40,773 bases of DNA from Gemmatimonadota bacterium (GTDB lineage Bacteria > Gemmatimonadota > Gemmatimonadetes > Gemmatimonadales > Gemmatimonadaceae). Under the pieces are notes generated by a model. It searched no databases. It had not been told where the DNA came from and saw only the letters and a list, made by a program, of their open reading frames with translations. This document shows, in pieces, positions 1-40,773 of this stretch (the stretch's first letter is position 1; each line of letters starts with the position of its first letter). Where the stretch lies: assembly GCA_003223425.1 (NCBI GenBank), contig QHVA01000109.1:1-40773 (forward strand), in the 5' to 3' direction. The translations under genes and the position numbers were made by a program.

Positions 1-618
1 GCGCGCGAGATTCCCGAGGACGGCGAGATAGCTGAGCGCATTTACTCCGAAGCACCAGGAAAGTCCGAGCTTGGCGAGGACGATCGCGGCGATGGACGGG
101 CCGACGATGCGCGCGAGATTGAATCCGCCTGAATTGAGAGCAATGGCGTCGACGAGATCTTCGCGCGCTACCAGCTCGACGATCAACGACTGCCGCGCGG
201 GGATCTCAAACGCCGAGATAACTCCACCAAGCGTGGTGAGCGTGAGCAGCCAGTGGAAGTTGATGTGACCACTCCAGGTAAACCACCACAGCGCCGCAGC
301 CTCGACGAGCAACAGTGTCTGGCAGATGACTACGATCCGGAGCTTGCTGTGCCGATCAGCGATGACTCCGCCGTAGAGAGACAAAAGGAGAACCGGAAAG
401 CTTCCCGCCGCGGCGACAACGCCGACCAGGAAAGCGCTGTTGGTCAGCTCGAGCGCCAGCCATCCCTGCCCCACTTGCTGCATCCACGTTCCGATGAGCG
501 AAACCGTCTGGCCCGTCCAGAACAACCTGAAGTTCCGGTGGACCTGCAGCGTTCTGAAGGGATTGATCGGTCGTGCACGCGCGCGCGCTGGCGTCGGGCG
601 GGGGTGGGGGTCAGCCAT
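1..618 (-). CDS. MFS transporter (MFS_3 / EntS-like exporter), C-terminus outside window
   Basis: Reverse-strand translation from ATG at 618: MADPHPRPTPARARARPINPFRTLQVHRNFRLFWTGQTVSLIGTWMQQVGQGWLALELTNSAFLVGVVAAAGSFPVLLLSLYGGVIADR..., open to the window edge; typical MFS TM1 and GGVIADR loop. Missing from the ORF track because it runs off the edge. Confidence 0.85.
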   Translation of the reverse strand, partial: MADPHPRPTPARARARPINPFRTLQVHRNFRLFWTGQTVSLIGTWMQQVGQGWLALELTNSAFLVGVVAAAGSFPVLLLSLYGGVIADRHSKLRIVVICQTLLLVEAAALWWFTWSGHINFHWLLTLTTLGGVISAFEIPARQSLIVELVAREDLVDAIALNSGGFNLARIVGPSIAAIVLAKLGLSWCFGVNALSYLAVLGNLAR

Positions 619-665
619 TCAGCGCTGATTATACACGATGCATGCCCCGGCTGTATGTTTGAGTC

Positions 666-1946
666 ATGCGCTTCCACACCTACTCGAAGTTCAGCCCGGA
701 AGCTGCTGATGCGGTCGATCTTCAGGCGTTGCTCGACAAGCTCGCGGATTTTCTGCTGCAATCGGGGTTTGCGGGCGGACAGAGTTTCAATCCGTACTTC
801 GACGATTTCGATTCGGAGCCCGATCGATCGGTCGAAGCATTACGTCAGGCAATCCTCGATGCACTGATCGAGAGCGGTCAATTCACACCCGAGCTTCTCG
901 AAGCGCTTCGCGGTGACGGGACCAAGGAATCGCAGGAAAAGTTGAGCGAGCTGCTCGACAGACTGGTCCAGAAGCTTGCCGCCGAAGGCTATCTGAATTT
1001 GCAGGCGCCGCCCCAGATGCCCGCCGGTCATCAGCCGGTCACCGGTCGTGGAAGTATCGCGCAAGCGGCGTCGAAGAGCGTCCAGTTCAATCTCACCGAC
1101 AAAGGAATCGACTTCCTCGGCTACAAGAGCCTGCGGCACATCCTCAGCTCGCTCGGCAAATCCAGCTTTGGCTCTCACGACACACCGCATTTAGCGACTG
1201 GTATCGAAGCGGACGGCTACAGCAAAGAGTACGAGTTCGGTGACGTGCTCAACATGGATGTGAACGAGACGCTGAAAAACTCGTTAGCTCGTACCGGCTC
1301 CCTCGATGTCCCGATGGATCTCGATTACAGCGATCTCATGGTGCGGCAGGCCGAGTATCGCTCGTCGTGCGCGACGGTGCTGATGCTCGACACATCGCAC
1401 TCGATGATCCTCTACGGTGAGGACCGCTTCACTCCGGCGAAGAAAGTTGCGCTGGCCCTCACGCATCTGATTCGCACCCAGTTCCCCGGTGATACGCTGC
1501 AGGTGGTCCTGTTCCACGATTCCGCCGAAGAGATTCCGCTCTCGACATTGCCACAGGCGCAGGTCGGTCCGTATCACACGAATACAGCGGAAGGACTCAA
1601 GCTGGCGCGCCGACTTCTCATGGCGCAGAAGAAAGACATGCGCCAGATCGTGATGATCACTGACGGCAAGCCGAGCGCAATGACGATGCCGAACGGACAG
1701 ATCTACAAGAACTCGATGGGTCTCGACAGCACTGTCATCGCTACGACGTTGCGCGAGGTTGCAAACTGTCGGCGCGCCGGTATCCTCATCAACACCTTCA
1801 TGCTCGCGCGCGACCGAGCGCTGGTCGAGTTCGTGAAGCGTGTATCGGAGATCAGCAAGGGGAAGGCGTACTTCACCAATACCATGACTCTTGGTCAGTT
1901 TATTCTGATGGATTTTCTGAGGAAGAAGACGCAGAAGATCTCCTAG
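666..1946 (+). CDS. VWA domain-containing protein
   Basis: 426 aa ORF; MIDAS-like motif LMLDTSHSM and [11 protein letters not shown] typical of von Willebrand A domains. Confidence 0.8.
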
Positions 1947-1953
1947 CCTTTCA

Positions 1954-2046
1954 ACGGCAACTGAAGACTACCGGCTCGGGGCTTTTGAACGGCAACTGAA
2001 GACTACCGGCTAGGGGCTTTGGGCGGGGCGGCTGGGGGCTGCGGGC
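1954..2046. repeat. Intergenic repeat: tandem ~34-bp unit (acggcaactgaagactaccggctNggggcttt) plus G-rich tail; member of a dispersed family
   Basis: Two copies at about 1955 and 1989; tail ggggctttgggcggggcggctgggggctgcgggc (2013-2046) is identical to 32105-32138. Confidence 0.85.
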
Positions 2047-2071
2047 CGAGACCAACTCCACACAAAGACGA

Positions 2072-3721
2072 ATGCGAATTACGAGAGTTCTATCTGCTCT
2101 AGCGATCGCACTCAGTGCGGCCTGTGCATCCGTTCCGCGCGGGCCGGCAGCGACGCGCTACGACATTCTTATCAACAACGCTCGCATCGTCGACGGGACT
2201 GGTAATCCGTGGTATCGCGGCAGTGTCGCGACGGTAGGAGCTCGAGTCGCGTACGTGGGCCCATCGATACCAGGGTTGAGCGCGCGTCGGGTGATCGACG
2301 CCAAGGATCAGGTCGTTGCTCCTGGTTTCATCGACATGCTCGGCCACTCGGAGTTCGCGATTCTGCGCGGGCCGCACGCGGTGTCGAAGATCACACAAGG
2401 GATAACCAGTGAGATAACGGGTGAGGTGAGCTCGGCCTGGCCCAACGTTGCACTGGGTGAGCAGCCGAACCCGAAATACCCGTGGCGGTCGCTTGGGCAG
2501 TATTTCGACTACATCGAGAAGCAGGGCATCGCGATCAATCTGGGCACGTACGTCGGAACAAGCTCCGTTCGCGAAGCAGTGATGGGACAGGCGACTCGAC
2601 ATCCCACCGACGCCGAGATGAAGCAAATGGGCATACTGATCGACTCGGCGATGCGCGATGGGGCGATGGGATTGGGAACGGGACTCATCTATCTGCCGAG
2701 CACATTCTTCTCGACCGAGGAGCTGATCGCGCTCACGAAGTATGTGACGCCCTACAAAGGCGGATACGCCGCTCACATCCGCAGCGAAGGGACGAGACTC
2801 ATCGAGGCGATTCGAGAGACGATTCGCATTGCCGCCGAAGCAGGGACGTGGGCAGAGATCAGGCACATCAAGTCGCGGTCGCTCGAGCAAATGCAACAGG
2901 CCGTCGCGCTGATCGACTCCGCGCGCCGAGCTGGGATCGACATAACGGCGGATCAGTACCCGTACATCGCCAGCGGAACGGGACTCCAGGCGATGCTGAA
3001 TACTTGGGTGCAAGAGGGCGGCGATGATTCACTCGTGATGCGTCTCAAGGACCCTGCTGTGCGGGCGAGGCTCAAGCAGGAACTCGGTGCGGACAGCGCA
3101 CAGGGAATTCGCACCGCGGCTCGCACAATGGTAAACGAGGTCGTCGCCGACTCACTCAAGCAGTACCAGGGAAAGTTCCTCACGGAGATCGGCAAGATGC
3201 GCGGTCAGGATGCGTACGACGCGGCATTCGACATTCTGATTGGCGACAGCGCGCGGACGAGCGCGATCTACTTCTCATTCAACGAGGACGCGCTACGATA
3301 TGTGATGCGGCAGCCGTGGGTCTCGGTCGGACAGGATGCGGGCGCAGTAAGCCCCGATTCGACCGGCAAGTGGCGTGAGCGTGGACATCCACGCGGATTT
3401 GGAACTTTTCCGCGGATATTGGGGCGCTATGTGCGCCAGGATTCGGTGATCACGCTCGAGTTCGCGATCAGGAAGATGACGTCTCTCGCGGCGCAGAGGG
3501 TTGGGATCAGTGATCGAGGGTTGCTCAAGCCGGGTATGTATGCGGACATCACCGTGTTCGATCCAAACACTATCATCGACCGTGCGACGTTCGAGAATCC
3601 GTCGCAGCTGGCGACGGGGGTTAGCTACGTTCTCGTGAACGGTGTTCCGGTTGTCGATGGCGGGCAGGTGACGGCGGCGTTACCCGGTCGTTCGCTCCGA
3701 GGGCCCGGATACAGGCACTGA
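2072..3721 (+). CDS. Amidohydrolase, N-acyl-D-amino-acid deacylase family, probable lipoprotein
   Basis: 549 aa; N-terminal MRITRVLSALAIALSAACAS (lipobox-like); DILINNARIVDGTGNPWYRGSVATVG, VVAPGFIDMLGHSE, C-terminal RGLLKPGMYADITVFDP. Confidence 0.85.
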   Translation: MRITRVLSALAIALSAACASVPRGPAATRYDILINNARIVDGTGNPWYRGSVATVGARVAYVGPSIPGLSARRVIDAKDQVVAPGFIDMLGHSEFAILRGPHAVSKITQGITSEITGEVSSAWPNVALGEQPNPKYPWRSLGQYFDYIEKQGIAINLGTYVGTSSVREAVMGQATRHPTDAEMKQMGILIDSAMRDGAMGLGTGLIYLPSTFFSTEELIALTKYVTPYKGGYAAHIRSEGTRLIEAIRETIRIAAEAGTWAEIRHIKSRSLEQMQQAVALIDSARRAGIDITADQYPYIASGTGLQAMLNTWVQEGGDDSLVMRLKDPAVRARLKQELGADSAQGIRTAARTMVNEVVADSLKQYQGKFLTEIGKMRGQDAYDAAFDILIGDSARTSAIYFSFNEDALRYVMRQPWVSVGQDAGAVSPDSTGKWRERGHPRGFGTFPRILGRYVRQDSVITLEFAIRKMTSLAAQRVGISDRGLLKPGMYADITVFDPNTIIDRATFENPSQLATGVSYVLVNGVPVVDGGQVTAALPGRSLRGPGYRH

Positions 3722-3779
3722 GGATAACGCCGCCGCTGGCCGCCGGCACGTTGGAGAGTAGGTTCTGTCGTACCCGCCC

Positions 3780-6317
3780 ATGAGATCGCCTGACCCCGCA
3801 CTTACCGTTCACAAATTCGGCGGTGCCGCGCTCGCTGACGCCGCGGCCATCCGAAAAGTTACGAGCATCGTCGCCAGCGATGCTACGCCGCAGAAGGTCG
3901 TCGTCGCCTCTGCCATGCTCGGCGTCACCGACGATTTGCTTCAGGTAGCGCGCCAAGCCGCGGCGGGCGGACAAGTGCAGGCAAGACTCGACGGGCTCCG
4001 CGAGCGACACGTGACCGCGGCGCGCTCTCTTGGCATTGACGGTGGTAACCGCACACTGCTGGAAGCGCAGATCGAAAAGACGTTTGACGAGCTCCACCGC
4101 ATGTGCGTGCAGATCGCGACGGCCGGTGAACTGACGTCGGCGATGACCGACGCCTTCGTTGCGGAAGGAGATCGCTCCGCTGCCACGCTACTCGCTGCAG
4201 CACTCACCGCCAGCGGTGTCGTCGCGAAGTTCGTGGAAGCGACTGATGTGGTGCGCGCCGACGGTCCACACGGGAACGCGAGCCCCGACATCGAGCAGAC
4301 GGCGGACGCAGCGGAAACCCTTCTGCGCCCGATCATCCATGGCGGTGTCGTGCCCGTGATCCCCGGGTTCGTCGGCCGCTCGCCTCGGGGCGAAATCGTC
4401 ACCCTTGGGCGCGGTGGCTCCGATCTCACCGCCACTCTGCTCGGCCGCGTGCTGCGCGCGCGCGATGTCATTCTTTGGAAGGATGTCCCCGGCCTGTTGA
4501 CGGCGGATCCCCGCGTCGTTGCCGACGCGCGATTGATTCCCGTGCTCCACGTCCGGGAAGCATCGGAGCTCGCCTACTACGGCGCCAAGGTCTTGCACCC
4601 GCGCTCGTTGATTGCGCTGCAGGCGGGAACGCGGCTGATCATCCGTCCGTACGCCGATCCCGCCGCGCACGGCACAGAGATCGTCGTCGAGCGTGAGAGA
4701 AAGCCGGCGACTGGGCGCGCTCGCCGCCCGGTGAAAGCGCTCACGGCAATCGCCGATCAGACACTGCTGACGATCGCCGGGAACGGCATGGTCGGCGTGC
4801 CGGGAGTTGCGGCGCGTGCGTTCGGTGCACTCGAGCGCGCGGGTGTCTCGGTATCGCTCATCTCGCAGGCGTCGTCGGAGCACTCGATCTGCATGGGAAT
4901 TCCCATGAGCGCAGCGAACGCGGGGGCAGCAGCCTTGCGTGAAGCGTTCGCCACCGAGCTAGCGCGCCGGGAGATCGATGCGATCGAGGTTCGATCCGAC
5001 CTCGCCACTATAGCGGTCGTCGGGCTCGGTATGGCTGGCACGCCGGGCGTCGCGGCGCGGCTATTCGGGGCGCTCGCGGACGAGGGCGTCAACGTGGTGG
5101 CAATCGCCCAGGGCGCGAGCGAGCTGAACATCTCCGTGGTCGTCGAGGGGCGCGATGCCGCCGCGGCGCAGCGCGCGATTCATTCGGCGTTCCGGCTCGG
5201 CAAGATCGGCGGCGGGGCTGCCGTTCACCCGGAGCACGCGGATGTTGTGATCCTCGGCTTCGGTCAGATCGGTCGAGAGCTGGCCACTCAAATTGCGACG
5301 CACTCGTCGCGCGCCGGCGAGCAGGGACAGGCGCGGGTGGTCGCAGTTGTCGATCGCAGCGGCTACGTCTTCGACGCGCGTGGACTGTCGCCGAAGCGAC
5401 TCGAGACACTGACCGCCGCGAAGTCGGCGCGGACGCCACTCTCGAGCGTGCGGCGTGGTGTTCACGCCACGGCGGAGGAAGCGATCGCGGCCATCTCCGC
5501 GCACGCGCTCTCGCGCCCGATTCTCGTCGACGTGACGGCGGGAGACACCGGTGCCGTGCTCGAGGCGGCGCTGTCGCGCGGGATGGATCTGGTTCTGGCG
5601 AACAAGCGGCCGCTCGCTGGGCCGGAAAAGGATGCCCGCACGCTCGCCCATGCTGCCGCATCGCAGGGCCGGCGGGTGTTGCACGAGGCAACGGTCGGCG
5701 CTGGCCTTCCCATCATCGATACGATCCAGAAGCTCACCGAGTCCGGGGATCAGGTGCTGCGCATCGAGGGCTGCCCGTCGGGCACGCTCGGCTACCTCCT
5801 CGGCGAAATGGGACGCGGGACATCTTTCTCAAGCGCTCTCCGCTCGGCGATGAACCACGGCTACACCGAGCCCGACCCGCGCGACGATCTTTCCGGGATG
5901 GATGTCGCGCGCAAAGCGCTCATTCTGGGCCGCCTGATCGGATTCTCGGGCGAGCTCACCGACGTGCAGGTTGAGTCGCTGGTACCCGATGCGTTGCGCG
6001 AGCTTCCGCTCGATGTATTTCTCACCCGCTTGCACGAGGTGGACGAGATGTGGGAGCAGCGCGTGCGCGAGGCGCGGGACCACAAAACCGTGCTCCGCTA
6101 CCGCGCGACCGTAACCAAGCGCGAAGCGCGCGTCGGCATCGTCGCCGTCGATGCGTCGAGCTCACTCGCATCGCTGGCGGGAACCGACAACCATTTCTCG
6201 TTCACCACCAGGCGCTATCGCGCCAACCCGCTGGTGATCACGGGCCCCGGAGCTGGAGCAGAAGTGACCGCGGCCGGCGTGCTCAACGACGTGCTGAAGC
6301 TGGCGGGAACTCGGTGA
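3780..6317 (+). CDS. thrA: Bifunctional aspartate kinase / homoserine dehydrogenase
   Basis: 845 aa; HKFGGAALADAAAIRKV kinase motif, two ACT-like segments (GMVGVPGVAARAFGALERAGVSV; GMAGTPGVAARLFGALADEGVNV), C-terminal homoserine dehydrogenase (ILGFGQIGRELA, EATVGAGLPIIDTIQKL). Confidence 0.95.
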   Translation: MRSPDPALTVHKFGGAALADAAAIRKVTSIVASDATPQKVVVASAMLGVTDDLLQVARQAAAGGQVQARLDGLRERHVTAARSLGIDGGNRTLLEAQIEKTFDELHRMCVQIATAGELTSAMTDAFVAEGDRSAATLLAAALTASGVVAKFVEATDVVRADGPHGNASPDIEQTADAAETLLRPIIHGGVVPVIPGFVGRSPRGEIVTLGRGGSDLTATLLGRVLRARDVILWKDVPGLLTADPRVVADARLIPVLHVREASELAYYGAKVLHPRSLIALQAGTRLIIRPYADPAAHGTEIVVERERKPATGRARRPVKALTAIADQTLLTIAGNGMVGVPGVAARAFGALERAGVSVSLISQASSEHSICMGIPMSAANAGAAALREAFATELARREIDAIEVRSDLATIAVVGLGMAGTPGVAARLFGALADEGVNVVAIAQGASELNISVVVEGRDAAAAQRAIHSAFRLGKIGGGAAVHPEHADVVILGFGQIGRELATQIATHSSRAGEQGQARVVAVVDRSGYVFDARGLSPKRLETLTAAKSARTPLSSVRRGVHATAEEAIAAISAHALSRPILVDVTAGDTGAVLEAALSRGMDLVLANKRPLAGPEKDARTLAHAAASQGRRVLHEATVGAGLPIIDTIQKLTESGDQVLRIEGCPSGTLGYLLGEMGRGTSFSSALRSAMNHGYTEPDPRDDLSGMDVARKALILGRLIGFSGELTDVQVESLVPDALRELPLDVFLTRLHEVDEMWEQRVREARDHKTVLRYRATVTKREARVGIVAVDASSSLASLAGTDNHFSFTTRRYRANPLVITGPGAGAEVTAAGVLNDVLKLAGTR

Positions 6318-7633
6318 GAGCCGCCTCGGCAAATCGGCTGCGCTGCGAGTCGTGCGGCGCGGAGATGAGCGAGCTCGATCCGCGCACGAGTTGTCCCAAG
6401 TGCGGCGGACTGCTGTCGGTGGAGATTGAGCTCCCGACGGAGCGCGGCGCGGCGTTACGCGCGCTTTTCGACGGAAGACCCGGCGCAACACCTGCGGCCG
6501 CTCGCGCCGACATCCACATGTCGGGTGTATGGCGATTTCGCGAGCTTGTGCTTCCGGGGATCGCCGATCAAGATCTCGTAACGCAGTGGGAGGGTAACAC
6601 TCCGTTGCTGGCGCGAGAGCGTATAGCGCGCTGGGCGGAAGTGCCGAACCTGCTGCTCAAGCACGAAGGACACAATCCAACTGGCTCGTTCAAAGACCGC
6701 GGAATGACGGTCGCGGTCAGTAACGCAGTGCGCATTGGCGCCAGCGCGGTGTCGTGCGCATCCACCGGCAACACTTCGGCGTCGCTTGCCGCCTACGCGG
6801 CAGTGGCCGGAATTCCAGCGATCGTCCTCGTACCTGCCGGACAGGTGGCGCTCGGAAAACTCGCGCAGACACTGGCGTACGGCGCGCGCACGCTGCTCGT
6901 GCACGGCGATTTCGACGACTGCTTGCGGCTAGCACGCGAGTCGTCAGAACGTCTCGGCGTGTACCTCGCGAACTCGATCAACCCGTTCCGGATCATGGGT
7001 CAGACGACGATCATCCTTGAGCTCCTGCAGCAACTCGGTTGGCGCGCGCCCGATTGGATCGTGTTTCCGGCAGGAAATCTCGGCAACACCGCGGCGTTTG
7101 GCGTCGCACTTCGCCTGGCTCGCGAGACGGGATTGATCGAATCCATGCCTCGGCTGGCCGCAGTGCAAGCAGAAGGCGCCGCACCCTTTGCACGAAGTTT
7201 TCGCGGGGGCTTCGCCGAGCGAAAGGCGGTGCGCGCGGAGACAGTAGCCACGGCGATCAAGATCGGTGATCCGGCGTCGTACGATCGCGGCGTGCGTGCC
7301 ATCCGCGACACCAATGGAGTCGTTCTCGATGTCAGCGATCCGGAGATCCTGGAAGCGAAAGCGATAATCGACGCGGGTGGGGTGGGTTGCGAGCCGGCGA
7401 GCGCGGCGAGCGTAGCTGGAGCGCGGCGATTGGCGCGTGACGGCACCATCCGGCGCGGAGAGCGAGTTGTCGCCGTGCTCACCGGCCACATTCTGAAGGA
7501 CCCGGGCATCCTGCTTGAGTACCATAAGGATGCGGGCAAGCCGTTCGGCAACACTCCCGTCGAGATTGACGCGGAGCTTGGTGCGATAGAGCGAGTGCTT
7601 TCCGAGCCGGCTTCGACCACGCGCGGGCGATGA
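6314..7633 (+). CDS. thrC: Threonine synthase with N-terminal zinc ribbon
   Basis: GTG start at 6314 overlapping the thrA stop, preferred over the tracked 6050 start; RCESCGAEM...SCPKCGG ribbon; KHEGHNPTGSFKDRGM PLP-lysine motif; STGNTSASLAAYAA. Confidence 0.93.
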   Translation: MRAASANRLRCESCGAEMSELDPRTSCPKCGGLLSVEIELPTERGAALRALFDGRPGATPAAARADIHMSGVWRFRELVLPGIADQDLVTQWEGNTPLLARERIARWAEVPNLLLKHEGHNPTGSFKDRGMTVAVSNAVRIGASAVSCASTGNTSASLAAYAAVAGIPAIVLVPAGQVALGKLAQTLAYGARTLLVHGDFDDCLRLARESSERLGVYLANSINPFRIMGQTTIILELLQQLGWRAPDWIVFPAGNLGNTAAFGVALRLARETGLIESMPRLAAVQAEGAAPFARSFRGGFAERKAVRAETVATAIKIGDPASYDRGVRAIRDTNGVVLDVSDPEILEAKAIIDAGGVGCEPASAASVAGARRLARDGTIRRGERVVAVLTGHILKDPGILLEYHKDAGKPFGNTPVEIDAELGAIERVLSEPASTTRGR

Positions 7634-8580
7634 GCGGAGTCAGTTCGCTCAAGGCCCACGTCCGCGTGCCCGCGAGCACGTCGAATCTTGGTGCCGGGTT
7701 CGACTGCGTAGGCGTTGCCGTCGACCGCTGGCTTACAGCGTCGGTGGTCGCGAGCGAAGATGGGAAAACTCGTAGCGTGACGATGGAGCGCTCGGGTGCG
7801 GTGGCCAATCTTGCGCTGCCGGCGCAGGATGACCTCCTGCACGTGGGGTTCACGCTAGCGTGTGCGGAGCGCGGTCGTGTGGTGCCGAAGCGCGTCGATT
7901 ATAACGTGAGCTCGACGATCCCCGTCGGGCGCGGCCTCGGCTCCTCGGCTGCTGCTCTGATCGCGGGGGGAATGCTCGCCAGCGAATCGCTCGGGCTCGG
8001 GCTCGCGCGCGAAGATATCGCAGCGCTCTGTGCGCAGGCGGAAGGCCATCCCGACAACGCCGGTGCGGCCGTGTTCGGCGGTGCGGTTCTGAGCGTCAAG
8101 TGTGGCAGCGGCACGAAAGCGGACGCCTACTCTTTCTCACCGTTGCAGGTGCGGCCGGAGATCGCGCTCGTTTTCGCCCTTCCAGAGCTGGAGATCGAGA
8201 CTTCTACCGCGCGAGCGGCATTGCCTGCGTCGCTACCGTATGCGACTGCGGTAGCCGCCATCGCGAAAGCGGCGGCTTTGGTACAGGGTCTAAGCACTGG
8301 CAATGCAACCATGCTGGCCTACGCACTAGACGATGTCGTCCACGTACCGTACCGACGCGAGCTGTTTCCGGGATACGACTCCGTAGTTGTTGCGGCGATC
8401 AAGGCAGGAGCGTTTGGTGCGACGCCTAGCGGCTCGGGCTCCGGCATCGTCGCGGTTGCACCGATTGACTCGGCAGCGCGAGTCGGGGCAGCTATGCAAA
8501 CGGCATGGGGACAGATTGGCCAAGCCGTCGAGGTGATCGTTGGAGCGAAGCCGGTAGGAGGCGCGACCTCGCTGCAATGA
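7630..8580 (+). CDS. thrB: Homoserine kinase (GHMP family)
   Basis: 316 aa; VPASTSNLGAGFDCVGVAVD, VGRGLGSSAAALIAG (GHMP ATP motif), ATPSGSGSGIVAV; ATGA overlap with thrC. Confidence 0.95.
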   Translation: MSGVSSLKAHVRVPASTSNLGAGFDCVGVAVDRWLTASVVASEDGKTRSVTMERSGAVANLALPAQDDLLHVGFTLACAERGRVVPKRVDYNVSSTIPVGRGLGSSAAALIAGGMLASESLGLGLAREDIAALCAQAEGHPDNAGAAVFGGAVLSVKCGSGTKADAYSFSPLQVRPEIALVFALPELEIETSTARAALPASLPYATAVAAIAKAAALVQGLSTGNATMLAYALDDVVHVPYRRELFPGYDSVVVAAIKAGAFGATPSGSGSGIVAVAPIDSAARVGAAMQTAWGQIGQAVEVIVGAKPVGGATSLQ

Positions 8581-9623
8581 CGATGCGTGCGATGCTTGTT
8601 CGCGAACCGGCGCCGTACTCGAGCAACATGTCGCCGCTCGAGCTCGCTGAGGTCGCGGTGCCAAGCGTGGGACATGAGGACCTGCTCGTGCGCGTGTCGG
8701 TCTGCGGAGTCTGTCGAACCGACCTCGACGTGGTTGAGGGGCGCCTCACGGCGCCACGGTATCCGGTCATTCCAGGACATCAGGTGATCGGGCGCGTCGC
8801 GGCGGTCGGCAGCGAAGTCTCTGACTTTCGAGACGGCGATCGCGTCGGCATCGCGTGGATCAACTCTGCCGACGGTGTCTGCCGTTGGTGCCGAGCTGGG
8901 TTGGAAAATCTCTGTCCGCAGTTCCGATCAACGGGCTGTGATGTGAACGGGGGGTACGCCGATTATGCTGTCGTGCCGGCAGCTTTCGCGTACGCCATAC
9001 CAGACGCGCTGACGGACGCAGAGGCCGCGCCGCTATTGTGTGCGGGCGCGATCGGATGGCGATCATTACGTCTTGCGCGCTTGTCTGACGGCCAGCGACT
9101 GGGACTCGCTGGCTTCGGTGCCTCGGCGCACCTCGTGCTGCAGCTGGCGCGACGGCGCTATCCGACATCGCCGATATACGTCTTCGCGCGCAATCCGGAG
9201 GAGCGTGCTTTCGCGATTGAGCTCGGTGCCGCATGGGCGGGTGACACGTCGGACGTACCGCCCGAGCAACTGGACGCGGTAATCGACACGACCCCGGCGT
9301 GGAAGCCGATCATCGATGTGCTTCCACACCTGGCGCCAGGCGGGCGGCTGGTAATCAATGCCATTCGCAAATCTTCGACTGATCAGAACGAGCTGCTACA
9401 CCTGGATTACGCGTCGCACCTTTGGATGGAGCGAGAGATCAAGAGCGTTGCAAACGTTACGCGCGAAGATGTGAGACAGACACTTACTGCTGCATCGGAA
9501 ACCGGCCTGCGTCCGACGGTGGAGATTCTACCGCTGCGGCTCGCAAATCAGGCGCTCGCGCGGCTGAGTGGCGCCAGCCGACTGCGGGGTGCGATGGTAC
9601 TGGACGTAGCCGGTCGTGAGTAG
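8577..9623 (+). CDS. Zinc-dependent alcohol dehydrogenase family protein
   Basis: ATG at 8577 overlaps the thrB stop; VCGVCRTDLDVVEGRL, PGHQVIGRVAAVG, GVCRWCRAGLENLC structural zinc motif. Confidence 0.88.
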   Translation: MTMRAMLVREPAPYSSNMSPLELAEVAVPSVGHEDLLVRVSVCGVCRTDLDVVEGRLTAPRYPVIPGHQVIGRVAAVGSEVSDFRDGDRVGIAWINSADGVCRWCRAGLENLCPQFRSTGCDVNGGYADYAVVPAAFAYAIPDALTDAEAAPLLCAGAIGWRSLRLARLSDGQRLGLAGFGASAHLVLQLARRRYPTSPIYVFARNPEERAFAIELGAAWAGDTSDVPPEQLDAVIDTTPAWKPIIDVLPHLAPGGRLVINAIRKSSTDQNELLHLDYASHLWMEREIKSVANVTREDVRQTLTAASETGLRPTVEILPLRLANQALARLSGASRLRGAMVLDVAGRE

Positions 9624-9828
9624 GGCGGCCGTCTGTGAGAGGGACGTGTTGATAAAAGTGTGAGGAACTACCCGCTGATCGCAATGCATCTCGCACCATT
9701 CCGCGTTAACATGATAGTGCAGGCAATGATTCGAACACACCGACAACGGCGGTCGGATCCAGATTGCACTCAGACTCCGAACCGAACTCGGCGATGATTT
9801 ACGGCTCGACTGCAGCGGAGAAACGCGC

Positions 9829-10341
9829 ATGAAAATCCGGTTCACCACCGGGGAGAGTCAGCTCGGAACTGTGCTCGTCGCGTCCACCGAAAAAGGCATC
9901 TGCACGGTGAGTTTGCGCGAATCGGGTGAGGGAGCGGAAACATCGCTGCGCGCTCATTTCCCGAAGGAAACGATTGAACGTGACGATGCCGCTTTGAAGT
10001 CGACGCTCGATTTGATTCTGGCGCGAATCGGAGGGCGCAAGCTCGACGACGCGCCTGCGCTCGATCTTCAGGGTACCGACTTTCAACTCGAGGTCTGGAA
10101 TCAGCTCCTCGCGATTCCACCTGGTTCAACTCGCTCGTACCTCGACATCGCGCAGGCAATCAAACGTCCGAAGGCGACACGCGCGGTCGCGCAAGCATGC
10201 GGAGCGAACCCGGTTGCGGTCGTCGTGCCTTGCCACCGCGTGGTGATGAGCGACGGATCGATTGGCGGATACAGCGGAATGCCTGGTGTGAAGAAGGCGT
10301 TGCTTGCCGCGGAAGGAGTATCGAAGTTCGCGACAGGTTAG
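9829..10341 (+). CDS. ogt: Methylated-DNA--[protein]-cysteine S-methyltransferase
   Basis: 170 aa; active-site motif ANPVAVVVPCHRVV; ARAVAQACG, GGYSGMPGVKKALLAAEG. Confidence 0.93.
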   Translation: MKIRFTTGESQLGTVLVASTEKGICTVSLRESGEGAETSLRAHFPKETIERDDAALKSTLDLILARIGGRKLDDAPALDLQGTDFQLEVWNQLLAIPPGSTRSYLDIAQAIKRPKATRAVAQACGANPVAVVVPCHRVVMSDGSIGGYSGMPGVKKALLAAEGVSKFATG

Positions 10342-10487
10342 CGAACAAGCGGCACCGCGTTTCGAAGTTTGGCGACTTTAGCCAACAAAAGCCATCGCAA
10401 CATCTGTTCGGGCAACTCTGGCCAGTTCCTTGCCCCTTTTGGCAGAGCTAGTCGCAAAACGCGGCTCATTCGATGAGGGCGCTAATC

Positions 10488-11525
10488 ATGAAAACGAGAT
10501 GCTGGATTGCGATGATACTCTTGCCGCTCGCCATGACGGCTACGGCGACCATCGCCGACGGGCAGGGAAAAGGACAGGGAAAGGGACAAGGCGGCGAAAA
10601 GGCGGGACAAGGTCAGGGTCGCGGCACTGAGAAGGCCGCGAAAGGTCCCGTCACGAAGCCATCAAGAGGTACTTCGGCTTCGCAGGAGCAGGGGCCACCG
10701 CAAAACGCCGGGCAGATGCGGGCAGCGGAGGTTAGCCGCGGTAGCGGGCGCGGACGCTCGGCAGAGCACGTGACCGGTGCCGGACACATACTGCCGGCTT
10801 CCGCAAATGCGTCTCCCAGCGCAAGTGTTGCTGCCGGCCCGAATCGTGGGCGCGCAGTGAGTCGGTTCGAGCGCGATCTCCACGTCAGCGAAGTGCGGCC
10901 GGTTGTTCGCACCTACGTGGTCAGCAACAGGCCCTCAGAGTTCGTAACGGGTGGTGCGGTCGCTTATGCCCTGGCTCGCGGCGCACCGGACAACGCGCTG
11001 CTCGTTGTCCCGGCGTCGAATCAGGTTTTCCTCCGCAATCGAAAGGGCGATGTTCTTGTTGCGCTCGATGACGATCACGCGCGGACGCTCGGAGCATGGG
11101 ACGTTTTTCCCGCGAACGATCAGGTTAATGCTGGCGCACCCAGCTTCTGCCGGTCCGGCGCAGGCCATCCGGTCTGGGGCCGACAGTGGTGCCTGGACAA
11201 GGGATTCGGTCTCGGTTCGACGCAAAACGTGCGGTGGGGAACTACGCGCGACATCGGCGATATCGTCTTCGGCCGACGAGTCAGCTCGGGAACGCTTACT
11301 CGCGATGTACTGCTCAATCTCCTCGGCCCTGTAGCGTTCGATAGGCTTGCGCTCCACGCCGTCACGCTTGGATACACTGATCCACTCACGGGTGTCTGGC
11401 ACAGCGAGGCGACAGGACCTGACGTACTGTTCGTGAATTCCGGCAACTGGCCGATTGCCGAGCTCGTTGACACCAACCGCGATCAGCGGCCGGATCTTAT
11501 GTTGGTGGCGCTGAGGCCCTGGTAA
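10488..11525 (+). CDS. Hypothetical secreted protein with GQGKGQG-rich low-complexity N-terminal region
   Basis: Signal peptide MKTRCWIAMILLPLAMTATATIADG from the second Met of the 10473 ORF; low-complexity stretch, then unrecognised C-terminal region. Confidence 0.65.
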   Translation: MKTRCWIAMILLPLAMTATATIADGQGKGQGKGQGGEKAGQGQGRGTEKAAKGPVTKPSRGTSASQEQGPPQNAGQMRAAEVSRGSGRGRSAEHVTGAGHILPASANASPSASVAAGPNRGRAVSRFERDLHVSEVRPVVRTYVVSNRPSEFVTGGAVAYALARGAPDNALLVVPASNQVFLRNRKGDVLVALDDDHARTLGAWDVFPANDQVNAGAPSFCRSGAGHPVWGRQWCLDKGFGLGSTQNVRWGTTRDIGDIVFGRRVSSGTLTRDVLLNLLGPVAFDRLALHAVTLGYTDPLTGVWHSEATGPDVLFVNSGNWPIAELVDTNRDQRPDLMLVALRPW

Positions 11526-11544
11526 AGCCGAACGCGACTAGGTC

Positions 11545-11741
11545 AACTGCAACTGAACAGGTGGGAGGGATCGGTAGCGTAGTTGCCAGCTTATTAGTCC
11601 ACGACGCCCGGACTTGCCTCTGTAGCATTAAGGGCGCAGGCAGTTGCTTGTCCCTTGACTCGACACGGTAAAGTCAGGGCGTTGTGAACTAATCAGCTGG
11701 CCACTCTGCCACTGACAACTCGCACCTGTTCAGTTGCAGTT
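11545..11741. repeat. Hairpin-forming intergenic inverted-repeat element between convergent genes
   Basis: Perfect 19-bp terminal inverted repeat aactgcaactgaacaggtg (11545-11563) / cacctgttcagttgcagtt (11723-11741), plus nested imperfect arms (about 11584-11615 vs 11671-11702, ~27/32 identical). Confidence 0.85.
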
Positions 11742-11749
11742 CTTAAATC

Positions 11750-13210
11750 CTACTTGCTGAGCCTGCTCCGGTACGCCCTCTCGCCCGCCCCGATGTAAAT
11801 CTGCCGCGGCCGGGAGATCTTCTGTTCCTTGTCGAGCAGCATCTCCTCCCACTGCGCCAGCCAGCCCGGCATCCGACCGATCGCGAACAGCACCGTGAAG
11901 AAATCCATCGGAAAGGCCATCGACCGATAAATCAGGCCGGTGTAGAAGTCGACGTTCGGGTAAAGCTTCCGGGAGACGAAATAATCGTCTGCGAGGGCAA
12001 TGCGCTCGAGCTCCAACGCGATCTCCAGATCCTTGTCGACGCCAACCACATTGAAGACTTCATCGGCCAGCTTCTTCACGATCTTGGCGCGCGGATCATA
12101 GCTCTTGTAGACGCGGTGCCCAAAGCCCATCAGCCTGCCGCCCTCACCACTCTTCACGCTCTCAATGAACTTCGGCACGTTCTTCACGGTGCCGATCTCT
12201 TTGATCATGCGGAGCACCTGCTCGTTGGCTCCGCCGTGCAGCGGGCCAAAAAGCGCCGCAACGCCGGCCGATACAGCCGAGAAAGGATCGACATGTGAGG
12301 AACCGACTCCGCGCACGGCGCTCGTCGAGCAGTTCTGTTCATGATCGGCGTGGAGGATGAACAGGATCTCGAGCGCACGCGCGAAAACCGGGTTCGCCTC
12401 GTACTTCGACTCGCTCATGCGAGCGACCATCGACAGAAAATTCTCGACGTACGAGAGGCGATTGTCGGGATAGACGAAGGGCAACCCCTTCACGTGTCGA
12501 TACGAGAACGCAGCTATCGTCGGCGTCTTGGCCAGCAGACGGATGATCGAGATGTTGCGTTCGGTCTCGTCGAAAATGTTGCGCGCCGACGGATAGAACG
12601 ATGCGAGGCCCGCGATCGAGCTATTGAGTATCGCCATCGGATGAGCGTCGTAGCGGAATCCCTCGAGGAACTTGCGCATGTTCTCGTGCACGTAAGTGTG
12701 GAACGTGATGTCGTGCACGAACTGATCGTACTCCTGCTGCGTCGGCAGCTCGCCGTGACGGAGTAGCCAGGCGACCTCCAGAAATGTTGCGTTTTCAGCC
12801 AGCTGCTCGATTGGATATCCGCGATAACGCAGGATTCCCTTGTCGCCATCGATGTATGTGATTGCGCTTCGGCACGACGCAGTGTTCATGAACGCCGGAT
12901 CGTAGCTCATGAGACCCGTATCGTCGGGGTCGTCAGTCTTGATTTTCTTGAGGTCGTTAGCCCGGATCGCGCCTTCGGCGACGGGAATCGAGTAGGTCTT
13001 GCTGGTGCGTGTGTCCTTTATCTCGAGCGCGCTACCTGAGGGGGCGGGGGCAGATGGCTTGGCGGAGTTCCTGAAAGGCGCTGCGGCGGCTGGTTTTGCG
13101 GAGTTCCTGTTAGAGGCTGGAGCGGGTTTGGGGCGGGCGGAACGCGCCGGGGAAGCGGTGTTTTTCTTGGGCGCGGCGGCGGGTGGTGCAGTCGAACCGG
13201 TCTTCGGCAT
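11750..13210 (-). CDS. gltA: Citrate synthase with Ala/Pro/Lys-rich N-terminal extension
   Basis: 486 aa; TYIDGDKGILRYRGYPIEQLAE, LHADHEQNCSTSAVRGVGSSHVDPFSAVSAGVAALFGPLHGGANE, MGFGHRVYKSYDPRA. Confidence 0.96.
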   Translation of the reverse strand: MPKTGSTAPPAAAPKKNTASPARSARPKPAPASNRNSAKPAAAAPFRNSAKPSAPAPSGSALEIKDTRTSKTYSIPVAEGAIRANDLKKIKTDDPDDTGLMSYDPAFMNTASCRSAITYIDGDKGILRYRGYPIEQLAENATFLEVAWLLRHGELPTQQEYDQFVHDITFHTYVHENMRKFLEGFRYDAHPMAILNSSIAGLASFYPSARNIFDETERNISIIRLLAKTPTIAAFSYRHVKGLPFVYPDNRLSYVENFLSMVARMSESKYEANPVFARALEILFILHADHEQNCSTSAVRGVGSSHVDPFSAVSAGVAALFGPLHGGANEQVLRMIKEIGTVKNVPKFIESVKSGEGGRLMGFGHRVYKSYDPRAKIVKKLADEVFNVVGVDKDLEIALELERIALADDYFVSRKLYPNVDFYTGLIYRSMAFPMDFFTVLFAIGRMPGWLAQWEEMLLDKEQKISRPRQIYIGAGERAYRSRLSK

Positions 13211-13290
13211 GCTGTTCTCCAGTGATTACACCAAATTTAGCGCAACGCCGTGCCGGATGAACCGCATGGAAGTGAGATGAGGAGACACTA

Positions 13291-13713
13291 ATGCCGTTTT
13301 ATCGCAGAGTCATCGGCGCGATGCCCGACCCAGAGATCATGATGATGCCGATGCCGCCGCGGCGGGTGTTCGCGCTGCGGATGTTGCGCAGCGGTGCCAT
13401 CGCGATCGGTGTGATCGGCACCGGGTTGCTGATCGGAATGACCGGTTATCACTGGCTCGGCAGGCTGGGGTGGGAAGAATCGTTTTACTACTCGTCGATG
13501 ATTCTCTCTGGCGAAGGACCCCCACCCGATCCTCCACTCACGGGGGCAGCGCTATTGCGCCTTCACATCTTCGCCGGTTTCTACGCGCTGTTCAGTGGTG
13601 TGACCTTCATCACAATGGTCGGTATCCTGTTCGCGCCGGCGCTGCACCGGTTCCTGCACGCCTTTCACCTGGAGATCGCGGCGCACGACGAGCCGCCCGA
13701 TCAGACCTCGTGA
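13291..13713 (+). CDS. Hypothetical two-TM membrane protein
   Basis: 140 aa; hydrophobic stretches AIAIGVIGTGLLIGMTGY and IFAGFYALFSGVTFITMVGILFAPAL. Confidence 0.6.
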   Translation: MPFYRRVIGAMPDPEIMMMPMPPRRVFALRMLRSGAIAIGVIGTGLLIGMTGYHWLGRLGWEESFYYSSMILSGEGPPPDPPLTGAALLRLHIFAGFYALFSGVTFITMVGILFAPALHRFLHAFHLEIAAHDEPPDQTS

Positions 13714-13729
13714 ACGGAAAGTGCAAAGA

Positions 13730-13752
13730 CAACTGCAGTTGTAGTTGCAGTT
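13730..13752. repeat. Short palindromic AACTGCAGTT cluster between convergent genes
   Basis: caactgcagttg perfect 12-bp palindrome (13730-13741) followed by tagttgcagtt. Confidence 0.6.
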
Positions 13753-13762
13753 CCAAGTCCCG

Positions 13763-14278
13763 TCAGAGTTTCTTGACTCGCGCGACCCTCCACCTCCCGC
13801 CGGTGACGCTCCGCCCTGGAACAGATGGTACTGTGCTGAAGGTCCCTTCGATCGTGCGAGCATCCCGAAACGTTCCCTGGAACGTCGTCGTGACTGTACA
13901 GTCACAATCAGGATCCTTGTAAGGGTCGAGCGTGCCGCTAAGATTCCCGCCCTCTTTCCTGATAAAATGAATCTTCAGAACGGTGCGCCCGGGCGACGCG
14001 ACGTTGCTCACGAGCTCGCGCTCCTCCGGGGTCAGCAGAGAGTCGGCGCGAGGGATCATCACGACGTTCCCCGACGCTGATGACTCGCCGGCCCGAAGAG
14101 TGAAAGCGATCGTGCCGCGTCTCCCGGTTTGGGCGCTGCTGTAATCACCACGCCACTCGCCGACCAAAGGATTCACATCAAAATCGCTGGAGGTAACTCC
14201 GATTCCGGGAGTCGTGGTGGCACAGGCGATGGTTGCGGCGGCAAGACCTGTCGCGATGATGGACAAGGCGCGTAGCAT
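13763..14278 (-). CDS. Hypothetical lipoprotein
   Basis: Met at 14278 gives MLRALSIIATGLAAATIACATTTPG lipoprotein-like signal; rest unrecognised. Confidence 0.6.
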   Translation of the reverse strand: MLRALSIIATGLAAATIACATTTPGIGVTSSDFDVNPLVGEWRGDYSSAQTGRRGTIAFTLRAGESSASGNVVMIPRADSLLTPEERELVSNVASPGRTVLKIHFIRKEGGNLSGTLDPYKDPDCDCTVTTTFQGTFRDARTIEGTFSTVPSVPGRSVTGGRWRVARVKKL

Positions 14279-14352
14279 CGATTTCTCCGGTTGAGACCTT
14301 TCTCCCACGTCAGAGATTGGCAGCAATTCTCTTGCTGATCAAGTCAGCAACC

Positions 14353-14414
14353 GCAACTGCAAATGAAGACTACCGGCTTGGGGCAATGGGCTTTACGGCG
14401 TTGGGCTGCGGGCC
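14353..14414. repeat. Degenerate copy of the dispersed AACTGNA-GAAGACTACCGGCT-GGGGC intergenic repeat
   Basis: gcaactgcaaatgaagactaccggcttggggcaatgggctttacggcgttgggctgcgggcc resembles 1989-2046 and 32080-32138. Confidence 0.75.
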
Positions 14415-14436
14415 GGCCCGAGAGACAATCCTTACG

Positions 14437-15867
14437 TTATGTCGCCGTAACCGGTCGGAAACCCTTCCGCTCCATCGCGCCCCACTCCTTTCGGCCGCGC
14501 AGGAATTTCCAGAGTCCGCGCAGTCGCCAATATACCGTCATTTGCCTGTAGCCAAGGTTCTCGACCAGTGCCCACCAGAAAAGCAGTGCGCGATCGCGGA
14601 AAGTCTCGTAACGGTGGAAGCTCAGGTCCTCTAGAATCAGAGTGAAGGCTGTGAGTGCCGTGCCTAGTCCGTACGCCGTGAGATAGAAGAGCAGCGCGAA
14701 ATTCCAATCGATGACACCAAGGATCAGGCCAAGCACAAGGCTGACGAGACCTACCGCCTCGATCACCGGCGCCAGCAATTCGACGAACGCGTAGTATGGA
14801 AATACGAAGAGACCGGTTACACCGTAGCGCGGATTGAACATCATCCGACGATGTCTCCACAACACGTCTGCCAGGCCGCGATGCCAGCGATCACGCTGGC
14901 GCCCGAGAACTCCTGCGGATTCAGGTACCTCGGTCCACGCAACCGGATCTGGGACGAAAGCAATTTTGCCGGGACCTCCCTGCTCATAGGAAAGTCGCTT
15001 CAGCCTTAGCACGAGCTCCATGTCTTCCCCGACAGTGTCGTGCAGGTACCCGCCCGCCTTCAAAACTGCTTCGCGCTGGAATAGTCCGAACGCGCCCGAG
15101 ATGATGATGTTGCCGCCGAGTCTGTTCCAGCCGAGTCTGCCGAAGAGGAACGCGCGGAGATATTCGACTACCTGCACTCCCGCCAGCAAATGCGATGGTA
15201 CTGCGGTCTTTGCTACGCGGCCGTGTGTCACCACCGAGCCGTTGACGACCCGGATCGTGCCACCTGTCGCTACGACGTCTGTCGCGTAGAGGAATGGCCG
15301 CACCATTCGCTGCAGCCCGTCTGCCTCGATCAAAGTGTCTGCGTCCATCGCGCAAACCAGCTCGCCGCGCGCGAAGCTGAGCCCGACGTTCAAAGCGTCG
15401 GCTTTACCACCGTTTTCTTTGTCGACGACGACCAGGGCAGGGTAAGTAGAGGACCGGTAGAGAGAGCGTACCGGTTTGGTCTTGATCCGCTGCTCATAGA
15501 TCGTTTTCACGGGCACGAGATCAAACCGGTCGATGAGCACCTGGATGGTCCTGTCCTTTGATCCGTCGCTGATCACGATCACCTCGAGACTCGGGTAGTG
15601 AAGCGCCAGCAGCGCGCGGAGACTCGTCTCGATCGTAGCTTCTTCATTGAAGGCCGGCGCTAAAATGGAGATAGTCGGCGAGAGCGTGGAGCTTAGCAGC
15701 AGGTGGCGACTCTCGTCAGCAATCAGAAGCATGTGAAGTTTCAGCTCGAGCAGCGAGCTCACGAGCAGAATCAGGTACCAGCCGTTGACGCCGAGAAAAT
15801 ACAAGAGCACGGCAAACTGGCCCTTGGTCAGGATCCCGTTGACGATCGAGGTAAGGAGCTCGTTCAT
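14437..15867 (-). CDS. Processive family 2 glycosyltransferase, membrane protein (PgaC/BcsA-like)
   Basis: 476 aa; SILAPAFNEEATIETSLRALL, CAMDADTLIE, VGEDMELVLRLKR, RQRDRWHRG (QxxRW motif), N- and C-terminal TM segments. Confidence 0.9.
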   Translation of the reverse strand: MNELLTSIVNGILTKGQFAVLLYFLGVNGWYLILLVSSLLELKLHMLLIADESRHLLLSSTLSPTISILAPAFNEEATIETSLRALLALHYPSLEVIVISDGSKDRTIQVLIDRFDLVPVKTIYEQRIKTKPVRSLYRSSTYPALVVVDKENGGKADALNVGLSFARGELVCAMDADTLIEADGLQRMVRPFLYATDVVATGGTIRVVNGSVVTHGRVAKTAVPSHLLAGVQVVEYLRAFLFGRLGWNRLGGNIIISGAFGLFQREAVLKAGGYLHDTVGEDMELVLRLKRLSYEQGGPGKIAFVPDPVAWTEVPESAGVLGRQRDRWHRGLADVLWRHRRMMFNPRYGVTGLFVFPYYAFVELLAPVIEAVGLVSLVLGLILGVIDWNFALLFYLTAYGLGTALTAFTLILEDLSFHRYETFRDRALLFWWALVENLGYRQMTVYWRLRGLWKFLRGRKEWGAMERKGFRPVTAT

Positions 15868-16907
15868 CCTGTTGCCGTCGCCGGTAGATCCAGAACCTGC
15901 TGCGCCATGTCGGCCGCGAAGCGATCGTCGCCCTTGGTCGCGCGCCGCAAAAACAAAATCCCCGGAGCGCCGATCGCTCGGAGCGCGAGCCCTGCCTCCT
16001 TGCGAACGCGCCAGGCCGAGTCACGGAGACGCGCGGCCAGCTGCGATCCTGCCTGCCAGTACTGCATCCGTCCAAGCGACTTGGCGGCAGTGGCTCTCAC
16101 TCGCGATTCGTCGTCGGACAACAGTTGCATCAATCGTTCGGCAGCGGCGGCGTCGGCCACAGCGCCCAACAAGTTCGCGGCTGCGACTCGGACATCCACA
16201 TCCTCGGCGCGGGAATGACGCAGCGCCGGCGGACCGAAACTCGCCTCCGCCAATGACTCCGCGACGCGCAGACCCGCCTCCGCAGCGCGACCGGAATGAG
16301 TTTCCAGAAACTCAGCAAGTGGTCCGGCGACGAGCCCGCCCATGCGCAAGAGCGCGTTCTGAACCGCAAACCGAGCCTGAGTCGCTGGATCCGCGAGCAG
16401 GACGAGCATCGCGGAGATCACCGCCGCTGACGGTTGAGCGGCGGCCCATTCCGCTGCTTGCGCTCGAACGGCGGGATGCGGATCGGCGAGGAGTTTCTGC
16501 ACCAACGGATCGGCTGCGTCCAGGCGCGAGAGAATGCGGGCGCCACGCAGCCGGCGCGTCCAGCGTCCGCTCTCGCACAGCTTCCTGGCGCGGTCCACCA
16601 AACCAACTTGCTGGGCGACGAAGCGCAGTCTCTCCTTGCCCGTTCCGGTCACGGTCTGCGAGATCTCGAGAAACGCAACCACCTGTACGTCGTTGGGCAG
16701 TTCGCGCAGAGCCTGGATCTCTTCGACGTTTACCAAACCGCGCGTGACGAGACGGGCCAGTGATTCGCGCGCTACCGTGGTTAGTCGGTGCAGCCGCCTG
16801 TCAGCAAAAAAGAGCCAGAGGCCGTGCAAAAAGAACAGGCCAACGGCGAGCACCAAGAGCCCGATCTCGATCAGCATCACGATGGTGAGAAGATTCTCGC
16901 TTACCAT
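15864..16907 (-). CDS. Membrane-anchored HEAT-repeat protein
   Basis: 347 aa; N-terminal TM (LLTIVMLIEIGLLVLAVGLFFLHGLWLFF), repeated HEAT-like helices (DPHPAVRAQAAEWAA, DVDVRVAAANLLGAV, DDESRVRATAAKSLGRM); 4-nt overlap with the GT2 gene. Confidence 0.85.
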   Translation of the reverse strand: MVSENLLTIVMLIEIGLLVLAVGLFFLHGLWLFFADRRLHRLTTVARESLARLVTRGLVNVEEIQALRELPNDVQVVAFLEISQTVTGTGKERLRFVAQQVGLVDRARKLCESGRWTRRLRGARILSRLDAADPLVQKLLADPHPAVRAQAAEWAAAQPSAAVISAMLVLLADPATQARFAVQNALLRMGGLVAGPLAEFLETHSGRAAEAGLRVAESLAEASFGPPALRHSRAEDVDVRVAAANLLGAVADAAAAERLMQLLSDDESRVRATAAKSLGRMQYWQAGSQLAARLRDSAWRVRKEAGLALRAIGAPGILFLRRATKGDDRFAADMAQQVLDLPATATG

Positions 16908-18991
16908 GCCTGACCCTGCTTGAGCACTGTCCGCACTTTGTGCATGAGCACCGGAACGCTGAATGGTTTCGCGATGTGGTCGGTCGCGCCCAGCTCGAGT
17001 GCGGCGAGCACGTCGCGCTCGCCGGTACGGGACGTCAGCATCACGACGCTGCTCAATCGTGTTATTTCGCCCGCCTTGAGTCTGCGCAGCACTTCGAGCC
17101 CGTTGAGCGCGGGAATGTCGACGCCCAGCAGGATGACGGATGCCTGAATCTCGGGAGAGGCGCCGGTGAGCGCAGCAGCCGCGGTCTCTCCGTCAGCGAA
17201 TGTCGCGACACGAAGGCTGCGCGTCTCCATTGCGTGTTGCAGCAGCGCGACGAGAGCCGCATCGCCCTCGACAATCGCTACGTCGACGCGACGTGTCATC
17301 GGTCCCATCGCTTTCACGCCTGAGACTCCAACGCGGTTCGCGCCGCCGGTCTCTCTCACCTTCTCCAGCGCCTTTAATGCTTCATCTCGCAGCGCGGGGA
17401 TGCTGTCTCCATCGGTTTGGTACTGGGCCACTCCGGCGGAGCATGCTACGTGTACCCGCCGGCCATCGTCGGCGAGGAAATTAAGCTCGGCGATTTTGGC
17501 GCAGATCTGGCCGAGCTTGATCGCAGCGTGTTCCTTGGTGCTTCCGTACATACCGATCGTAAACTCGGCGCCGCTCCACCAGCCGGGAACATCCTCGGCG
17601 CGAAAAGATTTGGGCAGTAGCTCTCCGATCGCGCGCAGCACCGCGTTGGCTGCGCCGCGACCGAAAGTCGTTACAAGGTTCGCGAACGCATCCACCTGCA
17701 ACACAGCTATCGAGTAGGGATCGGACTTTCGGCGGGCCAATCTGAGAAAGCGGTCGATGAGCTCCGTGGCTTTGCCAGCAACGGGTAACCCCGTGAGCGG
17801 GTCGGTCTCGACCGGCGCGCGCCGGGCTTTGACTCCGGTGAGCCGACTTTCGATACGCATGGTCAGCTCGGCGGGCACGAAAGGCTTTCCGACGTAATCG
17901 TCGGCACCAGCCGCGAAGATGCGTTGCACGCTTGCCTGGTCGGTGTGACCCGTGAGAAAGATCACCGGCAGCTCGCTCCAGCGCCGATCATTTCTTAGTG
18001 CCCGACAGAGCTCAGTGCCACTGAGCCTGGGCATCTCGAGATCGAGCAGAATCAGGTTCGGCTTGGTCTCCTCCACCGTGCTCCAGAAACGAAGGGGATC
18101 GTTGAGCGCCGTAACCGCCATCTGACGTCGCGCGAGGAGAGAGGTCAGACCGCGCGAAACCAATGGCTCGTCGTCGACAAGGAGAATTCGGCGTGCCTCG
18201 AGTTGCGATTCATCGAGTGATGTCGCGGCCTCTGGTGGTGTTTGGCTGGCCTGTGACGTAGCAGGCGGCTTGGACGCAGAAGGGGGAGTCGGAGGTCCCA
18301 GCAGATTCTGTCGGAGAGCGAGAAGGTCTTCGGAAATCGAGACGCCATCGACCGGGCTGAGCGACAGGCTGGCAAATCGCTCTGCCAAATCCTTAGCGGT
18401 TCGGGCCGCCTTGTCGAACCCGAATCTGCCCGCCACTTCCGCAACGTTCTGTGCGTCTCGCTCGGCTGCAGCTTTCAACTCCGCTGAGAGGTTGTTGTCG
18501 AGGAGGGCAATCGCCGCGTCGTCGAGCTTGTCGATCTTCTGAAAAGTCGAGGGACGAGCACGTTCCCACGCCTCGAACACCGCAGCGGCTATGTGCTCGC
18601 CATGCGATTCATGAGGGGCCAGGACCTCGACGCGAGACATCTTCGCGAGCTCGAGCAGCATCTCTTCCTTGTCGATCGGTGTGAGAAAGAACCGGTCGAT
18701 CTGGATATCCTTGACTGCCCGCAATCCATTTTCCGCCTGCTGCATCGACATGCAGTAGGCAACCTTCATCTCGTCGCTCGCGTCCTTCGCGCGACGCGCG
18801 ATGTAGATCGTTTCTTCGGTTGGGAGGGCATCGCTAAGGATTACCAGGCGAGCTTCGCCATGCGCGGCGGCTCGTCCTATCTGTTGCGCGTTCTCGAAGC
18901 TGCTGATGTCGACGCCACGAAGCCTCAGTCCGATCTCGCGGACCAGTTCCGCGGGTAACCCCGCCACCAGGAGTTTGACGGGCTGCGTCAT
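16901..18991 (-). CDS. Multi-domain response regulator: pseudo-REC / HPt-like / REC / degenerate GGDEF / pseudo-REC
   Basis: 696 aa; RRILLVDDEPLVSRGL...LILLDLEMPRLSG (intact REC); DPLTGLP...RAEDVPGWWSGAEF (degenerate GGDEF with RxxD); C-terminal REC with LLGVDIPALNG (Asp replaced by Gly). Confidence 0.88.
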   Translation of the reverse strand: MTQPVKLLVAGLPAELVREIGLRLRGVDISSFENAQQIGRAAAHGEARLVILSDALPTEETIYIARRAKDASDEMKVAYCMSMQQAENGLRAVKDIQIDRFFLTPIDKEEMLLELAKMSRVEVLAPHESHGEHIAAAVFEAWERARPSTFQKIDKLDDAAIALLDNNLSAELKAAAERDAQNVAEVAGRFGFDKAARTAKDLAERFASLSLSPVDGVSISEDLLALRQNLLGPPTPPSASKPPATSQASQTPPEAATSLDESQLEARRILLVDDEPLVSRGLTSLLARRQMAVTALNDPLRFWSTVEETKPNLILLDLEMPRLSGTELCRALRNDRRWSELPVIFLTGHTDQASVQRIFAAGADDYVGKPFVPAELTMRIESRLTGVKARRAPVETDPLTGLPVAGKATELIDRFLRLARRKSDPYSIAVLQVDAFANLVTTFGRGAANAVLRAIGELLPKSFRAEDVPGWWSGAEFTIGMYGSTKEHAAIKLGQICAKIAELNFLADDGRRVHVACSAGVAQYQTDGDSIPALRDEALKALEKVRETGGANRVGVSGVKAMGPMTRRVDVAIVEGDAALVALLQHAMETRSLRVATFADGETAAAALTGASPEIQASVILLGVDIPALNGLEVLRRLKAGEITRLSSVVMLTSRTGERDVLAALELGATDHIAKPFSVPVLMHKVRTVLKQGQAW

Positions 18992-19054
18992 CTCCTAGGG
19001 AGAAGACTATGCGGCACAACAGGTAACAGGGGCCGCTAATCCCGTGCTTCGGCC

Positions 19055-19570
19055 TCAGCCGGTGGTCTGTTTTGCCAGCCTCAGAACCGCGTTCCACTCC
19101 GCTCCGCCGACCTTCTGAACCGACAGGCGGTTCCCCCTCTGGAGGAGCGGCATGCCCTCCAACTCGGGCTTGGTCCTCATCTCACTCAGAGTCACGGGGC
19201 GAGGCAGGCGCTCGATGGCCTTGATATCGACCATGGACCAGGGCGTTTCCCCGCCCTTGCTGCGCGGATCGTGGTGTGGATCCTTGGGATCGAGCGCGGT
19301 GTGATCCGGATATCCCTCTCGCACGATCTCGACGATGCCGTGGATTCCGGGGTCGGGTTCCCCGGAGTGATAGAAGAAAGCGAGGTCGCCTTTCTTCATT
19401 TCGTCCCGCATGTAGTTCCGCGCCTGAAAATTCCGCACACCATCCCAGTGAGTAGTGCGATTGGGCGAGCTCCAGAGAGCGTCGAAGGAAAACGAATCCG
19501 GATCCGACTTGAGAAGCCAGTACTGCCGGTGCTCGTACGCGGGACGACTTGTGTTGACCATTCGATTCAC
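19055..19570 (-). CDS. EVE domain-containing protein
   Basis: 171 aa; QYWLLKSDPDSFSFDALW, THWDGVRNFQARNYMRDEMKKGDLAFFYHSG. Confidence 0.92.
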   Translation of the reverse strand: MNRMVNTSRPAYEHRQYWLLKSDPDSFSFDALWSSPNRTTHWDGVRNFQARNYMRDEMKKGDLAFFYHSGEPDPGIHGIVEIVREGYPDHTALDPKDPHHDPRSKGGETPWSMVDIKAIERLPRPVTLSEMRTKPELEGMPLLQRGNRLSVQKVGGAEWNAVLRLAKQTTG

Positions 19571-19674
19571 CGCTGCGTGTGAGAAGCACTACCAGTGGAA
19601 CCTAACCGGCGATGCGCCGTAGATTGGAGTACATCATAACCATTTAGCCATTTAGCCAAGCAGGTCCGACACCC

Positions 19675-22014
19675 ATGTCTCGTCCTTCCTCCCGCACGTT
19701 CTCGCGGTCGAACTCGCGCGCGTTCACTTTGAGATCCCCGCTCGTCTCGCTGCTGGTTTTCGCTGCCGGCACGCTCAGCGCGCAGTCGACAGCCACTCCC
19801 CGGCTAACTTACCCTGCAGCAGCGCGGGGCACGCAGGTCGACGATTATCATGGCACCAGCATCGCCGATCCATACCGCTGGCTCGAGGATGTGGACGCGC
19901 CTGCCACGAAAGCGTGGGTAGAGGCGGAGAACAAGCTGACGGACTCCTTCCTCGCGACGATTCCCGAGCGACCGGCAATCAAGAACCGACTCACTCAGCT
20001 TTGGAATTACGCGCGCTATTCTGCGCCGTCCAAGGAGAACGGACGCTACTTCTATTTCCAGAACACCGGGCTTCAGAATCAGAGCGTGCTGTACGTGCAG
20101 GACGGGCTGGACGCCAGTCCCCGTGTGCTGCTCGATCCGAATACTCTCTCACCTGACGGAACCATTGCGCTCTCGGGCACGGCCGCATCTGATGACGGAC
20201 GCTATTTGGCGTACAGCCTCTCGACGAGCGGATCCGACTGGCAAGAGCTACACGTGCGCGACGTCAGAAGCGCGCGCGACCTGCCCGACACGGTGAAGTG
20301 GGTCAAGTTCTCCGGCATCACGTGGACGCAGGACAACAAAGGCTTTTTCTACTCGCGGTACGACGAGCCGACGTCGGGTAACAAGATGACCAACACCAAC
20401 CGCTTTCATAAGCTCTACTACCATAGGGTTGGGCAGTCGCAGTCACGCGACGAGCTGGTCTATGATCGCCCGGACCAGCCCGACTGGCTGTTCAACGGCA
20501 ACGTCACCGATGATGGCCAGTATCTGATCATCACGGTCTCCCAGGGGACCGATGTCCGGAGGCGTATCTACTTCATCGATCTCGACAACCCGGGCAAGCC
20601 ACAGATCGACAACCCCGTGGTCAGACTGATCGACAAGCTGGACGCCGAATATTCTTTCGTTGGCAACAGGGGCACGATGTTCTACGTGCGTACCGACCGG
20701 AACGCACCGAAAGGCCGCATCGTAGCGATAAACATCGACAACCCCCGCGAAGAGCGCTGGAACACGATCATTCCCGAGAGCAAGGATGCTCTTGTTGATG
20801 CGACGACGGCTGGCGACGACATCGTCGCCAACTATCTGCAGGATGCGCATTCGAGCGTGCGTTTCTTCAGCGGCGCACGGGGGGACGACCGACGCGAGCA
20901 GCGTCCGCGCGGACAGCAGCCGCAACAGCCACCGCGCAATCCCGGCAACATTTACGATGACACTAGCACCGCTCCGATCGTAACGCGCGACCGGGGGCAA
21001 CAGCTCGGTGGGGGATTCACGCTGCGCGGAGAGCTGCCGCTGCCGGCGGTCGGAACGGTGGGCGAAATCCACGGGCGTCAGGGCGACAACGAAATGTTCT
21101 ACAGCTTTACGTCGTTCCTCTATCCAACCACGATCTACCGCTACGACGTCAAGTCGCGCAGCAACGACGTGTTCAGAGCGCCGCCGGTCGCGTTCGATGC
21201 AGCTGCATAGGAAACCCGACAGGTCTTCTACACGAGCAAAGATGGAACGCGGGTTCCGATGTTCATCACCGCGAAAAAGGGCATCCAGCTCGACGGAAGC
21301 AACCCAACGCTGCTCTACGCCTACGGCGGCTTCAACATTTCTATGACTCCAACGTTCTCCGCCGCCAACATTGACTGGATGGAGATGGGCGGAATCTATG
21401 CGCTCGCGAATCTCAGAGGCGGCGGCGAATACGGAAAGGACTGGCACGAGGGCGGCATGCTGGCGAAGAAGCAGAACGTGTTCGACGATTTCATCGCCGC
21501 CGCTGAATACCTGGTCAAGGAGAAGTACACGTCGACTCCCAAGCTCGCCATCCGCGGCGGCTCGAACGGCGGACTGCTGATTGGCGCAGTGATGAATCAG
21601 CGGCCCGATCTATTCGGCGCCGCGCTTCCCGAGGTCGGCGTGATGGACATGCTGCGCTTCCAGAAGTTCACAATTGGCTGGGCGTGGACTTCGGACTACG
21701 GCTCATCGGAGAATCCGGACCAGTTCAAATACCTGCGAGCGTATTCACCCCTTCACAACATCAAACCCGGAACCTGTTATCCACCTACGCTTGCTTTTAC
21801 TGCCGATCACGACGATCGCGTCGTTCCCGGGCACACCTTCAAGTACGTGGCGACGCTCCAGGCGGCTGAGAGCTGTGCCAATCCGGTTCTGGTGAGGATC
21901 GAGACGAAGGCTGGGCACGGCGCGGGCAAACCGACGAGCAAGCTGATCGACGAAGCAGCGGATAGATTTGCATTCCTCGTGAAGGAGCTGCACATGAGAC
22001 CCACGCTCCGGTAG
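19675..22014 (+). pseudogene. Prolyl oligopeptidase (S9A family) interrupted by in-frame TAG at 21208-21210
   Basis: 19675-21210 encodes signal peptide plus propeller (DPYRWLEDVDAPATKAWVEAEN, YSFTSFLYPTTIYRYD); 21211-22014 continues in the same frame as [20 protein letters not shown]...GGSNGGLL...DHDDRV...GHGAG. Confidence 0.9.
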
Positions 22015-22605
22015 ATGGATACGTTTCTCGCCAGTACGGACGCAGTAATCCAGATTCTGCGTACCGCGCTGTTGTCGATCGCGGTCGTGTTCGGAGCGAT
22101 CTGCGTGCTCGACTGGGCGGTTCGCACCAGAAAGATCAGTCCCTTCAACGCCGTCGCGCGCTTTTGTCGCTCGACTGTCGATCCGATCATCTCGCCGATC
22201 GAGCGAAAAGTCGTACGCGCCGGCGGAACTCCCGCCGCGGCTCCGTTATGGGCGCTTGTCGTGGTGGTAATCGGTGGGATACTGCTCTTAACGCTGGTCG
22301 ACATGGTGCGACTGGAAGTGGTCAGATCAATGCTCGCCGCGCAGGAAGGGACTGCAGGAATCTTCCACCTGTTGGTGAGCTGGACGTTCTGGATTCTCAA
22401 GGCGGCGATAGTGGTGCGAGTAATCAGCTCCTGGCTGCCCATCTCCCCTTACTCGCCGTGGGTGCGCTGGAGTTACCAGCTGAGCGAACCAATCCTGGCA
22501 CCGTTCCGGCGCATCATCCCCAACCTCGGCGGGCTCGACATCAGTCCAATCGTCGCTTTCATCCTACTCAACATCCTCGAAGGACTGCTGTTCAGACTGA
22601 TGTGA
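22015..22605 (+). CDS. YggT family membrane protein
   Basis: 196 aa; ISSWLPISPYSPWVRWSYQLSEPILAPFRRIIPNLGGLDISPIVAFILLNIL. Confidence 0.88.
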   Translation: MDTFLASTDAVIQILRTALLSIAVVFGAICVLDWAVRTRKISPFNAVARFCRSTVDPIISPIERKVVRAGGTPAAAPLWALVVVVIGGILLLTLVDMVRLEVVRSMLAAQEGTAGIFHLLVSWTFWILKAAIVVRVISSWLPISPYSPWVRWSYQLSEPILAPFRRIIPNLGGLDISPIVAFILLNILEGLLFRLM

Positions 22606-22898
22606 GCGGTTTCGCCGTTCATCGAGCAGGAAAGCGGGGGGCAATCCGTTTTTCTGTCCACCTGCAACCTCGGGCATCGAAAAACGAGATCGCCGGCTTG
22701 CACGGCACCTCCCTCAAGGTGCGCGTGACAGCTCCTCCGTCCGAAGGGTTGGCGAACGAAGCCCTGATCGACTTTCTTTCTCGCGCTCTCGATATCCCGC
22801 GGCGCAATGTGTGCATCGTGTCCGGGTTCTCCTCGCGGAGGAAGGTAGTCGAGATCAGCGAGGTGGAGCTGGAAGCGATTCAACGACTGGCGGTGTAA
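22602..22898 (+). CDS. DUF167 (YggU) family protein
   Basis: GTG start overlapping the yggT stop; VHLQPRASKNEIAGLHGTSLKVRVTAPPSEGLANEALIDFLSRAL. Confidence 0.88.
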   Translation: MSGFAVHRAGKRGAIRFSVHLQPRASKNEIAGLHGTSLKVRVTAPPSEGLANEALIDFLSRALDIPRRNVCIVSGFSSRRKVVEISEVELEAIQRLAV

Positions 22899-22916
22899 GA
22901 GGAGGGTAACTCCGCA

Positions 22917-23327
22917 GTGGCAAAAGTAATTCTGGTCGGCGCGGATGTGGCGCTGCTCGAAGGACTCGGGCAGACATTGCTTGGATTCGGACACGATGTT
23001 TCTTTCGCGGCCACAGTAGAAGACGCAGCGAGCGCACTGCGCGGAAATCTCCCCGTGATCGCAGTCGTATCTTCCGAAGCACTCGAGAGTGTGGAACAGG
23101 GCGCCACACTTCCGCTCACGCCGGGCGGAGCTCTGATCGTCTACGGGAAGTCTCACGACGAAATGCCGTTTCTCACGCCGAGGCTGCAGCGAGCGACGCT
23201 CGCGCATCTCGTGCTCCCGCTCGAGCGACACAGGCTTCTTGCTTTGGTGCAGTCGTTCGACAGCAGATCGCGCACGACTCGATCGACACGCGAGGATCTG
23301 GGCGGCGACTTTCAACTGGAGCTCTGA
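22917..23327 (+). CDS. Hypothetical protein, degenerate receiver-like fold
   Basis: 136 aa GTG-start ORF; AKVILVGADVALLEGLGQTLLGFGHDVSFAATVEDAASAL resembles a REC N-terminus but the phosphoacceptor Asp and conserved Lys are absent. Confidence 0.55.
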   Translation: MAKVILVGADVALLEGLGQTLLGFGHDVSFAATVEDAASALRGNLPVIAVVSSEALESVEQGATLPLTPGGALIVYGKSHDEMPFLTPRLQRATLAHLVLPLERHRLLALVQSFDSRSRTTRSTREDLGGDFQLEL

Positions 23328-23330
23328 TCA

Positions 23331-24131
23331 ATCCGCGACCTCGACCGCATCGAGGAGGTCGTTGATCAGGGGTGGCGTCGCGTCTCGGCGACGACGGGTT
23401 ATCTCTCAGAGCGAGAGGCGCGATTCGTAATGGCTGCTACCGCGCTCGCACCGGCGCGGGGAAAAAACCTCGAGATCGGCAGCTTCAAGGGGCGATCGAC
23501 CGTTGGGATTGCCTACGTAACCCGCGAGCTCGGGCTCGGACGCGTAGCCGCGGTCGATCCCCACACTTCGCCATCCAGTACTGACCCCGACCTTCGCGGC
23601 AAGGCGACCTCCTATGACGACTTCGTCGATAACCTGCGGACAGCAGGCGTCCTCGAGCAGGTCGAGATCAAGCGCGCATACTCGCACGATCTGGCGCGCG
23701 AGTGGAGAGACCCGATTCGCTTTCTCTGGATCGATGGTGATCACACGTACGAAGGAGCAAAAGCGGATCTCGACATGTTCAAGCCGTACCTCGTCGACGG
23801 CGCCATCATCGCCATGCACGACGTGCTCGGCACTTTCGAGGGGGCGCTACGTGTCTTCGTCGAGGAAGTTCTCGACTCTGACGATTTCGGGCCGGCTGGA
23901 TTCAGTGGGTCCATTGGATGGGCGCAATACCGGCCGCGCGATGGAAAGCGGTTTCGTTGGCGGCGGCGGTTATTAGCTGTTCCTGCGCGACGATTGATTC
24001 CGGTGGCGCGGCACGCTGACCGGGGATTACGGGGGTGGAACAAGTTCCTGTACAAATTCTGGAGGCCACTCGCCCCTCATGGCGACATTCCCATTCGCAG
24101 ACTCGAACGGCTACTGCGGACGGCGGACTGA
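23331..24131 (+). CDS. Class I SAM-dependent methyltransferase (Methyltransf_24-like); start uncertain (23430 ATG, or upstream non-canonical)
   Basis: NLEIGSFKGRSTVGIAYV motif I, IRFLWIDGDHTYEGAKADLDMFKPYLVDGAIIAMHD; plausible in-frame coding extends upstream to 23328 without ATG/GTG/TTG. Confidence 0.75.
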   Translation: MRDLDRIEEVVDQGWRRVSATTGYLSEREARFVMAATALAPARGKNLEIGSFKGRSTVGIAYVTRELGLGRVAAVDPHTSPSSTDPDLRGKATSYDDFVDNLRTAGVLEQVEIKRAYSHDLAREWRDPIRFLWIDGDHTYEGAKADLDMFKPYLVDGAIIAMHDVLGTFEGALRVFVEEVLDSDDFGPAGFSGSIGWAQYRPRDGKRFRWRRRLLAVPARRLIPVARHADRGLRGWNKFLYKFWRPLAPHGDIPIRRLERLLRTAD

Positions 24132-24134
24132 CTG

Positions 24135-24333
24135 CTGCGGACTGCGGGCCAAGTGCATTGCGGACTGCTGACTAATTGCGGATTGGGAAACCTACTTCGG
24201 ACTGCGAAACTAACGGCTGCGAATTGCGAACTGCGGACAACAGCCTGCGCGCCGAGAAGTCCGTAGTGCGCAGTTAGTCCCCCAATCCGCGATTAGTCAG
24301 CAGTCCGCAATGCCGTTGGTCCGCAATCCGCAG
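24135..24333. repeat. Long intergenic inverted repeat (~51-bp arms, 93-nt loop)
   Basis: Arm 24137-24187 vs reverse complement of 24281-24331: 46/51 identical; gcggattggg and ttgcggactgctgactaat conserved. Confidence 0.88.
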
Positions 24334-24341
24334 TCCCGACC

Positions 24342-24370
24342 TTGCAGCCGAGCCTGCCGCGCACTACTAT
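24342..24370 (+). promoter_or_regulatory. Candidate sigma70-like promoter for the metH leader
   Basis: TTGCAG (24342-24347) - 17 nt - TACTAT (24365-24370), just upstream of the riboswitch. Confidence 0.4.
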
Positions 24371-24392
24371 AGTGAAGGCGACAACTGAACCC

Positions 24393-24445
24393 CGTGGCGA
24401 TTTAAGGCAACTTGCGGCCACGTTAAACAATCCGCTAAAGCGCTC
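24393..24445 (+). ncRNA. SAM-II (SAM_alpha)-like riboswitch aptamer
   Basis: CGTGGC-GATTTAA-GGCAACTTGCG-GCCACG-TTAAACAATCC-GCTAAAG: P1 CGTGGC/GCCACG plus GATTTAA, TTGC and GCTAAA elements of the SAM-II class; directly upstream of metH. Confidence 0.88.
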
Positions 24446-24472
24446 GCCCGGCGCTTACGCGCGGGCTTTTTT
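24446..24472 (+). terminator. Rho-independent terminator, probable riboswitch expression platform
   Basis: GCCCGGCGCTTACGCGCGGGC (8-bp stem with one bulge) followed by TTTTTT. Confidence 0.85.
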
Positions 24473-24543
24473 GTTATCGTTCCGCGCCGGAGCGAGCGGC
24501 GAAGCGAATATTCGTCGCTGAGGATCTGATCCGTAATACGAAG

Positions 24544-27500
24544 ATGACCGAACGGCACATCGAATCACCCTATCTCCAAGCATTAGAGCGCCGAGTGCTG
24601 GTTTACGACGGCGCGATGGGGACGAACATCCAGCGGCAGAACCTTTCGGCCGAGGATTTCGGCGGAAAGGCGCTGGAAGGGTGCAACGATCATCTCGTTT
24701 TGACGCGTCCGGACGTCATCCAGGGCATCCACGAATCGTTTCTCGCCGTGGGCTGTGATGTGGTGGAGACGTGCACGTTCCAGTCGACTCCACGTCGTCT
24801 CAAAGAGTGGGGTCTGGGCGACAAAGTTCGCGACATCAATGTTGCTGCGGCGCAACTCGCCCGCGCCGCCTGCAAAAAGTTCGAGACGCCGGACCGGCCG
24901 CGCTTCGTGGCGGCATCGATGGGCCCAACTGGAATGCTGCCCTCCAGCTCCGATCCGGTGCTCTCGAAGATCTCGTACGACGAGCTCGCCGCGAACTACT
25001 ACGAACAGGCGAAGTATCTGGTCGAAGGCAGCGTCGATCTTCTGCTGATCGAGACTTCGCAGGACATCCTCGAGGTCAAAGCGGCGGTCGCGGGAATCGA
25101 GAAGCTGTTCGCGGAGCTCGGTCGGCGGATTCCGATACAGACGCAGGTCACGCTCGACGTAAGTGGCCGCATGCTGCTCGGCACCGACATCGCGAGCGCG
25201 ATGACGACACTCGAAGCACTCAAGGTCGATGTAATCGGATTGAATTGCTCGACTGGCCCGGAGCACATGCGGGAGCCAGTGCGTTACCTGTCCGAGCACG
25301 CAACACTGCCGTTGTCGGTGATTCCGAACGCGGGCCTTCCACTCAATACCGGAGTCGGCGAGGCGGTTTATCCGCTGGAACCGGAGCCGATGGCGACGGC
25401 GCTCGCCGAGTTCGTAAAGGATTTCGGTGTCCGGATTGTGGGCGGGTGTTGCGGTACGACGCCCGCCCACCTTTCAGCCGTTGTCAGTGCCATACGCAGA
25501 GCAGAGCCGCAGGCGAAACCAGCGCATCCGAGCCACGTGCCGCGCGTCAGCTCCGCCATGCGCGCGATCACCCTGCACCAGGACCCGCCGCCCCTCCTGG
25601 TCGGCGAGCGAGTCAACTCGCAAGGGTCGCGAAAAGTGAAGCGACTGCTGTTGGCCGACGACTACGAGGGAATACTCGAGGTTGCGCGTGATCAGGTCGA
25701 TTCAGGTGCGCACGTGCTCGACGTCTGTGTTGCTCTCACGGAGCGCGCAGACGAAGCCGAGCAGATGTCGAAGGTGGTAAAGCTGCTGTCGATGAGCGTG
25801 GAGACGCCGCTGGTGATCGATTCCACCGAGGCAAACGTCATCGAAGCAGCGCTCGAGCACATCCCTGGTCGCGGCATCGTCAACTCCATCAACATGGAGA
25901 ACGGTCGCAAGCGGATCGACGCGGTCGTGCCTTTGGTGAAGAAACACGGAGCGGCGGTGATTGCGCTCACGATTGACGAGATCGGGATGGCCAAGACTCG
26001 CGAGCGGAAGCTCGAGGTCGCGAAAAAAATCTACGATATCGTGGTCGGGGAGTACGGATTGGCGCCGGAAGATCTGATCTACGACGCGCTGACGTTTACG
26101 CTCGCCACCGGCGACGCAGAGTGGATCGAGTCTGGAAAAGAAACGATCGAAGGCATTCGGCTGATCAAGCGCGAGCTGCCGGGCGTTTCTACCATACTCG
26201 GCGTCTCAAACGTGAGCTTTGGTCTGACACCTGATGCACGCGGCGTTCTCAACTCGGTATTCCTGCATCATTGTGTCCAGGCAGGACTCGACGCCGCGAT
26301 CGTAAACCCAGCGCATATCCGGCCGTACGCTGAGATCTCGTCGCAGGAACGTGAGCTCGCGGACGATCTTGTGTTCAACAAAAGGCCGGAGGCGTTGCAG
26401 CGCTTCATCGAGTACTTCGCGAGCACGGGCGAGGCTGCGTCGGCGGCACAGGTGGAGAAAGAAGATCCGACTGCCGGCATGACTGCCGAGCAGAAAATTC
26501 ACTGGATGATCCTGCATCGAAAGAAAGAAGGAATCGAAGAGCAGCTGGATGCGGCAGGGGTTCGCAAGGATCCGGTGCGCGTGCTCAACGACGTGCTGTT
26601 ACCGGCGATGAAAGAAGTCGGCGACAAGTTCGGTGCCGGAGAGCTGATTCTCCCGTTCGTTCTCCAGTCCGCCGAGGTGATGAAGAAAGCCGTAAGGCAT
26701 CTCGAGCAATTCCTCGAGAAGGCGGAAGGCTTCACCAAGGGCAAAGTCGTACTGGCTACCGTCTACGGTGACGTGCACGACATCGGCAAATCGCTCGTCA
26801 ACACGATTCTTTCCAACAACGGCTACACCGTCTTCGACCTCGGCAAGCAGGTACCCGTGAACGCGATTCTCGACAAGGCGGTCGAGGTGAGCGCCGACGC
26901 GATTGGCCTTAGCGCGCTGCTGGTTTCGACGTCGAAGCAGATGCCGCTTTGCGTGCAGGAGCTCGACAAGCGCGGCATGCAGATCCCCGTTCTGATCGGA
27001 GGCGCGGCAATCAATCGTCGCTTCGGTCGCCGAGCGTTGTTCGTGGAGGGCGAGCGTGCGTACGAATCGGGCGTGTTCTACTGCAAGGACGCGTTCGAGG
27101 GACTCGAGACGATGGACGTGCTCCAGGATCCGCAGGAGCGCGACAAATTCGTGGTCAGGAATCTCGAGGAAGCGCGAAGCGACGTCTTCCTCCATACCAC
27201 CGTTGGGAAGGATATCGCGGTGGGGGATGCCGCCGGCGCGCGAAGCGACGTCGCGTCCGATAATCGAGTGCCATCACCGCCGTTCTGGGGGACCCGGGTC
27301 ATTCGCGATGTTCCGCTCGACGAAGTCTTCGATCTGCTCGATCTCGACGAACTGTATCGACTGCAGTGGGGCGCGCGCGGCTCCGGTGATCAATACAAAT
27401 CGACCATTAAGATTGAATTCGAGCCCACGCTCGAGCGGTTGAAGAAAGACGCAAAAAAGAATGGCTGGATCAAACCGCAAGTGGTCTACGGTTACTTCCC

Positions 27501-28077
27501 CGCTCAATCGCAGGGCAACGACGTCATCATTTACGATCCAGCGGCGTACTCGAGCGATGGCGGCTCGCTGCGCGAGATCGCGCGATTTCATTTTCCGCGT
27601 ATGGTCGGCCGGGAGCGCCTCTGTCTCGCCGATTACGTGCGAAGCGTCGATTCAGGAGACGTCGACGTCGTGCCACTGCAGGTCGTCACGGTCGGCAACG
27701 AAGCGACCAGGAGATTCGAGCAGCTGCAGGCAAAGAACGAGTACACCGAAGCGTTCTACTCTCACGGACTCTCCGTTGAAGCCGCCGAAGCTGTCGCGGA
27801 GTGGACGCATCGGCGCATCAGAAAGGAGCTCGAAGTCGAGAGCGGCAAGCGTTATTCATGGGGCTACGGTGCGTGTCCCGATCTGGATGATCACGTCACC
27901 GTCTTCAAGCTTCTTCCCGCCAGGGAAGCGCTGGGCATGGAGCTCACCGAGGCATTTCAGCTATTGCCCGAGCAATCGACTGCAGCAGTGATCATCCATC
28001 ACCCGGACGCGAAGTATTACGCCGTCCGCGGCACGAGCTCCGGCGTTTCCAGTCAAGCGGAGGCTGCCGTTGCCTGA
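24544..28077 (+). CDS. metH: Cobalamin-dependent methionine synthase
   Basis: 1177 aa; Hcy domain GCCGTTPAHL; pterin-binding NSINMENGRKRID; B12 motif GDVHDIGKSLV; activation domain RYSWGYGACPDLDDH. Confidence 0.97.
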   Translation: MTERHIESPYLQALERRVLVYDGAMGTNIQRQNLSAEDFGGKALEGCNDHLVLTRPDVIQGIHESFLAVGCDVVETCTFQSTPRRLKEWGLGDKVRDINVAAAQLARAACKKFETPDRPRFVAASMGPTGMLPSSSDPVLSKISYDELAANYYEQAKYLVEGSVDLLLIETSQDILEVKAAVAGIEKLFAELGRRIPIQTQVTLDVSGRMLLGTDIASAMTTLEALKVDVIGLNCSTGPEHMREPVRYLSEHATLPLSVIPNAGLPLNTGVGEAVYPLEPEPMATALAEFVKDFGVRIVGGCCGTTPAHLSAVVSAIRRAEPQAKPAHPSHVPRVSSAMRAITLHQDPPPLLVGERVNSQGSRKVKRLLLADDYEGILEVARDQVDSGAHVLDVCVALTERADEAEQMSKVVKLLSMSVETPLVIDSTEANVIEAALEHIPGRGIVNSINMENGRKRIDAVVPLVKKHGAAVIALTIDEIGMAKTRERKLEVAKKIYDIVVGEYGLAPEDLIYDALTFTLATGDAEWIESGKETIEGIRLIKRELPGVSTILGVSNVSFGLTPDARGVLNSVFLHHCVQAGLDAAIVNPAHIRPYAEISSQERELADDLVFNKRPEALQRFIEYFASTGEAASAAQVEKEDPTAGMTAEQKIHWMILHRKKEGIEEQLDAAGVRKDPVRVLNDVLLPAMKEVGDKFGAGELILPFVLQSAEVMKKAVRHLEQFLEKAEGFTKGKVVLATVYGDVHDIGKSLVNTILSNNGYTVFDLGKQVPVNAILDKAVEVSADAIGLSALLVSTSKQMPLCVQELDKRGMQIPVLIGGAAINRRFGRRALFVEGERAYESGVFYCKDAFEGLETMDVLQDPQERDKFVVRNLEEARSDVFLHTTVGKDIAVGDAAGARSDVASDNRVPSPPFWGTRVIRDVPLDEVFDLLDLDELYRLQWGARGSGDQYKSTIKIEFEPTLERLKKDAKKNGWIKPQVVYGYFPAQSQGNDVIIYDPAAYSSDGGSLREIARFHFPRMVGRERLCLADYVRSVDSGDVDVVPLQVVTVGNEATRRFEQLQAKNEYTEAFYSHGLSVEAAEAVAEWTHRRIRKELEVESGKRYSWGYGACPDLDDHVTVFKLLPAREALGMELTEAFQLLPEQSTAAVIIHHPDAKYYAVRGTSSGVSSQAEAAVA

Positions 28078-29965
28078 AAACCCGCTAATCACTCGGCTAC
28101 TCGACCCGCAGCAGGTCATCGTCTTCGATGGCGCGATGGGCACAATGCTCTACAACAAGGGTGTGTTCATCAATCAGTGCTATGACGAGCTGAACCTTCG
28201 GGCGCCCGATCTCGTGCGCGACGTTCACAAGGCGTACAGAAAAGCAGGGGCCGAGGTTCTCGAGACAAACAGCTTCGGCGCGAACCGGATCAAGCTCGAG
28301 CAATACGGGCTCGCAGCACAAGTCGCGGAAATCAATCGCGCGGCGGCGAAAATCGCGCGCGAAGTCGCCGAAGACGATTTGCTTGTCGCGGGCGCAGTTG
28401 GTCCGCTCGGCATTCGTCTCGAGCCATTCGGACCCACCAGCCTCGAGGAAGCGCGAGCGGTGTTTCGCGAGCAGCTCCAGGCACTGAAGGACGGCGGCTG
28501 CGATCTGTTCATACTCGAGACGTTCGCCGATCTTCACGAGATCGAACAAGGAATTCTCGCGGCACGCGAGGTGGATCCGAACATTCCTGTCATTGCACAG
28601 ATGACGATCGGCTCGGATTGTCACACCCCCTACGGCGTAACGGTAGAGGATCTCGCTCAGTCGATCGACGCTTTCGGTGCCGACGTGGTGGGCCTGAATT
28701 GTTCGGTTGGTCCGCAGATCATCCTCGATGCGATCGAGAAGATGGCCCCGGTAACTCGACGCAAGCTGAGCGCGCAGCCAAACGCTGGCATGCCACGAGA
28801 TGTCAGCGGGCGCAGTATGTACATGGCGAGTCCCGAGTACATGGCGACGTACGCGCACCATCTCGTTCAGGCCGGTGCAAAAATCGTCGGCGGCTGCTGT
28901 GGAACTACACCCGACCACATCGCGGCGATGGTAGAGGGAGTGCGCCCGCTGTCACCGCGTCAGGCGCGCGTTGCAATGAAGGAACGTCGACAGACGCACC
29001 CCGATCTCCCGCCCGAGGATCCGGGTGTCGAGCCGGTCCCGTTGGCCGAGCGCTCCAAATGGGGGCGCAAGATCGCAGAGGGAGAGTTCGTTACGTCGGT
29101 AGAGATCGTTCCACCCCGAGGTGTCGATGCGACAAAGATGCTGCGCGACACCGCGGCACTACGCGACGCGGGCGTCGATGCCGTGAATGTGCCCGACGGT
29201 CCTCGCGCGCAGAGCAGAATGGGTGCGCTCCTCACCAGCGTGCTGATCGAGCAGCAGGTCGGAATCGAGACTGTGATCCACTACTGCTGCCGAGACAGAA
29301 ATCTTCTGGGAATGCTGAGCGACCTTCTGGGTGCAGCAGCGGTCGGTCTTCGCAACATGCTTCTCATCACCGGCGATCCGCCAAAGATGGGGCCGTACCC
29401 GAACGCGACCGCCGTGTTCGACATCGATGCGATCGGGCTCACCAACCTCGTTAGTAACCTGAATCGGGGATTGGATCCGGGCGGCAACGCGATCGGCCAG
29501 CCGACTAAGTTCACGATTGGCGTCGGCGTGAATCCGGCCGCGATTGATCCGGGGCAGGAACTCAAACGCTTCGAGTGGAAGGTGGAGGCGGGGGCAGAGT
29601 ACGCGATCACACAGCCGGTGTTCGATGTGATGCAGCTCGAGAAATTCCTCTCGACGATCGAGCACGTACGGATCCCCATCGTCGCGGGGATCTGGCCGCT
29701 GGTCTCGTTGCGCAACGCGGAATTCCTGGCGAATGAGGTACCGGGCGTGGTCGTGCCCCCGCGGATCATCGAGCGCATGCGCGTTGCCAGTGCAAAATCC
29801 AAGGAGGACGGCGTGGCGGAAGGAATTTCGATCGCCCGTGAGATGCTCGAGCGCGTTCGTCCGTACGTGCAGGGAGTGCAGGTTTCAGCGCCGTTCGGAA
29901 AAGTCGAGCTCGCGCTCGAAGTCTTCCGCGATACTCTGGTGCCCACGGAAGCAAGGACAGCGTAG
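28070..29965 (+). CDS. Bifunctional homocysteine S-methyltransferase / 5,10-methylenetetrahydrofolate reductase
   Basis: 631 aa, TTG start overlapping metH; N-terminal VFDGAMGTMLYNKGVFINQCYDELN and GGCCGTTPDHI; C-terminal MTHFR (VTSVEIVPPRGVDATKM, LLITGDPPKMG, EYAITQPVFD). Confidence 0.95.
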   Translation: MPENPLITRLLDPQQVIVFDGAMGTMLYNKGVFINQCYDELNLRAPDLVRDVHKAYRKAGAEVLETNSFGANRIKLEQYGLAAQVAEINRAAAKIAREVAEDDLLVAGAVGPLGIRLEPFGPTSLEEARAVFREQLQALKDGGCDLFILETFADLHEIEQGILAAREVDPNIPVIAQMTIGSDCHTPYGVTVEDLAQSIDAFGADVVGLNCSVGPQIILDAIEKMAPVTRRKLSAQPNAGMPRDVSGRSMYMASPEYMATYAHHLVQAGAKIVGGCCGTTPDHIAAMVEGVRPLSPRQARVAMKERRQTHPDLPPEDPGVEPVPLAERSKWGRKIAEGEFVTSVEIVPPRGVDATKMLRDTAALRDAGVDAVNVPDGPRAQSRMGALLTSVLIEQQVGIETVIHYCCRDRNLLGMLSDLLGAAAVGLRNMLLITGDPPKMGPYPNATAVFDIDAIGLTNLVSNLNRGLDPGGNAIGQPTKFTIGVGVNPAAIDPGQELKRFEWKVEAGAEYAITQPVFDVMQLEKFLSTIEHVRIPIVAGIWPLVSLRNAEFLANEVPGVVVPPRIIERMRVASAKSKEDGVAEGISIAREMLERVRPYVQGVQVSAPFGKVELALEVFRDTLVPTEARTA

Positions 29966-30507
29966 TGTCGATCGCTGAAATTTTCGTCGCGCGCTCCCGC
30001 TACTGGTTGACGAAGGAGTATCCGATCAAGCTTCGCCACTGTCTGAACGCGCTGCCGCGAGGCGCGGTGTGGGCGCGGCCAAACCAGGACTCCAATAGCG
30101 TCGGCAACCTATTGATTCATCTCACCGGCAACGTCACCGAGTGGATTCTGGGCGGCGTTGGCGGACGAAGCTACAAGCGGTATCGCGCCGGCGAATTTGC
30201 ACAGAGGGATGGCGCGGACGCCTCGAAGCTCATGGACGATCTCGAGGGGGTCCTGCGTGAGGCCGATCGGGTTCTCGCGGGATTAACGGAAAAGGACCTC
30301 GAGCGATCGGTCGTGATTCAGGAGCGAGACACGAATGTGCTGGGCGCGATCTATCACGTCGTTGAGCATTTCGCGATGCACACGGGTCAGATCGTGTTTC
30401 TCACCAAGCTTTACGCCCCGGGAAGGATTCAGTTTTACGAAGAAGCCGGCGGGGTGGCGCGCCCCACCTGGCATCGCGGCACTGCTCTGGACGAGGCGCC
30501 GCACTAG
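29965..30507 (+). CDS. DinB-like / DUF1572 family protein
   Basis: 180 aa GTG start; SNSVGNLLIHLTGNVTEWILGGVGG and AIYHVVEHFAMHTGQIVFLTKLY. Confidence 0.82.
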   Translation: MSIAEIFVARSRYWLTKEYPIKLRHCLNALPRGAVWARPNQDSNSVGNLLIHLTGNVTEWILGGVGGRSYKRYRAGEFAQRDGADASKLMDDLEGVLREADRVLAGLTEKDLERSVVIQERDTNVLGAIYHVVEHFAMHTGQIVFLTKLYAPGRIQFYEEAGGVARPTWHRGTALDEAPH

Positions 30508-30540
30508 TCACCCGGTGGTTGCGCCGCCATTTTCCAGATT

Positions 30541-30915
30541 GTGAAGGGAATTCTGATCGTCGATCACGGTTCGCGCAAAGACGAGGCGAATGAGATGCTC
30601 CCGCAGATGGCGGAGCTCATTCAGCGGCTGGCGGGTGAAGGTGTCGTCGTGCGCCATGCCCACATGGAGCTCTCCGATCCAGATATCGCCGAGGGTTTTG
30701 CCGACTGCGTGAGCGCAGGAGCAACGGAGGTAATTGTTTTTCCTTACATGCTTTCCCCCGGCCGCCATTCCACATCCGATATCCCGCGCATGGTCGCTGC
30801 AGTCGCTCGTTCGTTCCCGGGCATCGCCTTCAGTGTGACACCCGCGTTCGGCCTGCACGAAAGACTCGCGGAGGTCGTTCTCGAGCGAGCGGGAGTTGGC
30901 GTCAATGCCAACTGA
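30541..30915 (+). CDS. CbiX/SirB-type sirohydrochlorin chelatase family protein
   Basis: 124 aa GTG start; GILIVDHGSRKDEANEML, ATEVIVFPYMLSPGRHSTSDIP. Confidence 0.88.
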   Translation: MKGILIVDHGSRKDEANEMLPQMAELIQRLAGEGVVVRHAHMELSDPDIAEGFADCVSAGATEVIVFPYMLSPGRHSTSDIPRMVAAVARSFPGIAFSVTPAFGLHERLAEVVLERAGVGVNAN

Positions 30916-32077
30916 GACGACAGCCTCGCCATCGGGGGGAGCACTGACTCTCCTCTCCGAGGAGGAGATCATGTTCCGCGACGCGGTTGCGGCCTTCGCA
31001 GAGGAAGAGGTGCGGCCGCGTGTCGCGGAAATGGAGAAGGCGGGCAAAATCGATCCCGCGCTCCTTCCCAAGTATTTCGAGCTCGGACTGATGGGCATCG
31101 AGGTGCCGGATCAATACGGCGGCGCCGGCGGAACGCTTTTCATGGTGACACTCGCTGTCGAAGAGATCAGCAAGGTTGATGCGGCGGCAGCGATCGTCTG
31201 CGATGTCCAGAACACGCTCGTCAATTATCCGATCCTCCTATACGGCAGCGACGGACAGAAGTCGAAGTACTTGCCGATGCTCACCTCGGACGTCGTCGGG
31301 GCTTACGCACTCTCTGAGTCAGGCTCTGGCTCCGACGCATTCGGTCTCGCCACACGCGCGGAGAAGCGTGGTGACCGGTGGGTGCTGAATGGGCAAAAGC
31401 TATGGATCACCAACGGCGCTGAGGCAGGAGTGTTCGTAGTCTTCGCGAACGCGGATCCGTCGGCTGGTTATCGGGGCATCACCGCGTTCATCATCGAGCG
31501 CGACTTCAAGGGATTCAGGGTCGGCAAGAAGGAAGAAAAGCTGGGCATTCGCGCATCGAGCACGACCGAGCTGCTGCTCGACAACTGCGAAGTCCCCGAC
31601 GAGAATGTACTCGGACCCGTCGGCCAGGGTTACAAGATCGCGATCAACACGCTCAATGAGGGACGAATCGGCATCGGCGCGCAGATGATTGGCATCGCGC
31701 AAGGCGCGCTCGACGCGACGATCAAGTATCTCCAGGAGCGCAAGCAGTTTGGAAAACCGCTGGCTGAATTCCAGGCAATTCAGTTTCAGATTGCGCAGGC
31801 AGCGACCGATGTCGAGGCCGCACGCCTGATGGTTTACAACGCCGCGCGCCTCAAGGACGGCGGCAAGGACATCGTTCGCGAAGGAGCGATGGCCAAGCTC
31901 TTCTCCTCGCAGGTGTGTGAGCGCGTGACTTCATTGTGTGTCGAGTTGTTCGGCGGCTACGGCTACACCAGGGACTATCCCGTAGAGAAGTTTTACCGCG
32001 ATGCCAAGATCGGGACCATCTATGAGGGTACGTCCAATATGCAGTTGCAGACCATTGCTAAGGCGGTACTCAAGTAG
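30905..32077 (+). CDS. Acyl-CoA dehydrogenase
   Basis: YALSESGSGSDAFGLATRAEKRGDRWVLNGQKLWITNG and LFGGYGYTRDYPVEKFYRDAKIGTIYEGTSNMQ. Confidence 0.95.
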   Translation: MPTETTASPSGGALTLLSEEEIMFRDAVAAFAEEEVRPRVAEMEKAGKIDPALLPKYFELGLMGIEVPDQYGGAGGTLFMVTLAVEEISKVDAAAAIVCDVQNTLVNYPILLYGSDGQKSKYLPMLTSDVVGAYALSESGSGSDAFGLATRAEKRGDRWVLNGQKLWITNGAEAGVFVVFANADPSAGYRGITAFIIERDFKGFRVGKKEEKLGIRASSTTELLLDNCEVPDENVLGPVGQGYKIAINTLNEGRIGIGAQMIGIAQGALDATIKYLQERKQFGKPLAEFQAIQFQIAQAATDVEAARLMVYNAARLKDGGKDIVREGAMAKLFSSQVCERVTSLCVELFGGYGYTRDYPVEKFYRDAKIGTIYEGTSNMQLQTIAKAVLK

Positions 32078-32079
32078 AG

Positions 32080-32138
32080 AACTGCAAAGGAAGACTACCC
32101 GCTTGGGGCTTTGGGCGGGGCGGCTGGGGGCTGCGGGC
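32080..32138. repeat. Copy of the dispersed intergenic repeat family
   Basis: aactgcaaaggaagactacccgcttggggctttgggcggggcggctgggggctgcgggc; 34-nt exact match to 2013-2046. Confidence 0.88.
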
Positions 32139-32146
32139 TAAGGCCT

Positions 32147-33973
32147 TTAAGGCTGCGTCGTGCCGCGCAGGATTCCTTCTCTTATTCGGCGTGCTTTCAC
32201 GGAGGCGCGCGAGTCGGCAACTAGACGAGAATCCACTCTCGTAACGAAACGGAGCTGCGCGGTGAGAGTCTGCTCGGCCCCGTTCCTCCGTACCACAACC
32301 GGAAGCGCGGTTCCCTCCGGCGACCGAGCGTAGCGCGAGCGGAACTTCTCGGTCCAGTTCGGATCCTCGGCGTTGAACCCGCCAACCGAAAGGAGTTGAT
32401 CGCCTGGCTGGACGCCCGCGGCCGCAGCAGAACTTTCGGGAAGGACTTCAGTAACGTGCAGACCGCTGGAATCCTGCAGACTGGCGATCCCAAGTTGCGG
32501 GACGCGAGCGGTGTCGCGGGCGAGCCGAAGTCCAGCCAGCGGCAATACCCCATCGTAAGGCAGCGGCTCTCGGCCGTCGATGTATCGGGCGAAGAAATCG
32601 CCAAATAACTTTCCGTTCGCTGCCCTGGCCACAGTGCTCCACCATTCGTCCGACGTGAAGCCACGACCATTCTTGTAGGCCGAGTTATATAACGCTCGCA
32701 TCACGTCATCGAGGGAACTGTGGTTGTCGCTGGCGTCACGGATCATGATGTCGAGCAGAAAGCCGGCGAGTGATCCCTTTGGATAGTAGATGTACTCGGT
32801 TCCATCGCGCGGGTGGATCCAGGTCGAGAGTGATGCATCTTCGAGCGCCGTCGGCGGCAGGGCATTGACCTGCGACATCTTGTCACTCGTCAGCAGATAG
32901 AAACCGTTAGCATCGACGATCCCACCGCGAACCTCCGCCAGATCGGCGTAGTAATCGGTGATACCCTCGCTGATCCACAGCAGCGGCGTTGGCTGCTCCT
33001 GATCGTATCGGTACGGCCACAGATCGCTCGGTCGCAGACGCTTCACGTTCCAGGCGTGAAAGATCTCGTGCGCGTAGAGCGACGGCAGAATCGGGGTGCC
33101 CAGCATGCCGGGATTCAGCACGTCGACGTGAGAGTTCTGGTGCTCGAGTCCGGAGCCCCCTCCATAAGACTGATCGGCGATCTGCATCACGCTGTACGTG
33201 TTCCACGGCACCTCGCCGAATACCTTCACTTCGACGGGAATCGCACGCTTGAGCGCTTCCCAGACGGCGACTCGCGCGCCCCCAGTGACGCTTCCCAACG
33301 GATAACTGGCGAAACGAACCCAGGTCCCCGATACCTGCGCGCTGTCCAGATCGAATTGCCCAACGAAGAAGGGCATATCAACCAGATCGTGGTAGTTCGC
33401 GGCGGCGTATCGGCGCGTACCTGCGGCCGTCATTCCGGTCACGATCTTCCATCCGGCTTCCGTGTTCACTGTCACCGAAGCGGGAAAGTCGAATCCTCTT
33501 CCCTCGGGATACAGAAAAAGGTTCGTCCCGTTGAAGAGCAGAAAATCGGGACGCGCCCAGGTGTTGGCGTTGTCGAGGCTGTCCGCCAGATAGTTGAACC
33601 GAACCGTGACCTCGCCAACTCCGCGAGGTCGAATGCGCCAGGTCTCCGGATCGATTTTGTCCCAAACGAGCGAGGTGCCGCTCTGCTCAGCCGAGAAATC
33701 GGAGACGTCGCGCGCAAAATTCGCGATCTCGTAGGCACCGGGTGTCCATTTCGGTAGCGAGAGAAGAACTGGATCTGTTCCCCCGACCGTGAAAGTCATT
33801 GCCGACATCACCTGACGCCGCTCGGCGTTCGCACGCGTGAACGTCACCTCATAACGGATGTCCGTCAGTGGCGCGGAAGTCGTTACGCCTTGTGCCGTGG
33901 CCCGCCCCCGCGCAGGGATAGCCGCGGCTAGCAGGATTGCAAGGCATTGTACGCCCTTTACGTTGATTTGCAT
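32147..33973 (-). CDS. M61 family metallopeptidase with PDZ domain, secreted
   Basis: Signal peptide from Met at 33973 (MQINVKGVQCLAILLAAAIPARGRATAQ); LYAHEIFHAWNVKRLRP (HExxH); PESSAAAAGVQPGDQLLSVGG (PDZ). Confidence 0.9.
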   Translation of the reverse strand: MQINVKGVQCLAILLAAAIPARGRATAQGVTTSAPLTDIRYEVTFTRANAERRQVMSAMTFTVGGTDPVLLSLPKWTPGAYEIANFARDVSDFSAEQSGTSLVWDKIDPETWRIRPRGVGEVTVRFNYLADSLDNANTWARPDFLLFNGTNLFLYPEGRGFDFPASVTVNTEAGWKIVTGMTAAGTRRYAAANYHDLVDMPFFVGQFDLDSAQVSGTWVRFASYPLGSVTGGARVAVWEALKRAIPVEVKVFGEVPWNTYSVMQIADQSYGGGSGLEHQNSHVDVLNPGMLGTPILPSLYAHEIFHAWNVKRLRPSDLWPYRYDQEQPTPLLWISEGITDYYADLAEVRGGIVDANGFYLLTSDKMSQVNALPPTALEDASLSTWIHPRDGTEYIYYPKGSLAGFLLDIMIRDASDNHSSLDDVMRALYNSAYKNGRGFTSDEWWSTVARAANGKLFGDFFARYIDGREPLPYDGVLPLAGLRLARDTARVPQLGIASLQDSSGLHVTEVLPESSAAAAGVQPGDQLLSVGGFNAEDPNWTEKFRSRYARSPEGTALPVVVRRNGAEQTLTAQLRFVTRVDSRLVADSRASVKARRIREGILRGTTQP

Positions 33974-34108
33974 TGAGATACAGTTTGGCGTGGGAGCGAA
34001 ACGGGCAATCCAACGTTGCAAGAGTCGTTCGCGTTAGGCGCCTTTCCCGCGTGATGCTATATTCGACGCTCTTCAAAACCGCGCCCTCCTCGGCCCCCGC
34101 ATACCCTG

Positions 34109-35176
34109 ATGATTTCTTCTGAATCGCTCGGCTTTTTGAAAAAACTGCTCGACACACCTGGGCCTTCGGGCTTCGAGGGCGGTCCGGCCAAAGTATGGCG
34201 CGAACAAGCAAAAAAGTTTGCGAAGGTGAGCGGAGATGTTGCGGGCAACAGTCTCGCCGAGGTAAACGGCAACGGCAAGCCGACGATCATGCTGGCCGGT
34301 CACATCGATGAGATCGGCGTCATCATCAACTACGTCGACGACCAGGGGTACGCCTACATCCAGCCGATCGGTGGCTGGGATCCACAGGTATTGATCGGAC
34401 AGCGTCTCCGCTTTATCGGCCGCAACGGAGATGTGTTCGGCGTCGTCGGCAAGAAGCCGGTGCATCTCATCAAACAGGAAGAGCGCGAGAAGGCGGCAAA
34501 GTTCACCGACCTCTGGGTGGATCTCGGCGCAAAGTCGAAGAAAGAGGCGGAAGAAATGGTCCTGGTCGGTGATGCGGGGGTCATCGACTCGCGCGCGATG
34601 GAGTTCCCTAATGGGAGACTGGTCTCGCGGTCGATTGATGACCGGATTGGCGCCTTTGTCGTGCTCGAGGCGTTGCGTCGATACGCCGCCAAACCCGGCC
34701 ACGCCAAAGTCGTCGCGGTGGCTACGACCCAAGAGGAAATCGGCTATCGCGGTGGCGGGGCTGGAATCTGCGCGACGTGCATCGGGCCGCAGATGGCGAT
34801 CGTCGTCGACGTAACCTTCGCGATCGATCACCCGGGTGTCGAGAAAAAAGAATTCGGTGAAGCCGCTATCGACGCGGGCCCGGTGTTGACGCGCGGCTCC
34901 ATCATTTCGCCGGTAGTGTTCGGGTTGCTGCGCAAGACCGCGGAGGACGGAAAGATTCCGGTCGCACTGCACGCCGCGGGTCGCGAGACAAGCACGGATG
35001 CCGACGCCATTCACATCGCGCGCGAGGGAGTCGCGACCGGATTGGTATCGGTGCCCAACCGCTACATGCACTCACCGAACGAGCTGGTTAGCATCCAGGA
35101 TCTGGATCACGCCGCCGAGCTGATCGCGGCGACCTGTCGAGCGGTGACGGCCAAGACTGACTTCACAGCGCGCTGA
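34109..35176 (+). CDS. M42 family metallopeptidase (aminopeptidase / FrvX-like)
   Basis: 355 aa; TPGPSGFEGGPAKVWRE, MLAGHIDEIG, TTQEEIGYRGG, HSPNELVSIQDLD. Confidence 0.93.
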   Translation: MISSESLGFLKKLLDTPGPSGFEGGPAKVWREQAKKFAKVSGDVAGNSLAEVNGNGKPTIMLAGHIDEIGVIINYVDDQGYAYIQPIGGWDPQVLIGQRLRFIGRNGDVFGVVGKKPVHLIKQEEREKAAKFTDLWVDLGAKSKKEAEEMVLVGDAGVIDSRAMEFPNGRLVSRSIDDRIGAFVVLEALRRYAAKPGHAKVVAVATTQEEIGYRGGGAGICATCIGPQMAIVVDVTFAIDHPGVEKKEFGEAAIDAGPVLTRGSIISPVVFGLLRKTAEDGKIPVALHAAGRETSTDADAIHIAREGVATGLVSVPNRYMHSPNELVSIQDLDHAAELIAATCRAVTAKTDFTAR

Positions 35177-35185
35177 GCGCGCTGC

Positions 35186-36082
35186 ATGCCGAAGCCCATT
35201 CCCGCGCCGCGGGATCAAGGATTCACCACCACCACCACCGGCTCAGCGCTCTACTGGGCGAAATACGGTGAGGCGAATGCGCGGAAGTTGGTGGTCCTGC
35301 ACGGCGGTCCGGGAGCGGATCACTGCTATCTGTTGCCGCAGATGCTGCATCTGGCCGAAAAGTACGAGCTGATCTTCTACGACCAGCGCGGCGGCGGTCG
35401 CTCCAAGTCCGACACGCGCGTTCCAATCACCTGGCAGAGCCACGTCGAAGATCTCGGGGCTCTGGTCGAAGAGGTTGGACTCGAACCACTATCTATAGTT
35501 GGGTATTCCTGGGGGGCGATGCTCGCGATGCTGTACGCGACCGAGCAAAGGAAGAACCCCCATCTTCGCGCCCCTTACCGTATGGCGTTTATCAGTCCCG
35601 CTCCTCTCACGAAGGAGTATCGGGGACAATTTGAGGCTGAGTTCAACCGACGGCAGCAGAGCCCGGATATACAGCGCATGCGCGACGAGTTGTCGGCGTC
35701 CGGTCTGAGGGAGCGGGATCCGGCGGCATACCGGCAGCACGCATTCGAGCTCGGTGTCGCTGGTTATTTTTCGGATCCGGGCAAGGCGACCGACCTGACG
35801 CCATTCAGGGTGGTCGGTCGAGTACAGCAATCTGTGTGGGAAAGTCTGGGCGATTTTGACCTGATTCAGCAATTGAAAGGCGTAAAAATCCCCTCGATCA
35901 TCATTTGCGGGCGTGACGATCCGATTCCATTAGCGTCTTCCAGACAAGCGGCCCAAGCGCTCGGAACGAATCTCGTGGTTCTGGACGAGTGCGGGCATGT
36001 GCCGTACGTTGAACAGCCGGACCGGCTTTTCGCGGCACTCGACCCATTCCTAGATGAAACCAATCCGCCCGTACGAAGCTGA
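35186..36082 (+). CDS. Alpha/beta hydrolase, proline iminopeptidase-like
   Basis: 298 aa; VLHGGPGADHCYLLPQM, FYDQRGGGRS, IVGYSWGAMLAMLYA, catalytic DECGHVPYVEQPD. Confidence 0.9.
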   Translation: MPKPIPAPRDQGFTTTTTGSALYWAKYGEANARKLVVLHGGPGADHCYLLPQMLHLAEKYELIFYDQRGGGRSKSDTRVPITWQSHVEDLGALVEEVGLEPLSIVGYSWGAMLAMLYATEQRKNPHLRAPYRMAFISPAPLTKEYRGQFEAEFNRRQQSPDIQRMRDELSASGLRERDPAAYRQHAFELGVAGYFSDPGKATDLTPFRVVGRVQQSVWESLGDFDLIQQLKGVKIPSIIICGRDDPIPLASSRQAAQALGTNLVVLDECGHVPYVEQPDRLFAALDPFLDETNPPVRS

Positions 36083-36091
36083 ACCTCAGCA

Positions 36092-36553
36092 ATGACATCA
36101 GACTCCGGCGTAACACAGCACGCGATCAGCTCGATTACGGTCGACGGTAAGGAATACAGGGTAGCGCTTCGTCTCGCCTACGATGGCGTCGAATACATTG
36201 GCAGGTTGTGGTTCAGCGATCCCTCGAGCGATCAGATGGGAATCCCGGATCATGGCGCCGTTCCAGGCCGCACGATCGCTGAAGCAGTCGAGGTAGCCAG
36301 AAAGCTGACTCCGCAGGATCTCGAGAGGCGGTGCCACCGCGCTCTCGCCGACAAGAGACGCTACATCCGCCTTCGCCGCGCGACGGAAGAAATCATCACC
36401 AAGATCAAGTACATGAATCGAGTCGCCGTCACGATGCGGCACGGGATGCTCGACAGCGAAGGCGCAAGCCAGGAGCTCGAGCTTATTCAGAAGCAGATCG
36501 AAGAGATCGTGAAGACCCTGCCCTTCCACGCCGGGATCGAAGAAACGAGCTAA
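36092..36553 (+). CDS. Hypothetical protein
   Basis: 153 aa ORF, well-spaced and co-directional; no family recognised. Confidence 0.6.
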   Translation: MTSDSGVTQHAISSITVDGKEYRVALRLAYDGVEYIGRLWFSDPSSDQMGIPDHGAVPGRTIAEAVEVARKLTPQDLERRCHRALADKRRYIRLRRATEEIITKIKYMNRVAVTMRHGMLDSEGASQELELIQKQIEEIVKTLPFHAGIEETS

Positions 36554-36578
36554 CAAACCGCCCTCATATATTGAGGGC

Positions 36579-38312
36579 ATGGATTCCCGCTCTGCCGCGC
36601 ACGTTCTCTCCCAGATCGGCGCACTCCTTCAGGTAAAAGGCGAACAGAAATTCAAGGCGCGCGCGTACGCTGGTGCGGCGCGCTCGCTCATTGCCCTCGA
36701 CACCGATGATCTCGCGCCCCTGCTGCGCTCGGGGGAGCTGGCAGATACGCCGGGGATCGGGCCAGCGACACTATCGGTAGTGCGCGAGCTGGTCGAGACG
36801 GGCGAATCCTCGTACCTCAACAAGTTGCGAGAAGGAATGCCGGAGGGATTCCTTGATCTGCTTCGCGTTCCCGGCTTGAATGTCGCCAAGGTCCAGCTTG
36901 TTCACGATACCCTGGGCGTTGAGACAATCGAGGATCTCGAGCGAGTGGCGCAGAATGGCCAGCTTGCCGACCTGCCCAAGTTCGGAAAGAAGACTGCGGA
37001 AAAGATTCTGAAAGGGATCGAGATTCTACGGCGGAACGCACATCTCCAGCGCTTTCCCGCGGCGATTATCGAAGCGCACATGCTGCTCGCCAACGTCGTC
37101 AAGCATCCGGACGTCAGCCACGCCGAAGTTGCCGGATCGATCCGGCGACACAACGAGGTAGTCGCCGACATCGACATGGTAGTCGAGTGTTCGGCGGATC
37201 CGACGAAGGTGGCAGCATCGTTCGCGCGGTCACCCGGTGTGGCCGAGAGCAAGACGCGGGAAGACCGGGGGTCCGTGGACATCCGGTTCGCGGACGGGAC
37301 TCACCTCGACATGCACTGCGTCACCAAAGCCGATTACCCAGTCGCCCTATGGCGCGCGACGGGAAGCTCGGCGCACGTCGAGGAGATGAACATCCTGGCG
37401 CAGGCACGCGGGTTCGAGATTCGCGCGAACTCACTAATTAAGAATGACGGGACGCGGGTAAAGCTGGAGGATGAGCGGAGCTTCTTCACGGCGCTCGATC
37501 TCGAGCCGATTCCGCCGGAGTTGAGAGAGGGAATGGGAGAGATCGAAACAGCGGCGCGTCGCGAGCTCCCGCAGTTGGTGACCTTCGACGACCTTCGCGG
37601 CGTTCTCCATTGCCACTCGGTTTACTCGGACGGTACGGCGACGATCGAGGAGATGGCGAACGCTGCCAGAGAGCGCGGTTGGGACTACCTCGGAATCTCG
37701 GATCACTCGGAGTCTGCCTTTTATGCCGGCGGACTCAAGCGCGACAAGATTCTTCTGCAGCACGACGAGATCGACCGCCTCAACGCCCAGATGCAAGGAT
37801 TTCGCATTTTGAAGGGGATCGAAGCGGACATCATGGCAGACGGCCGACTCGATTACGACCCGCAGATCCTGGACACGTTCGATTATGTGATCGGGTCGAT
37901 CCATTCACGCTTCAGCATGGACGGCGAAGCGATGACGAAGCGCGTGCTTACCGCGCTCGATGATCCGCGTCTCACAATTCTCGCGCACCCCACCGGTAGA
38001 TTACTTCTATCGCGCGAGCCGTACGCGATCGATGTCGAGGCGGTGCTGGAGAAGGCCGTGCAGGTTGGAGTTGCGGTGGAGCTCAATGCCGATCCACATC
38101 GGTTGGATCTGGATTGGCGCTACTGCCGCCAGGCAAAGGAGCTGGGTGTGACGATCGCGATCGGACCCGACGCTCATTCCACAGCCGGACTCGACAACGT
38201 GCATTTTGGAATCGGGATGGCGAGAAAGGCGTGGCTCGAAGCAGGAGATATTCTCAACACGCGCAGCGCAGAGGACGTGCTGGCATTTGTAAGGAAGAGA
38301 CGCGGCAAGTGA
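36579..38312 (+). CDS. polX: DNA polymerase/3'-5' exonuclease PolX (Pol-beta-like plus PHP domain)
   Basis: 577 aa; HhH motifs (LADTPGIGPATL, LRVPGLNVAKV, LPKFGKKTAEKIL), palm AGSIRRHNEVVADIDMVV, PHP HCHSVYSDGTATIEEM. Confidence 0.93.
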   Translation: MDSRSAAHVLSQIGALLQVKGEQKFKARAYAGAARSLIALDTDDLAPLLRSGELADTPGIGPATLSVVRELVETGESSYLNKLREGMPEGFLDLLRVPGLNVAKVQLVHDTLGVETIEDLERVAQNGQLADLPKFGKKTAEKILKGIEILRRNAHLQRFPAAIIEAHMLLANVVKHPDVSHAEVAGSIRRHNEVVADIDMVVECSADPTKVAASFARSPGVAESKTREDRGSVDIRFADGTHLDMHCVTKADYPVALWRATGSSAHVEEMNILAQARGFEIRANSLIKNDGTRVKLEDERSFFTALDLEPIPPELREGMGEIETAARRELPQLVTFDDLRGVLHCHSVYSDGTATIEEMANAARERGWDYLGISDHSESAFYAGGLKRDKILLQHDEIDRLNAQMQGFRILKGIEADIMADGRLDYDPQILDTFDYVIGSIHSRFSMDGEAMTKRVLTALDDPRLTILAHPTGRLLLSREPYAIDVEAVLEKAVQVGVAVELNADPHRLDLDWRYCRQAKELGVTIAIGPDAHSTAGLDNVHFGIGMARKAWLEAGDILNTRSAEDVLAFVRKRRGK

Positions 38313-39085
38313 AACGCACAATCGTAGAGTTAAAGAGAGGCGAGCCACTGGTCGTCAAGGGAAAGGCTAAGGTGCGCGTCGCGCACAAGCCACGAAGCAG
38401 CAATCCCGTCCGAGGCCAGCGGCAGAACACAACGCGCCGTCGAATTGCGAAGGATGCGATGGCGCCCTACGCGATGGAGGTTTTCTCGCGGCTCAAGCGC
38501 GCCCACCCCGACGCGCACTGCGAGCTCGAGCACGAGACACCACTCCAGCTGCTCATGGCGACGATCCTCAGCGCGCAGTGCACTGACAAACGCGTCAACA
38601 TGGTAACGCCGTTGCTGTTCCGAACTTTCCCCACCGCGGCTGCGCTAGCCGACGCACCGCAGGATCAACTGGAAGAGATGATCAAAAGCACCGGCTTCTT
38701 CCGCAACAAAGCGAAGAGTCTGATCGGACTCGGCAAGGCACTGGTCGAGCGCCACAACGGCGAAGTTCCGGATTCGATGGACGCCCTCGTCAAACTGCCC
38801 GGCGTCGGACGCAAAACCGCCAACGTCATCCTCGGCAACGCGTTCAGGAAGAACGAAGGCGTTGTCGTCGACACACACGTTGGCCGTTTGAGTGCGCGTC
38901 TGGGACTGACGAAGCAAACGGAGCCGGTCAAAATCGAAGACGATCTGATGCTGCTATTTCCGAGTGAAGACTGGGCGATGCTGGCGCACGTGCTCATCTT
39001 CCACGGCCGGCGCGTCTGCTTTGCGAAATCCCCGCAGTGTGCGATATGCACACTCAGCGAGATATGTCCATCGAGCTCAGTTTGA
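38309..39085 (+). CDS. nth: Endonuclease III
   Basis: GTG start overlapping the polX stop; LMATILSAQCTDKRVN, LPGVGRKTANVILGNAF, VDTHVGRLSARLGL, CFAKSPQCAICTLSEIC (4Fe-4S). Confidence 0.94.
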   Translation: MKRTIVELKRGEPLVVKGKAKVRVAHKPRSSNPVRGQRQNTTRRRIAKDAMAPYAMEVFSRLKRAHPDAHCELEHETPLQLLMATILSAQCTDKRVNMVTPLLFRTFPTAAALADAPQDQLEEMIKSTGFFRNKAKSLIGLGKALVERHNGEVPDSMDALVKLPGVGRKTANVILGNAFRKNEGVVVDTHVGRLSARLGLTKQTEPVKIEDDLMLLFPSEDWAMLAHVLIFHGRRVCFAKSPQCAICTLSEICPSSSV

Positions 39086-39107
39086 TAACGGGTAACGCGG
39101 AGGAAGT

Positions 39108-39203
39108 ATGAAGATCGGAATCATCGGCGCGGGTCACATCGGTGGGACGCTGACTCGTCGTTTTAGAGCGCTGGGACACGAAGTCTTCGTTGCAGTTACT
39201 TAG
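39108..39203 (+). pseudogene. Truncated Rossmann NAD(P)-binding oxidoreductase (F420:NADPH reductase-like N-terminus)
   Basis: 31-aa ORF MKIGIIGAGHIGGTLTRRFRALGHEVFVAVT with GxGxxG, preceded by aggaag SD; ends inside the 14-bp tandem repeat. Confidence 0.65.
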
Positions 39204-39217
39204 TTGCAGTTACTTAG
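39190..39217. repeat. 14-bp tandem duplication ttgcagttacttag x2
   Basis: Two exact adjacent copies. Confidence 0.9.
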
Positions 39218-39265
39218 ATTCCGCGACCCAGTTCGATTAACTTCAGTACTTTCTCAGCCCTCACG

Positions 39266-39745
39266 ATGACGAAGATTGCAACGATAGAAACCAACAAAGG
39301 GACGATGCGCGCCGAACTGTACGAGAAGGAGGCGCCGAACACAGTTGCCAACTTCGAGAAGCTCGCCAACTCCGGATTTTACGACGGAACGAAATTCCAT
39401 CGCGTGATCAAGGATTTCGTCGTGCAGGGTGGCGACCCGTACTCGAAGGGCGGTGAGCATGCGAAGGGTCCTGTTGGCACCGGCGGGCCGGGTTACAAGA
39501 TCGATTGCGAGACAAAAGGGAATCCGCACACGCATCAAGTCGGCGCGCTGTCGATGGCGCACGCTGGAAAGAACACCGGTGGCAGTCAGTTCTTTATCGT
39601 GCTCAACGAGCAGAACGCGAAGCACCTGAACGGAGTCCACACTGTTTTCGGGAAGGTGATCGAAGGGCTCGACGTCGTGCCCAAGATCAGCCAGAACGAC
39701 ACAGTGTCGAAGGCCAGAGTCTCGAGTGGCGCGGGAGCGAAGTGA
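39266..39745 (+). CDS. Cyclophilin-type peptidylprolyl isomerase
   Basis: 159 aa; [54 protein letters not shown]. Confidence 0.96.
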
Positions 39746-39894
39746 TGGCAACTAAAAAGAAGACCGATTTCGGTGCAGCGCTTACGGGATTTATTTTGGG
39801 CGCGGTGACGCTCTTTCTGCTCTTGACTTCGATTGTGCTACTGACGAACGCGCACTTTCGGCACAAGGAGGCGGTGGAAGCGACGCACAAGTAG
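39745..39894 (+). CDS. Small single-TM membrane protein
   Basis: 49 aa [52 protein letters not shown] overlaps the PPIase stop. Confidence 0.65.
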   Translation: MATKKKTDFGAALTGFILGAVTLFLLLTSIVLLTNAHFRHKEAVEATHK

Positions 39895-39912
39895 AGTGAA
39901 CGTTCGGGGAAG

Positions 39913-39957
39913 TTGACTTCGAACTTGGTGGCTAGTATATTACTGACCGGTCAGTAA
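39913..39957 (+). promoter_or_regulatory. tetR promoter with overlapping palindromic operator
   Basis: TTGACT (39913-39918) - 17 nt - TATATT (39936-39941); perfect 18-bp palindrome TTACTGACCGGTCAGTAA at 39940-39957. Confidence 0.85.
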
Positions 39958-39970
39958 CTATTTGTTTGCA

Positions 39971-40672
39971 ATGCCCAAGACGAAATCAGCTCAACCAAAA
40001 TGGCGAAGACGCCCTGAGCACCGGCCCCAGCAGATCATCGAGGCCGCCTTCGAGGTGTTCGGCGAATGCGGCCTCGCCAAGTCCCGCCTCGAGGATATCG
40101 CCAAACGGGCCGGAGTCTCCAAGGGGACCATTTACCTCTACTTCCCCAACAAGGAAGATCTCTTCCGCGAGATGATCCGGCAGACTGCCGTCGCTACCAT
40201 CGAGTCGGGCGAAAAAACGGTCACACAGGGAACTCCAACAGAGCAACTCTGTGCCGTGATGCGCGGCTATTGGAAATTCGTCCGCACGCCTGTCTTCAGC
40301 ACCATTTATCGACTCGTCCTCGGCGAGCTGCATCAGTTCCCCGATCTCGCCCGGTTCTACGCCGACGAAGTCGTCGCGCGCGGACTCAAGCTGTTCAGTG
40401 GAATCATTCGCCGCGGTGTCGAGACTGGCGAGTTCCGTGAGATCGACCCAATGGTAGCTGCCCGAATGCTGGTGGCGCTCACCATCATGAACGGTATTTG
40501 GCGCGACGAGCAGACCGGGGTGCCCCTGCTCCGCCACAAGAAAGACGAAGAGGTTTTTCGCGAGCTGGCCCATTTCTATCTCCATTCGCTGACGGCATCC
40601 GAGGGCGCGTTCGCGCAGGCGGATGGCGCTCCGTCGGACACAGTTTCGTTTCTTCCCTTCTACAATGACTGA
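39971..40672 (+). CDS. TetR/AcrR family transcriptional regulator
   Basis: IIEAAFEVFGECGLAKSRLEDIAKRAGVSKGTIYLYFPNKEDLFREMIRQ HTH; C-terminal TetR helical domain. Confidence 0.94.
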   Translation: MPKTKSAQPKWRRRPEHRPQQIIEAAFEVFGECGLAKSRLEDIAKRAGVSKGTIYLYFPNKEDLFREMIRQTAVATIESGEKTVTQGTPTEQLCAVMRGYWKFVRTPVFSTIYRLVLGELHQFPDLARFYADEVVARGLKLFSGIIRRGVETGEFREIDPMVAARMLVALTIMNGIWRDEQTGVPLLRHKKDEEVFRELAHFYLHSLTASEGAFAQADGAPSDTVSFLPFYND

Positions 40673-40773
40673 ATTTTTCTCGAGCGTTCGCTGCCGAATG
40701 CTGGCAGCGGTCGCGACGGTTGCAATCGTGTCGTCTCCTGGAGCGGCGCAGACTCCCGGTCCATCGGCACCGC
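40665..40773 (+). CDS. Secreted/outer-membrane protein N-terminus, truncated by window end
   Basis: MTEFFSSVRCRMLAAVATVAIVSSPGAAQTPGPSAP: signal peptide, overlapping the tetR stop; family not determinable. Confidence 0.6.
   Translation, partial: MTEFFSSVRCRMLAAVATVAIVSSPGAAQTPGPSAP

Follow-up and report, generated by a model that had tools for sequence, protein, structure and literature searches.

Do three overlapping genes of a Gemmatimonadota bacterium encode a polysaccharide synthase that is switched by a signal, and is that signal c-di-GMP? Synthase-dependent exopolysaccharides are classed by the route through which a signal reaches the synthase (PilZ, MshEN, PelD, or PgaC/D), and the Pel and PNAG synthases are controlled by c-di-GMP through partner proteins. 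The genes lie in a window of 40,773 nucleotides (the whole stretch of DNA analyzed), which is contig C221 of an assembly of 2.52 Mb that is 86% complete and was placed in the Gemmatimonadaceae on the basis of its relatives. A first-pass annotation had proposed a c-di-GMP-gated exopolysaccharide module consisting of a regulator, a membrane-anchored HEAT-repeat protein, and a GT2 glycosyltransferase. We report here a comparative analysis of this operon. Our preferred reading, to which we assign a probability of about 55%, is that it encodes a signal-gated, synthase-dependent polysaccharide module and that the regulator in this genus has become a c-di-GMP sensor acting through the HEAT protein on the GT2.

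Operon layout and membrane proteins

All three genes are on the reverse strand: the regulator gene (16901..18991, 696 aa), the HEAT-repeat gene (15864..16907, 347 aa), and the GT2 gene (14437..15867, 476 aa). Their overlaps of 7 nt (ATGGTAA, regulator/HEAT) and 4 nt (ATGA, HEAT/GT2) agree exactly with the layout given in the first-pass annotation and suggest translational coupling, which counts as support for a module. Downstream lies a small lipoprotein-like gene (13763..14278, reverse strand), which has no Pfam match and neighbors the GT2 gene only within the genus; it is possibly an accessory part of the module. A promoter and terminator scan returned no signal exceeding shuffled sequence.

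The GT2 protein, characterized by Pfam, alignment, and hydrophobicity, matches Glyco_tranf_2_3 (2.4e-21). The three motifs recognized at the outset, namely, DAD (D175-D177; 15337..15345), GED (residues 280-282; 15022..15030), and QRDRW (QxxRW, residues 324-328; 14884..14898), all on the reverse strand, coincide with invariant columns in an alignment across genera; these comprise DAD, E281 and D282 of GED, and Q324, R325, R327, and W328 of QxxRW. Hydrophobic segments are present at both the N- and C-terminal ends, so that the protein carries the general signature of a processive GT2 (D,D,D..QxxRW plus transmembrane segments), and the motif set and membrane segments together have the layout of processive synthases. 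The protein would sit in the inner membrane as a processive glycosyltransferase, building a polymer and extruding it.

Three named families were considered and rejected. The PgaC/IcaA PNAG synthase model (TIGR03937) is the top NCBIfam model for this GT2, though its score of 132.1 bits is far under the cutoff of 422.3; the CelA/BcsA cellulose synthase model (TIGR03030) scores 50.5 bits versus a cutoff of 699.1, with no PilZ domain; and the MshEN c-di-GMP-binding domain of NfrB was not found by Pfam in the GT2 or its partners. PilZ domains, none of which was visible in the first reading of the sequence, were found by Pfam neither in the three proteins nor anywhere in the 86%-complete assembly. 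The comparison with Pel and PNAG synthases made in that reading can be kept for the mode of control but not for family membership. The GT2 belongs to a separate, tightly conserved family that goes with the HEAT protein, apart from PgaC/IcaA.

The HEAT protein matches HEAT_2 (8.4e-19) and HEAT in Pfam, and its membrane anchor is confirmed as a single strong N-terminal hydrophobic segment (residues 1-37; 16797..16907, reverse strand). Because an Arg-rich stretch follows this segment directly, the solenoid is predicted by the positive-inside rule to be cytoplasmic. The AlphaFold (AF2) model (mean pLDDT, 93.5) contains a long N-terminal transmembrane helix that runs into an alpha solenoid, and the nearest structures are HEAT/alphaRep proteins. 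The protein may serve as a membrane-tethered adaptor, with its cytoplasmic solenoid linking the synthase to the regulator.

Distribution and composition of the module

The module is defined here as a HEAT protein with an N-terminal transmembrane segment, encoded immediately before a GT2 from this family and itself preceded by a receiver domain, which is the arrangement present in the window. GT2-only patterns, run over 84,980 species genomes, yielded more than 500 relatives, and 80 loci were kept. Searching plasmids with the GT2 query gave 14 records, and a plasmid tblastn search with the HEAT protein as the query gave no match, the HEAT protein being too divergent. Genes at the loci were called with a conservation-weighted caller; length-based calling misses HEAT genes that lie behind antisense ORFs.

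A HEAT gene of this family is directly upstream of the GT2 gene in 74 of the 75 GT2-selected loci with enough sequence, an adjacency that exceeds chance since the loci were picked by GT2 alone. Where longer upstream sequence was available, a receiver domain was found upstream in 64/70 loci and a GGDEF domain in 33/70; these locus counts are not independent, because some loci are near relatives. Within the genus, the gene pair or triplet is present in nine other genomes. The module spans about ten phyla, with a haloarchaeon included: it was found in Gemmatimonadota, Actinomycetota, Neomarinimicrobiota, Balneolota, Myxococcota, Cloacimonadota, Deinococcota, Alphaproteobacteria, Bacteroidota, and haloarchaea, and genera carrying it include Deinococcus, Erythrobacter, Mesorhizobium, Haloarcula, and Emticicia (with only a weak match of its middle gene to the HEAT profile). 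Relatives of the HEAT protein occur in 82 of 295 sampled Gemmatimonadota genomes (E ≤ 1e-20, partial repeats counted) and 55 of 397 sampled Actinomycetota genomes (E ≤ 1e-30). The first-pass annotation had let its proposal stand or fall with conservation of the triplet in other genomes, and on this point it stands, because the HEAT-GT2-receiver arrangement recurs across phyla. The triplet is a real and widespread module, and its reading as a signal-gated synthase is well supported by comparative genomics.

The content of the regulator slot varies among lineages. The haloarchaeal version (Haloarcula) is REC-HEAT-GT2 without a GGDEF domain, and the Arthrobacter version and many Gemmatimonadota versions also lack this domain; in other lineages this place is taken by canonical GGEEF proteins that have RxxD, such as those of ~320 aa adjoining HEAT-GT2 in Actinomycetota. 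The triplet often has hybrid histidine kinases and single receiver proteins as neighbors, and an HPt domain with its His retained is found in most other lineages. The receiver domain is the common input of the module, and c-di-GMP gating is not universal. As a general trigger, c-di-GMP must be given up, because a GGDEF domain is missing from many versions. Most lineages probably rely on phosphorylation as the input, and a kinase is often encoded close by; some of the regulators are canonical cyclases as well. In several diderms the module is joined by a TPR/YaiO outer-membrane protein, as expected for polymer export.

In the GT2 tree, the window-type GT2 falls in a clade that has strong support and is made up mostly of Actinomycetota, outside the main Gemmatimonadota clade, and both types are present in one genome of the genus (G001). 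Together, these observations suggest an old transfer between phyla or an old duplication.

The regulator and its degenerate GGDEF domain

The AF2 model of the regulator (mean pLDDT, 85) contains five folded domains, and its top Foldseek matches are PleD. Pfam identifies two Response_reg stretches (1.4e-48) and a GGDEF domain (2.1e-18), the latter absent from the description of the regulator in the first-pass annotation. Hydrophobicity is limited to one marginal stretch inside the core of the C-terminal REC. From the N terminus, all on the reverse strand, the protein comprises a receiver-like fold or pseudo-REC (residues 1-119; 18635..18991), which shows the beta/alpha pattern in the AF2 model and no Pfam Response_reg match; an HPt-like helical bundle (residues 126-230; 18302..18616), from a profile match and AF2; a middle REC (residues 266-388; 17828..18196), from Pfam and alignment; a degenerate GGDEF domain (residues 393-556; 17324..17815), from Pfam, alignments, and AF2; and a C-terminal REC (residues 566-695; 16907..17296), from alignment.

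Phosphorelay residues are unevenly kept among these domains. The HPt-like bundle has the fold and is matched by a profile built from relatives with an intact HPt His (E = 1.4e-10), but the phospho-acceptor His is Gln181 in the window and Q, L, M, or R in all seven aligned clade members. The middle REC has an intact Asp pocket, with Asp317, Thr347, and Lys369 invariant among genus members. The acceptor Asp of the C-terminal REC is Gly623 in the window and is lost (Gly) in 5/8 genus species. One relative in the genus (L059) retains the HPt His and a neighboring kinase, both of which are otherwise missing from the genus.

The active site of the GGDEF domain is broken. Residues 473 to 477 (17561..17575, reverse strand) read SGAEF in place of GG[DE]EF, and alignment with PleD gives RAEDVPGWWSGAEF in the window in place of RAIDLPCRYGGEEF in PleD. 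The exact window type was found only in a clade of 8 related species, and all 8 have Ala or Pro at the position of the catalytic E370, Gln or Glu in place of the metal ligand D327, and a substitution of the Asn that corresponds to N335. The regulator consequently has neither the GG[DE]EF motif nor the metal-binding Asp expected of an active diguanylate cyclase.

The I-site, in contrast to these catalytic positions, is kept. Its RxxD motif (R464-A-E-D467; 17591..17602, reverse strand) is the predicted c-di-GMP site and aligns with R359/D362 of PleD, for which c-di-GMP-bound structures exist (1w25). It sits five residues ahead of the active-site motif, as in dead-GGDEF receptors, and is present in 8/8 species with synonymous variation in the Arg and Asp codons, although retention within these 8 species could partly reflect shared ancestry because their full-length regulators are 67 to 79% identical to that of the window. 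The classical role of the I-site is product inhibition; since a dead enzyme would otherwise hardly need such a site, its retention suggests use as a sensor. The secondary I-site Arg (PleD R390/PelD R402) is Gln in 8/8 clade members, so the affinity for c-di-GMP may be weak or absent. This position is variable across the GGDEF set (R in 15/46), and the equivalent of PelD R402 is required for binding in Bacillus PelD (PMC7112168).

Across all triplets, 26 of the 46 GGDEF domains are canonical and 20 are degenerate. When the window clade is collapsed to one, 13 degenerate versions are left, which keep the I-site Arg in 11/13 and the I-site Asp in 12/13 cases, compared with 0/13 for E370 and 2/13 for D327. 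A column-by-column table over the triplet GGDEF domains served as the internal control for I-site retention, and the I-site positions rank with the best preserved of the conserved GGDEF columns. In a quick tree of the GT2, many branches of which are weak, the degenerate versions fall into ten separate groups when regain is excluded (the symmetric minimum is six changes), and 9/10 of these groups still include RxxD-bearing members.

The assembly has ten GGDEF matches in all, at least 4 of them with canonical GG[DE]EF, which indicates that the cell can make c-di-GMP. The regulator, encoded with a polysaccharide synthase in an operon of overlapping genes, has the main sequence features of a PelD/YdaK-type dead-GGDEF receptor, minus the secondary Arg. 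Gating by c-di-GMP, as originally proposed, is therefore plausible for the genus of the window, because catalysis has been lost while RxxD has been kept both in the clade and among the 13 broken versions.

Signal route, alternatives, and known systems

The signal would pass from the receiver protein to the membrane HEAT adaptor and then to the GT2 synthase, with the HEAT protein contacting both partners. In the genus of the window, the GGDEF domain apparently no longer makes c-di-GMP, but its RxxD I-site is the predicted binding point for this molecule. Occupation of the site, perhaps combined with a phosphorylated middle REC, would alter the contact between regulator and HEAT protein and so switch the GT2. 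The direction of this control is presumably activation, and the product would be a polysaccharide. Binding of c-di-GMP to the dead GGDEF domain is the favored and likely trigger in this genus, where the HPt His and the neighboring kinase are absent, unlike in L059.

Control might instead run through receiver phosphorylation only, from a kinase to REC, HEAT, and GT2, with the GGDEF domain of the window a decaying, ligand-free leftover. Such a route fits the prevalence of the receiver as input, the haloarchaeal module built without GGDEF, the HPt His kept in most other lineages, and the histidine kinases and single RECs that adjoin many triplets, as well as the intact middle REC and the missing secondary I-site Arg in the window clade itself. 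However, it is the phosphorelay parts of this clade (the HPt His and, in five species, the C-terminal REC Asp) that decay whereas the I-site never varies, its retention recurs in most catalytically dead lineages, and the mean clade identity of the GGDEF domain (0.75) is close to that of the middle REC (0.78), unlike that of a drifting remnant; we consider this alternative unlikely. The GT2 might also transfer single sugars to lipid or protein with no polymer formed, and the HEAT protein might be a scaffold unrelated to gating. This would agree with the lack of a known product, the low score of PgaC as the best named model, and the absence of a YaiO exporter from the 86%-complete assembly, but the motifs and terminal membrane segments have the processive-synthase layout and several diderms have YaiO/TPR exporters together with the module, making this quite improbable. 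The least credible alternative, which we regard as very improbable, is that the regulator, despite its unusual active site, remains a working diguanylate cyclase and serves as a local source of c-di-GMP. Canonical cyclases do fill the same slot in other triplets, and enzymes with AGDEF or SGDEF are capable of activity (PMC3974145), but those exceptions concern motif position 1, whereas the change here aligns with position 3 and is accompanied in 8/8 species by changes of the metal-ligand Asp and the N335 equivalent.

Alongside the preferred reading of a c-di-GMP sensor acting through the HEAT protein, a broader one is offered tentatively: the module may be an undescribed, widespread polysaccharide-synthase switch of bacteria and haloarchaea, in which the GT2 would be gated by the anchored HEAT protein, itself acted on by a receiver-domain protein. 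GGDEF domains would have been recruited to the receiver protein as local cyclases and turned into c-di-GMP sensors about ten separate times, catalysis being lost and the I-site kept, the genus of the window having gone furthest, with phosphorelay residues lost too. A search of openly licensed papers found no description of the receiver-HEAT-GT2 triplet, which is weak evidence of absence. If the reading is true, a receiver-fed HEAT adaptor would be a further, very widespread signal route to synthases, and one occurring in phyla with poorly known surface polymers (Gemmatimonadota, Actinomycetota, and haloarchaea). Within one conserved operon, the triplet set would also offer a naturally occurring series of GGDEF domains converted from enzymes to sensors, in which the evolution of c-di-GMP effectors can be tested directly.

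Control of a synthase by a dead GGDEF domain with a live I-site has experimental precedents in PelD (PMC7112168) and YdaK (PMC7064775), and the systems nearest in their working are these, with YdaM as the synthase partner of YdaK, and NfrB/DgcJ (PMC8669469). The Bacillus subtilis ydaJKLMN operon resembles the window in encoding a degenerate GGDEF domain with an intact RxxD beside a putative exopolysaccharide synthase; the YdaK receptor acts posttranslationally, and YdaM and YdaN are synthase components (PMC7064775). YdaK is a membrane protein with 4 transmembrane segments, whereas the window regulator is soluble, PleD-like, and has multiple RECs. To our knowledge, YdaK has no REC domains and the yda operon has no HEAT adaptor. 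PelD of the Pel system (Pseudomonas aeruginosa and Gram-positive Pel) likewise has a dead GGDEF domain, reads c-di-GMP through the I-site, and gates polysaccharide synthesis, and related versions can lose the GGDEF domain, as in streptococcal PelD (PMC7112168); unlike the window regulator, it has transmembrane segments, a GAF domain, and the secondary Arg, and it belongs to a different gene set with no HEAT protein. In Escherichia coli, NfrB/NfrA and DgcJ also bring together a membrane glycosyltransferase under local c-di-GMP control and a partner in the outer membrane, and some species have a cyclase gene next to them (PMC8669469), but NfrB has its own MshEN c-di-GMP domain, and the system has no HEAT protein or receiver protein. 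PgaC/IcaA and other processive GT2 synthases share their catalytic motifs and membrane layout with the window GT2. PleD-type response regulators, the best structural match, share the REC-GGDEF fold and the I-site with the window regulator, in which the active site is destroyed and an HPt-like domain and a C-terminal REC are added.

Genes flanking the module

Two further reverse-strand genes flank the module in the window. A small lipoprotein-like gene (13763-14278), with the lipobox TIAC and without a Pfam match, also adjoins the GT2 gene in other members of the genus, and none was seen outside the genus. An EVE-domain protein is encoded at 19055-19570, 63 nt upstream of the regulator gene, a position kept across the genus (protein cluster c14). 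In Neomarinimicrobiota and Myxococcota, a family of 388- to 398-aa proteins without a Pfam match (cluster c6) is encoded after GT2, as at loci L106 (7431-8627) and L094 (7326-8492), and is possibly a polymer-modifying or export partner.

Phosphorelay genes beside HEAT-GT2 pairs

The phosphorelay at the Mesorhizobium pMESCI01 locus (L172) is split into separate genes: two receivers and an ATP-binding protein are encoded upstream of the HEAT-GT2 pair, and a stand-alone HPt protein (L172:5737-6021) just downstream. On a Haloarcula halophila plasmid (L173), an archaeal REC-HEAT-GT2 set, from which GGDEF is absent, lies between two sensor histidine kinases.

HEAT-GT2 copies in relatives

One genome of the window's genus (G001) has a HEAT-GT2 operon of the window type together with a second that closely resembles the other Gemmatimonadota type (L018/L059 and L032/L048). 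A HEAT-GT2 pair approximately 85% identical to that of the window (L055) is found on a contig from a metagenome-assembled genome titled Nitrospira sp., probably a mis-binned Gemmatimonadaceae contig.

Other genes in the window

Two forward-strand prolyl-oligopeptidase-like open reading frames (ORFs; 19675-21210 and 21259-22014) are in different frames, and the gene therefore appears to be broken or mis-assembled. The ORFs resemble the N- and C-terminal portions, respectively, of a single such protein, and two genus relatives (L038 and L039) contain one ORF of 783 to 794 aa near the corresponding place. The citrate synthase (11750-13210, reverse strand) has a long N-terminal extension rich in Pro, Ala, and Lys.

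Follow-up and report, generated by a model that had tools for sequence, protein, structure and literature searches.

The intergenic DNA in front of metH in this Gemmatimonadaceae genome raises the question of which RNA element it encodes and how such an element would act on the genes downstream. Descriptions of SAM-II riboswitches concern proteobacteria and a small number of Bacteroidetes, and an earlier note, which proposed one here, remarked that the class is best known in proteobacteria; the host is a Gemmatimonadaceae bacterium and no proteobacterium.

The SAM-II aptamer and its surroundings

When the window, i.e. the whole stretch of 40,773 bases analysed here, was searched with cmscan against Rfam 15, the sole match above the gathering threshold was RF00521 (SAM_alpha, SAM-II) at 24384-24459 on the plus strand, with a score of 45.4 bits (gathering cut-off 36), an E value of 3.3e-7 for the whole window and all 79 model positions covered. 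The covariance model upholds the class assignment of the earlier note, and the stretch is, as judged from its sequence, a SAM-II riboswitch and a predicted SAM sensor. The features of the locus are as follows.

24342-24370, plus strand: promoter-like pair TTGCAG (24342-24347) and TACTAT (24365-24370), separated by a 17-base spacer
24384-24459, plus strand: SAM-II aptamer (RF00521), covariance-model match
24393-24398 and 24417-24422, plus strand: P1 stem CGUGGC/GCCACG, the loop of which carries the P2 5' strand
24399-24403, plus strand: GAUUU block
24406-24408 (GGC) and 24411-24413 (CUU), plus strand: pieces of the P2 5' strand in the P1 loop, P2 pairing presumed from the known SAM-II fold
24411-24415, plus strand: CUUGC block
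24434-24439, plus strand: GCUAAA block
24434-24444, plus strand: P2 3' strand GCUAAAGCGCU, which doubles as 5' half of the putative antiterminator
24432-24464, plus strand: putative antiterminator, AAGCGCU (24438-24444) with GGCGCUU (24450-24456) and outer CCGC (24432-24435) with GCGG (24461-24464)
24446-24472, plus strand: intrinsic terminator, hairpin 24446-24466 and U6 24467-24472, model energy -13.6 kcal/mol
24544-28077, plus strand: metH, cobalamin-dependent methionine synthase, 1177 aa, with S-methyl_trans, Pterin_bind, B12-binding_2, B12-binding and Met_synt_B12 domains
28070-29965, plus strand: bifunctional homocysteine S-methyltransferase/methylenetetrahydrofolate reductase (S-methyl_trans and MTHFR domains), overlapping the end of metH
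29965-30507, plus strand: DinB_2/DUF1572 gene, tightly packed
30541-30915, plus strand: CbiX gene, tightly packed
30896-32077, plus strand: acyl-CoA dehydrogenase gene, tightly packed

The P1 stem and the GAUUU, UUGC, UUAAA and GCUAAA blocks, which are conserved in the SAM-II class, are all present in the window copy, and the aptamer blocks quoted in the earlier note had been located correctly. In P2, pairing of CUU with AAG and of GGC with GCU is possible; cognate P2 helices of at least three pairs occur in 92% of leaders and mismatched ones in 79%, a weak contrast, the segments being short and GC-rich. Within the host genome, which is 86% complete, the window copy is the only RF00521 copy found, and no SAM-I element (RF00162) was found there. 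A permissive Rfam scan of 24300-24600 gave Acido-Lenti-1 as its only match, which lay below threshold and was discarded as a chance match.

The start of the element had been placed at 24365, but the TACTAT at this position is a -10-like promoter sequence and not part of the aptamer. TTGCAG-17-TACTAT is a weak match to the sigma-70 consensus; a loose pattern of this type precedes 91 of 153 Gemmatimonadota copies, with 2.5 expected from mononucleotide shuffling. A stricter promoter and terminator scanner found nothing at the window leader, the promoter being far from consensus and the terminator stem bulged. Just 5' of the promoter, the intergenic space 24200-24340 is taken up by short, degenerate repeats (variants of GCAGTCCGCAAT), and further upstream a prolyl oligopeptidase is encoded in two frames (Peptidase_S9_N 19675-21210, Peptidase_S9 21259-22014), which points to a frameshift or an assembly error. 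The position upstream of metH was rightly recognized, as the 1177-aa product carries all MetH domains; the metH genes closest to it (90-91% identity) come from MAGs, most of which carry the label Gemmatimonadaceae. Judging by their spacing, the genes at 29965-32077 may belong to the same operon.

Terminator, antiterminator and proposed switch

Between the aptamer and metH lies an intrinsic terminator, the stem of which (GCCCGGCG/CGCGCGGGC) comprises 5+3 pairs around a one-base bulge. The hairpin had been described as an 8-bp stem with U6; it is indeed a terminator, but the stem is interrupted, and a simple scan misses it because of the bulge. The fold energy of the whole leader is ordinary for its composition (z -0.18). 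AAGCGCU can pair with GGCGCUU in seven pairs, one of them U.G (-8.2 kcal/mol alone), and with the outer CCGC/GCGG the local segment reaches -15.2 kcal/mol, against -13.6 kcal/mol for the terminator; by these model values the antiterminator is predicted to be near-isoenergetic with the terminator. Prefix folding indicated that the antiterminator is the preferred structure of the nascent chain up to the point at which the final base of the terminator arm is added, and the complementarity of GCUAAAGCGC to the terminator apex exceeds that of shuffled versions of the segment (p = 0.010). The antiterminator would exclude the terminator stem and re-use the 3' strand of the pseudoknot helix P2; in these respects the AAGCGC/GCGCTT pairing proposed earlier is retained, its length being extended to seven pairs plus CCGC/GCGG. 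The P1-loop strand was rejected as a terminator partner in the window and the other metH leaders (mean 3.55 pairs, 3.49 after shuffling).

Computation supplied the match to the aptamer model, the terminator and the alternative pairing, together with their recurrence in relatives; SAM binding, the sign of the regulation and the extent of the operon we infer. The most probable reading, to which we assign a probability of about 0.87, is that the SAM-II switch turns the metH operon off at the level of transcription. In the absence of SAM, GCUAAAGCGCU would pair with GGCGCUU once the latter is transcribed, and this antiterminator would tie up the terminator's upper part, letting the polymerase continue into metH and the homocysteine S-methyltransferase/MTHFR gene. 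With SAM, the P1 loop would pair with GCUAAAGCGCU to give P2, which would block the antiterminator and leave the GCCCGGCG/CGCGCGGGC-U6 hairpin to terminate transcription. As GCUAAAGCGCU is required for P2 as well as for the antiterminator, SAM would swap the latter for the terminator.

Distribution and conservation in Gemmatimonadota

RF00521 was detected in 266 of 399 Gemmatimonadota genomes and in 18 of 19 genomes of the host genus; 14 control genomes gave no match. For the comparison of relatives, 135 loci from two kinds of search and 92 fetched regions were used, and 155 distinct copies were recovered from them with a motif search. The first gene downstream of these copies is metH in 95 cases, followed by metF (13), hom (8), thrC (8), metX (6) and metZ/Y (5) and, more rarely, panB (5), a gene for a RimK-like ATP-grasp protein (3) or for a PLP aminotransferase (2). 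By these matches, SAM-II is widespread in Gemmatimonadota with metH as its main target, the type of switch being already known. No description of SAM-II in this phylum was found in the open-access literature searched, although Rfam may list such matches, and papers that mention both Gemmatimonas aurantiaca and riboswitches apparently deal with other subjects, as far as title and abstract tell. An unusual target is panB (ketopantoate hydroxymethyltransferase; folate-dependent, coenzyme A), which is preceded by SAM-II and a terminator in L002(-), L010, L022, L025, L029 and L138. The RimK-like ATP-grasp gene follows the aptamer in L002(+), L135 and L217, and in L207 the downstream gene appears by its sequence to encode a TonB-dependent receptor.

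A terminator-like hairpin, defined as a hairpin with a T-rich tail and an energy below -8 kcal/mol, follows 144 of the 155 distinct copies, against 45 after shuffling; applied to coding DNA 400 bases further on, the same criterion gave 24 of 149. Within the genus, each of the 14 metH leaders examined shows a rival antiterminator fold. Among the closest relatives, L120 alone keeps the AA/UU end of the helix; the others retain only GCGCU/RGCGC and the outer pairs, and the GCGC/GCGC core of four pairs is invariant throughout the family to which the window leader belongs. The variable bases that follow GCUAAA in metH leaders occur with matching partners: AC with GU in 18 of 24 leaders, AA with UU in 7 of 13 and GA with UC in 3 of 4; a perfect helix of at least five pairs is present in 13 of 39 GC leaders. 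Contingency (Fisher) tests on 97 dereplicated leaders, which ignore relatedness, associated the GCGC core with GC leaders (27/32 vs 19/65 others, p = 3e-7), GUUUU or CGUUU with AC leaders (16/26 vs 3/71, p = 4e-9) and a U-run with AA (p = 0.003). With their own terminator apex, 27% of metH leaders form at least six Watson-Crick pairs; with the apex of leaders that have other bases at the two variable positions, the figure is 5%. In another family the whole GCUAAA block is paired, as in L196 (GCUAAAACGC/GCGUUUUAGC). A tree of 91 metH proteins requires only 16 changes of the two variable bases, and a tree-based independent-pairs test had too few contrasts for significance (AC 1-2 with and 0 against; GC mixed). 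Across metH leaders the antiterminator strands appear to covary, AA/UU more weakly, but few of these substitutions count as independent on the tree.

These few independent changes and the invariant GCGC/GCGC core of the window's family would also fit an antiterminator that is an accident of a GC-rich, self-complementary GCGC, with P2 acting sterically on the terminator. We consider this unlikely, since other families retain the pairing with different bases (AAAACGC/GCGUUUU, AAAGA/UCUUU) and in most metH leaders the base adjoining GCGC is paired, be it as U-A, U.G or C-G. Still less probable is an action of the aptamer on translation, in which P2 would mask the ribosome-binding site and the hairpin would be incidental: a design of this kind exists in the phylum, in eight metH leaders of a related family that lack a strong terminator and have the start codon directly after P2 (GCUAAAAAGCCAGGAUG), but the metH start of the window (24544) lies 104 bases past GCUAAA, beyond the U6 hairpin. 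That the terminator is constitutive or part of another transcript and the aptamer a relic is the least credible reading; the genome holds a single aptamer copy and the evidence is that of sequence, yet aptamer core and terminator are kept together before the same gene in nearly all relatives, and relics would decay.

Besides the metH layout, leaders of metF, hom, thrC, metX, metZ and the RimK-like gene have a P1-loop P2 strand complementary to the 5' or apical part of the terminator, e.g. GCCGCC(G)/(C)GGCGGC, GGAGGC/GCCUCC, CGAGGC/GCCUCG and ACGGCAA/UUGCCGU (among others in L126, L147, L154, L183, L187, L199, L202, L217, L221 and L225). At least six such pairs are present in 31 of 42 of these non-metH leaders against 4 of 89 metH leaders; taken singly, the p-values are modest owing to the high GC content of the sequences, and several leaders are closely related to one another. 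An antiterminator formed with the P1-loop strand is possibly a second type of SAM-II platform. The eight metH leaders of the related family, L007, L008, L011, L014, L016, L021, L024 and L142, have no strong terminator, and in most of them the start codon follows about 10 bases after GCUAAA (e.g. AAGCCAGGAUG), which suggests a translational design. Whether the phylum has a SAM-II attenuation regulon in which the terminator would copy the partner of a gene-chosen P2 strand (the 3' strand for metH; the P1-loop strand for metF, hom, metX, metZ and some thrC), with direct translational masking in one metH subgroup, we regard as evenly balanced.

Relation to known SAM-II systems

Alpha- and beta-proteobacteria are known to have SAM-II switches that terminate transcription (PMC1273637, PMC2258182, PMC9373788), and the window would hold a transcriptional SAM-II switch of this known type in a phylum outside the literature searched. 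The earlier view that SAM-II is often linked to translational control does not match what the surveys report, and for metZ of Sinorhizobium meliloti a terminated leader RNA is reported to rise at high SAM (PMC9373788). Listed proteobacterial targets are metA, metX, metY/Z, metC and hom (PMC4239095). By the present findings the class reaches into a soil phylum that is largely uncultured, where metH is its main target. With so many natural leaders, the way in which a pseudoknot aptamer that has no switching P1 communicates with a terminator becomes directly testable; either P2 strand seems to act as the switching strand.

The window shares with the SAM-II elements of Corbino et al. 2005 (PMC1273637) P1, the GAUUU, UUGC, UUAAA and GCUAAA blocks, a promoter just upstream of the aptamer, a terminator after P2 and a methionine gene; it differs in that it stems from Gemmatimonadota, where metH is the main target. 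SAM-linked premature termination yielding a short leader RNA, predicted from sequence for the window, is common to the S. meliloti metZ switch (PMC9373788), which has another gene and another expression-platform sequence. Among the alphaproteobacterial platforms compared (three plasmid loci), the Shinella leader L229 (plasmid NZ_CP069303) likewise has a P2 3' strand, GGCCGG, with a complement in the 5' arm of its terminator, CCGGCC; the pairing in L229 engages the base of the terminator arm, whereas that in the window engages its upper part.
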